Part shown: piece by piece, positions 1 to 64,000 of the stretch | Position numbering within the stretch: the first letter of the stretch is position 1 | Layout of the letters: every line of letters begins with the position of its first letter | NCBI GenBank assembly: GCA_002841865.1 | Contig: PHBD01000015.1 | Span: forward strand, 1 to 64,000 | Source of the DNA: Deltaproteobacteria bacterium HGW-Deltaproteobacteria-19 | Lineage (GTDB): Bacteria > Desulfobacterota > Syntrophia > Syntrophales > PHBD01 | Direction: 5' to 3' | Length of the DNA stretch: 64,000 nt | Notes under the pieces: generated by a model | The model's input: only the letters and a program-made list of their open reading frames with translations | Told to the model about the DNA's origin: nothing | Databases searched by the model: none | Translations under genes and position numbers: made by a program

Positions 1-1079
1 GCCCCGCCGACACGATGGGCGACATGGCCCGCATGATCCGGAAAAACCCGGCGCTGCTCCGCTACCTGCCCACCTTCATGACGACCTACCAGGACCTCAT
101 CCAGAAGTACTTCAAGGACGAGCGGGTCCTCCGGACCATGGCCTACCAGTCCCTCTACATGGGCATGCCCCCGGCCCTCTGCCCGGGAGCCTTCGGCATG
201 ATTCCCTACAGCGAGCACCGCGGCATCTGGTATCCCCGGGGCGGCATGATCCGCATCCCCGAGGCCCTGCTGCGCTGCGGCCGGAAGGACGGCCTGGAGA
301 TCCGGATGAACAGCACCGTGATGAGCGTGATGGTCCGCAACGGCCGCGCCCAGGGCGTAGTCCTTGCAGACGGCGGGGAGATCAGCTCCCGGATGGTGGT
401 CTCCAACATCAACCCCAAGATGCTCTACCTTGATCTCATCGGGGAAGAGAACCTGCCTTGGCTTACCCGCTCCGGGGTGAAAAGCCTCAAGTACGGCAAG
501 GGGCTCTGCATGATCTACGTGGGCGTGGACTGCAAGCCGCCTCTGGACGCGCACCACAGCTTCACCGCCGTTTCCATGCAGGAGGTCAACGATTTCTGGA
601 CCAACAACGTCGAAACGGGTGTGATGCTGCCGGCGAGCACGAACTACGGCCTCGTCTGCTGGCCTTCGCATTCCGACGACAGCCTGGCCCCGGAGGGGCA
701 CCACGTCATCAACGTGATCCCGGAATCGTTCTATCACCTGAAGGGAGCGGACTGGGACACCTTCAAGGACCAGTTCGTCGAAGAGTATCTCGATTACATC
801 TCCGAAAAGCTGGTGCCCGGGCTCAAGGGGCATATCGTCCATGCGATCGCCGCCTCGCCCAAGGACTACGAGCGGAACCTGAACCTGCCCGAGGGGTCGA
901 TCTACTGTTTCCACCAGGATGCCGCGCACCAGGCGGTCTTCCGCCCCTCCTCCAAGTCCAAGTGCATCGACGGGCTATACCTTGCGGGATCGGGGACCCA
1001 TCCCGGCGGCGGCGTTCCCACAACGGTGGCCTCCGGCTACATCGCCTACAACCAGATCGTGAAACACGAGAGATTATAA
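1..1079 (+). CDS. Phytoene desaturase-like FAD-dependent oxidoreductase, 5' end missing
   Basis: The reading frame is open from the left edge of the window, so the first ATG inside it (position 15) is not the real start. About 355 residues of a roughly 500-residue CrtI/phytoene-dehydrogenase-like flavoprotein remain. The N-terminal GxGxxG dinucleotide-binding fold lies outside. The C-terminus shows the family signature LYLAGSGTHPGGGVPTTVASG, the second FAD contact. Such enzymes act as carotenoid desaturases, isomerases or all-trans-retinol saturase-like enzymes, and the substrate cannot be told from this part. Two very small membrane proteins follow on the same strand, the first only 21 bases downstream with a good ribosome binding site. 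Confidence 0.85.
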   Translation, partial: PADTMGDMARMIRKNPALLRYLPTFMTTYQDLIQKYFKDERVLRTMAYQSLYMGMPPALCPGAFGMIPYSEHRGIWYPRGGMIRIPEALLRCGRKDGLEIRMNSTVMSVMVRNGRAQGVVLADGGEISSRMVVSNINPKMLYLDLIGEENLPWLTRSGVKSLKYGKGLCMIYVGVDCKPPLDAHHSFTAVSMQEVNDFWTNNVETGVMLPASTNYGLVCWPSHSDDSLAPEGHHVINVIPESFYHLKGADWDTFKDQFVEEYLDYISEKLVPGLKGHIVHAIAASPKDYERNLNLPEGSIYCFHQDAAHQAVFRPSSKSKCIDGLYLAGSGTHPGGGVPTTVASGYIAYNQIVKHERL

Positions 1080-1100
1080 GACGTTGAAAGGAGCATTCCG

Positions 1101-1250
1101 ATGACCAAGAAAAAGAAGTTCGGCCTGATCATGACGGCGATTGTGGTGCTGGGAATTGTTTTCTATTGCGTGCTGCCTCCCCACAAGAAGCAGCAGCTGA
1201 GATACCTCCTCAAGCAGGCGCACTCGCTTCCCGGACGCTACATGGTATAG
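1101..1250 (+). CDS. Small single-pass membrane protein (49 aa)
   Basis: ATG follows the ribosome binding site GAAAGGAG (1087-1094) and lies just after the flavoenzyme stop, so the two are probably co-transcribed. The product starts with a Lys-rich MTKKKK segment, continues with one hydrophobic helix of about 18 residues (FGLIMTAIVVLGIVFYCVLP) and ends in a basic tail containing KKQQLRYLLKQ. This positive-hydrophobic-positive pattern suits a tiny inner-membrane protein. I do not recognise a family. The start is well supported, the function is unknown. Confidence 0.55.
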   Translation: MTKKKKFGLIMTAIVVLGIVFYCVLPPHKKQQLRYLLKQAHSLPGRYMV

Positions 1251-1339
1251 GAAAAATACGACGACACCTGAAGAGGGCGCTGCGCCGGCGTCACCGGGAC
1301 GCGGCGCCCCTTTCTGCAGAGGCAAGGAAGGTGGATGTT

Positions 1340-1549
1340 ATGGCGGAGCAGATATTGCCGTTTTTCTGGATGGGTGTGGCCGTGATGCTGATGGTCGCTC
1401 TGGCGGTTCTCACCATGACGCTGTGGGAAGTCCGCAAATCAGCCAAGTCGGTCGCGATCATCAGCGACCGTGTCGCTTACATCACGGACATCAAGGCCTG
1501 GTTTGATTTCCTGACAATATGGAAAAAAAAGAAAAGTCCGAAGGAATGA
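1340..1549 (+). CDS. Small membrane-anchored protein (69 aa)
   Basis: The ATG at 1340 is preceded by the GA-rich segment GGCAAGGAAGG (1321-1331). The product has an N-terminal hydrophobic span (about residues 8-28, LPFFWMGVAVMLMVALAVLTM) and then a charged amphipathic stretch (WEVRKSAKSVAIISDRVAYITDIKAWF), ending in KKKKSPKE. The overall plan, one membrane span plus a cytoplasmic helix, resembles DUF948-like small membrane proteins, but the similarity is too thin to name. It is probably the last gene of the flavoenzyme transcript; about 260 bases without a recognisable gene follow. Confidence 0.5.
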   Translation: MAEQILPFFWMGVAVMLMVALAVLTMTLWEVRKSAKSVAIISDRVAYITDIKAWFDFLTIWKKKKSPKE

Positions 1550-1809
1550 GGGAACAACTTTCCTTCGGGAAATCGGACTTGTTTTGTGATAAAGGCAAAA
1601 CCGCACGGGAATCGGATGGATGTCCGCAGCGGGTGTTTCCTCCGGTGACGGAAAGCCCCGGGTGGAGCGGCTGTGATTCCTGACGGGGTTATGGGGATCC
1701 GGGAGGTGTGGGAGGACCGGTTATGCCAAACCCCCGCCTGCCAGGGGGCGAATCCGCGTCCGCCGTTGTCCCAAGATATTGGAATTAACCATATTTTTGG
1801 TGGTTCGAA

Positions 1810-2559
1810 TTGTCCATGAAGAAACTGCTGGCGCCGATCCGGGCCAAAAGCCTGAAAGAGGTGTTCATCGAGCGCTTCGAGTCGCTGATCCTGTCCGGGA
1901 AGCTTGAGGCCGGCCAGAGGCTGCTTTCCGAGCGCGAGTTGGCGGAGGCCCTCGGCGTGAGCCGTCCCGTCGTCCATGAGGGTCTGCTGGAACTGGAGGC
2001 CCGGGGACTCGTCACGATGAAGCCCCGGGTGGGAACCGTGGTCAACGATTACCGAACCAACGGCTCCCTGGCGATCCTCGACACCCTGATGAATTACTAC
2101 TCGGGAACCCTGGAGACGAAGCTCCTCGACAGCATGGTGGAGATGCGCATCCTGTTCGAGTCCGAGACGGTTCGTCTCGCCGCGCTGAACCGGACGGAGG
2201 AGCATCTGAAGGTCTTTTGCCGGCTTCTGGAAGAGTGGGACAACATTGACTTGAACGACGTCGCCGCCACGACGGGCCTGTACTTCCGCTTTCACCACCA
2301 CTTAGCCATGGCCTCCGGAAACCTCTTCTACCCGCTGCTTTTGAACTCCTTCAAGCATGTCTATGTCAACATATCGCGCCAGTCCTTCATCGACGTCCCG
2401 TTCATGAAGCAGGTCACCGCCTTCCATCGCAGGATCGTCGAGGCCATCGCCGCGCAGGACCCGCCGGCGGCGGTCGAGACGGTGAGAGAGCTGATCGCCT
2501 ACGGCGTTGGGCACCTGAAGTCCTTGATGAACATGGGCGAACGGGAAGAGGCGGGGTAA
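1810..2559 (+). CDS. GntR/FadR-family transcriptional regulator
   Basis: The 249-residue protein has an N-terminal winged helix (about residues 15-80) with the GntR signature LLSERELAEALGVSRPVVHEGLLELEARGLV, followed by an all-helical FCD ligand-binding domain with conserved charged and His positions (EMRILFESE, FRFHHHLAMASG). FCD regulators respond to small carboxylates or acyl-CoAs. The neighbour downstream is a CoA-transferase, which makes an acyl-CoA or organic-acid effector plausible. Starts at 1810 and 1816 are both ATG and neither has a clear Shine-Dalgarno. A weak symmetrical element AACCA-9 nt-TGGTT lies just upstream (about 1787-1806) and could be an operator. Confidence 0.88.
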   Translation: MSMKKLLAPIRAKSLKEVFIERFESLILSGKLEAGQRLLSERELAEALGVSRPVVHEGLLELEARGLVTMKPRVGTVVNDYRTNGSLAILDTLMNYYSGTLETKLLDSMVEMRILFESETVRLAALNRTEEHLKVFCRLLEEWDNIDLNDVAATTGLYFRFHHHLAMASGNLFYPLLLNSFKHVYVNISRQSFIDVPFMKQVTAFHRRIVEAIAAQDPPAAVETVRELIAYGVGHLKSLMNMGEREEAG

Positions 2560-2637
2560 GGACCGCTCCCCCTTCATCGGACGATTCATGTAGCGAACAT
2601 AAGGTTTATTCCTAGCCACGCCCTGCCTCTACTCCTA

Positions 2638-2666
2638 TTGACTGCTTGAATCGTTGTCCCTATACT
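2638..2666 (+). promoter_or_regulatory. Sigma-70-type promoter before the CoA-transferase
   Basis: TTGACT (2638-2643), a 17-base spacer and TATACT (2661-2666) match the sigma-70 consensus closely. Transcription would begin near 2673 and leave a leader of about 175 bases before the CoA-transferase start at 2849. The leader is AT-richer than the flanking genes; I see no riboswitch-like fold in it. Confidence 0.65.
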
Positions 2667-2848
2667 CCGCCCGAACAACCGTTCCTTCAAGAATCATTCA
2701 GTTGCCGCAGGAAGCCTCATGTTTCATTCAATGATTTTCCAGACGTAGACCAGCTTTCGCGAACATGAATCCATAAAGTGGCCGACGCTCACAATTCACT
2801 TGTGTTATCATCCACTTGAATAAACTTGGAAGAGGGAAGACCAGAACC

Positions 2849-4186
2849 ATGGAAGAACTGAACAGAAAAAAGTACCGGGAAAAACTGAGAACCGCTGCGG
2901 AAGTGGCGGCCATGATCAACTCCGGAGATGAGATCTTCTTTGCCGAATTCATCCTCCGGCCGGAATCGATCGATGAAGCCCTCGCCGATCGTGCGGAGGA
3001 ACTGACGAACGTCAGGCTCGACGGCGTCTGCATCACAAAGGTTCCCAGGTTCATCGAGGCGGACCCGAATCGGAAGCATTTCATTTACGACGACTGGCAT
3101 ATTTCCGGGGTCGGCCGCAAGCTCTACCAGCAGGGGCTCTGCAGCTATATCCCCCTGACCTACCACCAGGGGCCCCGGATCATCCGGAAATATCGAGACT
3201 ACGACTATGTCTTCGTCAGCGCCAGGCCGATGGATGCACAAGGCTATTTCAACTTCGGCATGTGCAATTCCCTGACGTCGGCGGCCATCACGAAGGCGAA
3301 GAAGGTCATCGTGGAGGTAAACGAGAACATGCCCCTCTGCCTGGGCGGGAACCAGGAGTCGGTCCACGTGTCGAGGGTCGATTATGTCGTGGAGGGAAAA
3401 AATTCGCCCATCCTGGAAGTTCCGCCGGCCCCCCCGACAGAGACGGACATCCGGATCGCCCGTCACATCATGGAGGAGATCGAGGACGGCGCCTGCCTGC
3501 AGCTCGGCATCGGCGGTCTGCCCAACGTCATCGGCGCCATGATTGCCGAGAGCGACCTCACGGACCTCGGCATCCACACGGAGATGCTCGTCGATTCCAT
3601 GGTGGATCTCTACAACACGGGAAAGATCACCGGTAACCGGAAGACGACGGACCGCTTCAAGATGGTCTACACATTTGCCATGGGGACAAGGAAGCTCTAC
3701 GACTTTCTCCACAACAACCCCGCTTGCGCCTCCTATCCCGTGAACTACACGAACGATCCCCGCGTCATTGCAGTCAACGACAAGGTCATCGCCATCAACA
3801 ACGCCATCGAGGTCGACCTGTTCAGCCAGGTCTGTTCCGAGTCGGCAGGGACCGTCCACATTTCCGGTACGGGCGGCCAGTTCGATTTCATCTTTGGCGC
3901 CTTCAATTCCCGGGGCGGGAAGGGGATCATCGCCCTGAGTTCCACCTTCACGGACAAGAAGGGCAACGTCCATTCCCGCATCGTTCCAACGCTCAAGCTC
4001 GGCTCGATTGTGACGGTTCCCCGTTCCTGCGTGCAGTATGTCGCCACGGAGTTCGGCATCGTCCAGCTCAAGGGAAAATCGACCTGGCAGCGGGCGGAGG
4101 CGTTGATCGGCATTGCCCATCCCATGTTCCGGGACGAACTGACCAGACAGGCGCGGGAGATGAAGATCTGGCTCGACCGGGACTGA
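2849..4186 (+). CDS. Acetyl-CoA hydrolase/transferase-family CoA-transferase (445 aa)
   Basis: The protein belongs to the acetyl-CoA hydrolase / 4-hydroxybutyrate and butyryl-CoA:acetate CoA-transferase family. It carries the glycine loop LQLGIGGLPNVIGA and the segment GIHTEML, whose Glu is the residue that forms the covalent CoA thioester in this family. The family moves CoA between acetate or acetyl-CoA and another acid. The start at 2849 is preferred over 2816 because AGAGGGAAG lies ten bases upstream and the extra residues do not look like coding sequence. A strong promoter precedes it and a terminator follows at 4238. Two longer paralogues lie at 35474 and 39563. Confidence 0.9.
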   Translation: MEELNRKKYREKLRTAAEVAAMINSGDEIFFAEFILRPESIDEALADRAEELTNVRLDGVCITKVPRFIEADPNRKHFIYDDWHISGVGRKLYQQGLCSYIPLTYHQGPRIIRKYRDYDYVFVSARPMDAQGYFNFGMCNSLTSAAITKAKKVIVEVNENMPLCLGGNQESVHVSRVDYVVEGKNSPILEVPPAPPTETDIRIARHIMEEIEDGACLQLGIGGLPNVIGAMIAESDLTDLGIHTEMLVDSMVDLYNTGKITGNRKTTDRFKMVYTFAMGTRKLYDFLHNNPACASYPVNYTNDPRVIAVNDKVIAINNAIEVDLFSQVCSESAGTVHISGTGGQFDFIFGAFNSRGGKGIIALSSTFTDKKGNVHSRIVPTLKLGSIVTVPRSCVQYVATEFGIVQLKGKSTWQRAEALIGIAHPMFRDELTRQAREMKIWLDRD

Positions 4187-4237
4187 CAAGGCATTGACAT
4201 GTCGCGGCGGACGACGATCCGTCCCGATCCGGAACAG

Positions 4238-4275
4238 AAGCGGATTGAGCATGCGGTGCCCGATCCGCTTTTTTT
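4238..4275 (+). terminator. Intrinsic terminator after the CoA-transferase
   Basis: AAGCGGAT (4238-4245) and ATCCGCTT (4263-4270) form an 8-bp perfect stem around a 17-base loop and run directly into a T tract (4269-4275). Confidence 0.7.
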
Positions 4276-4456
4276 CGGTGAAGGGAAAACCGATATTTTT
4301 CTTGGTGGTCCCATTGCGCGTATCCGTATTTTTTTAGTATGGTCCGGGTCGTCGTTGTCGGGCGCGGATGGATGCAGGATGGATGGCAGCGCCGGGGAAA
4401 GTCAAGCGCAGTGCGCAGCATGTTCCTTCTGAGCAAAATGAATGAGGTGAAACGGA

Positions 4457-5032
4457 ATGGGAATCCTCGATGTGATCTTCGTCAGGGGCAAGCATGTCTG
4501 TCCCTGGTGGCTGTGTCGCAGTTTCGACAACCCACTCCGGCGGCTTTTCCAGGACCCGGAGAGAATCCTTCGACCACATGTGAAACCCGGTTTCACCGTG
4601 ATCGACGTCGGGCCGGGGATGGGCTACTTCACGATCCCGCTCTTGCGCCTCGTCGGCAGCGGGGGGAAGGTCGTTGCCCTCGACATCCAGAGGCGGATGC
4701 TGGAGGCTCTCCGGCAGCGGGCGGATCGGACGGGCGTCAGTGGGAATCTCGTAACGCATCTTGGCAAGCCCGGAGATCCCGACATGCCCGATAGCGCCGA
4801 TTTCGTCCTGATCTTCTGGATGATTCACGAAGTACCGGACCAGCGGGCCTTTCTGGCCGATCTCAAGGCCTGTCTCAGGCCCGGCGGCCGCATGCTGATC
4901 GTCGAGCCCCGCCTGCATGTCAGTACAGCGAAGTTCCGGTCGACCTTGGACGCGGCAGAGCGGGTCGGCCTGACGCTGGTGGCACGCCCCGAAATATCCT
5001 TGAGCCAGGCCGCACTCTTCTTAAAGGACTGA
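4457..5032 (+). CDS. Class I SAM-dependent methyltransferase
   Basis: The 191-residue protein has the class I methyltransferase motif I VIDVGPGMGYFT (about residues 51-62), motif II VVALDIQ and a post-II acidic region. An N-terminal Cys/Trp cluster, GKHVCPWWLCRSFDNP, precedes the fold. The substrate is unknown; short proteins of this type methylate small molecules, quinone precursors or arsenicals, but the three-cysteine ArsM pattern is not evident. GAGGTGA lies six bases before the ATG. It stands alone between a terminator and the MarR operator. Confidence 0.8.
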   Translation: MGILDVIFVRGKHVCPWWLCRSFDNPLRRLFQDPERILRPHVKPGFTVIDVGPGMGYFTIPLLRLVGSGGKVVALDIQRRMLEALRQRADRTGVSGNLVTHLGKPGDPDMPDSADFVLIFWMIHEVPDQRAFLADLKACLRPGGRMLIVEPRLHVSTAKFRSTLDAAERVGLTLVARPEISLSQAALFLKD

Positions 5033-5081
5033 TCCCACGCCAGACACGCACCCACCTCATCCACTGCCATTACGCTGGAGA

Positions 5082-5104
5082 TATAGTTGACAAGGTCAAT
5101 GATA
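5082..5104. promoter_or_regulatory. Palindromic MarR-type operator
   Basis: The sequence reads TAT-2 nt-TTGAC-AAG-GTCAA-2 nt-ATA, a 23-base element in which 16 positions are symmetrical about 5093. It sits 40 bases upstream of the preferred MarR start, where MarR repressors usually bind to control their own operon. Its position also argues against the TTG start at 5087, which would lie inside it. Confidence 0.6.
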
Positions 5105-5143
5105 TATGCAATGAAAAAAGCCATGGAAAAGACAGGGGACACA

Positions 5144-5593
5144 ATGAATCCGGAAATCCTGGAGCACAAGGGGGATGAACTGCACCTCCTGAGAGAGCTC
5201 TATCGCACGCAGCAGGCGATGCTGAATGTCATCCCGCGGATCATCGGAATATCGTCCTCCAGGCTTGCTCTTTTGCGGCTCCTGGCCGTCGAGATGCCCC
5301 GGGATGCCGGCGTCATGGAGATCGCACGAAAGCTGGGAATCAACGCCGCTGCCGTGACCCGACTGGTCCGGGAGATGGAGGAACAGAAGTGGGTGCAGAG
5401 ACGGTCCGATTCCAGGGACGGCCGCCGCAATTATGTCACCCTGACGGCGAAAGGAAGGCTTCAGTTCCGTAAAATTCACGAGCGCATGCATGCCTTCGAA
5501 CGCTCGCTGGGCGAGAAACTCGACATGCAGGATGTCCAGGCGACGATCCAGGTTCTCACGGTGCTTCGCAGCGCGTTGGAACAGTATCGATAA
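5144..5593 (+). CDS. MarR-family transcriptional regulator
   Basis: The 149-residue winged-helix protein carries the MarR recognition region (MEIARKLGINAAAVTRLVREME) and the wing with the invariant Asp-x-Arg (RRSDSRDGRRNYVTLTAKG). The start at 5144 has AGGGGAC four to ten bases upstream; upstream in-frame ATGs at 5111 and 5123 are possible. The gene is followed after 13 bases by a DUF4405-type membrane protein, so the pair is probably one transcript under the palindrome at 5082. The effector is unknown. Confidence 0.88.
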   Translation: MNPEILEHKGDELHLLRELYRTQQAMLNVIPRIIGISSSRLALLRLLAVEMPRDAGVMEIARKLGINAAAVTRLVREMEEQKWVQRRSDSRDGRRNYVTLTAKGRLQFRKIHERMHAFERSLGEKLDMQDVQATIQVLTVLRSALEQYR

Positions 5594-5606
5594 AGGAGAT
5601 CGGACA

Positions 5607-5954
5607 ATGAAAACGAACGAGAAGAAGCCTTTCAGCACGCGGGCCTTTGTCGCCCTGACAGCCGCCGTCTCCGGACTGGGACTCCCCCTCACCGGGTATG
5701 CCAATCACCTCTATCAGTTTGCCCCGCTGTCAACCCAGCGCCACGCCTGGATGGCGGCGCATAACATCCTCGCCACCCTCTTTCTTGTCTTTGCCGTCTG
5801 GCACATCTTCCTGAACCGCCATGCCCTGCTCAAGTATGCAAAAGGGGCTGTCCGGAACAATCCTTTCCCGAGCAGGGAAGCGATTCTGGCAAGTGTTATT
5901 GTCGCCTCGGTCATGTTCCTGTTCGTGGGCCACGCTTTTGTGGCGGGAGGATGA
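5607..5954 (+). CDS. DUF4405-type small membrane protein
   Basis: The 115-residue protein has three predicted membrane helices (about residues 12-30, 50-68 and 90-110) and His residues spaced as in small cytochrome b561-like four-helix proteins (RHAWMAAHNILAT, WHIFLNRH, GHAF). This matches the DUF4405 pattern, for which heme binding is suspected but not shown here. AAAGGAG precedes the ATG. It lies directly behind the MarR gene and is its most likely target. Confidence 0.75.
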   Translation: MKTNEKKPFSTRAFVALTAAVSGLGLPLTGYANHLYQFAPLSTQRHAWMAAHNILATLFLVFAVWHIFLNRHALLKYAKGAVRNNPFPSREAILASVIVASVMFLFVGHAFVAGG

Positions 5955-6017
5955 GAGGCGCCGCTCATGCAGGTGAACAATGACATCTACTGCCGGCGCG
6001 GACACATCTGATCCCCT

Positions 6018-9011
6018 TCACCTTCTGCCCAGATACTGCGAAATGTCGACGTCGTCGATCTGCTCCGGCTTGAGAAAGCGTCTGGCGTACCGCAGATAGA
6101 CGCCCGAGCTGAGGAAAAGATCGAACAGCTCGGGATCGATATGCCGGTCTTTCTTGAAGAACGACAGGATCTTGACCGATTCGGACAGGGTCTTGGCCTT
6201 TTTGTAGGGACGGTCGGAGGCAGTGAGCGCCTCGAAGATGTCGGCGATGGCCATGATGCGGGACGGGACGGACAGATCGTTCTCGGTCAGCCGTCGCGGA
6301 TACCCGGTGCCGGTCAGTGTTTCGTGATGGGTGCCTGCGTACTCGGGAACTCTCCGCAGTTCCCGGGGAAACGGCAGGGCGTCCAGCATGGCGATGGTCT
6401 GGATGATGTGCTCGTTGATCTTGAAGCGCTCCTCTTCGGAGAGCGTGCCCCGCTCCACGCACAGGTTGAGAATTTCTCCGAAATTATAAAGGTGTTCGGG
6501 AACCTTCACCTTGATCCCGTACTTGGGGTCGAGGGCCTTGTCGTCGCCCCTGGATATGATGTGGCAGGGCTTGTCGGAAAGCAGGGTCTCGACCGCCGGC
6601 AGTTCGGAGACGGGCATGCCTTGGTAGCGCCGCAGTTCCTCCTGCGAAAGGCCGAGGCGGTCGTCGAAATGACGGAGCCAGGTCCGGCCGGCGATCTTCC
6701 TGATCCGCACGATGCGCTCGGGGGCCATGAACTCGCCGCCGACATTGCATTCCGCCACGAAGGCGAAATCGTCGATCAGCTGGGCGCGATTCTCTTGAAA
6801 TGCCCGGAGGGACGCATCGGGATCGGCGCCGCCCTGGATCCCCTTGAGGCATTTGATTTCATCGTCCCGGAGCAGCACCTCGAAGCGCATGCGCACTTCG
6901 TGGATCCGGTTGTAGATCGTCTCCAGCTTGGTTGCCTTGTCGACCACGTACTCCGGCGTCGTGACCTTGCCGCAGTCATGCAGCCACGCGCCGATCCGGA
7001 ACTCCCGCCACTCGTCCTCCGACCGGAAAGCGAAATCCGCAAGCGCTCCCTCCGTTACCCGGGAGGCCTCCTCCGCCAGCATGATCGCCAGTTCTGGTAC
7101 CCGTTCACAGTGGCCGCCCGTATAGGGACTCTTCGCATCGATGGCGCCCGCCACGAGCCGGATCAGGGAATCCATCAGCGTCCGCTGCGCCTGCAGCAGG
7201 TTATGGTTCTCCAGTGCAACCGCAGATTGCGAGGCCAGTGCCTCGACGAATCCCACCAGGTTGCGGGGAAACGGAATGACCTCGCCTGTGTCCGGATGCA
7301 GCGCGTTCATGAACTGCAGGACCCCGATCACCTCGCCTTCGCGGGGCGACATGGGGACGGTCAGCATGGAGATGGTCCGGTATCCCGTTTCTTCATCAAA
7401 GCGGTGCGAACCGCTCATATCGAACCGCGTTTCGGAATAGACGTCGTCAATGACGACGGTTTCATCATGCACCGCCGCGTATACGGACACGTATTGCTCG
7501 TTCAATGCCTCCGTGGCCGGATCACGGAGCGGGATCTCGAACGAGGGGAGCTCATCGTCCTTTGTGCGCAACGCGAATGCGAGGGTGCCTCTCTCCGTCT
7601 TCAGGTACATCGTCCCGGCGTCGCAGTTGCATAACTCCCTGCCGTTGAACAGGATGTGCCGGAGCAGCGTCTGCCGGTTGTGCTCCCGCGACAGCAGGAT
7701 CCCGTTCTCCACCAGGCTTGCCAGTTTCTGTTCGGCCAACGTCAGGGCCCGGGTACGCTCGCTGAGCGTGCTCTTCATGACCTTGTGGGCCTCGCCCAGG
7801 GTGACGACTTCGTAGAGGATGGTGGGCAGCTGCCCGACCTCGCCGGAAAAATCGAGATGCGTGATGCGCTCGGCGTCCCTGGTGAGAATCGAGAGAGAGC
7901 GCCCGACCCGTCGAGCGCCGATGACGGCAAGGGGGATGATGAACAGCAGGAAGACCGTGGTTACCAGGATGACCTGGTTTCGGGCCTCGACGATCGGGCC
8001 GGAGAAGTCACTCATCGGTGCAAAGGCGGCAATTCGCAATTCCATTCCCGGTGCGGCCGCATAAGCGTGGTGAGCGAACACGAACGGATTCCCCCCGACA
8101 TCTACAATCCGCGTCTGCGTCCCGCCTTTCCAATCTTCCAGGACGGCCAGATGGGGACTGCCGGTTGTGGAGATCGGCATCAGCGCGGCCACATCCTTCA
8201 GGCCATAGGCCGGCGAAGTGCTGTGATGAGCCAGGATCCGGTTTTTACGATCCAGCACCACGATGGCACCGTTGGGCGTCAGGGGGATTTTTGACAGAAA
8301 GTCCCGGAGCGATCCAAGGCTCAGGTCGGCCCCCAGAACCCCGATTCCCCCCCGGAGAGGACTGGAAATTGTGATTCCCGGCTCCCGCGAAGAAGCAAAG
8401 ACATATGGATCCGTGATCGCAACGGGAGTTGCCAGCTTTACCCCCCAGTACCAGGGCCGCACCGTCGGGAAATAGTCGGACGGTCCCTTCTTTGTGCCGA
8501 CCGGTTGCATGTCGGACGACCAGTATCGCCAGGACTCCTCGCGCCCGCCCCCGCCTGTCCGGATGATCGTCCGCAGGGCGAACCACGTATTCCGGGGTGC
8601 AGCAATATGTGCGTTCCAGTCCGGGTTACCCCGGGTGTGCACGACCTGGTAGAAATCGTCGTTTTCGAGGCCGAAATAGACGGAATAGAGGTTCTCCTCC
8701 GTCTTCAATTGCGACACGAAGGTAAGCCACATGTCGCGATCGTTCAGCCGCCCGTCCCGCCGGAATTGCTCCTGCTTGAAATCGGCGTACACTTCCACAT
8801 GGCGGCCCGTCCCCCCGATGAGGGCCTTGAGCCGCTCCACGCCGGTCTGGGTGATCAGCAGGAAGCGCTTCCTGGCATTGTCCTCCGCCATGGCGTTGAA
8901 CTTGGTGATGACGACCGCCAGGACCGAGGCGGTGAGAACAACGACGAAACACAGGAGGGCGATCACGGCCCAGTTGTGGAAACGCAGTTTCAGGTTCGGG
9001 AAGAGAGCCAT
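6018..9011 (-). CDS. Membrane sensor with GAF and HD-GYP domains (cyclic di-GMP phosphodiesterase)
   Basis: Counting from the ATG at 9011 (997 residues), there is a membrane helix at about 14-36, a large extracytoplasmic Cache-type sensor region (about 40-340), a second helix (347-368), a HAMP-like linker, a GAF domain (about 435-600) and an HD-GYP domain. The metal-binding HD pair is in WLHDCGK (about 677-683), and the later signatures THHE and GTGYP (about 894-905) mark HD-GYP phosphodiesterases, which hydrolyse cyclic di-GMP. About 170 residues separate the HD and GYP parts, more than usual. The start at 9011 has AAGGAA upstream; an alternative ATG lies at 9032. Confidence 0.9.
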   Translation of the reverse strand: MALFPNLKLRFHNWAVIALLCFVVVLTASVLAVVITKFNAMAEDNARKRFLLITQTGVERLKALIGGTGRHVEVYADFKQEQFRRDGRLNDRDMWLTFVSQLKTEENLYSVYFGLENDDFYQVVHTRGNPDWNAHIAAPRNTWFALRTIIRTGGGGREESWRYWSSDMQPVGTKKGPSDYFPTVRPWYWGVKLATPVAITDPYVFASSREPGITISSPLRGGIGVLGADLSLGSLRDFLSKIPLTPNGAIVVLDRKNRILAHHSTSPAYGLKDVAALMPISTTGSPHLAVLEDWKGGTQTRIVDVGGNPFVFAHHAYAAAPGMELRIAAFAPMSDFSGPIVEARNQVILVTTVFLLFIIPLAVIGARRVGRSLSILTRDAERITHLDFSGEVGQLPTILYEVVTLGEAHKVMKSTLSERTRALTLAEQKLASLVENGILLSREHNRQTLLRHILFNGRELCNCDAGTMYLKTERGTLAFALRTKDDELPSFEIPLRDPATEALNEQYVSVYAAVHDETVVIDDVYSETRFDMSGSHRFDEETGYRTISMLTVPMSPREGEVIGVLQFMNALHPDTGEVIPFPRNLVGFVEALASQSAVALENHNLLQAQRTLMDSLIRLVAGAIDAKSPYTGGHCERVPELAIMLAEEASRVTEGALADFAFRSEDEWREFRIGAWLHDCGKVTTPEYVVDKATKLETIYNRIHEVRMRFEVLLRDDEIKCLKGIQGGADPDASLRAFQENRAQLIDDFAFVAECNVGGEFMAPERIVRIRKIAGRTWLRHFDDRLGLSQEELRRYQGMPVSELPAVETLLSDKPCHIISRGDDKALDPKYGIKVKVPEHLYNFGEILNLCVERGTLSEEERFKINEHIIQTIAMLDALPFPRELRRVPEYAGTHHETLTGTGYPRRLTENDLSVPSRIMAIADIFEALTASDRPYKKAKTLSESVKILSFFKKDRHIDPELFDLFLSSGVYLRYARRFLKPEQIDDVDISQYLGRR

Positions 9012-9092
9012 GGCATTTCCTTTCCGCGGCATGTGTCATGCGGACCGGCCCGCCTCCGGGTTTTGCACCACCGGGAACGGGAGGTGACGTGG

Positions 9093-9701
9093 TCAGCGAA
9101 CGGTGACCTCCACCCGGCGGTTTTTCGGCTCGGGCGTGTTGTCTGGCGTGGCGACAAGGAGATTGCGCTCGCCGTGGGAGGCGATTGTCAGGTCATGGAC
9201 CTGCAGGCCCGCCTTCCGGATGATCTCCGCAACCGACTGCGCCCGCTGCAGCGCAAGCTTTTCATTGGATTCGCTGTTGCCCACCGTGTCGGTATGGCCG
9301 ATCACCGACACGTCGGGCGCCGGCCGGTTCCCCGCTGCTTCCAGGATCGCCGGGATCAGGGCCTGCGATTCGTCCGTCAGCACAATCCCGCCGGCCCGGT
9401 AGTAGAGCATGAAGCTGGCCGGAAGCGGCGGCCGGGCGGCGAGAGCCTCGCCGAAGTCCCGGTTGATCCGGGCTTCATCGACCACATACGGTGTTCCCGA
9501 TGCCCCGTCCAGGTCGGCGCCGGTGCGCGGCTTGTCGAGCAGCACCTCGCCTTTTGCCCCGCTGACCGTGATCTGCCCCACCGTCCCGTCCTGATTGTCC
9601 ATCAGGACGGCGTAGGACTTCGGTGCCGGCGTCGTCGCGCAGCCCGCCGCGAAGAGAACGGCCAGAACGACCAGTCCCGTTTTCATCAGGATGCGCATCA
9701 T
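9093..9701 (-). CDS. OmpA-family outer membrane lipoprotein
   Basis: The 202-residue protein begins with a lipoprotein signal (lipobox LFAAGC, modified Cys at residue 21). It ends in an OmpA-like peptidoglycan-binding domain with the signatures VIGHTDTVGNSESNEKLALQRA and NRRVEVTVR. It would sit in the outer membrane and grip the cell wall. Its start overlaps the end of the FecR-domain gene by four bases (ATGA), and the CHASE2 cyclase lies just upstream, so the three probably form one transcript. Confidence 0.88.
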   Translation of the reverse strand: MMRILMKTGLVVLAVLFAAGCATTPAPKSYAVLMDNQDGTVGQITVSGAKGEVLLDKPRTGADLDGASGTPYVVDEARINRDFGEALAARPPLPASFMLYYRAGGIVLTDESQALIPAILEAAGNRPAPDVSVIGHTDTVGNSESNEKLALQRAQSVAEIIRKAGLQVHDLTIASHGERNLLVATPDNTPEPKNRRVEVTVR

Positions 9702-10156
9702 GGCTTTTCACCTCCGTCCTGCGGCTCGACCTTGACCAGGTAGCGGGTGCCGCGGATCCCGATCGTTCCCGTCGGCGTCTTCATGCGGACAGAGTTCGGC
9801 TTGAGCCTGGCGATCACGCCCGAGACGACTTCGATGCTGCCTCTGGACGCGGTGGTGCCGAATTTCAGATTGTCTTTCCCCGGTGCATAGAGATACTCGT
9901 CCACCGTCAGGACGGTGTCCGGCCCGAAGGACATCACGGTGTTGTCCTTGAAGGTGACGCCCATGCTTCCCTTGGGGCTCGTCTTCAGTGTGTTTCCCAT
10001 CTTGATCGGCGTGCCGGGTACAGCCCTGACCGACTTGCCGCTGTCGATCACGAAGGCACTGCCCGAGACTGTCTTGACATAGCCGATCACATCCTGATCT
10101 CCCGCCGACGCCAGGGCCGGGAGAAGCAGGATGAGCATCATGATGAATCGAAACAT
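9698..10156 (-). CDS. FecR-domain periplasmic protein
   Basis: The 152-residue protein has a Sec signal peptide (MFRFIMMLILLLPALASAG) and a FecR domain, recognised by GSAFVIDSG, the strand after PIKMGNTLKTSPKGSMGVTF and the ending TGTIGIRGTRYLVKV. FecR domains often occur in envelope sensors unrelated to iron. The start at 10156 is preferred over 10219 because GGGAGGG lies upstream and the signal peptide then begins at residue 1. Translationally coupled to the OmpA-like lipoprotein. Confidence 0.85.
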   Translation of the reverse strand: MFRFIMMLILLLPALASAGDQDVIGYVKTVSGSAFVIDSGKSVRAVPGTPIKMGNTLKTSPKGSMGVTFKDNTVMSFGPDTVLTVDEYLYAPGKDNLKFGTTASRGSIEVVSGVIARLKPNSVRMKTPTGTIGIRGTRYLVKVEPQDGGEKP

Positions 10157-10310
10157 GATTTTTCCCTCCCATGAATGGTGTGTATAGTATGTACGGTTAT
10201 GTCTCCGTCGTTTTTGCACGAATCCCTGCAGCAGGAAATTCCGGTTCCGCTGCCTGCCGACGGAATGGTGCCCGGGATACGGACCCTCGACCGTCCGGAC
10301 AGGCCTGTTT

Positions 10311-12452
10311 CTATTTTTCCGCCAGAATGATCGTTTCTCCCTCCTCGCCCGCCTTCAGGCGTTTCAGATGAAATTGAACGAGTGGGTCGTGCGGACGCTC
10401 CGCAGCCAATTGTTCGAACGTATCCCTGGCCTCCGGATCTCGCTGCCGCATTCGTTCAAATGCCTGCTCGTAGACTGGATCGCGTGCCGGTTCGCCGCCG
10501 TCCCGACCGGATGCCTCAACCGGTTCGAAAACCATCAGGGGACGGGTCTTTCCCTTCAGCACCAGGGATCCCACAGGTCGGACCACGGCGTCCGGGCAGC
10601 CGGACAGGGTCGCTTCAGACACACAGAGCAGGGTGCCCAGGTACTTGTTCGCGCCTTCGAGACGGGAGGCCGTGTTGACCGCGTCTCCCAGTGCCCGGTA
10701 GTCGAACATGGTCGATCCGCCGAAATTGCCGACGATGACCTCGCCGGTATGGACGCCGATGCGGGACTGGCCGAAGGCAATGCCCTTCGCGTTGAGATCG
10801 TCCGCATAGCGGGTTGCGAAGGCATGCATTTCGAGTGCGCAGTTCAGGGCGCGTGCCTGGTGATCCGGCTGCACGACCGGCGCCGAGAACATGATCGCTA
10901 CGGCATCGCCGACGATCCGGTCGAGGGTCCCGCCGTGGCGGAAGGCGATCGTGACCATCTGATCCAGGTATGCGTTGAGGATCGATACCGCCTCGCCTGG
11001 GTCCATGCTTTCCATGAGGCTGGTAAAACCGGCGAGATCCGTGAAGATGAAGCTGCATACCCTGCGCTGTCCCCCCAGCTCCAGTTGGTCGGGGTGATCG
11101 ACGAGGTAATCGACGCGGTTGGGAGACACATAGCGCGAGAAGGCCTCCCGAACCCAGCGCTGGCGTTGCTCACTGGTCCGGTGACGGACGACGCTTCCCA
11201 CGATGAACGTGACCAGGAGCGCCAGGGCGGGAGTGACGGGGTCCAGGAGCAGGCCGTAACGGGTGAAGGCGATCCAGGCACCGCCTCCGGCCGCCAGGAG
11301 GGCGGCGGCGGTCGCTCCGGCCGATATGAGGGCCTGTGTGGACAGGGCGATGACTCCGATGAGCAGGCCGCCGATGACAATCACCAGCGCCTCGATGGCC
11401 CCTGCATGGGAAGGGCGTTTCAGGTATGTTGCCGTCAGGATCTGTTCGAGGGCCTGGGCATGGGCCTCCACCCCGGGGATGATGGTTCCCATTGGACTGA
11501 ACCGGAGATCCATGAGTCCCTGGGCCGAAGTCCCGACCAGGACGATGTGTCCGTCGATCTGCTCCCGGGGCGTCTCTCCGGCAAGCACTTTCCAGGCGGG
11601 AATGGATCGGTCCGGAACGGGCCGGGTATAATGCACCCAGATTTCCCCTTGGGGCGTTGTCGGCACGGTGACCGCGCCGATCCGGATCTCCTCCACGCCG
11701 GTTCCCTTTTGAGCCCCGGTTTTCACAATGTAGTTCATCTGGTCTTGGCCCACCCTCAAAGACTCGGCGATGAGGGACGGCATCACCTGGTCCTTCAGCC
11801 GGACTGCCAGGGGCACGCGGCGGACGACGCCGTCCGAATCCGGGATGAACGTCAGAGCGCCGTTTCCCGTTGCAGCGTTTTCCAGCAGCGGGATCGACGT
11901 GATCGAACTTTCAAAGGGGTGCAGGAAGGGAAGGGGGGACTCGCCTGAAAAGACGAAACGAAAGGGGCGTGCCGGAATCGGCCGGACCGGACCTTCACGT
12001 TCGGCCGCAAATCCGAGGATGACGCGACTCCGGCGCAGGGTCTGCCCCAGGACCTCGTCATGATCGGGAATGCTTTCCAGGCGCCGCTGGATGTCAGCCG
12101 GCAAATTCCAGGTGGCGGACATCGATTTGGGCGACGTCCGGTCCGGCTCTGCGAAGATGATGTCCATGCCGATGGCGGCCGTGCCGGACTGCTGCAGCCT
12201 CTCGATCAGGTCGGCGACGCGCGTGCGGGGCCAGGGCCATTGCCCGATTCGTTTCAGGCTTTCTTCGTCGATGTCGATGATGCGAACGGGTGCAGGCTGG
12301 TAAACCCGTGGATGCCAGCGCTGGTATTGGTCGAACACAGCGTTTCGCAGCACCTGCAGAGGCAGCGGTTCCAGGAGAAAAAGCAAGGCACCGAGAAAGA
12401 CGGCGGCAAAAGGAGCCATCATGGCAGGGGTAAGATTCCGGAAGAGCTTCAT
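10311..12452 (-). CDS. CHASE2-domain adenylate/guanylate cyclase
   Basis: The 713-residue protein starts with a membrane helix, followed by an extracytoplasmic CHASE2 sensor (about 35-330, with VRIIDIDEESLKRIGQWPWPR and IVLVGTSAQGLMDLR). Two or three membrane helices come next (about 345-430), then a class III nucleotide cyclase domain (about 470-650). The metal-binding aspartate motif FTDLAGFTSLMES and the second motif DRIVGDAVAIMFSAP are intact, so it should make cAMP or a related cyclic nucleotide. The C-terminal 70 residues are charged. It is followed by the FecR and OmpA-like genes, a combination that recurs in proteobacteria. Confidence 0.9.
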   Translation of the reverse strand: MKLFRNLTPAMMAPFAAVFLGALLFLLEPLPLQVLRNAVFDQYQRWHPRVYQPAPVRIIDIDEESLKRIGQWPWPRTRVADLIERLQQSGTAAIGMDIIFAEPDRTSPKSMSATWNLPADIQRRLESIPDHDEVLGQTLRRSRVILGFAAEREGPVRPIPARPFRFVFSGESPLPFLHPFESSITSIPLLENAATGNGALTFIPDSDGVVRRVPLAVRLKDQVMPSLIAESLRVGQDQMNYIVKTGAQKGTGVEEIRIGAVTVPTTPQGEIWVHYTRPVPDRSIPAWKVLAGETPREQIDGHIVLVGTSAQGLMDLRFSPMGTIIPGVEAHAQALEQILTATYLKRPSHAGAIEALVIVIGGLLIGVIALSTQALISAGATAAALLAAGGGAWIAFTRYGLLLDPVTPALALLVTFIVGSVVRHRTSEQRQRWVREAFSRYVSPNRVDYLVDHPDQLELGGQRRVCSFIFTDLAGFTSLMESMDPGEAVSILNAYLDQMVTIAFRHGGTLDRIVGDAVAIMFSAPVVQPDHQARALNCALEMHAFATRYADDLNAKGIAFGQSRIGVHTGEVIVGNFGGSTMFDYRALGDAVNTASRLEGANKYLGTLLCVSEATLSGCPDAVVRPVGSLVLKGKTRPLMVFEPVEASGRDGGEPARDPVYEQAFERMRQRDPEARDTFEQLAAERPHDPLVQFHLKRLKAGEEGETIILAEK

Positions 12453-12561
12453 GGTTCGTTTTGCCGCTTACACAGGGAAAGTAGTTTGAAAAAGATCCTT
12501 CATAACATCCTGGCAAGGGAGAATACGGGAGAAGGTTCATCATGTCAATACCAGCACAATT

Positions 12562-12604
12562 GCAAAAATAAGGGCCACCCCACCGGTTCGGCAGGGTAGC
12601 CCTT
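12562..12604 (-). terminator. Intrinsic terminator after the repeat protein
   Basis: AAGGGC-C-ACCC (12570-12580) pairs with GGGT-A-GCCCTT (12594-12604) with one internal mismatch. Read on the minus strand the stem is followed by TTATTTTTG, so it ends the TetR/repeat-protein transcript. Confidence 0.6.
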
Positions 12605-12629
12605 GAAAGGAGAGAGCAAGATATCCGGT

Positions 12630-12917
12630 CTAGGCGGCGATTTTCAACGCGCCAAGGGGTTGAATGGCATCGTCATCGGACCAGACACGCTCGAAGGTGC
12701 CTTCCAGTTTTGCGGCCTCCCGAGGGGCGTGTCCCGGATGTATCGTGTCATGGGGGATGGATCCGTATCCGCCCTGTGACAGCATGTCCTTATCGGACCA
12801 TGCACGCTCCGTTCCCGTCTCAACCGTCATCGTTTCCATTTTGCATCCACCCTGAGACAGCATGTCCTTGTCGGACCAGACACGCTCCATTCCCAACTCA
12901 ATCGTCATGGTCTCCAT
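12630..12917 (-). CDS. Tandem-repeat small protein (95 aa), unknown
   Basis: Residues 1-26 and 27-52 are near-identical repeats built around ERVWSDKDMLSQGG and ERAWSDKDMLSQGG; a third degenerate copy, ERVWSDDDAIQPLG, occupies residues 76-89. The DNA repeats are 78 bases each (12917-12840 and 12839-12762). GAGGAG lies eight bases before the ATG and a terminator follows. There is no signal peptide or membrane helix. Two palindromic elements precede the gene and match those of the TetR gene upstream, so it is very likely that regulator's target. I know no family for it. A repeated-core peptide precursor is one possibility, but no modifying enzyme is adjacent. Confidence 0.6.
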   Translation of the reverse strand: METMTIELGMERVWSDKDMLSQGGCKMETMTVETGTERAWSDKDMLSQGGYGSIPHDTIHPGHAPREAAKLEGTFERVWSDDDAIQPLGALKIAA

Positions 12918-12944
12918 TTTAAATCTCCTCTCTGGTTCGGTATG

Positions 12945-12973
12945 TTACCATGGTAAATAAATGACCATGGTTA
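12945..12973. promoter_or_regulatory. Twin TetR operator before the repeat protein
   Basis: TTACCATGGTAA (12945-12956, perfect 12-base palindrome) and TGACCATGGTTA (12962-12973) are spaced 17 bases start to start. The same TNACC-2 nt-GGTNA element with the same 17-base period occurs before the TetR gene at 13660. The site lies 28-56 bases upstream of the repeat-protein start. Confidence 0.65.
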
Positions 12974-12989
12974 GTGTTCGGCAAAAAAA

Positions 12990-13619
12990 TTATCTGCTTT
13001 TCAACCCCTTCAGGATCAGGTCCACCGCAGCGTCGATGGTCGGCTTTCTGTAATCCGTGCTCTCTAAATCCATCCTGTTTTCCTGGAATTGGATGACACC
13101 CATAAAGCAGTTCCACAGGATTATGGACACCAGCTTTGCATCTACGTTGTGAAAAATACCCTGGTCAATTCCCTTTTGAACAGCCTGTTCCATCTGGTGG
13201 AAATTGGACCGCATCAGGCTCTTCAAGTTATCCAGGCGGTTCTTCGGCAACAGCCTTTTGAACTCGGCAGCGCGGTAATGGGAGACGAGGTGATACGAAC
13301 CGGGATCGTTGAAGAAGACATCCCTGGTGGCATCGATGATTTTCCTGACCGTGATTTCCGCCGGTTCTTCCGTGTCTTCGGCAATTTTAATAAGGCGCCG
13401 GCTCAGTTCCGCAAGGGCCGGCTCAACAATCTGATAGTAAAGGTCATCCTTGCTTTTGAAATAGAGGTAAATCGTGGCTTTGGATATCTCGGCCCGACGG
13501 GCGATTTCATCCAGGGACGTCTCCGCATATCCTTTTTTGTAAAAGAGCTCCGCCGCGATCTCCTGAATCTGCCTCAGTCGTGACTCTTTTTCTCTCTGCT
13601 TGCGCTCCACGATGCCCAT
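12990..13619 (-). CDS. TetR-family transcriptional repressor
   Basis: The 209-residue protein has an N-terminal TetR helix-turn-helix (about 15-60: AAELFYKKGYAETSLDEIARRAEISKATIYLYFKSKDDL) and a helical ligand-binding domain. The C-terminal half resembles the fatty-acid or acyl-CoA-type TetR regulators in overall helical pattern only, so the effector is unknown. Twin palindromes precede both this gene (13660-13688) and the tandem-repeat gene downstream (12945-12973), which predicts self-control and control of that small protein. Confidence 0.9.
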   Translation of the reverse strand: MGIVERKQREKESRLRQIQEIAAELFYKKGYAETSLDEIARRAEISKATIYLYFKSKDDLYYQIVEPALAELSRRLIKIAEDTEEPAEITVRKIIDATRDVFFNDPGSYHLVSHYRAAEFKRLLPKNRLDNLKSLMRSNFHQMEQAVQKGIDQGIFHNVDAKLVSIILWNCFMGVIQFQENRMDLESTDYRKPTIDAAVDLILKGLKSR

Positions 13620-13659
13620 TCAGATCTTCCACCTGTTGCAAGGATGACAGCCCACAGAG

Positions 13660-13688
13660 TGACCACGGTTATATTATAACTGCGGTCA
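13660..13688. promoter_or_regulatory. Twin TetR operator before tetR
   Basis: TGACCACGGTTA (13660-13671) and TAACTGCGGTCA (13677-13688) are inverted copies of each other (TGACC/GGTCA ends), separated by TATTA, 17 bases start to start. They lie about 40 bases upstream of the TetR start. The half-sites match the pair at 12945-12973. Confidence 0.65.
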
Positions 13689-13775
13689 GTTAACGCGCAC
13701 GTCCGGAATTTGTCAAGTAGTTTTTCGGCCCGGATCGCATTTCATGGAGGGAGGACCGACCGGGCAACGAGGCCG

Positions 13776-13871
13776 TCAGGCGATGATGACCCGATCGCGT
13801 CCTTCGGGTTTTGCCCGGGAAAGGAACGCATCCACTCTGGCGATGAAGGATTCCGTCGTATCGGAGGAACG
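13776..13871 (-). pseudogene. C-terminal remnant of a GGDEF domain
   Basis: Just past the stop of the hemerythrin gene, the minus strand encodes SFIARVDAFLSRAKPEGRDRVIIA followed by a stop (the key residues are Ala-Arg-x-Asp, Ala-Lys and Gly-Arg-Asp-Arg-Val). This matches the closing helix and strand of GGDEF diguanylate cyclases (typically ADxALYxAKxxGRNRV). No start codon, signature GGDEF motif or remaining domain is present nearby, so it is a relic about 30 codons long. Confidence 0.5.
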
Positions 13872-13888
13872 GATGTTTCCCTTCCTGT

Positions 13889-14431
13889 TCAGAAGCGTCC
13901 GTCTTCGAAAGCATCCACCGCCCGGTTGTACTTTTCGTGGATCATCTTCCGGTCGAACTCCCAGAATTCCTCCAGCATGGCCTTTTGCTCGTCCTCGCTG
14001 AAATAGGAAAGGATCGGGTAGAAGAATCCCTTGTCCTCCTTGGCGATATGCTTCGGGTAAAACTCTGTCAGCCAGCGGAGGCATTCGACCACCGTGGCCA
14101 CGGCGGAGGTGTCACCCTTCAGGTATTGTTCCTTGGCCGCCACGAGGCGGGCCACGGTCTTCCGGCCCTCCCGGTGCTCCTCCATCAGTTCGTCCATGAT
14201 CCGGGCGTGCTCGGGGGTCAGCTTTTTTTTCTTCATTTCCCGGAAAAGGATGTCCTCTTCCTTGCCGTGGTGGGTCCGGTCGGCGTAGGTCCGGATGAAG
14301 TCCACAGCGACGTCCACCGCCACCGGGTTGACCGTGTTCTCGCGGTTGATCCGCTCGATCTCGACCTTTACGGCCCGGATCATCCGTTCGATGAGCCGGT
14401 GCTCCCACATCAGGGGTCCGATGGGTTTCAT
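13889..14431 (-). CDS. Hemerythrin-like iron protein
   Basis: The 180-residue helical protein has the hemerythrin HHE pattern: WEHRLIERMI (His 11), THHGKEEDILF (about 53-63), EEHREGRK (about 85-92) and a late HIAKEDKGFFYP. These residues would bind a di-iron centre that carries O2 or NO. The gene lies immediately downstream of, and in the same direction as, a Crp/Fnr regulator, which suggests an oxygen or nitric-oxide response. AGGAGGAG precedes the ATG. Confidence 0.88.
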   Translation of the reverse strand: MKPIGPLMWEHRLIERMIRAVKVEIERINRENTVNPVAVDVAVDFIRTYADRTHHGKEEDILFREMKKKKLTPEHARIMDELMEEHREGRKTVARLVAAKEQYLKGDTSAVATVVECLRWLTEFYPKHIAKEDKGFFYPILSYFSEDEQKAMLEEFWEFDRKMIHEKYNRAVDAFEDGRF

Positions 14432-14459
14432 GGGTTCTCCTCCTTTCGGGGTGAATGCC

Positions 14460-15158
14460 TCAGGGGAGTTTCCCTCCCTCCGAGGCGATGGTCTCCAGGC
14501 CGGCCCGGTCGAGTATGGCGATCCGGGAGCCCTGGGTGCGGATGAGACCCCGGCGGCCCATCCGCGTCAGGATTCGCGAGAGGGTCTCCGGGATCGTCCC
14601 CAGGAGCGCCGCCAACTGGGTCTTGGAGAGGTCCAGCTCGACGACCTCTTTTTTTTCTGCGCCGCTCCGATAGAGCAGGTGAGCCGCAAGTCTGCCGGGG
14701 ACCTCTTTCAGGGAGAGGTCTTCCACCATGCGGGTAAACCGCCGGAGCCGGACGGAAAGAACCGCCAGCATGCCCAGCGCCAGGGAAGCGTCTCCCCGGA
14801 TCAGCCCCACAAAGGCCTCCCGGGGAAAGAACAGGAGGGAGCAGGCCCTTTCCGCCGCGGCATGGGCCGGGTATCCCTGGCCGGTAAACACGGCCACCTC
14901 TCCGAAAATCTCACCGGGGCTGAAGAGGTGCAGGATCTGCTCCTTACCCTCCGGGGAGAGTTTGAAAATCTTCACGCGGCCGGTGAGAATCGCGTAAAAA
15001 CCGCGGCCTTCCTCCCCCTCGGAAAAGATCCGCCTGCCAGCTGGAACCGTCCTGGGGACGGCGATTCCCGTCAGCGCCTCCAGGTGGGGCCGGGGCAGGC
15101 CCGCAAAGAGGGGAATCAGGGAGAGCCGGTCGGTCCGGTCGATGGCTGGTTTATCCAT
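14460..15158 (-). CDS. Crp/Fnr-family transcriptional regulator
   Basis: The 232-residue protein has an N-terminal cyclic-nucleotide-binding-like beta roll (about 15-125, with LFSPGEIFGEVAVFTG) and a C-terminal Crp-type winged helix with LSKTQLAALLGTIPETLSRILTRM. It lacks the N-terminal cysteine cluster of FNR, so it does not sense oxygen through that kind of cluster; it resembles the Dnr/NnrR/HcpR branches that respond to NO. It shares its promoter region with a divergent 4Fe-4S protein, and a perfect TTGAC-N4-GTCAA box lies between them. Confidence 0.88.
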   Translation of the reverse strand: MDKPAIDRTDRLSLIPLFAGLPRPHLEALTGIAVPRTVPAGRRIFSEGEEGRGFYAILTGRVKIFKLSPEGKEQILHLFSPGEIFGEVAVFTGQGYPAHAAAERACSLLFFPREAFVGLIRGDASLALGMLAVLSVRLRRFTRMVEDLSLKEVPGRLAAHLLYRSGAEKKEVVELDLSKTQLAALLGTIPETLSRILTRMGRRGLIRTQGSRIAILDRAGLETIASEGGKLP

Positions 15159-15181
15159 GGCTGAAAAAATACCATCGGTCC

Positions 15182-15195
15182 TTGACTTAAGTCAA
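15182..15195. promoter_or_regulatory. Crp/Fnr-type binding site
   Basis: TTGACTTAAGTCAA is a perfect 14-base palindrome of the FNR/DNR form TTGAN6TCAA. It lies in the 90-base gap between the regulator (start 15158) and the divergent 4Fe-4S protein gene (start 15249) and could control both. Confidence 0.65.
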
Positions 15196-15248
15196 AGACG
15201 TTCTGAAAAGTGGTGGTTAAGATACATGCAAAAAACGGAGGAATCGAC

Positions 15249-16037
15249 ATGAACGCCACCCGGAAGATCATTCGCATCGACGAGGAGAAGTGCGACGGAT
15301 GCGGCCTTTGCGTGACCGCCTGCGCAGAGGGGGCGATCAAAATAATCGATGGAAAGGCCCGGCTGGTCTCGGACCGCTATTGCGACGGCCTGGGGGCCTG
15401 CCTGGGCGAATGCCCGCAGGGTGCCCTGGAAATCGTCGAGCGCGAGGCGGAGGCCTTCAACGAGCATGCCGTCCTGGAGCACCTGAAGCGGGACAAAACG
15501 GCGGACGAGGTGCCTGCGGAGACCCTGGCCTGCGGCTGCCCCGGGACCCATCTCCAGACCTTTCTCCGAACCATTTCCTGCGAAGAGGCCAACCGGCCGG
15601 TGGCATCCAGCCATGCATCTTCAGCCCTCGGGCACTGGCCTGTCCAGATCCGCCTGGTTCCACCGACCGCGCCGTTCCTGAAAGGAGCGAGCCTCCTGGT
15701 GGCGGCGGACTGTGTACCCGTGGCGTATCCGGCCTTTCACCGGGACTTTCTGCAGGGCAGGGTGGTTCTGATCGGCTGCCCCAAGTTCGACGATCCCGGA
15801 CCTTACATTGAGAGGTTCGCCCGGATCTTTGCCGCCAGCGAGATCCGAGACGTAACCGTCGCCGTCATGGAGGTTCCCTGCTGCCAGGGGCTGCCCATGA
15901 TCGTCCGGAAGGGGATGGAAATGGCGGGGAAAGACGTACCGCTGAAGAAAGTCGTTATCGGGACGGATGGAACCATCCGGGGTGAAGCGTCAAAACCGGC
16001 GCCGCCGCTCCCGATTATCGAGGCGGTGAAGGCCTGA
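15249..16037 (+). CDS. 4Fe-4S ferredoxin-domain protein
   Basis: The 262-residue protein opens with a ferredoxin domain (CDGCGLCVTAC at about residues 15-25, and a second, variant cluster CDGLGACLGEC). It then has a cysteine-containing alpha/beta domain (CGCPGTHLQ, LIGCPKFDD, VPCCQGLPMIV). Proteins of this build are often found with hybrid-cluster protein in anaerobes and may serve in electron transfer during NO stress. The start at 15249 has CGGAGGA upstream. Divergent from the Crp/Fnr gene; its 3' end overlaps the convergent radical SAM gene by 48 bases. Confidence 0.85.
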   Translation: MNATRKIIRIDEEKCDGCGLCVTACAEGAIKIIDGKARLVSDRYCDGLGACLGECPQGALEIVEREAEAFNEHAVLEHLKRDKTADEVPAETLACGCPGTHLQTFLRTISCEEANRPVASSHASSALGHWPVQIRLVPPTAPFLKGASLLVAADCVPVAYPAFHRDFLQGRVVLIGCPKFDDPGPYIERFARIFAASEIRDVTVAVMEVPCCQGLPMIVRKGMEMAGKDVPLKKVVIGTDGTIRGEASKPAPPLPIIEAVKA

Positions 16038-16910
16038 GTCCCGGGCGGCCCGGACGGCGGAGGCGTATTCCTGCGCCGTGATGCGGCGGTTGATGAGGGG
16101 ATCCGCCGCCCCCCGCCCGCAGGGATGGTACTGGTCCATCACGTTCACATAGGTGTATGGGGAGAGACCGGCCAGGAAGGCCATGACGTCGGTCGTGCCG
16201 GCGGCCCCGCCGGGCATCACCAGGTGGCGCACCAGGAGCCCCCGGACGGCAATTCCTTCGCCATCCAGATATAGATCCCCCACCTGGCGGTGCATCTCCC
16301 GGATCGCCTCGCAGGCCCGCTCCCGGTAGTCCTTCACGCCGCAGAACCGATCTCCCCATTCATTGTCCCAGAACTTGAAGTCGGGCATGTAGATGTCCAC
16401 GATGCCGTCCAGGAGGCGGAGGGTCTCCACGCTGTCGTAGCCGCCGGTGTTGTAGACGAGGGGAACGGAGAGGCCGTGCTCGGCGGCAATCAGGAGTCCC
16501 TCGAGAATCTGGGGAACCACGTGGGAGGGGGTGACGAAATTGATGTTTGGGCAGCCCCGCTCCTGGAGGTTCAGCATCATCGCCGCAAGATGGATCGGCT
16601 CCACGTCGTCTCCTGCCCGGCCGTGGCTGATATCGTCGTTTTGGCAGAAGGTGCACAGGAGATTGCAGGAGCTGATGAAGATCGTCCCCGATCCGCCGGA
16701 TCCCACGAGCGGCGCCTCTTCCCCGAAGTGGGCGTGGAAGCCGGCGATCCGGGCCTTCCGGCCGGTGCGGCACCAGCCTGCCTCGTCGGCCAGCCGGTTC
16801 CTGCCGCACGATCGCGGGCACAGGCGGCACTCCTCGAGCCCCCGGACGGCCGCCTCGGTGCGTCGTTCCAGTTCGCCCCGCCGGTGAAGTGCCAGATAGG
16901 ACGGTTCCAT
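15990..16910 (-). CDS. Radical SAM protein, PflA-like
   Basis: The 306-residue protein has the radical SAM cluster motif CNLLCTFC (CxxxCxxC) near residue 83 and an N-terminal Cys-rich segment (CRLCPRSCGRNRL, then CRTG) typical of the pyruvate-formate-lyase-activating-like subgroup with an N-terminal metal site. Members in this subgroup are usually of unknown substrate. The last 48 bases overlap the end of the convergent 4Fe-4S protein gene. A 79-residue membrane protein precedes it on the same strand by 22 bases, so they may share a transcript. Confidence 0.88.
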   Translation of the reverse strand: MEPSYLALHRRGELERRTEAAVRGLEECRLCPRSCGRNRLADEAGWCRTGRKARIAGFHAHFGEEAPLVGSGGSGTIFISSCNLLCTFCQNDDISHGRAGDDVEPIHLAAMMLNLQERGCPNINFVTPSHVVPQILEGLLIAAEHGLSVPLVYNTGGYDSVETLRLLDGIVDIYMPDFKFWDNEWGDRFCGVKDYRERACEAIREMHRQVGDLYLDGEGIAVRGLLVRHLVMPGGAAGTTDVMAFLAGLSPYTYVNVMDQYHPCGRGAADPLINRRITAQEYASAVRAARDSGLHRLDNRERRRRF

Positions 16911-16932
16911 GATCTCCTCGCGGTGCGGTCGC

Positions 16933-17172
16933 TTATTCCCCAGGCGGCGGCAGGCGCTTCTTCAACTCCTCGATTTCCTTGCGCAGGGCTCGAAGCTCCT
17001 CGCGGATCTGACGCAGGGCCTCATCGCTGAGGTTGATCGTCGAGGTTCCCTGGTTGCAGGACCGGGTGATGAAGCGACGGAGAATGAAAAACAGGATCCC
17101 GAGGAGCAGAATCCAGAAGAGCGGCATGATCCACCAGCCTCCGTACATCGGTCCGTATCCTCCCCAGCCCAT
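16933..17172 (-). CDS. Small membrane protein with C-terminal coiled coil (79 aa)
   Basis: The N-terminus is Gly/Tyr/Trp-rich (MGWGGYGPMYGGWWIMP), followed by one membrane helix (about 18-33), a basic stop and a soluble amphipathic helix (SDEALRQIREELRALRKEIEELKKRL) likely to form a coiled coil. It resembles SHOCT-type small membrane proteins in layout. A second 79-residue protein of the same plan lies at 24148, and together they bracket the arsenic genes. GGGAGGG lies six bases upstream of the start. Confidence 0.65.
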   Translation of the reverse strand: MGWGGYGPMYGGWWIMPLFWILLLGILFFILRRFITRSCNQGTSTINLSDEALRQIREELRALRKEIEELKKRLPPPGE

Positions 17173-17297
17173 GGCTCCCTCCCTGATTATTTTTCACGAA
17201 CTTTATCACAGCCCGCATCCGGCATGCCATGGGGAAGGTGGAGAACAGGGAAACGGTGATCGGAAGATTACGGCTTGACAGGCGATGGAGGATTCAT

Positions 17298-17317
17298 ATA
17301 TTGCCAATCAGCAATAT
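17298..17317. promoter_or_regulatory. ArsR-type operator
   Basis: ATATTGC (17298-17304) and GCAATAT (17311-17317) form a perfect 7-base inverted repeat with a six-base spacer, ending 13 bases before the ArsR start. ArsR/SmtB repressors bind AT-rich inverted repeats of this kind in their own promoter. Confidence 0.6.
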
Positions 17318-17330
17318 GGAGGCAGGCGTT

Positions 17331-17690
17331 ATGGAAGCATTCGTCAGTGTGATGAAGGCCCTTTCCGACCCGAACCGGGTCCGGATCGTCAAGATGCTCC
17401 AGCAGCGGATGATGTGCGTCTGTGAGCTGCAGGCGGCCCTTCGGCTGGCCCAGCCCACGGTCTCCAAGCACTTGAAGGTCCTGGAAGAGGCGGGGCTGGT
17501 GAGCCGCAAGAAGGACGGGCTCTGGGTCAACTATGCCGTTTCTGACGGCAGCCGCAGTCCCTATGTAGCGAGCATGCTGGGCAATCTCCGGCACTGGCTC
17601 TCCGAAGACCGCGAACTGACAGATCTTCTGAATACGATCGCGGACCTCGACCGGAACGTCCTGTGCGCCAGGGAGACGCCGGCAGCCTGA
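17331..17690 (+). CDS. arsR: ArsR-family metalloregulator
   Basis: The 119-residue protein has the ArsR winged helix (MKALSDPNRVRIVKML, QPTVSKHLKVLEEAGLV) and the metal-binding helix MMCVCELQAAL, whose CxC matches the ELCVCDL arsenic site of classical ArsR. It should repress the island until arsenite or antimonite binds. The start at 17331 is preferred because GGAGGCAGG (17318-17326) precedes it and the operator ends just upstream. Confidence 0.88.
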   Translation: MEAFVSVMKALSDPNRVRIVKMLQQRMMCVCELQAALRLAQPTVSKHLKVLEEAGLVSRKKDGLWVNYAVSDGSRSPYVASMLGNLRHWLSEDRELTDLLNTIADLDRNVLCARETPAA

Positions 17691-17763
17691 ATAGCCGTTT
17701 ATCAATACAGGGGTTCCTCACGGCTCTGTCCGGGGTGAATCCCGTTTCCGGAGGATCATCGAA

Positions 17764-18819
17764 ATGCAGTTTCTGCTCGATCTCGTCATTGCAGGGCTCC
17801 TGGCCCTGCAGGATTACGTGGCCACCCATGTCCTCACGTGTCTCATTCCGGCCTTTCTCCTGGCCGGGGCCATGGTGGCATTCATCAATCAGCAGGCGAT
17901 CCTGAGCGTCCTCGGGGAAAAGGCCAACAAGTGGAAATCCTTTTCCCTGGCCGGCCTGGCCAGCTTCTTCGTCGCAGCCTGCTCCTGCACCGTCATCCCC
18001 GTCTCCAGCGGCCTGTTCTACAGCGGTGCCGCGGTCGGGGTTGCCTTCATCATCCTCTGGGTGGCCCCGTCGGCGAACATCCTGTCGCTGATCTACACGG
18101 GAAACATCCTGGGTTACGAGATTGTCGTCGCCCGGGTCATCGCCTCCCTCCTGATGGCCTTCGTGGTGGGCTATGTCATGACGGTCTTCTTCGGCAAGGA
18201 GAAACGGGAAACCGTCGCCGCCTTCCAGGCGGACGACGCGCCTCAGGGAATCTTGGCCCGGCCCCACCTGATCCTCCTGGTCCTGATCCTCCTGTCGCTC
18301 CTGCTGCCGAATTACATCGGACAGACAGGGGCATATCTGACCAAGGTCATCATCTGGGGTGTCGCCACGCTCGTCCTGGCGGCCTACGCCTGGAAGGCTC
18401 TTTCCCGGGAAGAGATCGCCTCCTGGCTGCGGGAGAGCTGGTGGTTCATCCGGATCATCTTTCCCCTCCTGTTGGGCGGTGTCTTTCTCGTCGGTGTCAT
18501 CGGGAAGCTCCTGCCGGAGGAGTGGATCCGGGCCTGGCTGGGGGGAAACGGGGTCACGGCCTCTTTCCTGGCGACCATGATCGGCGCCATCAGCTATTTT
18601 GCCACCATGACGGAGGCGCCCTTTGTCGACACGCTCATGAAGCTGGGAATGGGCAAAGGGCCGGCCCTGACGCTGCTCCTGACGGGACCGGGACTGAGCC
18701 TGCCCAACTGGATCGCCATCGCCCGGGTCTTCGGCGTGAAGAAGGCCGTCGTCTATGTGATCACGATCATCATCCTGGGAACCTTCGTGGGCTGGTTCTT
18801 CGGGAATTTCATTCTTTGA
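17764..18819 (+). CDS. DUF318 permease (ArsP/YraQ type)
   Basis: The 351-residue protein has about eight membrane helices and the family signatures CSCTVIPVSSGLFYSGAAVG and, in the second half, TEAPFVDTLMKLGMG. Members of this family include ArsP, which exports trivalent organoarsenicals. The gene lies directly after arsR and before two thioredoxin-like genes, a common arrangement for this permease. Whether it moves methylarsenite, another metalloid or an unrelated ion cannot be decided from sequence. Confidence 0.85.
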   Translation: MQFLLDLVIAGLLALQDYVATHVLTCLIPAFLLAGAMVAFINQQAILSVLGEKANKWKSFSLAGLASFFVAACSCTVIPVSSGLFYSGAAVGVAFIILWVAPSANILSLIYTGNILGYEIVVARVIASLLMAFVVGYVMTVFFGKEKRETVAAFQADDAPQGILARPHLILLVLILLSLLLPNYIGQTGAYLTKVIIWGVATLVLAAYAWKALSREEIASWLRESWWFIRIIFPLLLGGVFLVGVIGKLLPEEWIRAWLGGNGVTASFLATMIGAISYFATMTEAPFVDTLMKLGMGKGPALTLLLTGPGLSLPNWIAIARVFGVKKAVVYVITIIILGTFVGWFFGNFIL

Positions 18820-18828
18820 GGCGGTATC

Positions 18829-19335
18829 GTGAGCGAGCGGGATATCGTCCAGGTCCGGATCGGCGGTGCCCTCGTCGGGATCGTCGGCCTGACGGCGATC
18901 ATGACGGGACTGGCTGCCGACGGCAAGGACCGGACCGCTGAAGAAATGCAGGAAGAGCTTCTCCGGAGGGTCGGAGAAGGAAATTACATCCCCCGGAAGG
19001 CCAGAACGAAATACGGCGATGCGCTTCTCCGGGAATTCCGGAAGTTCCGGGGTGAGGAAGTGGAGGAAGATGCGGCACCGGGCGTCTGCATTCAGATCCT
19101 CGGTCCCGGTTGCGCCCGGTGTTGGCAGCTGGAGCGGGACGTCCGGGACGTGATGGCGGAACTGGACCTGGCGGGCGAACTGGTCCACGTGGACGACCTC
19201 AGGGAAATCGCCCGCTCCGGTGTCCTGGGAGCGCCCGCCCTGATTGTGAACGGCCGGGTGCTGGCGGTGGGAACCGTCCCGTCGAAGAGTGATATCCGGA
19301 AATGGCTTACGCAAATGGAAAAGGAGGATACGTGA
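18829..19335 (+). CDS. Two-part thioredoxin-like protein
   Basis: The 168-residue protein has an N-terminal region of about 75 residues (IGGALVGIVGLTAIMTG) and a C-terminal small redox domain of the TM0996/NrdH-like type with active site GPGCARCWQ. The cis-proline loop is in LGAPALIVNGRVLAVG. It starts with GTG nine bases after the permease stop and overlaps the next thioredoxin gene by one base. In this position it may reduce the permease substrate or ArsC, but that is inference. Confidence 0.82.
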   Translation: MSERDIVQVRIGGALVGIVGLTAIMTGLAADGKDRTAEEMQEELLRRVGEGNYIPRKARTKYGDALLREFRKFRGEEVEEDAAPGVCIQILGPGCARCWQLERDVRDVMAELDLAGELVHVDDLREIARSGVLGAPALIVNGRVLAVGTVPSKSDIRKWLTQMEKEDT

Positions 19336-19568
19336 TGGAAATCAAGGTATTGGGACCTGGCTGCGCCCGGTGCGAGCAGGTGGAGAAACTGATTCGGGAG
19401 GCTCTCAAGGAAGAGGGGCTCACCGCCGATGTCTCCAAGGTTAAGGACATGAAAGAGATCGCCTCCCATGGCGTCTTCGGTACACCCGCCGTCGTCGTGG
19501 ATGGCAAGGTGAAGTCCGTCGGGAAAATCCCGACCAAGGACGATATCAAGAAGTGGCTGAAGAAATAA
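19335..19568 (+). CDS. Small thioredoxin-like redox protein (77 aa)
   Basis: A single redox domain of the TM0996-like type with active site GPGCARCEQ and cis-proline loop FGTPAVVVDGKVKSVG. It is a shorter homologue of the domain ending the preceding gene. The two genes overlap by one base (TGATG), which implies translational coupling; GGAGG precedes the ATG. Confidence 0.85.
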   Translation: MEIKVLGPGCARCEQVEKLIREALKEEGLTADVSKVKDMKEIASHGVFGTPAVVVDGKVKSVGKIPTKDDIKKWLKK

Positions 19569-19625
19569 GCCCGTCGACTGCTTGACCGGCTGATACGGAC
19601 AACACACAAACGACAGGGAAACGTG

Positions 19626-20729
19626 ATGAGAAAATATCTGGAAAAAGTGCAGGATTTTCGGCTTCTGCCCATCTTTGTCATTGTCAGCATGGCCGTGGGC
19701 ATCGCCATCGGGAAGGTTTACGGCATTTCGAATTTTGCCCTGACGCCGCCCATCGATGCCATCAAGTCCATCTTCGCGGGGACCTATTCCTTCACCCTGG
19801 CCAACAGCCTTGCCCTGGGCGTGGTGATCGGGCTGTTCCTCATGATCTACCCGGCCATGACCAACGTCAAGGTCGAGGACCTGGGGAAGGCGGCGACCTC
19901 GCCGAAGCAGTTGCTCCTCGTGCTGTTCTTCAACTACCTGGTCGCTCCTTTCTTCATGCTCTTCCTGGCGAAGGTCTTCCTGTCGGGCTACCCCGATCTC
20001 TACGTCGGCCTGGTGCTGTACGGCCTGGCCCCCTGCATTGCCATGGTCATCGTCTTCACCTTCCTGTCCCTGGGCAACAATGCCCTCGCCATCGTGCTCG
20101 TGGCCATCAACTCGATCTGCCAGATGCTCCTGATCCCCGTGTACGCCAAGCTGCTCCTGGGGGACGTTTCCTTCGACGTCTTCGTTGTCGGGGAGAGCGT
20201 TCTCCTGTACCTGGGAATTCCCCTGGTAGCAGGGTTCCTGACCCGGAGGATCGCCGTAAAGAAAATGGGGGAAGAGGGCTTCAAGCATTTCAAGACCTAC
20301 CTGGATTCTCTTTCGATCATCGGCCTTCTCTTCACCCTGATCGTCATGTTTGCCCTCAAGGGCGACCTGATCCTGGAGAACCCCATGCTGATCGTCCACA
20401 TGGCCGTTCCCATGACGCTCTTTTTCTGGATCATGTTTGCCGTCGTCTACCTGGTGAGCTGGAAGATGGGCCTGACCTATGAGGATTCGGTTGCCGTGGC
20501 CTTCAATTCGACGGGGCGGGATTTCGAGATCGCCATCGCCATTGCCATCACGGCCTTCAACCCGGCCGTGGCCCTGGCGACGGTCATCGGTCCCCTCATC
20601 GAGGTACCCGTCATGCTGGTCCTGGTCTGGGCGGCGCGCCGGTCGAAGGCGAGACTGTTTGCCGAAGCACCGGTCGCAGTGGAGATCGTTCCGGAGAAAG
20701 TCCCCATTTCCCGAGAGATAAGAAAGTAG
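19626..20729 (+). CDS. acr3: ACR3-type arsenite efflux permease
   Basis: The 368-residue protein has about ten membrane helices and belongs to the bile acid:sodium symporter superfamily, ACR3 branch. The key segment LAPCIAMVIVFTFLSLGN contains the helix-4 Cys needed for arsenite transport, and the repeat-like FNSTGRDFEIAIAIAITAFN marks helix 9. It exports arsenite from the cytoplasm using the proton gradient. It follows the thioredoxins by 57 bases. GTG at 19623 and ATG at 19626 are both possible starts. Confidence 0.9.
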   Translation: MRKYLEKVQDFRLLPIFVIVSMAVGIAIGKVYGISNFALTPPIDAIKSIFAGTYSFTLANSLALGVVIGLFLMIYPAMTNVKVEDLGKAATSPKQLLLVLFFNYLVAPFFMLFLAKVFLSGYPDLYVGLVLYGLAPCIAMVIVFTFLSLGNNALAIVLVAINSICQMLLIPVYAKLLLGDVSFDVFVVGESVLLYLGIPLVAGFLTRRIAVKKMGEEGFKHFKTYLDSLSIIGLLFTLIVMFALKGDLILENPMLIVHMAVPMTLFFWIMFAVVYLVSWKMGLTYEDSVAVAFNSTGRDFEIAIAIAITAFNPAVALATVIGPLIEVPVMLVLVWAARRSKARLFAEAPVAVEIVPEKVPISREIRK

Positions 20730-20837
20730 GATGATTTCTGGCCGGCTGACAGAGAGGATCCGGCATGTTGGAAAAGATTCTCTTTCCCGTTCCGGTCATC
20801 TCCAGGAATGGGATCATCGCAAAATAAGGAGGAAATC

Positions 20838-21230
20838 ATGGCTGACGAATGTTGTGCCGGGGGAAGCAACCGCATGATCGTCTGGTGCGCCGGGGCCTCG
20901 AATGTGGGCCAGATGACGCATCAACTGGCCGTGGAACTGGCGGGGGAGGGGCAGGGGCGCCTGTTCTGCCTGGCCGGCATTGCAGCCCACAGGAGCGGCT
21001 TTGTCCGGTCGGCGAAGGACGCCGAAGATATGCTGGTCCTGGACGGATGCCCCGTCGCCTGTGCCGCGAAGATTCTGGAGCACGTCGAGGCGCCCGTCAT
21101 GAACCACTTCGTCGTCACGGAGATGGGCGTCGAGAAGGCCTTCGGCGAGGAGCTCAAGAGGGAGGACATCGACCAGGTCAAGGCGTCGATCCGGGCCGCG
21201 CTGGCGGCGAATGAAAATCCAGGCCAATGA
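20838..21230 (+). CDS. Putative zinc-binding protein, DGC domain
   Basis: The 130-residue protein has the DGC-domain layout: an early cysteine pair (ADECCAGG), IVWCAGASNVGQ, and the name-giving DGCPVACA followed by a C-terminal helical part. DGC proteins are commonly encoded in metalloid-resistance operons; zinc binding is predicted from cysteines, and the role is unknown. AGGAGG lies upstream of the ATG. Confidence 0.82.
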   Translation: MADECCAGGSNRMIVWCAGASNVGQMTHQLAVELAGEGQGRLFCLAGIAAHRSGFVRSAKDAEDMLVLDGCPVACAAKILEHVEAPVMNHFVVTEMGVEKAFGEELKREDIDQVKASIRAALAANENPGQ

Positions 21231-21242
21231 AAGGGTAACGAC

Positions 21243-21629
21243 TTGAAGATGCATGCACCGATTCGAACGATGGGAATCTTCGTTGCCGCAGTGGCGCTTG
21301 TTTTCATGGGCATCTGCCCTGCTGCTGCCGACTTCAGAAATCTCCCCGTGAAAGGCATGGTCACCGTGGTGGACCTGGGAGCCGCATCCTGTATTCCCTG
21401 TAAAATGATGGCGCCGATCCTTGACCGGCTGGAGAAGCGATACAAAGGAAAGGCTGCAATCGTCTTCGTCGACCTCCGGTACGAAAAGGAGGCGGCTCAG
21501 CGATTCGGAATCCGGGCGATTCCCACCCAGATCTTCTTCGACAGGAACGGCAAAGAGGTGACAAGGCACCTCGGTTTCATGAGTGAGGAGGCCATCGTGG
21601 CCCAGCTCAAGACGATGGGCGTGAAGTAA
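21243..21629 (+). CDS. Exported thioredoxin-like protein
   Basis: The 128-residue protein has a signal or anchor helix (about residues 10-28, ending AAADF) and a thioredoxin fold with active site SCIPCKMM and cis-proline IPTQIFF. The fold would face the periplasm. Placed 14 bases before a CcdA-like gene, it is a natural partner for that transmembrane reductant carrier. The TTG at 21243 has AAAGGG at the right distance; an ATG at 21249 is the alternative. Confidence 0.82.
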   Translation: MKMHAPIRTMGIFVAAVALVFMGICPAAADFRNLPVKGMVTVVDLGAASCIPCKMMAPILDRLEKRYKGKAAIVFVDLRYEKEAAQRFGIRAIPTQIFFDRNGKEVTRHLGFMSEEAIVAQLKTMGVK

Positions 21630-21643
21630 GGGAGGATCTCCTC

Positions 21644-22348
21644 GTGGAATCGATTTTCCTCATGGTCAATGAGTGGATGACAGGAGCGCCGGCCTGGGCA
21701 GCCCTCGGTGCTTTTCTCTGGGGGATGGTCAGCGTCCTTTTCAGCCCCTGCCATCTGGCCTCCATTCCTTTGATTGTGGCTTATGTCGGCGGCCAGGAGC
21801 GGCTCCTCCAGCCCCGCGAAGCAGCCGGCTACGCCGGGGTATTCACGGCGGGCCTGTTCATTACGATTGCCCTGATCGGGGCAATCTGTGCAATTCTCGG
21901 CCGGATGCTTGGGGATGTCGGCAGTTTCTGGCAGATTCCCGTGGGGCTGGTGCTCCTCTGGGTGGCCCTGGGCATGATGGGAGTCGAGTCCTGTTCCTCG
22001 TCGAGCGGGCTCCTCTATCGCCTGCGCTTGCGCGGAATGGGAGGTGCGTTCCTTCTGGGCCTTGCCTACGGCGTCCTGTCCGGCGCCTGCACCTTCGGCT
22101 TTATCGCTCCGATCCTGGCCCTGATTGCCATTCAGAAACAGATTGCGACGGGCCTCGTGCTGATCGTCCTGTTTGCCCTCGGTCACTGCCTGCCCATTGT
22201 CCTGGCGGGGAGTTCCAGCGCCTTCGTCCGGAGGCTGGTCGAAGACCAAAACTGGCAGGGGGCGGGCGCCTGGTTCCGCAAGGGAGCCGGGGCGCTCATT
22301 GCCGTCCTGGGGGTTTATTTTATCGGCAATCCGTTCTGGGGAAACTAG
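21644..22348 (+). CDS. CcdA/DsbD-like transmembrane thiol reductase
   Basis: The 234-residue protein has six predicted helices and the CcdA/DsbD membrane-domain signatures LFSPCHLASIPLIVAYVGG and LSGACTFGFIAPILA, each with the conserved cysteine that shuttles electrons across the membrane. It would feed the periplasmic thioredoxin encoded just upstream. The GTG start has GGAGGATC upstream; an ATG at 21662 is an alternative. Confidence 0.87.
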   Translation: MESIFLMVNEWMTGAPAWAALGAFLWGMVSVLFSPCHLASIPLIVAYVGGQERLLQPREAAGYAGVFTAGLFITIALIGAICAILGRMLGDVGSFWQIPVGLVLLWVALGMMGVESCSSSSGLLYRLRLRGMGGAFLLGLAYGVLSGACTFGFIAPILALIAIQKQIATGLVLIVLFALGHCLPIVLAGSSSAFVRRLVEDQNWQGAGAWFRKGAGALIAVLGVYFIGNPFWGN

Positions 22349-22357
22349 AGGCTGACC

Positions 22358-22477
22358 ATGAACACGACGATCGTTATGGTAATCGGTGATCCTTGTGGGT
22401 TCGCTCCCAGGAAGGCCGCGGGAATCAACGCCTTCGTCGTCATGATCCTGTACAAGATTTACACGCTTCTGGCCTGA
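22358..22477 (+). CDS. Possible 39-aa hydrophobic peptide
   Basis: A short open frame between the CcdA-like gene and arsC encodes a peptide with a C-terminal hydrophobic stretch (INAFVVMILYKIYTLLA). There is only a weak GAGGCTGACC before the ATG. It fits the operon in strand and spacing but has no recognised homology, so it may not be translated. Confidence 0.3.
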   Translation: MNTTIVMVIGDPCGFAPRKAAGINAFVVMILYKIYTLLA

Positions 22478-22506
22478 AACAGCCGTCTGTAACAACCGGA
22501 GGAAAG

Positions 22507-22926
22507 ATGAAAAAAGTCCTGTTCATCTGTACCCATAACGCATCGCGTTCCCAAATGGCGGAGGGATTTCTCAGGGCCCTGAGAGGGGATCGCTACGAGG
22601 CCTTCAGCGCCGGGACGGAGCCCCGGGGGATAAACCCCTATGCAGCCAGGGTCATGACGGAGGCCGGCGTCGAGATTGGAGGTCACCGGTCAAAGAGCGT
22701 CGATGAATTTCAGAACTCGTCATTCGACGAAGTCATCACGGTTTGCGACTCAGCCCGGGAATACTGCCCAGTCTTCTTCGGGGGGGGAAGCCGGAGGCAT
22801 CAAAGCTTTCCGGACCCGTCCCTTCTTCAGGGGACCGAGGAGGAAATCCTCGCGGGCTTCCGGTCCGTTCGGGATGCCATCCGGGCGTGGGTTGTGAAGG
22901 AATTCTGCGCTGATTCAGACCTGTAA
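22507..22926 (+). CDS. arsC: Arsenate reductase, low-molecular-weight phosphatase type
   Basis: The 139-residue protein has the phosphatase-like P-loop CTHNASR (CX5R, Cys 8 to Arg 14) and the later FPDPS segment with the catalytic Asp. The cysteine cluster needed for the thioredoxin-linked cycle is represented by VCDSAREYCPVF, as in the Bacillus-type enzyme. It reduces arsenate to arsenite for export by the ACR3 pump. GGAGGAAAG precedes the ATG. Thioredoxins in the same operon are plausible electron donors. Confidence 0.9.
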   Translation: MKKVLFICTHNASRSQMAEGFLRALRGDRYEAFSAGTEPRGINPYAARVMTEAGVEIGGHRSKSVDEFQNSSFDEVITVCDSAREYCPVFFGGGSRRHQSFPDPSLLQGTEEEILAGFRSVRDAIRAWVVKEFCADSDL

Positions 22927-22942
22927 TACAAGTCCGGTCAGG

Positions 22943-23932
22943 TCACCGGATTGCCGCCGCATCGCTCCTTGCGTTCTGGCGCTGGATCTCACGCCGTTTG
23001 TCCGGCGATAGCAGGCATCCTTCCAGGCAGTGGCCGACACATTCCCCGTCGCATGGTTCGACGTGGATCGTGACGCTTGTCCCGGGGTATTGCCGCTCGA
23101 TAAGGCCCGATAGATCCTCTGTAATTTTGTGCGAGCTTTCGACGGTCATGTGAGGATCCATCTGGAGGTGAAACTCGACAAACCGGAAATGGCCGGACTT
23201 GCGAGTCCGCAGGTGGTGAAAACCGTGCACAACGGGCCTCTGCTCCAGGATCCGTTGCCGGATCCAGTCCATTTCTTCCTTCGGCAAATTAACGTCCAGA
23301 AGGTCCCGCGCCGATTGCATGGTCAGGTCATAAGCGGCCTTGATGATCAGGAGGGCGACACCGATGGCCGCTGCCGGATCAAGCCAATTCAGGTTCTTGT
23401 CGGGAAAGATCCAGGAAGCCAGCCAGATCAGGGCCAGGCTGGCCATGACGCCTGCCGAGGTGTAGACGTCCGTCCGCAGGTGCCAGGCGTCGGCCTGGAG
23501 GGCGACGGAATCGGTTTCCCGCCCGACCTTGAAGAGCCTTTGCGACACGAAGAAGTTAATGATGGAGGACGCGAGCATGACACCAACCCCCCAGCCGATG
23601 TCCTCGATGGGCTCCGGATTCAGGATTTTCTTCACCGCCTCGAAGATGATCCAGCCGGCGGCGACGAAGATCAGCAAGGCTTCGATGGTTCCGGAGATGT
23701 TTTCGATCTTGCCGTGACCGAAGGGGTGCCTGCTGTCCGCCGGCAGGCTGGAGGTCTTCACGGAAAACAGGGCGATCACCGCCGCCAGCCAGTCCACACC
23801 CGAATGGATGGCCTCGGAGATGATCGAGACCGAGCCGATCATCAGGCCGATCACGAGTTTCATGACCACCAGGATGGAATTGGATGTGACGGAAAGGAGC
23901 GCCACGCGCTCCTTTCGGTTCTGGGCATTCAT
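22943..23932 (-). CDS. Cation diffusion facilitator family transporter
   Basis: The 329-residue protein has six membrane helices with the CDF zinc-site residues HSGVD (helix 2) and HLRTD (helix 5), then a cytoplasmic ferredoxin-like domain rich in His (HGFHHLRTRKSGHFRFVEFHLQMD). A Cys-containing tail, CDGECVGHCLEGC, may add a metal site. It exports Zn, Fe, Mn or a similar divalent cation. It is the only gene of the island on the minus strand and meets arsC tail to tail. Confidence 0.9.
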   Translation of the reverse strand: MNAQNRKERVALLSVTSNSILVVMKLVIGLMIGSVSIISEAIHSGVDWLAAVIALFSVKTSSLPADSRHPFGHGKIENISGTIEALLIFVAAGWIIFEAVKKILNPEPIEDIGWGVGVMLASSIINFFVSQRLFKVGRETDSVALQADAWHLRTDVYTSAGVMASLALIWLASWIFPDKNLNWLDPAAAIGVALLIIKAAYDLTMQSARDLLDVNLPKEEMDWIRQRILEQRPVVHGFHHLRTRKSGHFRFVEFHLQMDPHMTVESSHKITEDLSGLIERQYPGTSVTIHVEPCDGECVGHCLEGCLLSPDKRREIQRQNARSDAAAIR

Positions 23933-24147
23933 AACCGATCCTCAGGAACTGCGAGTCCGCGATTATAGGCACATCGGGAATTTTTTCCACATATTTGTGG
24001 CCTGGAAGCTGCGGGTCTGCATGGATGACCGGTAAGCCGTGGCCGCTCCCGCCGAATGGAACATCCCCGGTATAAAAAGTGACCTTGTATCCATTCCGTC
24101 TCCGAACCCGTCTAAGTCAACAAAATGCATGAAGGAGGTAACAGCAT

Positions 24148-24387
24148 ATGCCTGGATGGTATGCAGAAACTTGGCCGACGCTGGCGGGGTGGTGGTGGCT
24201 GGTTCCACTGCTCTGCATGACACTGTGCGTCCTGATGTGCCTTCTGTTCCGGTCGAGAATGGGCACGGGGCGCTGGTCCTGCTGTATGGGTCGCCGGAGG
24301 GACGATCTGGAAGAGATCAAAAGAGAGATCGCCGGGTTGCGGGATGCAATCGGACAGGCGGGCGGAAGGACGGGAGGAGACAAATGA
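24148..24387 (+). CDS. Small membrane protein with C-terminal coiled coil (79 aa)
   Basis: Aromatic N-terminus (MPGWYAETWPTLAGWWW), one Cys-containing membrane helix, a basic stop with a CC pair (WSCCMGRRR) and an amphipathic helix (DDLEEIKREIAGLRDAI). The plan and the length match the protein at 16933. GGAGGT lies upstream of the ATG, and the stop overlaps the next start (ATGA), so it is coupled to the AhpD-like gene. Confidence 0.65.
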   Translation: MPGWYAETWPTLAGWWWLVPLLCMTLCVLMCLLFRSRMGTGRWSCCMGRRRDDLEEIKREIAGLRDAIGQAGGRTGGDK

Positions 24388-24647
24388 ACGAACGAAACAA
24401 GAAACTGATCGCCATCGGGGCCTCCGTGGGGGCCAACTGCCATCCCTGCCTGGAATTTCATGTCGGGAGGGCGCTGGAGATGGGGATTGACCGGGAGGAG
24501 ATCGAGGCCGCCGTTGAAGTCGGAAAGGCCGTTCGGCGGGGTGCCGCGGGCAGCATGGACAAACTGGCCCTGAACCTGGTTCGGGATCGACTCGGCGCCT
24601 CCTCCTGCAGTGCCGGGGCCTGTTCCGGGGCGGGTTGCTGCTCTTGA
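24384..24647 (+). CDS. Carboxymuconolactone decarboxylase/AhpD-like protein with Cys-rich tail
   Basis: The 87-residue protein keeps the AhpD-type redox motif CHPCLEFHVGRA (CxxC-x3-H) and the helical fold, then ends in SSCSAGACSGAGCCS, a five-cysteine tail that could bind arsenite or another soft metal. Small AhpD-like proteins are frequent in arsenic islands. Starts inside the preceding stop (ATGA). The tail as a metal trap is inference. Confidence 0.8.
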   Translation: MNERNKKLIAIGASVGANCHPCLEFHVGRALEMGIDREEIEAAVEVGKAVRRGAAGSMDKLALNLVRDRLGASSCSAGACSGAGCCS

Positions 24648-24663
24648 ATTCCCGTGCTATGAA

Positions 24664-25413
24664 ATGAATATGAAAGAAGAAAACAGAATCGCCGGCGAAT
24701 ACAGTTTCGAGGATGTCTATCGGGAGTTCCAGCCCCGCATCCTGCGCTACCTGGCCCATATGGTCGGCGAGAGTGAGGCGGAGGACTTGAGCCAGGAAGT
24801 ATTTTCCCGCGTGAACTCGGCACTGAAGGAGTTTCGCGGGGAGGCGCGGATATCCACTTGGATCTACCGGATAGCTGCGAATGCGGCACTGGACAGGCTC
24901 CGCAGCCGTTCCGCAGGCTCCCGCAGGCAAGGCACGATGCCCATCGATACAATCGGGGAGATCCTGGAGAACAGCGATCCATGGACGGGTGAAGAACCGG
25001 CAAGCGCGGAGGGGAAGGTCATCCGGCAGGAGATGAACGGCTGTATCCGGGAGATCATCGGGACGCTGCCGGAGGCATACCGGTCCGTCATCATCCTGGG
25101 CGACCTGGAAGGGATGACGGACCGGGAAATCGCCGACGTCCTTGGAATCCGGATCGAGGCGGCCAAGATCCGGCTGCACCGTGCCCGGGCGAAACTACGG
25201 GAGGAATTGAGGTCCGCCTGCGTTTTTTATCGGGACGACCGGAATGAACTGGCCTGCGACCGGCTGAATCCGATGATCCGGATCGCAGAGAGGCCATCCG
25301 GGGACACGGGCGGTGCTTCCGGGGACAGGCATTCTTCCGCCGCCGGAAACGAGCGGGGTGGGGAATTCCCGCCGGAGCGCAACAGCCGGCCCAAGCGGGT
25401 GAAGAAGCGCTGA
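24664..25413 (+). CDS. ECF-type RNA polymerase sigma factor
   Basis: The 249-residue protein has sigma region 2 (YREFQPRILRYLAHMVGESEAEDLSQEVFSRV, then FRGEARISTWIYRIAANAALDRLR) and region 4 (LPEAYRSVIILGDLEGMTDREIADVLGIRIEAAKIRLHRARAKL). A C-terminal extension of about 75 residues follows, with CVFYRDDRNELACDRL and then a disordered polar tail. A Cys-containing extension of this kind could sense metal or redox directly, since no anti-sigma gene is adjacent. The 24664 start is the first ATG in good coding sequence; the ribosome binding site is weak. Confidence 0.87.
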   Translation: MNMKEENRIAGEYSFEDVYREFQPRILRYLAHMVGESEAEDLSQEVFSRVNSALKEFRGEARISTWIYRIAANAALDRLRSRSAGSRRQGTMPIDTIGEILENSDPWTGEEPASAEGKVIRQEMNGCIREIIGTLPEAYRSVIILGDLEGMTDREIADVLGIRIEAAKIRLHRARAKLREELRSACVFYRDDRNELACDRLNPMIRIAERPSGDTGGASGDRHSSAAGNERGGEFPPERNSRPKRVKKR

Positions 25414-25505
25414 AGTCACGCATGTCGTCCCTGACTCGTGGGATTTCCATGGAAGCAGGAGGGTCTTTACAAAAACGTCAAAACATGCGAAATACCTCGC
25501 CCGTC

Positions 25506-25529
25506 GGAACCCGGCCCAACGACACCGTT
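25506..25529 (+). promoter_or_regulatory. Possible ECF sigma promoter
   Basis: GGAAC (25506-25510), a 15-base spacer and CGTT (25526-25529) match the general ECF promoter form. It lies between the ECF gene and the VKOR-thioredoxin gene, 35 bases before the latter's start, so the sigma factor may drive that gene. A chance match is possible. Confidence 0.35.
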
Positions 25530-25563
25530 ATTGCCGGATAACATTCCCGAGCGAGAGATCGCA

Positions 25564-26646
25564 ATGCCCGCAGAAAACGCAATCATCCAGCCGCAGGGAC
25601 GTCCGATCTGGCGCAACCTCCTGACCGTTATCCTGGCCATGGGGGGAATCGCCGTCATGGTTTACTACAACCTTTGTGACACCGACTGCAGGTATCTGAA
25701 GGGAGATCTTTTCGGGGTCGACCTGAAACATGTGGGGATCGGGTTCATGGCGGCCCTCATTGTTCTGGTCATCGTGCGCCAGTCCTGGCTGATCCGGATC
25801 ATGCTGGCCAGCGCCCTGGGGGGAGAGATTCACCTTGTCGCCTTCCAGGCCCGGGAGGAGGTCTTCTGTCCCTTCTGCCTCACGTTTGCGGTGATCCTGC
25901 TGGTGGCTTACGTTGTTCAGTACGAGTTCAAGGGGAAAGGAGAAAAGGGCTTGCTGAAGAGCATTCTATACCTGCCCGGGGAGACTGTCGTGCCGTTCTT
26001 GAATAACCTGCGCCTGCCCCTGATCGGCTTTGTGCTGCTGGGGTACCTTGTCATGATTTCCGCATTTTCGGGCTCCGTGACACCCGCCTACGGGGCCGAA
26101 GCCTCCCCGGTGCCCTCCTTCGGGAAGGGGAAGGTGGAAATCATCGTCTTCACCGATTATTTCTGTCCTCCCTGCCAGGCCGTGGAGAAGGATCTGGAGC
26201 CGGTCCTGGAGTCGGTCCTGGGGAAAGGGCAGGCGACGGTGACATTCGTGGATATGCCCATCCACAAGCGGACGCCGCTCTATGCAAAGTACTTTCTCTA
26301 TGCAGTCCGCGCCGGGAAAGATTACCGGGAAGCCATGAAGGCGCGCCATGAACTGTTCGATCTGGCGAAGGGAAGCGCCCCGGGGTCCGACGCCGACCTG
26401 GCGGGGGCTCTCCAGGCCCGTCATGTCCGCCTGGCGCAGCATGATGAGAAACCCACTTTCCAGGCCTGGAACGAAATCATCCGGCAGTACGGCATCACAT
26501 CGACACCTACGCTGGTGGTCAAGCACTCCGGGACGGATGTCCGGACGTATCGGGGATCGACGGAGATCCGGCAAGGGCTGGAATCCCTGAAGAAGACCCT
26601 TTCTCCGAAGGAGCCGCCGCGGAAGGCGAGAAGGGGAAAGGCCTGA
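25564..26646 (+). CDS. VKOR-like membrane domain fused to a DsbA-type thioredoxin
   Basis: The 360-residue protein has an N-terminal membrane part of about five helices with VKOR-like cysteines (YYNLCDTDCRYLKG and EEVFCPFCLTF), then an extracytoplasmic thioredoxin fold with active site FCPPCQAVEKDL and a cis-proline in TSTPTLVV. VKOR-DsbA fusions oxidise thiols in the periplasm and pass electrons to quinone. The start at 25564 is preferred because the codons upstream look non-coding. It is the last gene of the island and is followed by a strong terminator. Confidence 0.85.
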   Translation: MPAENAIIQPQGRPIWRNLLTVILAMGGIAVMVYYNLCDTDCRYLKGDLFGVDLKHVGIGFMAALIVLVIVRQSWLIRIMLASALGGEIHLVAFQAREEVFCPFCLTFAVILLVAYVVQYEFKGKGEKGLLKSILYLPGETVVPFLNNLRLPLIGFVLLGYLVMISAFSGSVTPAYGAEASPVPSFGKGKVEIIVFTDYFCPPCQAVEKDLEPVLESVLGKGQATVTFVDMPIHKRTPLYAKYFLYAVRAGKDYREAMKARHELFDLAKGSAPGSDADLAGALQARHVRLAQHDEKPTFQAWNEIIRQYGITSTPTLVVKHSGTDVRTYRGSTEIRQGLESLKKTLSPKEPPRKARRGKA

Positions 26647-26678
26647 GAACCTTCCATTTTGGACAAGGAATTGAACGA

Positions 26679-26706
26679 ACCCCTGCCAGTCGGCGGGGGT
26701 TTTTTT
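26679..26706 (+). terminator. Intrinsic terminator ending the arsenic/redox island
   Basis: ACCCC-T-GCC (26679-26687) pairs with GGC-G-GGGGT (26692-26700) around AGTC, followed by six or seven T. The T tract overlaps the stop codon of the convergent transporter gene (26705-26707). Confidence 0.85.
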
Positions 26707-27619
26707 ATGGGGCTTTAAGAAGCTGAGACTGGCGGTAACCGATATATGTCAGGAGCCCCAGGGCACAGAGGATCAGGACCATGCCCGCCCCCTCCCACGG
26801 GGTGGGGCGCTCGCCAAGCTGGATGAAGGAAGCGGCCATGCCGATGACCGGTGTGGCCAGGGTCCCCATGCTGGCCGCCCCGGCGGGGAGTTTTTCGAGG
26901 ATGTAGAACCACAGGAGGACCGCAATCGCGTTGCTGAACACACCGCTGTAGAGCAGGGCGGCGACGAAGGGCATCGTCCAGCGGACCGGCTCTTCGGGGA
27001 CGACAAGGGCAAGCACAATCAGCGGGATGGTGCCGAAGAGCATCTGCCAGGTCGTCAGCGACACGAGGTCGAATTGGGTTCTCTTCCGCATCACCTTCGT
27101 GACGATGGCACCCAGACCCCAGGCAACTCCCGACACGACGGCCAGGATTTTCCCCAGGGCCGATCCGTGCATGTGTCCCGGATCGAGGATGATCAGGAGT
27201 CCAGCGAAGGCCAGAACGGTCGGGACCCACTGGTTCCCGCGGATCCGTTCCCCCAGGATGGGCCAGGCGAAAAGGAGTACCCAGAAGGGCATCGTGTAGA
27301 CGAGAATGGCCGTCCTTCCTACCGAGCCCAGGGCCAGGGCCCAGGTGACGGCGCCGATCGTGACGGTCGTGCCGATCAGTCCCAGGAGCAGAGTCTGGAG
27401 CGGCCGGCGGGGGCGGAGGCCATGGCGGCGCCAGAGCAACAGGCCGAAGAGGCAGACCACGCCGACGACCATTCGGAGGGCTGCAAAGTCGAAGGGGCCG
27501 GAGTACTTCAGGGCCTCCTTCATGACGACCCAGTTGTAGCCCCAGAGGCAAGAAAGGGCGATCAGGGCCGCCATGGCGGGATTCAGCAAGATCCTTTTTC
27601 TCAGAGGGATCTTTTCCAC
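26705..27619 (-). CDS. DMT-superfamily (EamA) transporter
   Basis: The 304-residue protein has ten predicted helices and two EamA repeats (first: [21 protein letters not shown]; second: [15 protein letters not shown]). This superfamily exports metabolites and amino acids; the substrate is unknown. It starts with GTG inside the end of trmFO (19-base overlap), so it is the distal gene of the dprA-topA-trmFO transcript. Confidence 0.88.
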
Positions 27620-28911
27620 AGCTCCAGCGCCTCCAGGGCCCGCCGGGCATAGGCCTCCCCGCGAAACCGGCGGCGGAGCTTGAGTCCCAGGGGCGTAAAC
27701 AGGCCGAAGTTGACGTTCATGGGCTGGAAATCCTTTTTCCCCGGTTCCGTGATGTGGTGAAGCAGCGCCCCGATTGCCGTTTCCTTCCCCGGCGGGGGCA
27801 GGATCTTTCCTTCCAGGCGGTACGCGACGTTCAGCCCCGCGAGCAGGCCCATGGCCGCCGACTCGATGTATCCCTCCACGCCGGTGATCTGGCCGGCGAA
27901 GAAGATTCCCTCACGGTCCTTGATCTGCAGGGAGAAATCCAGAAGGGAAGGGGAGTCGATGAACGTGTTCCGGTGAATGCTCCCATAGCGAGCGAACTCG
28001 GCGGTTTCCAGGCCCGGGATCATCCGGAAGATCCGCCCCTGCTCCGGCCGGGTGAGCTTCGTCTGGAATCCCACGAGATTGAAGAGCGTTCCCTCCCGGT
28101 TTTCCCGCCGGAGTTGGACAACGGCGAAGGGCGGGCGGCCGGTGCGGGGATCCTTCAGCCCTACAGGTTTCATGGGACCGTAGGCCAGGGCCAGTTTTCC
28201 CCGCTTCGCCAGGACCTCTACGGGCAGGCAGCCCTCGAAGAACCGGGCCTCTTCGAAGTCATGGAGGGGGACCTCCTCCCCCGTGGTCAGGGCGTCGTGG
28301 AACCGCTCGTATTCTTCCTGTTCCAGGGGACAGTTCAGGTAGTCCCCCTCGCCGCCGTCATACCGGGAAGCGGAAAAGACCCTGGTTCGGTCGATCGTCT
28401 CGGCCTCCACGATGGGGGAAATGGCGTCATAGAAGTGAAGATATCCGCGGCCCGTGAGACGGGAGATGGATTCGGCAAGGGGGTCCGAGGTCAGGGGGCC
28501 CGAGGCGAGGATGACTATTCGCTTTTCCGGGATCTCCGCCATTTCCCGACGCAGGAGCCGGAAGTTCTCTTCATTTCCCAGGGTCTCCTCGATCCGGCGG
28601 GAAAAAAGGGTCCGATCCACCGCCAGGGCCCGACCGGCGGGAACGGCCGTGGCGTCGGCCGCCTCCATCAGGAGAGAGCCCAGCCGCCGCATCTCCTCCT
28701 TCAGGAGGCCCGGGGCGTCCTCGATGCGGCCGGAACGCAGGGAATTGCTGCACACCAGCTCTGCCAGGAGGGGCGAGCGGTGGGCCGGCGAATACCGGGA
28801 AGGCTTCATCTCCCACAGCTCCACTGGGTGGCCCCGCCGGAGGAGCTGCCAGGCGGCTTCACAGCCGGCAAGGCCTCCGCCGACGATGATCGTGGGCTCG
28901 CTTGACGTCAT
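27601..28911 (-). CDS. trmFO: Methylenetetrahydrofolate--tRNA-(uracil-5-)-methyltransferase
   Basis: The 436-residue flavoprotein starts with the FAD-binding motif [16 protein letters not shown] and continues with the TrmFO signatures [25 protein letters not shown] and, near the end, [20 protein letters not shown]. It methylates U54 of tRNA using methylenetetrahydrofolate and FADH2. The start at 28911 places the FAD motif at residue 7 as in the family; an in-frame upstream extension to 29061 overlaps topA and is rejected. Confidence 0.95.
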
Positions 28912-28945
28912 GGGGAATCCTGTCGCTCCCACGGGGAGGACCCGG

Positions 28946-31309
28946 TCATGATGACTGCGGGGGAAGCTTCTGGATGTTCTTGCATGCCGGATAGGCGGAG
29001 CAGCCGAGAAAACGACCGAACCGTCCGCGGCGGATGGCCATGGGTTTCCCGCATTTTTCACAGGCGATGTCTGTCAGTTCCGGTGGAGGCCCCGGTTCGG
29101 CGGGGACGCCCGACCGGGTCTGACGGACGATGTTCTTACACTCGGGATAGCCGGAGCAGCCCAGGAACGGGCCGAATCGCCCGCGGCGGGTAACCATGGG
29201 CTTTCCGCATTTCTCACAGACCGGCGCCGGGGCTCCCTCCGCAGTCTCATCCGGCCGCGCTTCATCCTTGGGATTCACCGTGTTCTTGCACTCGGGATAG
29301 CCGGAGCAGGCGAAGAACGGGCCGAAGCGACCCTGTTTGAGAATCATGGGCTTGCCGCACTTGTCGCAGGCCTTCCCGGTTTCGACCGCTGTCGCCTCGG
29401 CAGGGACGATCTGGCCGTCATCGCCGCGGGAGAAGTTCGTCGTGTTCCGGCAGGCCGGGTAGTTCGAACAGGCAAGGAACTCGCCGTTTTTGCCCCACTT
29501 GATGACCATGGGGCTCTGGCATTTGTCGCAGACGACGTCCGTCGGGATCTCCTGGCCCTTGACGCGACGCATCTGTGCACCCGCCTCTTTCAGCTCCGCC
29601 TCGAAGGGAGAATAGAAATTCTGGAGGATGTCGAGCCGGTTGCTCTTCCCCTCCTCGATCCCGTCGAGTTCGTTCTCCATGGAGGCCGTGAAGGCCACGT
29701 CGAGAATCCGGGGGAAGTTCTTCACCAGGAGGTCCGTCACCAGCATTCCCAGTTCCGTTGGGGAAAACCGCCCCTTCTCGAGGCGGACGTATTCCCGCTC
29801 CTGGATCGTGCTCAGGATTGTCGCGTAGGTGCTGGGACGGCCGATCCCCTTTTCCTCCAGTTCCTTTACCAGAGAGGCCTCGGAGAAACGGGGCGGCGGC
29901 TGGGTGAATTTCTGCTCTTTCCGGACGGGGGGAACCAGGTTGAGGGCCTCTCCCTGCGCGACATCCGGCAGGAGGCGTCCGTCCGCCGATTCATCCTCGC
30001 CGTTTCCGTTCCCGTTTTCCTTGCCCTCCGTGTAGACGGTTGTGAAGCCGGGGAACTTCATGACCAGCCCCTGGGCCCGGAGCTGGCAGCGGCCCGCATC
30101 CACGTCGATGATCGTCTGATCGAAGATGGCGGGATTCATCTGGCTCGCCACGAAGCGGTTCCAGATGAGGGTATATAACTTGAACTGCTCATCCGTGAGG
30201 TGCTGCCGGATGTCCTGGGGCCGGTAGGACATGGAGGCGGGCCGGATGGCCTCGTGGGCGTCCTGGGCCGATCCGGACACCTTGTAGATTCTCGCTTTGG
30301 ACGGAAGGTAGGCGGGATCGTAGTTCTCACCGATATAGGCCCGGACTTCCTTCAGGGCGTCGTCGGCGACGCGGACCGAATCGGTTCGCATATAGGTGAT
30401 AAGACCCACGGAGCCTTCCTTGCCCAGTTCGATCCCTTCGTAGAGACGCTGGGCCACGGACATCGTCTTCTTGGCGGGAAAGCGGTGCCAGCGGGAGGCT
30501 TCCTGCTGGAGCTTGCTGGTCGTGAAGGGAGCGGGAGGGGTCCGCTTTACTTCCTTTCGCTCGACCCGGGAGACAACCGGCGTATTCGCCTCGATCTCGG
30601 CAACGACTTTATCCGCTTCCTCCGCGTTGGTCACCCGGGCCTTTTTCCCGTCGAGCCGGAAGAGCTTGGCCTCGAAGGATGCTGCCTGCCCGTTGGCGAG
30701 CGTCTGCTCCTGCTTCTGGAGGAGGGCCGCGATGTTCCAGTATTCTTCGGATACGAAGGCCAGGATTTCCCGCTCCCGGTCGACGATCAGGCGGGCCGCG
30801 ACGGACTGCACGCGGCCGGCGCTGAGTCCTCGCTTCACCTTGTCCCAGAGGAGCGGGCTGATCTTGTAACCCACAAGCCGATCGAGAATCCGCCGGGTCT
30901 GCTGGGCCTCGAACTTGTTCATGTCCAGCGCCAGTGGCTTGCTCAGGGCCTCCAGAACGGTATTCTTCGTCAGATCGTTGAAGAGCACACGGTAGACGGT
31001 CTTGTCCCGGCCGCCGATTTCCTGGGCGATGTGCCAGGCAATCGCCTCTCCTTCGCGGTCGGGGTCCGGTGCCAGGTAAATCGTGTCGGCCTTCTTGGCC
31101 GCCTTTTTCAGGTCGGCAATGACCTTCTTCTTGCTGTCGATGACCTGGTAGGTCGGCTCGAAACCCTTCTTGACGTCGATTCCCAGGGCATTCTTCGGCA
31201 GGTCCTTGACGTGGCCAACAGAGGCCGCCACTTCGAAGTCATCGGAAAGATACTTCCGGATGGTTTTGATCTTGGCAGGTGATTCTACAATAATCAGGGA
31301 ACGGGACAT
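28946..31309 (-). CDS. topA: DNA topoisomerase I
   Basis: The 787-residue enzyme has an N-terminal TOPRIM domain ([32 protein letters not shown]), the catalytic tyrosine in [13 protein letters not shown], and four C-terminal zinc-ribbon units of the CxKC...CSxYPxC type in the last 190 residues. It relaxes negative supercoils by single-strand passage. The start lies four bases from the dprA stop. Ordinary length for the family. Confidence 0.97.
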
Positions 31310-31312
31310 CCG

Positions 31313-32530
31313 TCACTCCTCGCGTATGAATTTTTTTCCCGGGAGCTGTCGGATCGCTCCCTTTATTTCGAGTCCCATCAGAATGCCCAGGACTTCGTTT
31401 GCCTTATTCCCGGAGGCCCGGATGATCTCATCCGCCGGGATCGGTATGTCCGACAGAAGACCGAGGAGTGCCTCCTCCGGTCCGCTGAGGGGCGCCGCCC
31501 CGCCGGGAACGGGCGGCGTCTTGTGCCTTCCTTCCGGGTTGGCCGTGGAAGGTTTGGGGTCCGCATCTGTCATGGCGGACAAACCGTGCGCCTCCGGTTT
31601 CATCAGGGCGGATACGGCCTCCGGCCCGTTTTCAGCCGGATTGTTCCGTTCCAGCTGGGGAAGGATCTCCTCCAGGATGTCGTCCACGGACGAGACGAGC
31701 TTTGCACCCTCCCTGATGAGGCGGTTCGTACCCCGGGAGCCGGCAGCGTCGATGCTTCCCGGGACTGCAAAGACCTCTCTGCCCTGTTCCAGGGCCATCC
31801 GGGCCGTGATGAGGGACCCGCTTTTTTCCGTTGCCTCCACGACCGTCACACCCATCGCCAGTCCGCTGATGATCCGGTTGCGGGCCGGGAAGTGGGAAGC
31901 ATTCGGAGATGTTCCGAAGGGGTATTCGGTAATTGCCACCCCCCTCCGGGCGATTTCCTGCAGCAGGGCGCCGTTCTCCGGCGGATACGTCACGTCCAGT
32001 CCGCAACCCAGAACGGCGATGGTCCGCCCTTTTCCGGCCAGGGCGCCCCGGTGGGCTGCCGTGTCGATTCCCCGGGCCAGTCCGCTGACCACGGTGACGC
32101 CGCGCAGGGCCAGTTCCCGGGAGAGCCGCTCGGCCGTATAGCGGCCATAGGTGCTGGCGGCCCTGGATCCCACCACTGCCAGGCAGGTTTCGTCCGCCCT
32201 CAACTCGCCCTTGACGTACAGCAGGGGCGGAAAATCGTAGATCCTGAGCAGCCTTGCCGGATAGGACGGATCCGTGAAAGGCAGGATGGCGACTCCCAGG
32301 GAGCGGGCCTTCTCCATCTCCGACTCCACCTGGTCCCATTCCTGGAAGTCCTTGATCTGCCGGGCTGTTTTCGCCCCGACAAAAGAGAAGGCCTTCAGGG
32401 TCCCCAGGGAAGCGGAAAAGACCCGCTCAGGGGAGCCGAAGGACTCCAGAAGCCGGAGGAAGCCGACGCTGCCGATCTTTTCCACCCGGTGCAGGGCAAG
32501 CCAGTATTTCAACGTTTCGGGGTGATTCAT
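31313..32530 (-). CDS. dprA: DNA-processing protein DprA
   Basis: The 405-residue protein has an N-terminal helix-hairpin-helix-like region (IGSVGFLRLLESFGS), the Rossmann-type DprA core (AVVGSRAASTYG, VVSGLARGIDTAAHRGAL, NRIISGLAMGVTVVEA) and a C-terminal winged-helix of the Z-DNA-binding-like type after a Pro-rich linker. It loads RecA on incoming single-stranded DNA. The ATG at 32530 is preferred over a GTG at 32560. First gene of the dprA-topA-trmFO-DMT transcript. Confidence 0.95.
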   Translation of the reverse strand: MNHPETLKYWLALHRVEKIGSVGFLRLLESFGSPERVFSASLGTLKAFSFVGAKTARQIKDFQEWDQVESEMEKARSLGVAILPFTDPSYPARLLRIYDFPPLLYVKGELRADETCLAVVGSRAASTYGRYTAERLSRELALRGVTVVSGLARGIDTAAHRGALAGKGRTIAVLGCGLDVTYPPENGALLQEIARRGVAITEYPFGTSPNASHFPARNRIISGLAMGVTVVEATEKSGSLITARMALEQGREVFAVPGSIDAAGSRGTNRLIREGAKLVSSVDDILEEILPQLERNNPAENGPEAVSALMKPEAHGLSAMTDADPKPSTANPEGRHKTPPVPGGAAPLSGPEEALLGLLSDIPIPADEIIRASGNKANEVLGILMGLEIKGAIRQLPGKKFIREE

Positions 32531-32682
32531 ATGTGCGAGGAGGACCCGGCTTGTCGGCACCCGGAAGGCGCGTTACGTATACAGAATGATTTTCCAGTGT
32601 CAAGTATTTTAAAAAAGGGAAAAAGCATTGCGAAATTTGCATGTTTCAGATACACAGGGTCAACTTTCGCGAGGATCCTGTC

Positions 32683-34422
32683 ATGGCGTCCTTTCGCTTT
32701 TTCTCAAAAATCGGTCTTTTGCTACTGGCTGTCGGCTGGCTGTCCGTCCATTTTCTCCCCGGTGTCCGGGAGGCATCAGCGGCTTCCGCGAAAGCGGCGG
32801 TTCCGGCAAAGATGCGAACCGTGGCCCAGGCCCCTGTCGCCGTATCGCCTCTTCTTACCGTTTCCCCCCGGGAAATCGATTTCGGACCCATCGGCTCCGG
32901 CAGCCCGGAAACTTCCCTGTTCGTACTGAAGAACCTGGGTGGGGGATCGCTTCAGTGGACCCTTGCCTCTCCCGAGGGGTGGAACTGCTCTCCCGCGGGG
33001 GGATTGAGCGGTTCTCTTGATGTTCGGGCAGCGGAGATCCCGATCCGGCTCAAATACATCCGGGACGCGGCAGAAAATGGCGGGAATTCCGGGAAAGGGA
33101 GCCCGCTCACCCTGGCGCTGACACTGGAGTTCGGGGAGCGGTCCATGACCTGCAGGCGGGATGCCGTGCAGGGTATCCACCGCGAGATCATCCGGATCAA
33201 CTCCACGGGTGGAGCACGAAGTTTTTTCTTCCGTTATCATGTCATCCGCCCTGAAATGCAGCCCCTCATTTATCTGAATCCGCTTCGCCTCGATTTCGGG
33301 ACCATCAGCGTCGGGGAACGCGTTGCCAGAAGGGTCGAACTGACGAACCGTGGAAAGGACATCCTCAAGTGGTCCGTTGATCTTCGGGGGAATCATGGTC
33401 AGGAAAGCGGCTTCTGGCCTTCACCCGGCCGGTATGTATCCTTCTTCAGTGAAGCTGTAAAAGGAAAGGGTTCCTATGCGCCGCCGGCGACCCTGAAGGC
33501 GGGACTCGACGTGTCCGGGGCCGTCTGGTTGGAGGAAGAGGGATATCCCTTGGGGACCGGCCGCGCAAATAGCCTGAAGCTGAAGTTTTCGGGGACCGGT
33601 ATCACCTTCTATTACTGGAAAGATCCGGAGGGGGGGGATCTGAATGTCCTCCTCGACGATCGATTCCTGCAGACAATACACTGCCGTGCGGAGGAGAGGG
33701 AATCGGCGGAGACGATCCTGGCAAAGGATCTGACCAATGGTCCCCATACACTGACTTTTGTGAGCACGACAGGGCGGGCCGTTCTGCAGGGTGTGCGGAT
33801 TGAAGGGAGGCCGGTCCAGAATGGGCCGGCGGGTTGGATCACCGTCTACCCGAAATCCGGGACAACGCTTCGGGAAACGGATTACATCAATGTCGTCGTC
33901 AACACGCAGCATCTGACCCCCGGCTGGTATACGGACCATATCCCCTTCACCTCCAACGGGGGGGACAAACTCATGGAGATTTCCCTGGAGGTCACAGCGG
34001 AGAATGTATCCCGCCTGCTCGATGTCTATCGCTATGTCCGGGGTACGGATTATTTCCTCACGACGAATCCCCAGGCCGAGCAGTCCCACCTGCAGGCGGG
34101 GGCGTATGTGAGAGAGGGGCTCGCTTTCCGGCTCTTCAGTCCGGGAGCGCCGGGGACGACGAGCTTCTACCGGTGGTACAACCCGAGGAAGGGGGACCGC
34201 TTCTATGGTTATGACCTGCAGGGTGGCGGCAAGAACCTGCAGGGATATGTCTTCGAAGGATCCATCGGTAATATCGCCACGTTCCGCCTGGCTCAGTCAA
34301 GGGAGCTGTACCGATGGTACCATCCTTCCCGCAGCGTCCACTTCTTCACCACGGATCCAACCGGCGAGGGCATGCAGAAAAAGGGTTACCGGTTCGACGG
34401 CATCGCCGGATATGTGCGGTAA
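32683..34422 (+). CDS. Exported protein with C-terminal DUF5648-like repeats
   Basis: The 579-residue protein has a Sec signal peptide (about residues 1-35, ending SAAS). Two Ig-like beta domains of the ASPM/SPD2/Hydin type follow (SPREIDFGPIGSGSPE, NPLRLDFGTISVGERVARRVELTN), each with the DFG-x-(I/V)-x-x-G signature. The C-terminus has two or three copies of a DUF5648-like unit with FYRWYNPRKGDRFYGYD and LYRWYHPSRSVHFFTTD. It is probably a surface or periplasmic binding protein. ATG 32683 puts the signal peptide at the N-terminus; the ORF is open to 32641. Confidence 0.75.
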   Translation: MASFRFFSKIGLLLLAVGWLSVHFLPGVREASAASAKAAVPAKMRTVAQAPVAVSPLLTVSPREIDFGPIGSGSPETSLFVLKNLGGGSLQWTLASPEGWNCSPAGGLSGSLDVRAAEIPIRLKYIRDAAENGGNSGKGSPLTLALTLEFGERSMTCRRDAVQGIHREIIRINSTGGARSFFFRYHVIRPEMQPLIYLNPLRLDFGTISVGERVARRVELTNRGKDILKWSVDLRGNHGQESGFWPSPGRYVSFFSEAVKGKGSYAPPATLKAGLDVSGAVWLEEEGYPLGTGRANSLKLKFSGTGITFYYWKDPEGGDLNVLLDDRFLQTIHCRAEERESAETILAKDLTNGPHTLTFVSTTGRAVLQGVRIEGRPVQNGPAGWITVYPKSGTTLRETDYINVVVNTQHLTPGWYTDHIPFTSNGGDKLMEISLEVTAENVSRLLDVYRYVRGTDYFLTTNPQAEQSHLQAGAYVREGLAFRLFSPGAPGTTSFYRWYNPRKGDRFYGYDLQGGGKNLQGYVFEGSIGNIATFRLAQSRELYRWYHPSRSVHFFTTDPTGEGMQKKGYRFDGIAGYVR

Positions 34423-34437
34423 CAGCGGGGTTTCGCC

Positions 34438-34466
34438 TTGACAAAGAAAGGCAAAGGGAGTAAGGA
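34438..34466 (+). promoter_or_regulatory. Likely promoter of the tRNA cluster
   Basis: A perfect TTGACA (34438-34443) is followed after 17 bases by TAAGGA (34461-34466), a poor -10 box. The start would be about 35 bases before the first tRNA. Confidence 0.4.
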
Positions 34467-34507
34467 GCATCCTCCTTTCAGAAGACCTGGAGGAACTGCT
34501 GCCGTAT

Positions 34508-34584
<77 letters not shown>

Positions 34585-34593
34585 GATATTTGT

Positions 34594-34671
34594 GGTGGGT
34601 GTAGCTCAATTGGTTAGAGTGCCGGGTTGTGGCCCCGGAGGTTGAGGGTTCAATTCCCTTCACTCACCCCA
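34594..34671 (+). tRNA. tRNA-His (anticodon GTG)
   Basis: Includes the extra G-1 (34594) opposite C73, acceptor GTGGGTG/CACTCAC, anticodon loop TTGTGGC (anticodon GTG) and encoded CCA. The G-1 is the identity element of tRNA-His. Confidence 0.96.
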
Positions 34672-34691
34672 TTATTCCTTTTTCCCCCTTT

Positions 34692-34768
34692 GCGCCCGTA
34701 GCTCAGCTGGATAGAGTCGCAGGCTTCGAACCTGTTGGTCGTACGTTCGAATCGTACCGGGCGCGCCA
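34692..34768 (+). tRNA. tRNA-Arg (anticodon TCG)
   Basis: Acceptor GCGCCCG/CGGGCGC, anticodon loop CTTCGAA (anticodon TCG, reads CGA), T loop GTTCGAATC, G73 and encoded CCA. Third gene of the cluster and followed immediately by a terminator. Confidence 0.95.
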
Positions 34769-34774
34769 AAAAAT

Positions 34775-34820
34775 AAGCCAAGGAGTTGTCGACCCGGGTC
34801 GACATCCCCTTGGCTTTTTT
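34775..34820 (+). terminator. Terminator of the tRNA cluster
   Basis: AAGCCAAGG (34775-34783) pairs with CCTTGGCTT (34808-34816), enclosing a perfect 16-base palindrome GTCGACCCGGGTCGAC (34788-34803) that extends the stem. A seven-T tract follows. Confidence 0.9.
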
Positions 34821-34969
34821 TATGATCCGTATCTACAGTAGCAACGGTGTGGTCTCTGCACACGCATCGAGCACCACGGGGATTGATTTACGCCCTCGAA
34901 ATATTGTCGGCCGAGATGTCGATAAGGATACCGGTGCGGAATACGCCGGATGGATTGAGAGGATGACGT

Positions 34970-35158
34970 ATGCGCTACCGTATCTGTCCTGAATGTGCTT
35001 ACAGCACCGATGATGTGACACAGGATACGTGCGACTACTGCAAGAGTGACCTCCTGGACTGTTGCCCGGTCTGTGGGCAGGTTTTCCAGGAGAAGGGGAC
35101 CATCTACTGCAGCCGTTGCGGCAATAAATTGAGGATTTCATGGGTGCCCATTCAATAA
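34970..35158 (+). CDS. Zinc-ribbon protein (62 aa)
   Basis: The protein has four CxxC pairs (CPEC, CDYC, CPVC, CSRC) that would make two zinc ribbons. GAGAGGA precedes the ATG. It has no other domain; small double zinc ribbons like this usually bind nucleic acid or protein, but the role is unknown. Confidence 0.72.
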   Translation: MRYRICPECAYSTDDVTQDTCDYCKSDLLDCCPVCGQVFQEKGTIYCSRCGNKLRISWVPIQ

Positions 35159-35473
35159 TCACCCCCCCTTCCTTGACAGAAGCCTTTGCATCCGTTAAGA
35201 AAAGCGGTCGGGTTCGGCGGATCTCCATGGATCCGCACTGCCGGCTATCATGCTGAATCGACTCGTCGCTCTCTTTTTCTCCGGCGGGACCGCCTTCTGT
35301 GACGATCTTGACGTTTCCCGCGCGTTCGCAAATGAAGTGCAGTCCGTTCCCTTTTGTTAACCTTTCGACCGTTCCTGATTTTCATACCGTCCTGTTGACA
35401 AGACCGGATGCAGGTGTTGTTTCTTTAATCGAAGGCCAGGGATCAGGACACGCTTCAACAGGAGGAGGATACA
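35159..35473. other. Intergenic region before the second CoA-transferase
   Basis: No convincing gene on either strand. It holds TTGACA-N16-TTAAGA near 35174 and a second TTGACA near 35396 with no good -10, and an excellent ribosome binding site (AGGAGGAGG) just before the CoA-transferase ATG. It probably carries that gene's promoter. Confidence 0.5.
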
Positions 35474-36991
35474 ATGACTACACCGGTGCAACAGAAAATC
35501 AGGGACAAAAAAAGGACACCGGAACAGATCGCCGACATGGTCAAGTCGGGCGACTGGATCAACCATGGCAGTGTCGGCGGTGATTCCACGGTCTGTACCG
35601 AGGCGGTGGCGAAGCGGCTCGGCGGAGGCCTCGGCCAGTTGAAGAACATCGAGTTCTGGATGTACGCGATGTTCTATCCCCACCTTGAATTTCAACAGCT
35701 TGATCCAAGGCAGGAATTTCATACCATCCATGAGTTTTTCTTTTTCCCCTGGAATCGCAGGGCCCGCGATACGCACAATGTATCCGACTGGGCGCAGTGG
35801 GGCTGGGCCTACGGAATGTGGGCCCACCACTACCGGTTTGCAAACGCCGTGAGGGAGAAGCGGGGCATGGACTGGTGGTTCAACGCCGCCACGGCTCCCG
35901 ACGAGCGCGGCTATTTCAACATGTCCTACGGGACGAATAACTGCAACATCTTCAGGCAGACGGCGAAAAAGATCGTCTTCGAAGTCCGCTCCGACTATCC
36001 ATGGGCGGAGGGCGGCCGCTTTAACACGATTCACATCGATGAGATCGACTACTGGGTCGAGGTGGACTGCGAGAAGTACCGGTGGCCACAGATCAACGAG
36101 AAAGTCATCAAGGCCAGGCCCGATGAGGAGGCCGTCGCAAGGAACGTTATGCAGATCATGCGGGACCGGGATGTGATCCAACTGGGCATCGGCTCCCTGC
36201 CCTCGGCCTGCGTTGCCGCCATGTCGGATGCCGGATTCAAGGATCTGGGGATCCACACGGAGATGATGAACGTCGGCCTCATCAAGCTCATCGAGTCGGG
36301 GCAGGTGACAAACGCCTACAAGAGCATTGATCGGGGGAGAAGTGTCTGGGCCTTCGCCTTCCCGGTGGACGTCAAGTGGTACTACGACACGATTCATCGG
36401 AACCAGTCCATGGCCGTCTATGACATCGACTACACGAACAACCTGAACGTCCTGACCCGCATCGACAACATGATCGCCATTGACAACTGTGTGGCCGTCG
36501 ACCTTCTGGGCCAGCAGTGCTCCGGATTTTATGAAAAACGCCCGATTTCCTCCACAGGCGGCTATTTCCAGTTCGTTACATTCTGCGCCCAGTCCCGGGG
36601 CGGACGCGGCGTCGCTTCCATGACCTCCCGGAGCAAGCATGGTACTTCCCGCATCGTTCCGTTTCTGCCCGAGGGTTCGACGGTGGACGTGCCGGCCCAG
36701 TTCGCCAACTACGTCTGTACCGAGTTCGGCATTGTGAATCTCCGCGGCCTCAGCGGGTACGAGCGTGCAGCAGCCCTTATCTCCATCGCTCATCCGGACG
36801 ATCGGGAATGGCTGGAAAGAGAGGCCCACGAAAACGGTCTCCTGCCGCCGAAGTTCCCCGTCAGTATGCTTCCTGCGGAAGGCGGTGGACGTCGTTACCC
36901 GTCGTATGATGAAAGGCGGAAATACAAGATCCCCATGGGCAGCGCAGTTTGGGGTTATGACTGGGATGAGGGATTCCAGTCCGGGAAATAA
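35474..36991 (+). CDS. Acetyl-CoA hydrolase/transferase-family CoA-transferase (505 aa)
   Basis: Family landmarks are the glycine loop IQLGIGSLPSACVAAM, the CoA-binding Glu region LGIHTEMMNVG, and VCTEFGIVNLRGLSGYERAAALISIAHPDDRE near the end. It is about 60 residues longer than the paralogue at 2849, mainly through an internal region (WAQWGWAYGMWAHHYRF) that is also present in the 39563 gene. The two long forms share the N-terminal block TPVQQKIxxKxxTxxQxADMVKxGDWIN and form a distinct subgroup. The substrate acid is unknown. Confidence 0.88.
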   Translation: MTTPVQQKIRDKKRTPEQIADMVKSGDWINHGSVGGDSTVCTEAVAKRLGGGLGQLKNIEFWMYAMFYPHLEFQQLDPRQEFHTIHEFFFFPWNRRARDTHNVSDWAQWGWAYGMWAHHYRFANAVREKRGMDWWFNAATAPDERGYFNMSYGTNNCNIFRQTAKKIVFEVRSDYPWAEGGRFNTIHIDEIDYWVEVDCEKYRWPQINEKVIKARPDEEAVARNVMQIMRDRDVIQLGIGSLPSACVAAMSDAGFKDLGIHTEMMNVGLIKLIESGQVTNAYKSIDRGRSVWAFAFPVDVKWYYDTIHRNQSMAVYDIDYTNNLNVLTRIDNMIAIDNCVAVDLLGQQCSGFYEKRPISSTGGYFQFVTFCAQSRGGRGVASMTSRSKHGTSRIVPFLPEGSTVDVPAQFANYVCTEFGIVNLRGLSGYERAAALISIAHPDDREWLEREAHENGLLPPKFPVSMLPAEGGGRRYPSYDERRKYKIPMGSAVWGYDWDEGFQSGK

Positions 36992-37021
36992 GGCGTTCTC
37001 CGATTCAACGCAATGAGTACA

Positions 37022-37047
37022 GGAGGCCCGGTCCGCACCGGGCCTCC
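37022..37047 (+). terminator. Hairpin after the CoA-transferase
   Basis: GGAGGCCCGGT and ACCGGGCCTCC form a perfect 11-bp stem around CCGC. No T tract follows directly, so termination strength is uncertain. Confidence 0.6.
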
Positions 37048-37174
37048 GATGCTTTGTGGCGATTCCGGAAGAGCGCAGCGGGGAAAAGATGGCTGCCCCA
37101 AAGAGAAAGAAAAAATGCTTGCAATGACCCGTAGATTACGTTAAAGGGCTCCTCCGTTCCGCATAAAGAAACAC

Positions 37175-37250
37175 GGGCCCTTAGCTCAGCTGGTAGAGCA
37201 GGTGACTCTTAATCACAAGGTCGTCGGTTCGATCCCGTCAGGGCCCACCA
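37175..37250 (+). tRNA. tRNA-Lys (anticodon CTT)
   Basis: Acceptor GGGCCCT/AGGGCCC, anticodon loop CTCTTAA (anticodon CTT, reads AAG), T loop GTTCGATCC and encoded CCA; 76 bases. A decayed copy of its 3' half lies 2.19 kb downstream (39394-39438). Confidence 0.97.
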
Positions 37251-37253
37251 TAT

Positions 37254-37287
37254 AAAAGGGGTTAGCGAGTATTTGCTAACCCCTTTT
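37254..37287 (+). terminator. Terminator of tRNA-Lys
   Basis: AAAAGGGGTTAGC and GCTAACCCCTTTT form a perfect 13-bp stem with an eight-base loop (37267-37274). Confidence 0.9.
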
Positions 37288-37379
37288 GCTATTTGAGTCG
37301 GTTTTCTCCCCACGTTCTCCTCACTTCTGGGCAAGAAAAGAAGGGAGATTTCATTTCCCTTCAAAACGCATCCCGACCA

Positions 37380-37544
37380 TCAACCGGTTGCGGTTCGGAT
37401 CACCTCATTTTCTTCCAAGGCCATGCCGTTCTCGTTGCTCTTCTGCGCCTGGAAGGACGACAACTCCGCCTTCATGGCGCGGATCTGCAAGGCCAACAGG
37501 GAATCCATCACCCTGGGTGCGTTCATGATCAGGTATTCCAGCAT
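37380..37544 (-). CDS. Small protein of unknown function (54 aa)
   Basis: An ATG at 37544 is preceded by AGGAGGT at ideal spacing. The product has a helical N-terminal half (LEYLIMNAPRVMDSLLALQIRAMKAELSSFQ) and a polar tail. No family is recognised. The excellent ribosome binding site is the main support. It lies on the minus strand between tRNA-Lys and the caspase-family gene, in the segment bounded by tRNA-Lys sequences. Confidence 0.5.
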   Translation of the reverse strand: MLEYLIMNAPRVMDSLLALQIRAMKAELSSFQAQKSNENGMALEENEVIRTATG

Positions 37545-37794
37545 TGACCTACCTCCTGAAAACCGGTCCATTTTTCGGCGACCCACAGTCAGCAGAGATC
37601 TAACTCTGAGTTTGGTACGTGGTTTGAGGGCAGGTCAGAAAAGGTGTCCTTTTCTTCGATGCCGGTGTCGCCACTATCACGCCCGCGTGACAGTTCCCAA
37701 CGCCCGGGTCCTTAAGACTTCAATCTGCAACAGGTTGATGTTTGTATAACCCTGATGTATATAGCCACCAATAGGTAATAAAAGGTATCCATTC

Positions 37795-39297
37795 ATGGAA
37801 ACACCCCACCGAATTTTGCTGCTGTTTTTTGCCCTTCTTCTGCTTGTCCCCCAAGCATCTTATGCTGCAGCGAAGCAGCGCGTCGCCCTCGTGATTGGAA
37901 ACAGTGCCTACAAAACCGGCCCTCTTGCCAATCCGGTTCATGATGCCTCTGACATAGCAGCGACACTTCAGAAGCTCGGATTCACGGTCATCCTCAGGAA
38001 AAATGCCAGCCTTCAGGAAATGGACGAGTCGGTTCGTGAGTTTGGCGATCGCCTGCGGCGGAGCGGCGTAGGACTATTCTACTATGCTGGACATGGGATC
38101 CAGATCGGTGGCCGAAACTACCTCATCCCAGTGGGAGCGCGCATGACCCGGGAGACGGACGTCAAGTACCAGGCATTGGACGCCGAAATGGTCCTGGATG
38201 AAATGGCCAATGCAGGGAACGACCTCAACATCGTCATTCTCGATGCCTGTCGGGACAATCCGTTCGGCCGGAGTTTCAGGTCTGTCTCCCGTGGACTGGC
38301 CATCATATCCGCCGCGCCGAAGGGGACCTTCGTCAGCTACTCCACCAGCCCGGGAAAGGTTGCCGTCGATGGGTCCGGGCGCAACAGCCCTTTCACGGGA
38401 TCCCTGATCAAGCACATGACTGCACCGGATCTGCCCATCGAAGAGGTTTTCAAGCGGGTTCGCCAGGACCTGGGGCGCCAGACCAAAGGTCAGCAGATTC
38501 CCTGGGAACTCTCCTCTCTGGAAGGAAGTTTTTCCTTCAAGCAGCATAGGGGCGCCGTTTCAACGGCGAAAGCCCCGGATGACCTGGATGAGGAGCGGCG
38601 GATCCTTGCCGAAGAGAGGGAGCGGCTGCAGCGGGAAAAAGAACTCCTGGAACAGAAGAAGGCTTTGGAGGAAGAGCGGAAGAAACTGGAGGAACAGCGG
38701 AAAAAACTGGAGCAGAGCAGGCTGGCGATACCGAAAGAATCGAAGGGATACGGCAGCATTCTTTTTTTTGATGACTTTTCTTCGCAGAAAAACGGTTGGC
38801 CGGTGTATGTGGACGGCCAGTTCTACAACTCCGTGTACCGTGACAACCGCTATGTCATGGAAACGAAGAACGAGCGGAAGTCTATAGAAATGATCCCTTT
38901 GCCACCGGAAGTGACGGGAGACTACGACGTCGAACTGGCATCGATATGGCTGAAAGGCGTCAACAACAACGCCTATGGCCTGATGTTGGGCCAGGACCGC
39001 TTCAACACTTATACTTTCGGCGTCTCGGGAAACGGCCAATCGGTGGTCTGGGTCAATATAAACGATGTCCCTGTGGACGATGCCATGCCGTGGAGGCCGA
39101 ACACGGCAAATTCCGGCGACGGCCGATACACTCAGAATGTCCAGAGGATCGAGGTCCGCGGGGAGAACTTGAACTATTTCGTTAACAATACCCTGATAAC
39201 CCGCATCCGAAACCAGTTTGCCCTGAAATCGTTTGGTGTCTGCGTAACCGGTCCGCAAACTGTCGCATTCATCCGCATGAAGATCACCAGGCGATGA
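37795..39297 (+). CDS. Exported caspase-family (C14-like) protein
   Basis: The 500-residue protein has a Sec signal peptide (about 1-25, ending SYAAA) and a caspase-like domain (about 28-245) with the catalytic pair His 100 in YYAGHGIQIGG and Cys 152 in ILDACRDNPF. A charged coiled coil follows (about 260-310, repeats of EEERKKLEEQRKKLEQ), then a beta-rich lectin-like domain (about 318-500). The peptidase dyad is intact. Bacterial members of this kind are exported and of mostly unknown role. Codon use and AT content upstream differ from neighbours, and the gene sits between tRNA-Lys and a copy of its 3' half. Confidence 0.88.
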   Translation: METPHRILLLFFALLLLVPQASYAAAKQRVALVIGNSAYKTGPLANPVHDASDIAATLQKLGFTVILRKNASLQEMDESVREFGDRLRRSGVGLFYYAGHGIQIGGRNYLIPVGARMTRETDVKYQALDAEMVLDEMANAGNDLNIVILDACRDNPFGRSFRSVSRGLAIISAAPKGTFVSYSTSPGKVAVDGSGRNSPFTGSLIKHMTAPDLPIEEVFKRVRQDLGRQTKGQQIPWELSSLEGSFSFKQHRGAVSTAKAPDDLDEERRILAEERERLQREKELLEQKKALEEERKKLEEQRKKLEQSRLAIPKESKGYGSILFFDDFSSQKNGWPVYVDGQFYNSVYRDNRYVMETKNERKSIEMIPLPPEVTGDYDVELASIWLKGVNNNAYGLMLGQDRFNTYTFGVSGNGQSVVWVNINDVPVDDAMPWRPNTANSGDGRYTQNVQRIEVRGENLNYFVNNTLITRIRNQFALKSFGVCVTGPQTVAFIRMKITRR

Positions 39298-39393
39298 CCT
39301 GAACGATGCGAGTTGAGACCTGCCCCCGACTGGCGGTTCAGTTTCTTTGCTGGTTGTGAGTCGTTTACCCTTTGAGGATCCCCCCGGATCCAT

Positions 39394-39438
39394 CTCTTAA
39401 TCACGAGGTCTTTCGTTCGATCCCGACAGAGCCCGGCA
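39394..39438 (+). repeat. Decayed copy of the tRNA-Lys 3' half
   Basis: These 45 bases align without gaps to 37206-37250, the anticodon loop to CCA of tRNA-Lys, with eight mismatches (37 of 45 identical). No 5' half is present. The similarity continues in form into a terminator hairpin (39438-39479). Such a partial tRNA copy on the far side of foreign-looking DNA is the usual scar of integration at a tRNA 3' end. Confidence 0.75.
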
Positions 39439-39479
39439 AAAGAAAGGGGATCAGGTTTATTGCCTGACCCGTTTCTTTT
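39438..39479 (+). terminator. Terminator after the tRNA-Lys fragment
   Basis: AAAAGAAA, GGG and TCAGG pair with CCTGA, CCC and TTTCTTTT around TTTATTG, with one bulge and one mismatch. The stem ends in a TTTT run and closes the caspase-gene transcript. Confidence 0.75.
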
Positions 39480-39510
39480 GTGTGACGGGTCTTGAGTGCG
39501 AATGAAAAAA

Positions 39511-39532
39511 GGCAGGGTGCGGACACCCTGCC
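39511..39532 (-). terminator. Terminator of the third CoA-transferase
   Basis: GGCAGGGTG and CACCCTGCC form a perfect 9-bp stem around CGGA; on the minus strand it is followed by a six-T tract. Confidence 0.85.
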
Positions 39533-39562
39533 TCTTGTTTATTCCTCTCTCTCCTTGTCCGA

Positions 39563-41110
39563 TCAGTCGTTGACCTTGGCAATCTCCTTCGGTGCAACCG
39601 AAATATCCGCGTACCCGTACTTGTGATCTTTCATCTCAAGCGGTGATGGGAAGCGGCGGTCCGGGGCGTTCTTGAACATCCAGTGGTTCAGTTTGATGTT
39701 CAGCTTTTCCACGGCCGCTTTCGCCAGCATCTCGCGATCGTCCGGGTGGGCGATGGAGATGAGCTTCGTCGCCTTCTCGGCATCCGTGCAGCCCTGGATG
39801 TTGACAATGCCGAACTCCGTGCAGACATAGGTGACGAGCCAGTCGGGGACAGCCACAACGCTGCCCTGCTCCAGCATGGGGACGAAGCGGGACTTGCCCT
39901 TCGCATCCCGAGCCGTCGCCGCAAGGATGGCCCGGCCGCCCTTTGCCATGGAGGCGCCGAGGGTGAACTGGAACTGACCACCCGTCGAGGAGATGGGACG
40001 GCCGCCGACGTTCCCCGCCGCATCCTGTCCCCGGAGGTCCATCTGGGCAAAATTGTTGACGGTCACAAAGTTGTCGAGCTGGGAAAGCGTCACGACGTTG
40101 TTCGTGTAGCCGATGTCGAACCCGGCGAAGAGGGGGTTGCGGTGCACCCACTCGTAATAGCGGGGCGTATCGACGGGCATGATGTAGGCCCAGCCGCATC
40201 TTCCTACATCAATGGTCTTACGGGAGTTGTCGACGACGCCCGCTTCGTAGAGCGTGAAGGCGTACTCGCCGATCATCTCGCTGTGGACACCCATGTGCCG
40301 CAGGTTCGACTTGGCCAGGCCGATGACGACGGCTGTGGGGAGGGCACCGATGCCGACCTGGACGCAGTCGCCATCGCGCATGATGGAGAGGCAGTTGTTG
40401 GCGATGGCCATCTGGACGTCGTTCGGCTTGATCTCCTTCTCGGCGATATAGGGCCACTGGTACTTCGGATCGTCTATGTCCACTTCCACGAAGTAGTCGA
40501 CCTCGTCAACGGGCAGGAACATGCCCCGTCCCCCCTCGCACCAGGCGTAATCGGAGCGGATTTCGCAAACGAACTTCTTGCAGGATTTGGCGGTGATCAT
40601 GAAGTTGTTCACGCCGTAGCTGGCGTTCACGTAGCCGGCCTCAGGCACTGCGCAGGCCTGGACGCCCCAGTCCATGGCGCGGTCCGCTCTGTTCTTCCGG
40701 TAGAAGCGGGCGTATTCGGCGTCCATGCCGAGGGACCATCCCCAGTGTTTCCAGTCAAGGCCTTTGTATCCCTTGGTCACGAGGCCGCGAAGGGTGGGGA
40801 GCAGGAAGGCTTCGTGGACAACGTGGTACTTCGCCTCCATATCGGCAGCGGCGCAGAAGCCGTTGCCGCACATGATCGCCTGGTTCCAGATCTCGATGTT
40901 GTTCAGATCTCCGGGGCCGCCGCCGAGTCTGCCAGCCAGGGCCTCCATCGTCACAAACGTATCCGATCCGGGACCGCCGCGGTTGATCCAATCTCCGGGC
41001 TTGACCATGTCTGCCCACTGTTTTGCGGTGATGGTTTTGTTCTTGATTTTCTGCTGTACCGGGGTTGGCATCCATACTTTCTCTTTGTTCGCGATTTTCT
41101 GCTGGGCCAT
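39563..41110 (-). CDS. Acetyl-CoA hydrolase/transferase-family CoA-transferase (515 aa)
   Basis: It shares with the 35474 protein the N-terminal block PTPVQQKIKNK and the long internal insert (LDWKHWGWSLGMDAEYARFYRKNRADRAMDW). The family points are VQVGIGALPTAVVIGL, MGVHSEMIGE (CoA-binding Glu) and VCTEFGIVNIQGCTDAEKA. The start at 41110 has AAAGGAGGAA upstream; an ATG at 41071 would align better with the paralogue's start and is an alternative. It is transcribed away from the sulfonate/dsr locus, with its own terminator. Substrate unknown. Confidence 0.88.
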   Translation of the reverse strand: MAQQKIANKEKVWMPTPVQQKIKNKTITAKQWADMVKPGDWINRGGPGSDTFVTMEALAGRLGGGPGDLNNIEIWNQAIMCGNGFCAAADMEAKYHVVHEAFLLPTLRGLVTKGYKGLDWKHWGWSLGMDAEYARFYRKNRADRAMDWGVQACAVPEAGYVNASYGVNNFMITAKSCKKFVCEIRSDYAWCEGGRGMFLPVDEVDYFVEVDIDDPKYQWPYIAEKEIKPNDVQMAIANNCLSIMRDGDCVQVGIGALPTAVVIGLAKSNLRHMGVHSEMIGEYAFTLYEAGVVDNSRKTIDVGRCGWAYIMPVDTPRYYEWVHRNPLFAGFDIGYTNNVVTLSQLDNFVTVNNFAQMDLRGQDAAGNVGGRPISSTGGQFQFTLGASMAKGGRAILAATARDAKGKSRFVPMLEQGSVVAVPDWLVTYVCTEFGIVNIQGCTDAEKATKLISIAHPDDREMLAKAAVEKLNIKLNHWMFKNAPDRRFPSPLEMKDHKYGYADISVAPKEIAKVND

Positions 41111-41725
41111 AATTGAAAAGTTCCTCCTTTTTTCAATGTAGATCTAAAAAGACCCCCGATCTACTTCGTTTAAAAAAAATGGCCAGACGTAAATGAACAA
41201 ACGACAACAGATCATTCCCGGCGATTGGATCCCCCCTTTCGTCGTTAGAATTACTTTGATTTGTACGGAGTTAGAAACTTTTTGAATCAGGAAAGAGACG
41301 CCTATCCATTAGCTTTGTGAGCCATCGTTGTCAAGGGAAAAGATGGGAAAGGCCTATGTCTGCTTATATGACCTGGATGGAGACAGGGGTGCGACCGGCG
41401 ACCTCGCTTATAGGGGTTCGATAGTAGGGGACAAAAGGAATGCAATATGAGGCTCGATGGAATGGAACCGGCATGATGAGCGACCGGCAGGAAGCGATCT
41501 TCCAAATGAACACCGGAGGAAAACTCTCATCGCAAAAAGATGGTCTTCCCGTCGCAGGGTTTCTTTATTCACATGATTATGATCGGACCGCATAATTGAA
41601 TCCGTTGTCACGGACCCAGTCGTCATCGTCACTGAAAAATTTCTTGACAGGACATAAATTGAACGGTATTCGAAATTCGAACGGTGCATAGCCGTAGCGT
41701 TTCCTTCCAACCATGGAGGTCAGTC
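41111..41725. other. Large divergent intergenic region
   Basis: A 615-base AT-richer region between the divergent CoA-transferase and SDR genes. I see no credible gene. It carries a possible minus-strand promoter (TTGACA at 41334-41329, 17-base spacer, weak -10 at 41311-41306) and the plus-strand promoter at 41644. Two GAACGGT direct repeats lie at 41661 and 41679. Confidence 0.6.
41644..41685 (+). promoter_or_regulatory. Promoter with direct repeats before the SDR gene
   Basis: TTGACA (41644-41649), a 17-base spacer and TATTCG (41667-41672). GAACGGT occurs twice, 18 bases apart (41661-41667 and 41679-41685), flanking the -10 box, and the intervening ATTCGAAATTCGA is itself nearly symmetrical. 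This suggests a repressor site on the promoter of the gene string that leads to dsr. Confidence 0.45.
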
Positions 41726-42562
41726 ATGTATGCGGATCTGAAAGATAAAACAGCAATTGTCACCGGTGCGGGGAAAAAGACGGGTATCGGGTATGCCATT
41801 GCCGCAAAGCTTGCGTCCTGCGGTGCAAACATCATCATCGCCGACCTGGGGAAGCCAGTCCATCCCGATGAACCACTGAAAACGGCGACAAGCGACGAGA
41901 TGAATGCCATCGCCTCCGAGTTGTCCGAAGCCTACGGAGTGAAAACGATGGCCGCATCCGTGGATGTCATGGACGGTGCATCCATTGCCGCCTTTGTCAG
42001 GCAGGTGGGCGGAAGCTTCGAACACATCGACATCCTCTGCAACAATGCCGGCGCCTCCTTTGGCGTACCCAACACCGTCCTCAGTTATGACGAAGAGGCC
42101 TGGATCCGGACGGTGGATGTCAACCTCTTCTCCGTATTCCGCATGTCCAGGGCAATCATCCCCATGATGACGGGAAAACCGGGTTCGATCGTCAACACGG
42201 CGTCCCGGGCCGGCAAGGTTCCCCCCCTCTTCAACAGCGCCTATGCTGTGGCCAAGGCCGGCGTCATCATGCTGACGAAGACCATGGCCAAAGAACTGGG
42301 AGGCCTCGGGATCCGCATCAACGCGATCTGCCCGGGGCAGATCGCCACAGACTTGGAGAAGTGGCGCTTCGGGCTGGAGGCAAAGTTCTTCAATACGACG
42401 ATTGAAGAACGGGAAAAGGAGATGTGCACGACGATTCCCCTCGGTTTCATCGGGCTCCCGAGCGACGCCGGGGATCTTGTGGCCTATCTGGCCTCGGACG
42501 CTTCACGATACATCACGGGACAGGCCATCAATCTCGATGGCGGCCAGTGCATGGAATTGTGA
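41726..42562 (+). CDS. Short-chain dehydrogenase/reductase
   Basis: The 278-residue protein has the NAD(P)-binding motif IVTGAGKKTGIG, the NNAG motif (LCNNAGASFG), the catalytic Ser in IVNTASRAG and the YAVAKAG Tyr-Lys pair, and the C-terminal INLDGG. It oxidises or reduces an alcohol or ketone. GGAGGT precedes the ATG at 41726. It is the first gene of the plus-strand string leading to dsr, so a role in converting an organosulfonate or hydroxy acid is possible but unproven. Confidence 0.92.
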   Translation: MYADLKDKTAIVTGAGKKTGIGYAIAAKLASCGANIIIADLGKPVHPDEPLKTATSDEMNAIASELSEAYGVKTMAASVDVMDGASIAAFVRQVGGSFEHIDILCNNAGASFGVPNTVLSYDEEAWIRTVDVNLFSVFRMSRAIIPMMTGKPGSIVNTASRAGKVPPLFNSAYAVAKAGVIMLTKTMAKELGGLGIRINAICPGQIATDLEKWRFGLEAKFFNTTIEEREKEMCTTIPLGFIGLPSDAGDLVAYLASDASRYITGQAINLDGGQCMEL

Positions 42563-42675
42563 GAAACAGCGATGGCGCGCAGAATCAGAAAACAGTGCAT
42601 CCAATGGCCTGTCTCCTGTCAGAGAGAGGCCGTGGCCGGAGGATGCATGCTCAATACCTTGATGGAGGACAAACC

Positions 42676-44373
42676 ATGAACAAGATCATCGGCGGCCAAT
42701 TGGCGGCGGAGGCGTTGATCGACAGGGATGTTGAATACATCTTTTCCCTCAGCGGCGGACACATCACACCCATTTACCAGTACCTGGAAAACTCAAAAAT
42801 CACCCTCTTCGACACGCGTCACGAGCAGGCGGCGGTCTTCATGGCAGAGGCGTGGGCACGCATGACCAGGAAGCCGGCGGTGGCCATGGTCACGGCCGGC
42901 CCGGGATTCACCAACGCCCTGTCGGGCATCGCCAGTGCGAGGCTTTCCAACGCCCCGGTCATCCTGATCGCCGGCTGTGTCGGCCTCGAAAGCGTCGAGA
43001 AGCTGGATTTGCAGGACATGAGCCAGCTCCCGGTAATTGCACCGATGGTGAAAAAGGCATTTGTCTGCCATATCCCCGAGCGGATTCCCGAATTCATCGA
43101 CATGGCGTTTCGCGCGGCCATGAGCGGCCGGCCCGGTCCCGTCTATCTCGAACTCCCTTGCGACGTCCTGAACGCGCAGGTGGACATGGCGAAGGTCAAG
43201 AAAATCAGGACGACCCTGTCTTCCGCCCCCGTCGACCGGGACAATGCAGCGAAAGCGCTCGATCTCCTGCAGGCGGCCAAGAGCCCCATCATCATCGCAG
43301 GAAGCGGCATCTGGTATGCCGATGCGGGCAAGGAGCTGACCGCCTTCGTCGAGAGCACGGGAATTCCGGTCTTCACGTCCGGAGCGGGACGGGGCGTCAT
43401 TCCCGACACCCATCCGCTGTGCTTCGAATCCTCCCTCGCCATCCGTCCCGGTGCGGCAATGCTTTCCCTGATGAGCGCCGACTGCGTGCTCTTCCTCGGC
43501 GGCCGGCTGAGCCTCTTTTACATCTTCGGCGAAATCTTCCCGCCCACGGCCAAGTTCATCCAGGTGGACATCGCACCGGATGAGATCGGGCGCAACCGGT
43601 CCGTCGATCTCGGCATCGTCAGCGATGTCAAGGCCTTCCTGGCGGAGCTGAATTTCATCGTCGAGAGCAGGGGAATCGCCGCCACCCTCCGGGAGAAGAA
43701 CACAGCCTGGGTGGAAACAGTCCGGAAAGCCAATGCGGACGGGAAGGAGCAGGCCCGCTCCATGTGGGAAGCCGACACCCTGCCGATTCATCCCATGCGC
43801 CTGGCCAGGGAGGTCAATGCCTTCATGGACCGCGAAGACGACATCGTGGTCGCCGACGGCGGCGACACGTCCACCTGGATGGGCATGACCCGCACCGTCC
43901 GAAGGGGTGGAACCTATCTCGATTACGGCCTCTATGGTTGCCTCGCCGTGGGCATTCCCTACGGCAATGCGGCCAAACTGAAAAACCCGGACAAGCGGGT
44001 CCTGGTCATCATGGGCGACGGCTCCGCCGGGTTCAACTTCATGGAATTCCATACGGCCATCCGCAAGAAGCTGCCCATCGTCGTTGTCATCGGCAACGAC
44101 GAGTCCTGGGGCATGATCATGCACAGCCAGCAGCTCCGCATGGGGCACCACATTCCCAACGGCACGGAGCTGGGATGGGTGGATTACCACAAGATGGTTG
44201 AAGCCCTGGGCGGCTTCGGGATCTGCGTCGAGCGGCCCGAAGACATTCGTCCGGCCCTGGAGGCTGCCTTCGCCTCGGGAAAAACGGCATGCGTAAACGT
44301 CAAGGTCGATCCATCGGTGATCAGTCCGGGGAGCGTGGCCCTGGCCAATCTCGGAGGATACAAGTCCAGCTGA
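42676..44373 (+). CDS. ThDP-dependent acetolactate synthase/2-hydroxyacyl-CoA lyase-type enzyme
   Basis: The 565-residue protein has all three domains of the acetolactate synthase superfamily: an N-terminal domain with the activating Glu 50 in RHEQAAVFMAEAWAR, a central domain, and a C-terminal diphosphate-binding domain with the GDGS...N motif (MGDGSAGFNFMEFH, then VVIGNDE). It resembles oxalyl-CoA decarboxylase and hydroxyacyl-CoA lyases more than the Xsc encoded at 60731. It could decarboxylate a 2-oxo acid such as sulfopyruvate or cleave a 2-hydroxyacyl-CoA; sequence alone does not decide. GGAGGA precedes the ATG. Confidence 0.88.
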   Translation: MNKIIGGQLAAEALIDRDVEYIFSLSGGHITPIYQYLENSKITLFDTRHEQAAVFMAEAWARMTRKPAVAMVTAGPGFTNALSGIASARLSNAPVILIAGCVGLESVEKLDLQDMSQLPVIAPMVKKAFVCHIPERIPEFIDMAFRAAMSGRPGPVYLELPCDVLNAQVDMAKVKKIRTTLSSAPVDRDNAAKALDLLQAAKSPIIIAGSGIWYADAGKELTAFVESTGIPVFTSGAGRGVIPDTHPLCFESSLAIRPGAAMLSLMSADCVLFLGGRLSLFYIFGEIFPPTAKFIQVDIAPDEIGRNRSVDLGIVSDVKAFLAELNFIVESRGIAATLREKNTAWVETVRKANADGKEQARSMWEADTLPIHPMRLAREVNAFMDREDDIVVADGGDTSTWMGMTRTVRRGGTYLDYGLYGCLAVGIPYGNAAKLKNPDKRVLVIMGDGSAGFNFMEFHTAIRKKLPIVVVIGNDESWGMIMHSQQLRMGHHIPNGTELGWVDYHKMVEALGGFGICVERPEDIRPALEAAFASGKTACVNVKVDPSVISPGSVALANLGGYKSS

Positions 44374-44445
44374 CGATCCTGGATTCAGGAAATCGGGGCG
44401 GGGGATGAGTCCGGGTTGCCCGGAAAGAACTGGAGGAATGCTGCC

Positions 44446-45744
44446 ATGGCGGAAATGACGGGACCAAAGGAATACAAGCTGTCCAAGGGTTACTCGTACT
44501 ACCTCTTCACCCTGCTGTTCCTGCTGTACCTTTTCAACTATATCGACCGCGTCATCGTGACGTCCCTTTTCCCCTTTATCCAGAAGGAGTGGGGATTGAC
44601 GGACACCCAGTGCGGAATGCTCGTCTCCGTTGTCTTCGGGGCGATCGTGACGCTGACCATTCCCGCCTCCATTCTGGTGGACCGGTGGAGCCGTAAAAAA
44701 ACCATCGGCATCATGGCCCTCCTCTGGAGCTTTGCCACGGTGGCCTGTGCCTTCACCAAGAGCTTCCCGCAGCTTCTGATCGCCCGCACCGGAATCGGCA
44801 TTGGCGAGGCCGGTTTCGCCCCTGGCGGCACTGCAATGCTGTCAGGGCTTTTCCCTGCCGAGAAGAGGTCCCGCATGGTGGGCATGTGGAATGCCTCCAT
44901 CCCCCTCGGCAGCGCCATCGGCATCGGCCTTGGCGGGATCATTGCCGAGACCTGGGGCTGGCGCCACGCTTTCGGCATCGTGGCCATCCCCGGCGCCATC
45001 GTGGCCATCCTTTTCTTCTTCATCAGGGACTACAAGACAATCGAACTGGTCAAGACCATCAAAAAGGGAGGCATCGAAACCGCGAAGGTCGCCATGAGCA
45101 AAATGGACATCTTCCGGGACTTCATTCGTACGCCCTCCCTGATACTGACCAACATCGGGTTCGCGGGCGTCATTTTCGCGACGACATCCATCATCACGTG
45201 GCTGCCCACGTATTATCACCGGATCGAGAACATTCCCATGAGCCAGGCGGGGATGAAGACGGGCCTGATCATGATGCTGGCCATCATCGGCGGACCTGTC
45301 GGCGGCTGGATCGCCGATGTCTGGTTCAGGAAAAAGGCCAGTGCCCGGCTGCTCTTCCCGGCCATCTCCACGATCCTCACCGCCATCACGCTCTTCATTG
45401 CCATCACATTCCTGGAGGGGCGGGCGCAGTACGCCGCCATGCTGCTCATGGGCGTGTTCATCGTCGCCTTTGCACCGGCCGCCATCACAGTGACCCAGGA
45501 AGTCATCCACCCGGGGCTCCGGGCCATATCCTATGCCGTGTGCGTCATCTTCCAGAATGCCCTCGGGGCCTTCACAGCGCCCATGGTCCTGGGAGCCATC
45601 TCGGACGCATACGGGATCAAGGCGGCCATCTCGGTACTTCCGGCCTTCCTCGTCTTTTCCGCCGTCCTGTTTTACCTGGGGTCCTTTTTTTACGAGAAGG
45701 ACCTTGCAAAGGTCGAGAAGGTCGAGCTGGAGATGGAGGGCTGA
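44446..45744 (+). CDS. Major facilitator superfamily transporter
   Basis: The 432-residue protein has twelve membrane helices, the loop 2-3 MFS motif (DRWSRKKTIGI) and an early FNYIDRVIVTSLFPFIQ as in the anion:cation symporter and spinster-like branches. Those branches import organic anions, so uptake of the organosulfonate or acid used by the neighbouring enzymes is plausible. The 44446 start has GGAGGA upstream (44432-44437). It lies 72 bases after the ThDP gene. Confidence 0.9.
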   Translation: MAEMTGPKEYKLSKGYSYYLFTLLFLLYLFNYIDRVIVTSLFPFIQKEWGLTDTQCGMLVSVVFGAIVTLTIPASILVDRWSRKKTIGIMALLWSFATVACAFTKSFPQLLIARTGIGIGEAGFAPGGTAMLSGLFPAEKRSRMVGMWNASIPLGSAIGIGLGGIIAETWGWRHAFGIVAIPGAIVAILFFFIRDYKTIELVKTIKKGGIETAKVAMSKMDIFRDFIRTPSLILTNIGFAGVIFATTSIITWLPTYYHRIENIPMSQAGMKTGLIMMLAIIGGPVGGWIADVWFRKKASARLLFPAISTILTAITLFIAITFLEGRAQYAAMLLMGVFIVAFAPAAITVTQEVIHPGLRAISYAVCVIFQNALGAFTAPMVLGAISDAYGIKAAISVLPAFLVFSAVLFYLGSFFYEKDLAKVEKVELEMEG

Positions 45745-45791
45745 GGAATGGGCCTGATCCGAATTTTGCAGGACCGGAACAGGAGTAATTT

Positions 45792-46814
45792 ATGAAAGCG
45801 GTCGTATTTCGTCCCGGGAGGGGTCTGGTTTTCGAGGAGGTTCCGGATTACCGGGTGGCTGACGACGAGGTCCTGGTCCGGGTGGCCAACACCGGATTCT
45901 GCGGATCCGATCATTCCCTCGTGGCGGGAGGGCTCCTCACCGACGGGTATATCCTGGGCCATGAAATCAGTGGTGTCGTTGTGGAAAAAGGCTCCGCTGC
46001 CGAGGGGCTTCCCGTCGGCGCTCGGGTGTGTATCCGTCCCACCTATTGCGGCACCTGCGCAAATTGCCTCAGGGGAAAACAGCAGCTCTGCCGGGTCCAC
46101 CGCCGGACCACGGGGATCGGTGACCTGCCGGGCGGCTTTGCCGAGTATCTCAAGGTATACCCCCAGATGCTGATTCCCGTTCCAGACGGCGTCGATTCCC
46201 ACAACGCCGCCCTGGCCGAGACGTTTGCCGCCGCCCTGCACGGAATCCGCTGCACGTCGGAGGAAACGGGGCCCGCCCTGGTGATGGGGGGTGGACCCAT
46301 CGGCCTGTGCGCGGTCCGGCTCCTCAAGATTCTGGGATACAGTCCTCTGGTCCTCTTCGAGCCGATCGAGACAAAAAGGAGGATTGCACTGGCCTATGGC
46401 GCCGATCACGCGTTCGATCCCTCGGAAAAGGACCTGGACCTGAAGGTTTTGAGCCTGGTTGCCGGAGGCTTCCGGAAGGTGTTCGAGTGCTCGGGGGTTC
46501 CGGGCAACGTGGGGCGCGCCATCGACCTGGCGGCGGACTGCGGCGAGATCTGCATCGTGAGTATGATGTTCAGGCCGTTTGAAATTCCCGGACCCTACAA
46601 GATCAACCTGAGGGAGATCCTCCTCACGGCGTCCATTTCCAATACCCACGAGGAGAACAGGCAGTGCCTGGAATGGATGGCGGCAGGCGTTCTGGATGCG
46701 AGGCCGCTGATTTCCGATTACGTGCCGCTGGAGAGCCTGCCCGAGGTTTACCGGGACCGGATCGACACCGGACTTGCCCTCAAGGTGCTGCTGAAGATCG
46801 GGGAGGAATTCTGA
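45792..46814 (+). CDS. Zinc-dependent alcohol dehydrogenase
   Basis: The 340-residue medium-chain dehydrogenase has catalytic zinc ligands Cys 37 (GFCGSD) and His 57-Glu 58 (LGHE), four structural-zinc cysteines (86, 89, 92, 100: CGTCANC then C) and the NAD-binding loop VMGGGPIGLCAV. It resembles sorbitol/threonine dehydrogenase-type enzymes. In this string it could oxidise a hydroxy-sulfonate or polyol; the substrate is unknown. Confidence 0.92.
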   Translation: MKAVVFRPGRGLVFEEVPDYRVADDEVLVRVANTGFCGSDHSLVAGGLLTDGYILGHEISGVVVEKGSAAEGLPVGARVCIRPTYCGTCANCLRGKQQLCRVHRRTTGIGDLPGGFAEYLKVYPQMLIPVPDGVDSHNAALAETFAAALHGIRCTSEETGPALVMGGGPIGLCAVRLLKILGYSPLVLFEPIETKRRIALAYGADHAFDPSEKDLDLKVLSLVAGGFRKVFECSGVPGNVGRAIDLAADCGEICIVSMMFRPFEIPGPYKINLREILLTASISNTHEENRQCLEWMAAGVLDARPLISDYVPLESLPEVYRDRIDTGLALKVLLKIGEEF

Positions 46815-46841
46815 CGGGCCGTTGAAGAACAGCCGTCGGGG

Positions 46842-47078
46842 TCAATCGGAATGGGCGCGAAAAGAAAACCACGGTTTCTGCCGCTTGAACGGACAGTAGG
46901 CGGCGAGGCAGGAGCGGACGGGATCGCCGGGCGGTATCTTCATGGCGGGCGCTGTCCCGCATTCGTGCTGACGCACCCAGGCCTCGGCCTCCTCCGCTGT
47001 ATCGACATAGCCGGCGCTGTAGGCTGTCCGGCCGCGGCAGTGGATGTATCCGTAGATGAGTTCGAATTGCATGGGCAT
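46842..47078 (-). CDS. Possible small cysteine-containing protein (78 aa)
   Basis: On the opposite strand, between the dehydrogenase and TetR genes, an open frame gives a protein-like sequence MPMQFELIYGYIHCRGRTAY followed by DTAEEAEAWVRQHECG and CLAAYCPFKRQKPWF. Its composition (conserved-looking Cys, Trp and amphipathic helix) is unlike a shadow frame. GGAGG is present but about 17 bases upstream. I do not recognise the family. It would be divergent from tetR. Confidence 0.45.
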   Translation of the reverse strand: MPMQFELIYGYIHCRGRTAYSAGYVDTAEEAEAWVRQHECGTAPAMKIPPGDPVRSCLAAYCPFKRQKPWFSFRAHSD

Positions 47079-47114
47079 GACGAAAAGGCGAACCTGCCTC
47101 CAAGTATTTTCTAT

Positions 47115-47146
47115 CCGGCCGCCGCGATTATCATGAGGGCGGCCGG
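47115..47146. promoter_or_regulatory. Inverted repeat upstream of the dsr-linked tetR
   Basis: CCGGCCGCC (47115-47123) and GGCGGCCGG (47138-47146) are perfect 9-base inverted copies with a 14-base AT-rich spacer. The repeat lies 42 bases before the TetR start, in the gap between it and the divergent small gene, and is a candidate operator. Confidence 0.5.
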
Positions 47147-47187
47147 CATGCAACAAATTATGGAAAGGCGAGGGAACTGAATACGCC

Positions 47188-47880
47188 ATGGGAGCGAAGG
47201 AAAGACGGGAAAGAGAACGGGAGCAGCGAAAAAACGACATCCTGGATACGGCCAGGGCGCTGCTCTTCGAAAAAGGTCTCAACGCGACGACGATCAACCA
47301 GATCGCCAAGCGGGCGGAGCTGAGCGTCGGCACCATCTATTTCTACTACGACAGCAAGGAAGACCTCTACGCGGCGCTTCAGCTCGAGGGCCTGGAGATC
47401 CTGACCGGAATGATCCGGGAGGCAAGCGATGCGGTTTCCTCAACGGAGGAAAAGATCCGGGCCATCGGCGCAGCCTACCTCCGGTTCAGCAACGAACACA
47501 GCAACTATTTCGAAATCATCAACTACTTCCTGACCTCCCCGGAAACGATCTTTTCCCAGGACCTGAAATCGCGGGTCGACGGTCAGGGGACCCAGAGCAT
47601 CTCCATCCTGGCCGAGGCCGTCGCGGAGGGGATAGGGACGGGGCTGTTCCGGGATGTGGACCCGAGAAGGCAGGCGATCATTCTGTGGGGCACCCTTCAC
47701 GGCATGCTCCACTTCAAGAAACTGCAGAAAACGATCCTGGCCCATGCCGATCATGAAAGCATTTACAGGGAAGCGGTGGAGCGTTTCATCGATGGGCTGC
47801 GCCTGCATCCGGCGCCCGTTGACAGGATGAACGACCCCAACCCTTTAGCGTCAAGGAGAAAGAAAAATGGCAAAATCTGA
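47188..47880 (+). CDS. TetR-family regulator overlapping dsrA
   Basis: The 230-residue protein has the TetR helix-turn-helix ([43 protein letters not shown]) and a longer ligand-binding domain ([34 protein letters not shown]). The end of the gene overlaps the start of dsrA by 14 bases, and the dsrA ribosome binding site (AAGGAGAAAG) lies inside it. The regulator and dsrAB are thus in one transcript. TetR members respond to small organic effectors, so induction of dsr by the organosulfonate or its products is a natural hypothesis. Confidence 0.9.
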
Positions 47881-49057
47881 AACACCCCTTCTGGATGAAC
47901 TGGAAAAGGGAAAGTGGCCCAGTTTCGTCACGGAAATCAAGAAGGCGGCTGAAAAGAGCCCCATGGCGAACGACCTCCTGCATCAGCTGGAGCTTTCCTA
48001 CAAAGACCGGATCGGGCACTGGAAACACGGGGGCATTGTCGGCGTCAAGGGATACGGTTCCGGTGTCATCGGGCGGTATTCGGACCGTCCCGACCTCTTT
48101 CCGAATGTCCAGGCCTTTCACACGATCCGGGTCAACCATCCGTCCGGATGGTTCTACAAGACCGACGCCCTGCGCAGCCTGTGCGACATCTGGGACAAGC
48201 ACGGCAGCGGTCTCACGAACATGCACGGCTCCACGGGGGACGCCATCCTGCTGGGAACGACGACGGATCACCTGCAGACCTGTTTCGACGACCTGTCGGA
48301 GGCCGGCTTCGACCTGGGCGGGTCCGGGTCGGCACTCCGGACGCCGAGCTGCTGCGTCGGTCCGGGACGCTGCGAATGGGCCTGCGTCGACAGCCTGGAT
48401 CTCTGTCACCACCTGACGATGAACTTCCAGGACGAGATTCACCGGCCCATGTTCCCCTACAAGTTCAAGATCAAGATCTCCGCCTGTCCCAACGACTGCG
48501 TGGCATCCATCGCCCGGGCCGATTTTTCCGTCATCGGCACGTGGAAGGGCGACATCCGGATCGATCCGGCGGAAGTGGAGGCGTACGCCTCGTCGGATCT
48601 CAACATCCAGAGAGAGGTCTGCGACCTGTGTCCCACGCGCTGCATGGAGTGGGACGGCCGGCAGCTCAAGATCTTCAACGAGGACTGCACGCGGTGCATG
48701 CACTGCATCAACCTGATGCCGAAGGCCCTGCGCCCCGGTGAAGAACAGGGCGCCACCATCCTCGTCGGCGGCAAGGCCCCCATCGTGGAAGGGGCGCTCC
48801 TGTCCTGGGTCCTCGTGCCGTTCATGAAGCTGGAGCCACCATATGAAGAAATCAAGGACCTGATCCTCCGCATCCAGGACTGGTGGAGCGAGAACGGCCG
48901 CTCCCGCGAGCGCCTGGGCGAGCTGATCAAGAGGCTGGGCATGCGGACGTTCCTCCGGGCCCTGGATCTCCCCGCGACACCGCAGATGGTGAAGGCCCCG
49001 AGAACGAATCCCTACGTCTTTTTCTGGCCCGAAGACATTCAGCAGGAGGTGAAGTGA
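47867..49057 (+). CDS. dsrA: Dissimilatory sulfite reductase alpha subunit
   Basis: The 396-residue protein has the siroheme-[4Fe-4S] binding cysteines (CCVGPGRC and KISACPNDC) and an inserted ferredoxin domain with CDLCPTRC and CTRCMHC. These four groups and the alpha-subunit opening ([20 protein letters not shown]) identify DsrA. With DsrB it reduces sulfite, with DsrC as partner, in the cytoplasm. Length is slightly short of the usual 410-440. dsrD and no dsrEFH in the neighbourhood place it among the reductive enzymes. Confidence 0.97.
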
Positions 49058-49058
49058 G

Positions 49059-50117
49059 ATGACTACCGATATCGGACCCCCTGATTACAAAACCATGATT
49101 CCCCCCGTCGTGCAGAGGAATTACGGGAAATGGCTGTTCCACGAAATCCTGAAGCCCGGCGTTCTCATGCATGTCGGGGAATCGGGAGAGGCGCTCTACA
49201 CGGTCCGCGCCGGATCGCCGCGCCTCCTTTCGACGGAAACGATCCGGGCGATCTGCGAGATCGCCGACACATACTGCGACGGCTACCTGCGCTTCACGAG
49301 CCGCCACAACATCGAGTTCCTGGTCTCCGACAAGGACAAGCTGGAACCACTCCTGGAAGAACTCGCCCGCCGAAGCTATCCCGTCGGCGGGACGGGGCAT
49401 TCCATCTCGAACATCGTCCACACCCAGGGATGGGTGCACTGCCACACGCCGGCCACGGACGCCTCCGGTCCGGTCAAGGCGCTGATGGACGAGATACACG
49501 AGTATTTCGTCACCATGACACTGCCCGCCCATGTCCGGATCGCCCTGGCCTGCTGCCTCAACATGTGCGGCGCCGTCCACTGCTCCGACATCGCCATCCT
49601 CGGCATTCACCGGACGGTTCCAAAGCCCGACAATTCCCGGGTTCCGAACCTCTGCGAGATCCCGACGACGGTCGCCTCCTGCCCCACCGGCGCCATCCGC
49701 GGGGACATGAAGAACAAGACCGTCACGATCAACAACGAGAAATGCATGTACTGCGGGAACTGCTACACGGTCTGCCCGGCCATGCCGATCGCTGATCCGG
49801 ACAACGACGGCATCTCCATCTGGGTGGGTGGAAAGGTCTCCAATGCCCGCAGCACCCCCAAGTTCTCCAAACTGGCGATTCCCTATCTCCCGAACAATCC
49901 GCCGCGCTGGCCGGAGGTTGTCGACGCGGTGAAAAACATCATCGAGGTGTATGCGGCGGGCGCCCGCAAGCACGAGCGGGTCGGCGAATGGATCGAGCGC
50001 ATCGGCTGGGAGAGGTTTTTCAGCCTGACGGGCATTCCCTTCACGGACAAGCACATCGACGATTATGAAATGGCCACGGAGACATTTCGGTCATCGATGC
50101 AGTTCAAATGGAGGTAA
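49059..50117 (+). CDS. dsrB: Dissimilatory sulfite reductase beta subunit
   Basis: The 352-residue protein begins one base after dsrA ends. DsrB landmarks are the [21 protein letters not shown] region, the cysteine group [14 protein letters not shown], and the ferredoxin domain [12 protein letters not shown] preceded by [11 protein letters not shown]-like sequence ([15 protein letters not shown]). It forms the A2B2 enzyme with DsrA. Confidence 0.97.
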
Positions 50118-50119
50118 TC

Positions 50120-50344
50120 ATGTCGGAAGATCTGAAAGAGCGGGTCGTGGCGGCATTCCGGGAGAAGTCGAAGGGCGACAAGAAGATGTTCTACATCCGG
50201 GACGTGACAAAGTGGTTCCCGGGCGAGGACCGGCATGCCGTCCAGAACGCCGTGAAGGCCCTGATCGAAGAGGACGCCCTGAAGTACTGGTCGAGCGGTT
50301 CCACGACCTACATCGTCCTGGCGGAATTCTTTACGGAAGGGTGA
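50120..50344 (+). CDS. dsrD: Dissimilatory sulfite reductase-associated protein DsrD
   Basis: The 74-residue winged-helix protein (FYIRDVTKWFPGEDRHAVQNAVKALIEEDALKYWSSGS) starts two bases after the dsrB stop region with GGAGGTAATC upstream. DsrD is a marker of reductive-type sulfite reducers and has been shown to activate DsrAB. Gene order dsrABD is the standard one. Confidence 0.93.
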   Translation: MSEDLKERVVAAFREKSKGDKKMFYIRDVTKWFPGEDRHAVQNAVKALIEEDALKYWSSGSTTYIVLAEFFTEG

Positions 50345-50354
50345 GCATCCGGCC

Positions 50355-51815
50355 ATGAAACCATCGAATCCGCGGCTGGTCATCGCCGCCCTCCGGGGAG
50401 GCGCCGGGAAAACGACGCTGTCCGTCGGCGTCATCGCCGCCCTCTCAAAACGAGGGGTCCGGGCCGTCCCCTTCAAAAAGGGCCCCGACTACATCGATGC
50501 GGCCTGGCTTTCCTTTGCCGCCGGCCGGCCCTGCCACAACCTCGATTCCTTTCTCATGGACCGGGAGACCATCCGTCGCTCCTTTGCCCGCCATGCCCTG
50601 GAAGGGGACCTGGCCTTCGTGGAAGGGAACCGGGGTCTCTACGACGGCATGGATGTCCGGGGCAGCCACAGCACGGCGGAGCTCGCCAAGCTCCTGGATA
50701 CACCGGTCATCATGATCATGGACTGCAACAAGGTGACCCGCACGGCGGCGGCGATGATCCTGGGCTGTACCGTCCTCGATCCGGATGTGGACATCCGGGG
50801 CGTCATCCTGAACCGGGTGGCCGGGAGCCGGCACGAAGGCATCCTCCGGCGGACGATCGAAGACACCTGCCGGCTGCCCGTCCTGGGGGCCGTGCCCCGG
50901 ATGAAGGATTTCCCTTTCCCGGAGAGGCACCTGGGGCTGACGCCGCCCCCGGAGCACGAGCGCATCGTGCATGCCCTGGACAGGGCGGCGGACGTGGCGG
51001 CGCGCTACATCGACCTGGACGGGGTGCTGGCCGTGGCGCAACAGGCGCCTGCAGCGTCCGCGGCGGCAGCCATCCGTGTCCCCCGGCGGAAGAAGGCCGC
51101 ATCCGGCCTGACCGTCGGCGTCTTCCGGGATTCGGCCTTCCAGTTCTACTATCCGGAAAACCTGTCGGCCCTGGTGGAGCGGGGCGCGAAGGTCGTCGAG
51201 ATCAGCCCGCTCCGGGACGACATCCTGCCGGACGTGGACCTGCTTTACATTGGGGGGGGATTTCCCGAGACGCACGCGGAAGCCCTGGCGGAGAACGAAG
51301 GCTTCCGGGCCTCACTCCGCGAGGCGGCCGACGCGGGACTCCCCGTTTACGCGGAATGCGGCGGCCTGATGTACCTGGGGGACAGCCTGGTTCTCGGCGA
51401 CCGGACGTACCCCATGACGGGCGCCCTGCCGGTCTCCTTCGCCATGACGGACAAACCCCAGGGGCACGGATACACGGTCCTGGACGTGGCGGAAGAAAAT
51501 CCCTTCTTCCGGGTGGGAAGCACCCTCAAAGGCCACGAGTTCCACCACTCCCGGATCCTTTCGATCGACCTTGAACGGATCCGCTTTGCCTACCGGGTGA
51601 AGCGCGGCGCCGGCATCGACGGCCTGCACGACGGCCTGTGCCGGAACAATATCCTGGCCGGTTACACCCACCTTCATGCCCTGGGGACCAAGGAATGGGC
51701 CGACGCCCTTCTCGAGAGGGCACGGGTGTGCCGCCAAGGCTGGAGCGATACGGCGCATTACAGAAAACCGACTGACAGCGTTCAGGAGATGCATCTCATC
51801 CCTGCACAGGAATAA
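50355..51815 (+). CDS. dsrN: Siroheme/cobyrinate amidase DsrN (CbiA/CobB type)
   Basis: The 486-residue protein has the N-terminal P-loop (LRGGAGKTTLSVGVI) and the C-terminal type-1 glutamine amidotransferase domain with nucleophile Cys in YAECGGLMYLG and a later His (HEFHHSRI). It is close in form to cobyrinic acid a,c-diamide synthase. In a dsr operon the expected job is amidation of siroheme to make the amide used by DsrAB, so DsrN is the better name, but a role in cobalamin synthesis is not excluded. Starts ten bases after dsrD. Confidence 0.88.
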   Translation: MKPSNPRLVIAALRGGAGKTTLSVGVIAALSKRGVRAVPFKKGPDYIDAAWLSFAAGRPCHNLDSFLMDRETIRRSFARHALEGDLAFVEGNRGLYDGMDVRGSHSTAELAKLLDTPVIMIMDCNKVTRTAAAMILGCTVLDPDVDIRGVILNRVAGSRHEGILRRTIEDTCRLPVLGAVPRMKDFPFPERHLGLTPPPEHERIVHALDRAADVAARYIDLDGVLAVAQQAPAASAAAAIRVPRRKKAASGLTVGVFRDSAFQFYYPENLSALVERGAKVVEISPLRDDILPDVDLLYIGGGFPETHAEALAENEGFRASLREAADAGLPVYAECGGLMYLGDSLVLGDRTYPMTGALPVSFAMTDKPQGHGYTVLDVAEENPFFRVGSTLKGHEFHHSRILSIDLERIRFAYRVKRGAGIDGLHDGLCRNNILAGYTHLHALGTKEWADALLERARVCRQGWSDTAHYRKPTDSVQEMHLIPAQE

Positions 51816-51842
51816 CAAAAAAATAATTGGAGGTGACGGACC

Positions 51843-52163
51843 ATGCCGACCATCGAACTGGCGGGCAAGACGTACGAAGTGGACGAAGACGGGTTCCTTG
51901 AGGACCTGGACAAGTGGAACGAAGAATTCGCCCAGGCCTATGCGAGCACGGAGGACATCCAGGGAACGCTGACGGAAGAGCACTGGAAGCTCATCCATTA
52001 CCTGCGGAACTATTTCCAGCAGTTCGGTATCGCCCCGATGATCCGCAAGGTGTGCAAGGACAACGGGATCGACATGAAGAAGCTCTATGAGCTGTTTCCG
52101 ACGGGACCGGCGAAGGGGGCGTGTAAGCTTGCTGGGCTCTCGAAACCCACCGGCTGCGTTTAG
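51843..52163 (+). CDS. dsrC: Sulfur-relay protein DsrC
   Basis: The 106-residue protein ends in the DsrC arm with both essential cysteines, Cys 94 (KGACKLAG) and the penultimate Cys 105 (PTGCV). These carry the trisulfide that DsrAB releases and the DsrMKJOP membrane complex reduces. GGAGGTGA precedes the ATG. This is true DsrC, not a TusE-like form lacking the first cysteine. Confidence 0.96.
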   Translation: MPTIELAGKTYEVDEDGFLEDLDKWNEEFAQAYASTEDIQGTLTEEHWKLIHYLRNYFQQFGIAPMIRKVCKDNGIDMKKLYELFPTGPAKGACKLAGLSKPTGCV

Positions 52164-52165
52164 CA

Positions 52166-52285
52166 GGCCGTTGAAAAGGGGCTGCCTGCTGCGTTGCCCT
52201 CATCCTGCGCCGCTCGACGTACGAAAAAGTACGACTCGCGGCTCCGGATTTCGGGCGCCTTGCATTCAACCTCTTTTGAACGGCC
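52166..52285. repeat. 120-base imperfect palindrome between dsrC and the dsrM-like gene
   Basis: Outer arms GGCCGTTGAAAAGGGG (52166-52181) and CCTCTTTTGAACGGCC (52270-52285) pair with two mismatches. The centre is a second hairpin (52209-52242) built on GTAC-GAAAAA-GTAC with mostly paired flanks. The long nested palindrome with no gene resembles REP/MITE-like repeats. It begins two bases after the dsrC stop. Confidence 0.65.
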
Positions 52286-52304
52286 TTTGAATCGGGGCCT
52301 CCCT

Positions 52305-52339
52305 GTAAAGGGGACAGATTAAAAATCGATCCCCTTTAC
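52305..52339. repeat. Short inverted repeat with GGGGACAGATT
   Basis: GTAAAGGGGA (52305-52314) and TCCCCTTTAC (52330-52339) are perfect inverted copies with a 15-base spacer (CAGATTAAAAATCGA). The AAAGGGGACAGATT motif resembles the REP elements associated with REP-type transposases. Lies 60 bases before the dsrM-like gene and could affect its transcription. Confidence 0.55.
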
Positions 52340-52398
52340 CGGGAAACAGGAAGAAGAGGGACAGGCTCTCGTCTGTTCCTGGAAACAGAGGAATCAGC

Positions 52399-53052
52399 AT
52401 GACGGGAATGGAATTCATCGCCCGGGTCTTTCCCTACCTGGCCCTGGGACTGTTTGTCCTGGGAACGGCCTGGCGTTTCCTCCGGTGGCGGTCCCTGCCG
52501 GCCCATCTGAAGTGGACGCTGTATCCCTTTCCGAAAGGGACGGCCGGCCAGTTGAAGTACATGGCCGGGGAGATCTTCACGTTCGGGACTATCTACCGTT
52601 TCAACCGCCGCCTCTGGATCGGTGCCTATGTCCTCCACATGGCCATGGGCGGCTTCGTACTCTTCTCGATCCTGTACCTGGCGGGGTGGCTGCCGGGGAC
52701 CGCGGTGCGGATCATCCTCTGGATCCTCCTGGCGGCGCCGGTCTACCTGGTGGCATTGCGGTCTTTCAATAAATATCTGAGGGCCGTGACCACCCCGGAG
52801 GAATTCTTCAACCTGATATTTCTGGCGGCGTTTGCCGTGGCCGGACTGGCCGCATCTCCCTCTGCCATGTCGCCGAGGGCCTATTTTGTGGGCCTTATGC
52901 TCATGAGGCCCGATGCGGCTTCTCTGCCGCCGGAACTGGTGCCGGCCATCCTCCTGGGAGGACTGTTTCTGATCTACCTGCCCTGGAGCCGGATGATCCA
53001 TTATATTTCCAAGTACTTTGCCTATCACGCCATCAAATGGCAGAAAAACTGA
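52399..53052 (+). CDS. Short DsrM/NarI-like membrane subunit
   Basis: The 217-residue protein has about five membrane helices and opens like DsrM (FIARVFPYLALGLFVLGTAWR). Possible heme ligands are His 80 (AYVLHMAMGG), His 201 and His 210 (SRMIHYISKYFAYHAI). It is about 110 residues shorter than the DsrM encoded at 54445 and overlaps a DsrK-like gene by 16 bases, making a dedicated membrane-anchor/HdrD-like pair. It is comparable to TmcC-type subunits. It probably takes electrons from or to menaquinone. Confidence 0.75.
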   Translation: MTGMEFIARVFPYLALGLFVLGTAWRFLRWRSLPAHLKWTLYPFPKGTAGQLKYMAGEIFTFGTIYRFNRRLWIGAYVLHMAMGGFVLFSILYLAGWLPGTAVRIILWILLAAPVYLVALRSFNKYLRAVTTPEEFFNLIFLAAFAVAGLAASPSAMSPRAYFVGLMLMRPDAASLPPELVPAILLGGLFLIYLPWSRMIHYISKYFAYHAIKWQKN

Positions 53053-54443
53053 AACGGAACGACATGTTGCACCCACCGCTCGACCAACAGCCCATCGATC
53101 CGGCATATCCCTTCCGCAGCGAATCCCCCCTGTCCCGCGAGGAGCGGAAGGCGCGCTTTCTCGGCGCTCTGAAGGGGATTCTGGAACTGGATCTATACGA
53201 CCGTCCGCTGAAAATGTACCTCGACACCTGCGCGCGGTGCAACAACTGCGCCGGGCAGTGCCCTGTTTTTCAGGCCACGGGTGACGTCCACGATCTGCCG
53301 GCCTGGCGGTCCGACCTCCTGCGGCGGGTCTATCGTCGCTATTTCACCCCTTCGGGACGCCTTCTGGGGAGGCTGGTCGGAGCGAAAAAACTGACGGCCG
53401 GCGACATCGACGCCATGGTGGAGGCGTTCTACCGGTGTACCATGTGCCGGCGCTGTGCGGTCCACTGTCCCCTGGCCGTCGACAATGCCCTCATTACCAG
53501 GATTGGACGGGTGCTCCTGGCGGAGATCGGCTTCGTTCCGAAGAATATCACCGTGAGTGTCGCAGCCCAGCTTGCCAAGGGGGGGAACACTTCTTCGATT
53601 CCCCCGGCGGCGTTTATCGATACCCTCGACTTCCTGGAAGAGGAACTGGTGGACGAGACGGGCATAAACATTCCGATTCCCCGGGACGTCGAGGGGGCGG
53701 AGTACTTCTTTGCCGCCCCGGTGAGCGACTACATCATGGAAGCGGACACCCTCATGGGCATCGCCCGCGTCTTCCACGCCGCCGGCGCGTCCTGGACGGT
53801 CGGCACGGAAAACTACGACGCCATCAACTACGGACTTTTTTACAGCGACGATAAGCTGGAGGAGATTCTCAACCGGCTCCTGGCCGAGGTCCGGCGCCTG
53901 AAGTGCGGGACCCTCGTGATCGGGGAATGCGGGCATGCCACGAAGGCGGCCCTGCTGTTCCACAAGGTGTTCGGCAGATCGGAGTATCGCGACATCCGGA
54001 TCGAAAGCATTCTCCAGGTGACCCGCCGTTTTCTCGCGGAAGGAAAGATTTCATTCGCCGCCTCGAAGGACCAGGGCTCGGTCACGTATCACGACCCCTG
54101 CAATCTCGGCCGCGGCCTGGGTCTCTATGAAGAACCGAGGGAACTTCTGGCGGCCGCCGGCATTGAGGTCGTGGAGATGCAGCCGAACCGGGAGATGAAC
54201 CTCTGCTGTGGAGGAGGCGGGGGCCTGGTGGTCGCTCCCGATCTCCATGACTGGCGCATGTCCGTCGGGGGGCTCCTGAAGGCGGAACAACTGCGCGCCA
54301 CGGGGGCTAAAACCGTCGTTGCGCCCTGTGCGAACTGCAAGAAGCAGCTCCGCGAGCTGGTCCAGCATCATAACATCGATATGGAAGTCGCCGGACTCCA
54401 TGACCTGGTGGGCCGGGCGCTCACGAGGGAAGAGAAGGCCTGA
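53037..54443 (+). CDS. DsrK/HdrD-like iron-sulfur protein
   Basis: The 468-residue protein has two 4Fe-4S clusters (CARCNNCAGQCP and CTMCRRCAVHCP) and two CCG domains (GECGH...; HDPCNLGRG, NLCCGGGGGL, CANCKKQL) that hold the catalytic cluster of HdrD-type proteins. DsrK, TmcB and HdrD share this fold and reduce heterodisulfides or the DsrC trisulfide. It is about 70 residues shorter than the DsrK at 55434. It starts within the end of the membrane-subunit gene. Confidence 0.88.
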   Translation: MAEKLKRNDMLHPPLDQQPIDPAYPFRSESPLSREERKARFLGALKGILELDLYDRPLKMYLDTCARCNNCAGQCPVFQATGDVHDLPAWRSDLLRRVYRRYFTPSGRLLGRLVGAKKLTAGDIDAMVEAFYRCTMCRRCAVHCPLAVDNALITRIGRVLLAEIGFVPKNITVSVAAQLAKGGNTSSIPPAAFIDTLDFLEEELVDETGINIPIPRDVEGAEYFFAAPVSDYIMEADTLMGIARVFHAAGASWTVGTENYDAINYGLFYSDDKLEEILNRLLAEVRRLKCGTLVIGECGHATKAALLFHKVFGRSEYRDIRIESILQVTRRFLAEGKISFAASKDQGSVTYHDPCNLGRGLGLYEEPRELLAAAGIEVVEMQPNREMNLCCGGGGGLVVAPDLHDWRMSVGGLLKAEQLRATGAKTVVAPCANCKKQLRELVQHHNIDMEVAGLHDLVGRALTREEKA

Positions 54444-54444
54444 C

Positions 54445-55431
54445 ATGCCGATCTTCGCGTCGCTTCTTTTCATAGTCATCGCGATTCTTTTTCCTCTCTT
54501 TGCCGCGAGTGCGGGATGGCATGGGCTTCTGGGAATCGTCATTCCCTGCGCCGCCTGGGCCGTTTTCGTTTTCGGCTTCGTCTGGAGAGTCGTTGTGTGG
54601 GCCCGATCGCCCGTCCCGTTCCGGATCCCCGTGACCTCGGGCCAGCAGAGGTCCCTTTCATGGATCAAAGCCGACGCGGCGGAAAATCCCTCCGGCAGGT
54701 GGGGCGTTGCCCTCCGCATGTTCCTGGAAGTCGCGCTTTTCCGCTCCCTGTTCCGGAACACCCGGACGGACCTGTACAAGGGACGCCCCGTTTATGGGCG
54801 GACGAAGAATCTCTGGCTTTTCGGCTGGCTCTTCCACGCGTCCTTTCTGGTCATCCTGGTCCGGCACCTTCGTTTGTTCTCGGAGCCCGTCGTTCCCATG
54901 GCCGACACCCTGGCAGCCGTGGACGGCATGTTCGAGATCGGCGTCCCGACCCTGTACCTGTCCGACCTCTGCTTGCTTGCGGCTGCGGCGTTTCTCCTGC
55001 TGCGCCGCATCGTCATTCCGCGGGTCCGGTACATCTCCCTGGCCCAGGATTACATCCCGCTCCTTTTGGTCCTCTGCATCGCCGGGTCGGGCCTGCTGAT
55101 GCGCCATTTCGACAAGATCGACCTGGTTGCAGTCAAGGAACTGGCTTCGGGGTGGATCTGTTTTGTTCCGACGCTTCCGGAAGGGTTGACGGCGGTGTTC
55201 TTCGTTCACCTCTTCTGTGTCTCTGCGCTCCTGGTCTGGTTTCCCCTGGGAAAGCTGATGCACATGGGCGGCGTCTTCCTGAGCCCGACCCGCAACCTGG
55301 CCAACGACAGCAGGAGGCGAAGGCACGTCAATCCGTGGAACGCTCCCGTGAAGGTCCACACCTATGAAGAATACGAGGAAGAGTTCCGCAACCAGATGAA
55401 GGCTGTGGGCCTGCCCGTCGATAAGGAGTAA
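54445..55431 (+). CDS. dsrM: DsrM, heme b membrane subunit
   Basis: The 328-residue protein has about six membrane helices and the NarI-like ending (LVWFPLGKLMHMGGVFLSPTRNLANDSRRRRHVNPW) with His residues positioned for two b hemes (LFHASFLVILVRHLRLF, LMRHFDK, LMHMGG). It exchanges electrons with menaquinone for the DsrMKJOP complex. The ATG lies one base after the previous stop and the DsrK GTG start follows the stop by two bases. Confidence 0.92.
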   Translation: MPIFASLLFIVIAILFPLFAASAGWHGLLGIVIPCAAWAVFVFGFVWRVVVWARSPVPFRIPVTSGQQRSLSWIKADAAENPSGRWGVALRMFLEVALFRSLFRNTRTDLYKGRPVYGRTKNLWLFGWLFHASFLVILVRHLRLFSEPVVPMADTLAAVDGMFEIGVPTLYLSDLCLLAAAAFLLLRRIVIPRVRYISLAQDYIPLLLVLCIAGSGLLMRHFDKIDLVAVKELASGWICFVPTLPEGLTAVFFVHLFCVSALLVWFPLGKLMHMGGVFLSPTRNLANDSRRRRHVNPWNAPVKVHTYEEYEEEFRNQMKAVGLPVDKE

Positions 55432-55433
55432 CC

Positions 55434-57047
55434 GTGTCCTTTGCCAGGATTCCCAAACCGGACGAACTGATAAAGATTGGATACACGCCGCCGAAGACCG
55501 CCTGGCAGGACACGCCCGTCGACTTCCGGCCGGGCACCTGGAGCTATGCCGGAGCGGCGAAGAACCTGACGGCCCTGGACCTTCCGAACCCGAGGGCCTG
55601 GCAGCCTTCCGACATCGACTGGAAGCTGCCGGACAACTGGCAGGCCGTCATCCTGGAGGGCATGAAAGAGCGCCTGGAGAAGTACCGCTCCTTCCGGCTT
55701 TTCATGGACATCTGCGTCCGGTGCGGCGCCTGTGCCGACAAATGCCACTTCTACATCGGCACCGGCGATCCGAAGAACATGCCGGTCCTCCGGGCGGAGC
55801 TGATCCGCTCGGTCTACCGCCGCTACTTCACCGCCGCGGGCCGGGTCTTCGGCCGGCTGGCGGGCGCACGGGACCTGACGGTCGACGTACTCAAGGAGTG
55901 GTTCTACTACTTCTACCAGTGCACGGAATGCCGCCGCTGCGCCGTCTTCTGCCCCTACGGCATCGACCAGGCGGAGATCACGATGGTCGGGCGGGAGCTC
56001 CTGAACCTGGTGGGATGCAATATCAACTGGGTCGTCGAGCCGGCGGCCAACTGCTTCCGGACGGGGAACCACCTGGGTATCCAGCCGGGCGGCATCAAGG
56101 ACATGATCGAGTTCCTGGCGGACGACATCGAGGACCGGACGGGTGTTCGCGTCGAGGTCCCCCTGAACCGGAAGGGGGCGGAAATCCTCTTCGTCACACC
56201 CTCGGCGGACTATTTCGCCGATCCCGGCACGTACACATTCATGGGCTACCTGATGCTCTTTCACGAGCTCGGACTGGACTACACCATGAGCACGTACGCC
56301 TCCGAGGGCGGTAATTTCGGCCTGTTCACGTCCCACGAGATGATCAAGCGCCTCAACGCGAAGATCTACGCCGAGGCCCGGCGTCTCGGGGTCAAGTGGA
56401 TCATCGGCGGCGAGTGCGGACACATGTGGCGCGTCATCCATCAGTATATGGACACCATGAACGGTCCGGCGGATTTCCTGGAAATGCCCGTTTCCCCGAT
56501 CACCGGCACGCGGTTTGAAAACGCCCGGTCCACGAAGATGGTTCATGTCGTCGAGTTCACGGCGGACCTGATCCGGAACGGCAAGCTGAAGCTGGATCCC
56601 TCCCGGAACGACCATCTGCGCGTCACGTTTCACGATTCCTGCAACCCCGCCCGGGCCATGGGTTTCTTCGAGGAGCCCCGGTACGTTATCAAGGAGACCT
56701 GCCGGCATTTTTACGAGATGCGCGAGGACACGATCCGGGAGAAGACCTTCTGCTGTGGGGCCGGGGCCGGCCTGGGGAACGACGAGAACATCGAGATGAG
56801 GATGCGGGGCGGCATGCCCCGGGCCATGGCCGTCAAAGAGGTGAGGGAGAAGCACGACGTGAACCGCCTGGCCTGCATCTGCGCCATCGATCGGGCGACC
56901 CTGACGACCTTGATGGAATACTGGGTTCCCGACGTCGCCGTCATGGGGGTTCATGAACTGGTGGGGAACGCCCTGGTCATGACGGGAGAGAATGAACGGC
57001 TGACGGACCTCAGGGGAACGCCGATCAGGGAGAACGGGGACTCATGA
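55434..57047 (+). CDS. dsrK: DsrK, HdrD-like catalytic subunit
   Basis: The 537-residue protein has the long DsrK N-terminus (PPKTAWQDTPVDFRPGTW), two 4Fe-4S clusters (CVRCGACADKCH, CTECRRCAVFCP) and the CCG-type cluster region (GECGHMW, FHDSCNPARAMG, FCCGAGAGLGND, CICAIDRATL). It is expected to reduce the DsrC trisulfide on the cytoplasmic side. GTG start, coupled to dsrM. The N-terminus distinguishes it from the shorter paralogue upstream. Confidence 0.95.
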   Translation: MSFARIPKPDELIKIGYTPPKTAWQDTPVDFRPGTWSYAGAAKNLTALDLPNPRAWQPSDIDWKLPDNWQAVILEGMKERLEKYRSFRLFMDICVRCGACADKCHFYIGTGDPKNMPVLRAELIRSVYRRYFTAAGRVFGRLAGARDLTVDVLKEWFYYFYQCTECRRCAVFCPYGIDQAEITMVGRELLNLVGCNINWVVEPAANCFRTGNHLGIQPGGIKDMIEFLADDIEDRTGVRVEVPLNRKGAEILFVTPSADYFADPGTYTFMGYLMLFHELGLDYTMSTYASEGGNFGLFTSHEMIKRLNAKIYAEARRLGVKWIIGGECGHMWRVIHQYMDTMNGPADFLEMPVSPITGTRFENARSTKMVHVVEFTADLIRNGKLKLDPSRNDHLRVTFHDSCNPARAMGFFEEPRYVIKETCRHFYEMREDTIREKTFCCGAGAGLGNDENIEMRMRGGMPRAMAVKEVREKHDVNRLACICAIDRATLTTLMEYWVPDVAVMGVHELVGNALVMTGENERLTDLRGTPIRENGDS

Positions 57048-57493
57048 AGGGGCGCCGGGGTGGTCTCATCGCGATCGGCATCGGACTGGCCGTGTTCCTG
57101 GCTCTGGCTACCTATCCCTTCTGGCATGCCGCCGGAAAGGCGATGCCCGTCCCGGAACTAGATCTCGAAACGCCGGCGATCCGGGCGCTGCCGGCGAGGC
57201 TGTGCGTCGCGCCGACCGCCGAAATGAAGACGCGGCATATGCAGATCCTGGACGAGTGGCGCACGGAGGTCGTCCGCAACGGCCGGCGGACCTTCGAGAC
57301 GCCCGACGGCCGCCGGTTTGACAGGAGCCTCACCCGGACCTGCATGCAGTGCCACTCCAACAAGGAGCGGTTCTGCGACCGATGCCACGACTACGCTGGC
57401 GTGAAACCGAAGTGCTGGGACTGCCATATCGTGCCGGAAACGCCGAGCGGGGAGGCTTCCGCTGCCGTTGCGGGGAAGGGGACGTTGAAATGA
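57044..57493 (+). CDS. dsrJ: DsrJ, triheme cytochrome c
   Basis: The 149-residue protein has an N-terminal membrane anchor (about 7-24) and three CxxCH heme sites (Cys 100, 111 and 124). Cys 54 in [14 protein letters not shown] corresponds to the cysteine that ligates one heme in DsrJ. It lies in the periplasm as part of DsrMKJOP. The start overlaps the dsrK stop (ATGA). Confidence 0.94.
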
Positions 57494-58251
57494 TCGATAC
57501 GGAACGACGACGGCTCCTGAAAATCGCGGGCACGCTCATCCTGGGATCCATGCTCCCGATCATTCCCTGCTCCGCCTCCTCCCCGGGAAGGAGCGCCTCC
57601 GCCGCCGGCGCCGGGCGCTGGGGGATGGTCATCGACCCCCGGAAGTGCCCGGCGGGATGCCGGGACTGCATCGACGCCTGCCACGCCGTTCACAATGTTC
57701 CGCACATCGCTGGACCCGGGAACGAGATCCGATGGATCCGGCAGGTGCCGTTTCAGAATGCCTTCCCGGACCAGGGGCATCCCTACCTGGATGCCGGCCG
57801 GCGGGATGTTCCCGTCCTTGCCCTCTGCAATCACTGCGAGAATCCGCCCTGCGTCCGGGTCTGTCCCACGAAGGCCACGTTCCGGCGGAGCGACGGAATC
57901 GTAGTGATGGACTATCACCGCTGCATCGGCTGCCGGTTCTGCATCGCCGCCTGCCCGTACGGCTCGCGGAGCATGAACTTCCGGGATCCGCGGCCGTTTA
58001 TCCGGACCGTGAATCCCGACTACCCCACCCGGACACGGGGCGTCGTGGAGAAGTGCAACTTCTGTGAGGAGCGCCTCGCGAAGGGCATGCCGCCGGCCTG
58101 CGTCGAGGCCTGCGGGAAAAGGGGCGCATTGCTGTTCGGGGACATGACGGATCCCTCCTCGGAGATCCGCAGGCTCATGAAAGACCGTCCCACGATCCGC
58201 CGCCGGCCGGAGCTCGGGACGGATCCCCATGTATTCTATATCGTATCATGA
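57490..58251 (+). CDS. dsrO: DsrO, periplasmic iron-sulfur subunit
   Basis: The 253-residue protein has a twin-arginine signal ([14 protein letters not shown]) and four cysteine groups for four 4Fe-4S clusters ([45 protein letters not shown]). It is a PhsB/HmeA-like ferredoxin that pairs with DsrP. It overlaps dsrJ by four bases. All clusters look complete. Confidence 0.94.
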
Positions 58252-58264
58252 CCATGGTGGAGCT

Positions 58265-59449
58265 ATGATCGACCAGACATCCGGCAACAGGCGTATCGAA
58301 TGGCTCTGGGTGGGAATTCTCGTGATCGTCATCGCGATCGGCGTCATCGCCTACCTGCGCCAGCTTCAGGAAGGCCTGGGCATCACGGGGATGAACCAGA
58401 ACGTCACCTGGGGCCTCTACATCGCCCAGTTCACGTTCCTGGTCGGCATCGCCGCCTCGGCCGTCATGCTGATCCTCCCTTATTATCTCCATGACTACAA
58501 ACTGTTCGGGCGGATCACCCTCCTCGGCGAATTTCTCGCCGTCGCCGCCGTCCTGATGTCGGTCACCTTCATCATCGTGGACCTGGGCCGCCCGGATCGG
58601 GCCTTCAACGTCATCCTGCACGCGTCGCCCTCGTCGATCCTCTTCTGGGACATGATCGTCCTGACGGGATACCTGCTCCTCAACCTCGTCATCGGCTGGA
58701 CGGTCCTGGAGGGAGAGCGGAAGGGCGTTCCTCCCCCGGGGTGGGTCAAGCCGCTGATTTACCTGTCCATCCCCTGGGCCATCAGCATCCATACCGTCAC
58801 AGCCTTCATCTATGCGGGCCTCCCGGGGCGGAGCTTCTGGCTGACGGCCATCATGGCCCCCCGCTTTCTCGCCTCGGCCTTTGCCTCCGGGCCGGCGCTC
58901 CTGGTCCTCGTTTGCCTCGTCCTGCGGCGCTATACCGTCTTCGATGCAGGCAGGGAGCCCCTGCAGACCCTGGGCAAGATCATCGCCTATGCCCTGGCGG
59001 CAAGCATTTTCTTCGTCCTGATGGAGCTGTTCACCGCCTTTTACAGCGGCATCCCGTCGCTGGCGCATCACTTCGAATACATGTTTGTCGGGATCGAAGG
59101 GCACGCCACCCTCGTCCCATGGATGTGGACCTCCGCCGTCCTGGCCGTTGCCGCCCTGGCCGTCCTGCTGATTCCCCGCCTGCGGCGGAACGAGGCCTGG
59201 CTGGCCGCGGCCTGCGCGGCGGTGTTCGTCTCCCTCTGGATCGAGAAGGGGCTGGGCCTGGTCGTCACGGGGTTTATCCCGTCGCCCACCGGGGAGATCG
59301 GCACGTACATCCCCACGGCGCTGGAGATCGCAATCACCCTGGGCGTCTGGGCAGGCGGCCTTCTGATCCTCACCCTGCTGTACCGGCTGTTCGTGGCGGT
59401 CAAGGCGCTGACGGAGCCGGTGGCCGTGAAAGGGGCGGGTGAGCCATGA
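58265..59449 (+). CDS. dsrP: DsrP, NrfD-type integral membrane subunit
   Basis: The 394-residue protein has ten predicted helices of the NrfD/PsrC fold (WGLYIAQFTFLVGIAASAVM, DLGRPDRAFNVILHASPSSILFWD, GLVVTGFIPSPTGEIGTYIPTALE). It carries quinone chemistry for the DsrMKJOP complex. GGTGGAGCT precedes the ATG. The end overlaps ackA by four bases, which places acetate kinase in the same transcript as the dsr complex. Confidence 0.94.
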   Translation: MIDQTSGNRRIEWLWVGILVIVIAIGVIAYLRQLQEGLGITGMNQNVTWGLYIAQFTFLVGIAASAVMLILPYYLHDYKLFGRITLLGEFLAVAAVLMSVTFIIVDLGRPDRAFNVILHASPSSILFWDMIVLTGYLLLNLVIGWTVLEGERKGVPPPGWVKPLIYLSIPWAISIHTVTAFIYAGLPGRSFWLTAIMAPRFLASAFASGPALLVLVCLVLRRYTVFDAGREPLQTLGKIIAYALAASIFFVLMELFTAFYSGIPSLAHHFEYMFVGIEGHATLVPWMWTSAVLAVAALAVLLIPRLRRNEAWLAAACAAVFVSLWIEKGLGLVVTGFIPSPTGEIGTYIPTALEIAITLGVWAGGLLILTLLYRLFVAVKALTEPVAVKGAGEP

Positions 59450-60699
59450 ACATCCTGACCCTCAATTGCGGGAGTTCCTCCATCAAATACAAGCTCTTCG
59501 ACATGCCGAAGGAACGGGTCATCGCCCGCGGGCAGGCCGAGCGCATCGGCCGGGCCGACTCGATCCTCCACCATGAGATCGAGGGAAAGGCTCCCTTCAC
59601 GGGGGAACAGAGCCTGTCGGGTCACCGCGAGGCGATCGAACGGCTTCTGAACCATCTCATCGGACCGGAAGGGGGAATCCTGAACAGTGTCCGCGACATC
59701 GTCGCGGTGGGGCACCGTTTCGTCCATGGGGGGGAGTTCTTCCGCTCCTCCGTGGCGATCGATCCCGGCGTCCGGGAGACCCTGGAGGCCTGCCGGAATC
59801 TGGCCCCCCTCCACAATCCCCACAACCTGACGGGCATCGACGTCTGCACGGAGCTGATTCCCCATGCGCCGCAGGTGGCCGTCTTCGACACGGCCTTTCA
59901 CCAGACCATGCCGGACCACGCCTTCACCTGCGCCATCCCCTACCGGTTCTACGAGGAGAACCGCATCCGGAAATACGGATTCCACGGAACCTCCCACCGG
60001 TACGTTTCCTCCCGGGCGTCGGAGCTCCTCGGGAAGGGAAGGGAAGAATGGAGAATCGTCACTTGCCATCTCGGCAACGGGTCCAGCCTCTGCGCCGTCC
60101 GCGACGGGAAGTCGTGCGACACGACCATGGGGTTCACGCCCCTGTCGGGCGTCGTCATGGGAACCCGGTGCGGCGACATCGACCCGGCGCTCCCGGCCCA
60201 CCTCGTCGAGGCCCTGAACATCCCCCTGGCGGAGGTGATGTCGATCCTGAATCATGAAAGCGGTGTCCTTGGCATTTCCGGCCTCTCGCCGGATTTCCGG
60301 GACCTGGAGTCGGCCGCTGACGGGGGCCACGCCCGGGCCCGCCTGGCCCTCACGGTTTACGCCTACAGCATCGCCCGGGGGATCGCCTCCCTGATTCCGG
60401 CCATCGGCGGCCTCGACGCCCTTGTCTTCACGGCGGGCATCGGCGAGAACTCCCCCCGGATGCGTGCGCGGATCTGCGCGTTCCTCGCGTGGCTGGGCGT
60501 TGAACTGGATGCGCAGGGAAACGAAGGGGGAGTTCCGGAGATCGACGTCTCCCGCAGCGGCTCCCCTGTCCGCGTTCTCGTCATCCCTACGGACGAGGAG
60601 CGGTTGATTGCCCGGGACACCGTATCGGTCCTCGGGTACGACGGGGAAATGTCAACAGGCGAACGGCAACGGCTCTCTCCGGAAGCCGTTGGAAGATAG
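59446..60699 (+). CDS. ackA: Acetate kinase
   Basis: The 417-residue protein shows the ASKHA-fold motifs of acetate kinase: [42 protein letters not shown] and [13 protein letters not shown]. It makes ATP and acetate from acetyl phosphate. Its ATG overlaps the dsrP stop (ATGA), and xsc follows 31 bases later, so acetyl phosphate from Xsc would be its substrate. No phosphotransacetylase is adjacent. Confidence 0.97.
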
Positions 60700-60730
60700 A
60701 AACAAAACAACGCGAAACGGAGGTTTGGCG

Positions 60731-62470
60731 ATGAAAAAGGTAAAAATGACGCCCAGCGAGGCAATCGTCGAGACGCTGCTGGCGGAAGGGGTCGATCATG
60801 TCTGCGGAATCGTGGGATCGGCCTTCATGGACATGCTGGATCTTTTCCCGACGGCAGGGATCCGGTTCATTCCCGTCCGGCATGAGCAGAGCGCGGGCCA
60901 CATGGAAGACGCCTATGCTCGGATCACGGGCCGGGCCGGCGTCATCACCGGCCAGAACGGTCCCGGCATCACCAACATGGTGACGTCCGTGGCCGCGGCC
61001 AACATGGGTCACACGCCCCTGATCGTCATCTCCCCCTCGGCGGGGACGCCGACGATCGGCTGGGACGGTTTCCAGGAATGCGACCAGGTATCGGTCTTCA
61101 AGGCCATCACCAAGGCGACGGTCCGGGTGCCGCACCCGAAGCGAGCGGCGGACTGCCTGCGGACGGCCTTCCGGATTGCCTATGCCGAGCGGGGCGCCGT
61201 GCTGTACGACATCCCCCGGGACTACTTCTACGGCGAGATCGAGGAGACGATCCTCAAGCCCTCCCAGTACCGCGTGGACGCCCGGGGCTGCGGCTCCATG
61301 GCAAGCCTCGACCAGGCGGCGGCACTCCTTGCCAAAGCGAAGAACCCCGTCATCGTCTCGGGCCGGGGTGTCGTCGACGCCGACGCCCTGGACATCATCC
61401 GGGACATCGCCGAGCACCTGACGGCGCCCGTGGCGGTCACCTACCTCCACAACGATGCCTTCTACGGGAACAATCCGCTCTCTGTCGGCCCCATCGGCTA
61501 CATGGGCTCGAAGGCGGCCATGAAGATCCTCTCGAAGGCGGACGTGGTCCTCGCCGTGGGGACCCGGCTCTCCGTGTTCGGCACGCTGCCCCAGTACGAC
61601 ATCAACTACTTCCCCGACAAGGCGAAGATCATCCAGATCGACATCAACCCCAAGCACATCGCCCGCACCCATCCCATCGAGGTGGGCATCATCGGGGACG
61701 CCCGGGAGGCGACCGTGGAGATCCTGAAGCGCCTCAAGGCGGTCGGGAAGGGCCGCAAGGCCGACGCGCGCCGCCTCGCCGCCGTGAAGAAGGAAAAGGA
61801 CGCCTGGGAGAAGGAGATCGTCAGCGCGGCCATGGTTAAGGGGAATCCCGTCAACCCGCGCCGCGTCCTCCTGGAAATCTCGCGTGCCCTGCCCGACGAC
61901 GCCATCGTCGCCACGGACATCGGGAACGTCTCCTCCACGGCGAACACCTACCTGAAGTTCAACGGCGGCCGCCGCCACATCGCGGCCCTCACCTTCGGGA
62001 ACACGGGATTTGCCTATCCCGCCGCGCTGGGAGCGCAGCTGGCCCGGCCGAAGTCGCCGGTCATCGCCATCATCGGCGACGGTGCCTGGGGAATGAGCCT
62101 CCACGAGGTCAGCACGGCCGTCGAGCACAACCTGCCCGTCGTGGCCTGCGTGTTCCGGAACATGTGGTGGGGCGCCGAGGCGAAGAACCAGATCGACTTC
62201 TACAACAACCGCTTCTGCGGTGTGGACATCCCCAACCCGGAGAGCTTCGTCCCCGTGGCGAAGGCGATGGGTGCCGAGGGGATTCGTGTGGACCGGGTGG
62301 ATGACATCCGGGACGCCTTCGAGATGTGCATCAAGAGCCGGAAGCCCACCGTCCTGGAGTTCGTCGTGGACGGCACGCAACTCGCGCCGCCGTTCCGGAA
62401 GGACGCCCTGGCCCTGCCGACGCGATTCCTGAAGAAGTACGATCACCTGGATTACCGGAACTGGGACTGA
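60731..62470 (+). CDS. xsc: Sulfoacetaldehyde acetyltransferase
   Basis: The 579-residue ThDP enzyme matches Xsc rather than acetolactate synthase: the start [17 protein letters not shown]-like block, [19 protein letters not shown], activating Glu 52 in [42 protein letters not shown] and [10 protein letters not shown]. The ThDP motif [20 protein letters not shown] is intact. Xsc uses phosphate to cleave sulfoacetaldehyde into sulfite and acetyl phosphate. It directly follows ackA and the dsr genes. GGAGG precedes the ATG and a hairpin follows the gene. Confidence 0.92.
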
Positions 62471-62502
62471 CGCCCCGTTTCGGCCCGCAACCGCAATGAA
62501 GA

Positions 62503-62528
62503 GCCTCCCGCCTCCAGGGGCGGGAGGC
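62503..62528 (+). terminator. Hairpin ending the dsr-ackA-xsc transcript
   Basis: GCCTCCCGCC and GGCGGGAGGC form a perfect 10-bp stem with loop TCCAGG. The following sequence is pyrimidine-rich (CTTCCGTCTATCCTTT) but not a pure T tract. Confidence 0.65.
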
Positions 62529-62613
62529 CTTCCGTCTATCCTTTGACGCGTCGGGAATCATTCGGGGGCGGGACCCCCATCGCCAACAAGCGGCATCCGG
62601 GAGGCAATGAACC

Positions 62614-63105
62614 ATGGCAGAACAAGAGAAAGCCGATCTCGAACCGACCGTGGAGGGATACAAGAACTTCGTCGCACCCCCCGTGAAGACCACCCTGGTC
62701 TGGAACCGGGACCTCCAGTTCACCGGTTCGACGCCGAAGGGATACGACATCGACTTCGACGCCAACGCCCAGTGGGGGTGCATGCCGATGGAGGCACTGC
62801 TCCTGAGCCTTGCCGGGTGCATGGCCATCGACATCGTCATGATTCTGAAGAAAATGAGGGTCCGGCTCGCCGGTTTCCGGATGGAGCTGACGGCGGAGAG
62901 GAATCCCACACCCCCGCAGTATTTCAAGGCCGTGGAGATGGTTCTCCACCTCGCGGGCAAGGACATCGATCCCCGCAAGGTCGACCGGGCCGTCGCCCTG
63001 TCGCATTCCACCTATTGCTCCGTTTACAATTCCCTCCGGAAGGACATGACCGTCACGGTCCGCACCGTGATCGAGGACCGGGACCCCGAAGGCGAACCGG
63101 TCTGA
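62614..63105 (+). CDS. OsmC-family protein
   Basis: The 163-residue protein has the OsmC/YhfA-like core (WGCMPMEALLLSLAGCMAIDIVMILKKMR) with the conserved Cys residue in LAGCMAID and HSTYCSVYN near the end. The family reduces hydroperoxides or binds sulfur compounds. It lies 143 bases after xsc behind a terminator, so it may be separately expressed. GGGAGG lies upstream of the ATG. Confidence 0.87.
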   Translation: MAEQEKADLEPTVEGYKNFVAPPVKTTLVWNRDLQFTGSTPKGYDIDFDANAQWGCMPMEALLLSLAGCMAIDIVMILKKMRVRLAGFRMELTAERNPTPPQYFKAVEMVLHLAGKDIDPRKVDRAVALSHSTYCSVYNSLRKDMTVTVRTVIEDRDPEGEPV

Positions 63106-63139
63106 CAGGCGGGAGCCTGCCTCGGAAAGGTCCCTTTCC

Positions 63140-63265
63140 TCAGGCTGCGCCGATATCCGCCTTGCCGTCGCAGAGGCGGATATCCCCCAGGAAGCATTTC
63201 CCGATGCACTCTCCGCAGCCGGTGCACCGGTCACGATCGATGGCAACCGAGAGGCCCGGAAGCCT
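63140..63265 (-). pseudogene. Remnant of a ferredoxin-domain protein
   Basis: The minus strand reads RLPGLSVAIDRDRCTGCGEC-IGKCFLGDIRL-CDGKADIGAA and then a stop. The CTGCGECIGKC cluster is clearly that of a 4Fe-4S ferredoxin. Immediately upstream is an in-frame TAG (63266-63268), preceded by open sequence for GGVYCTLDGAY. No start codon is available, so I read it as a broken gene. It resembles the central ferredoxin part of the adjacent protein at 63304. Confidence 0.55.
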
Positions 63266-63303
63266 CTAGTATGCGCCGTCCAGGGTACAGTAGACACCCC
63301 CCT

Positions 63304-64000
63304 TCAGGAACCCGGCTCTCCGAAGTCGACCCGCTGCCGGACACGTCCCCTCAATTCCTCGATGGCGGCCTCGACGCTGTCCAGGACCATCATCACGGCG
63401 CCGCTCGGACAGACCGTCTGGCATTTGCCGCATCCCTTGCATCGGTTTTCATCACGCGTGACGGCATCTCCCTGAAGGCAGAGCGCTTTCATGAAACAGG
63501 CCTCGACGCACTGACCGCACCGGGTGCAGCGATCCGGGTCCACGTGCAGGGAGAGTCCCTTGAGCCGGACGATGGAATCCGCCGCCTCCTGCGGGAAGAA
63601 GCGGGCCGAGTTCAGCACCGTACAGCAGCAGGTGCAGCAGAAACAGACGGTGAGCAGCCTTCCGGTATTCGGCGATCCGTAGAAGTAGTGGTCCACGCGC
63701 ACCCGGCCCAGCATGGGAATGAGCCCCCGGGACAATTGGCGGTCCATCAAGGCGATGGCCTCCTCGACGGTCAGGTGGTCTGCGATCCGCGGATCGAGAT
63801 GCCGCGTGTCGTCGCCCATCTGCAGGCAGGCCTCTGTATACGGGAAATGCCGGCACTGCTTCAATTCCCGGCAGGTGCAGCGCTTGATCATGACACGATG
63901 CGGGGAGCGCCGGATGAATTCCTCGATGACGACCCTCGGGATCACGACACTTTCGGCCCCCTGGATTTCCTCATTCACGGGGAGATAGCTGATGTTGAAA
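63304..64000 (-). CDS. 4Fe-4S ferredoxin-domain protein, 5' end beyond the window
   Basis: At least 231 residues. The frame stays open to the right edge (encoding FNISYLPV before the GTG at 63978), so the true start is probably outside. It has an N-terminal Cys-rich region (RCTCRELKQC), a FCCTCCCTV segment and two ferredoxin clusters (CTRCGQCVEACF and CKGCGKCQTVCP). The role is electron transfer in an unknown pathway. It is convergent with the osmC/xsc side. Such proteins with a preceding alpha/beta region are frequent in Desulfobacterota. Confidence 0.85.
   Translation of the reverse strand, partial: FNISYLPVNEEIQGAESVVIPRVVIEEFIRRSPHRVMIKRCTCRELKQCRHFPYTEACLQMGDDTRHLDPRIADHLTVEEAIALMDRQLSRGLIPMLGRVRVDHYFYGSPNTGRLLTVCFCCTCCCTVLNSARFFPQEAADSIVRLKGLSLHVDPDRCTRCGQCVEACFMKALCLQGDAVTRDENRCKGCGKCQTVCPSGAVMMVLDSVEAAIEELRGRVRQRVDFGEPGS

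Follow-up and report, generated by a model that had tools for sequence, protein, structure and literature searches.

Acyl-CoA-responsive regulators of the TetR family, such as FadR of Bacillus, PfmR of Thermus, MbdR, AibR and KstR2, regulate the degradation of fatty acids or aromatic compounds, and FadP is a TetR-family, acyl-CoA-responsive repressor of degradation genes (review, PMC5343134). The repressor considered here resembles these regulators in having (i) a TetR_N domain and a fold match across the full length, (ii) an operator of the autoregulation type, (iii) orthologues that lie beside β-oxidation genes. It differs from them in that, in this genus, the strict operator marks only its own gene, tetR, and an orphan small gene, and not the genes for degradation. 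The product of that small gene is comparable with orphan microproteins under a dedicated repressor, being shorter than 100 residues, with a putative promoter of its own, and devoid of an enzymatic domain, but it is built of repeated ERxWSDxD motifs and matches no family in Pfam or NCBIfam. It also recalls multi-core RiPP precursors, which are likewise short and repetitive with a Gly-Gly near the end of the unit; unlike them, it has repeats that are not conserved in the sister species, no leader-core layout, no adjacent maturase and no lineage-matched one among the SPASM radical-SAM and YcaO genes.

The locus lies in a window of 64,000 nucleotides, by which is meant the whole stretch of DNA that was analysed, and comprises the following features.

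12570..12604, minus strand: intrinsic terminator of the small gene, its stem preserved in the sister, where T-G has become C-G and A-T has become G-C
12630..12917, minus strand: coding sequence of the 95-aa motif-repeat protein, ATG to TAG; product acidic, calculated pI 4.65
12633..12710, minus strand: C-terminal module (aa 70-95), with ERVWSDDDA; kept in the sister
12762..12839, minus strand: unit 2 (aa 27-52), METMTVETGTERAWSDKDMLSQGGYG, the counterpart, in the alignment, of the only N-terminal unit in the sister protein
12840..12917, minus strand: unit 1 (aa 1-26), METMTIELGMERVWSDKDMLSQGGCK, part of the 78-bp array
12925..12931, minus strand: ribosome binding site AGAGGAG, read from the sequence; the flanking AGAGAGGAGATTT is the same in the sister
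12946..12972, minus strand: predicted small-gene operator, ACCATGGT-N9-ACCATGGT; layout conserved in the sister
12956..12984, minus strand: promoter-like hexamers of the small gene, picked out by eye (-35 TTGCCG at 12979-12984; -10 TTTATT at 12956-12961, CATAAT in the sister; 17-bp spacer)
12990..13619, minus strand: gene for a TetR/AcrR-family repressor of 209 aa, 88% identical in the sister and 46-67% in the closest relatives of the same order
13661..13687, minus strand: predicted tetR operator, which reads ACCGCAGT-N9-ACCGTGGT along the gene and closely follows the -10-like hexamer of tetR on its downstream side
13688-13693 and 13711-13716: promoter hexamers of tetR read from the sequence, -10-like TTAACT and -35 TTGACA, respectively

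An earlier note on this DNA had described a 95-aa repeat protein with a ribosome binding site, its own terminator and operators paired with those of tetR. All of these elements are found at the locus, and the reading frame (12917-12630, minus strand) does contain two 26-residue units and a diverged C-terminal copy. TRF reports the 78-bp unit in 2.0 copies with 85% matches and a score of 231, well ahead of any other tandem array in the window. Units 1 and 2 are identical at 20/26 residues and 64/78 bases, with WSDKDMLSQGG free of any difference, while the third copy is reduced to the core KLEGTFERVWSDDDA (aa 70-84). The protein is predicted to be unfolded, with a mean pLDDT of 47 obtained from a two-row alignment, a low value that may reflect the alignment and not disorder.

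The sole homologue belongs to a sister species of the same genus (G001), where it occupies the corresponding place, between a CHASE2-cyclase gene and tetR. The region of the ribosome binding site is identical to that in the window, and gene order, operator layout and terminator stem are conserved. Two ERVWSDxD modules lie in the sister protein, near its two ends, and the tandem unit is absent. The tandem duplication is therefore most likely derived, and the pair of N- and C-terminal motifs is the conserved architecture; of the repeat architecture first described, the tandem units are real in this genome but are not shared by the sister. The N-terminal module was most likely duplicated head to tail at a later time, in frame and over 78 bp, in the window species. 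The lower dS from unit to unit (0.53) than between the sister genes (0.98) is consistent with a duplication after the split; that the sister has lost a unit is a less likely though conceivable alternative. The ERxWSDxD motif is kept in all five of the motif copies across both species, a record of apparent conservation that is thin because there are only two orthologues. Both proteins also end in Ala-Ala (IAA and KAA), and the tmRNA tag in both genomes ends in ALAA; the resemblance to a C-terminal degron is suggestive only.

The two small proteins are 55% identical, compared with 88% for the product of the adjoining tetR. Between species, the small gene has a dN/dS of about 0.37 (Fisher p=0.001), and unit 1 compared with unit 2 gives 0.27 (p=0.03), against 0.06 for tetR between the sisters. 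By these ratios the small gene is coding and under purifying selection, but loosely constrained. Relatives were searched with the protein and a two-row profile, in overlapping sets made up of the 60 nearest genomes, 155 of the class and 395 of the phylum (∼530 beyond the sister), and only the sister yielded a homologue; 85k named genomes, viral contigs and plasmids yielded none. Weak matches (E 0.01-0.8) were dismissed, as they lack the repeated motif, and one that was inspected (L006) falls within an unrelated long gene. When the 85k genomes were scanned for degenerate DNA encoding ERVWSD[DE]D, 63 stretches matched, and in no case did the match belong to a small protein that repeats the motif. 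The literature was searched for the locus and the motif, and nothing directly relevant was found. The small gene is a real, lineage-restricted orphan.

The adjoining repressor has its TetR_N domain at the N-terminus (PF00440, E=1.4e-16, 60.4 bits against a cut-off of 24), and its AlphaFold model (pLDDT 87.7) adopts the all-helical TetR fold across the full length. The nearest solved fold is that of PfmR (Z 20.7, 186 aligned, rmsd 2.2), with further matches to KstR2 (Z 19.5), MbdR (18.6), FadR (18.4) and AibR (18.4). Going by their entry titles, these nearest-fold regulators are presumably for the most part CoA-thioester sensors. DarR, a c-di-AMP/cAMP regulator, ranks between KstR2 and MbdR, level with the acyl-CoA regulators, so that the ligand class is assigned chiefly from gene context in other genomes. 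No NCBIfam equivalog cut-off is reached, the FadR-type equivalog NF053878 giving 51.4 bits against 200.

More than a dozen genomes within the order encode an orthologue of the repressor. Most of these orthologues have a similar paired operator upstream of tetR, with some sites more diverged, and several have a second site downstream. The next gene on the strand after an orthologous tetR is usually an SDR, then an acyl-CoA dehydrogenase or thiolase; other neighbours encode a thiolase, an AMP-ligase, a fusion of enoyl-CoA hydratase and 3-hydroxyacyl-CoA dehydrogenase, an acyl-CoA dehydrogenase or a CoA ligase. Because the orthologous TetRs mostly adjoin β-oxidation genes, the repressor is likely to be a β-oxidation-type regulator, and its signal probably of the acyl-CoA type. 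A paralogous TetR of the sister genome (L064, G001:C8), 42% identical, has a different operator-like palindrome upstream, TGAACGCGTTCA, and two orthologues (L052 and L053) have this palindrome next to one of the half-sites typical of the set.

Both predicted operator pairs in the window depart by 0-1 mismatches from ACCRYGGT-N9-ACCRYGGT, and each lies within a core promoter. At the small gene, where the promoter hexamers are missed by a consensus scan, one half-site falls within the 17-bp spacer and the other just 3' of the -10. Scanning the genome (3.98 Mb) at ≤3 mismatches returns three sites, namely the tetR promoter, the small-gene promoter and one intragenic match, and none with the reversed pattern as control. 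The intragenic match, which is identical in both sisters and falls in a lipoprotein-like coding sequence, was set aside as chance. The private TetR control proposed in the earlier note is thus upheld by a predicted operator in both core promoters, kept in the sister and essentially confined to this locus in the genome, and control of tetR and the small gene by TetR is well supported at the level of sequence. The regulon is apparently private for the strict paired motif (≤3 mismatches) alone, since sites with more than three mismatches, or single half-sites, may occur elsewhere. SDR homologues on other contigs of the window genome have no such operator nearby, and the link to fatty-acid degradation genes, by an operator there or by adjacency, is seen for most orthologues in other genomes and not at the sites tested here. 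Because the strict operator is found at tetR and the small gene, and the SDR homologues are without it, the repressor appears in this genus to have lost its local β-oxidation target and now to govern itself and the small gene.

On the far side of tetR, the window holds the remnant of a GGDEF diguanylate cyclase (13776-13890), in which ...NIRSSDTT is fused directly to ESFIARVDAFLSRAKPEGRDRVIIA. The sister has an intact PAS-GGDEF gene at this position, and the window is short by about 0.8 kb. At the remnant, around 13865-13880, identity to the sister changes abruptly, being 78-81% to the left and 91% to the right, and this step beside tetR is possibly a recombination boundary.

The preferred reading, held at a probability of about 0.45, is that the small protein is a multivalent, short-motif regulatory protein, induced by an acyl-CoA-type ligand within an autoregulated module. 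In such a module, tetR and the small gene would each have a promoter under the same repressor. TetR would occupy the paired sites and block RNA polymerase at both promoters, and an acyl-CoA or similar CoA-thioester ligand would free the repressor and allow the small protein to be made. More tentatively, the unstructured acidic product might serve as a multivalent binder acting through short linear motifs: its ERxWSDxD motifs, two ancestrally and three here, might dock on a partner protein and tune its activity when ligand is abundant, and duplication of the N-terminal motif would then raise the valency. Multivalent docking is a guess from the repetition and the predicted disorder. Among the roles offered in the earlier note, a scaffold or regulatory one is favoured.

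The third role offered there, that of a multi-core peptide precursor, taken here as a RiPP precursor cleaved after SQGG or crosslinked at WSD, is highly improbable. The tandem copies, the similarity of SQGG to a double-glycine cleavage site and the fit of WSD to the aromatic-X-X pattern of three-residue cyclophanes all speak for it, but the only homologue has AG in place of GG and lacks the tandem copy, and there is no leader-core layout, the first motif beginning 11 residues from the N-terminus. RiPP families in Pfam and NCBIfam give no match. The absence of a maturation enzyme nearby holds, the closest gene of this kind being a generic PflA-like radical-SAM gene at 15990-16910, at a distance of 3 kb, with a CRP-like gene and a ferredoxin gene of opposite orientation in between. 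Distant maturases of the SPASM and YcaO classes, compared by distribution, do not rescue the precursor: for both SPASM radical-SAM proteins of the genome and for its single YcaO protein, counterparts exist in relatives lacking the peptide. The PflA-like gene itself adjoins the ferredoxin/CRP cluster, and no link to the small gene was seen. Still further from probable is a regulatory RNA with an incidental reading frame. The transcription unit is short and has its own terminator, and the two genomes with the nearest TetR relatives, G012 and G028, hold possible counterparts without an ORF; codon-level purifying selection, the in-frame 78-bp duplication and the strong ribosome binding site nevertheless argue for a protein, and Rfam has no match in the region.

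The main rivals to docking are a young gene of weak function and feedback on TetR. The former, somewhat unlikely yet to be taken seriously, holds that in this genus a new ORF emerged behind tetR, or an older one changed there past recognition, and that its regulatory context is the main reason for its retention, the gain of a repeat being drift. Such a history would suit a gene with a homologue in one sister species only, an identity well below that of its tetR neighbour and an unequal number of motif copies between the sisters, and it would accommodate G012 and G028, where what comes after tetR is an operator-like site, then a short stretch that does not code, then terminator-like sequence. 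It accords poorly with a dN/dS well below 1 (p=0.001) and with the conservation of the ribosome binding site, the terminator stem and the motif. The intervening stretch in those two genomes (L050 in G012, L051 in G028) is ∼100 nt long and has no convincing ORF; it may represent a small gene since lost, or else a small RNA. Feedback, in which the protein would bind its own TetR, or the TetR-DNA complex, through the repeated motif as an anti-repressor or co-repressor, draws on the strict two-gene regulon, the adjacency of the genes and the lack of another dedicated partner at the locus. Orthologous TetRs in other genomes work without the small protein, and feedback is judged unlikely.

The preferred reading of a ligand-induced, motif-bearing regulator can be taken further, to a β-oxidation repressor captured by a new, intrinsically disordered microprotein whose repeated ERxWSDxD docking motifs make it a metabolite-triggered multivalent regulator of a kind not described before, with a valency that shifts between sisters by unit duplication; this fuller version is decidedly improbable. 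The interest of the locus lies in a rewired regulator and an unexplained motif, and not in a new class of system. It is an apparently clean case of regulator rewiring, in which a TetR that lies with β-oxidation genes elsewhere has come, in one genus, to have only its own gene and an orphan small gene as its strict regulon. Because the class of inducer can be guessed from related genomes, the locus is a tractable entry to the study of such a microprotein. Docking of the motif protein on an enzyme or on TetR, if borne out, would illustrate how new regulatory microproteins come to be recruited.
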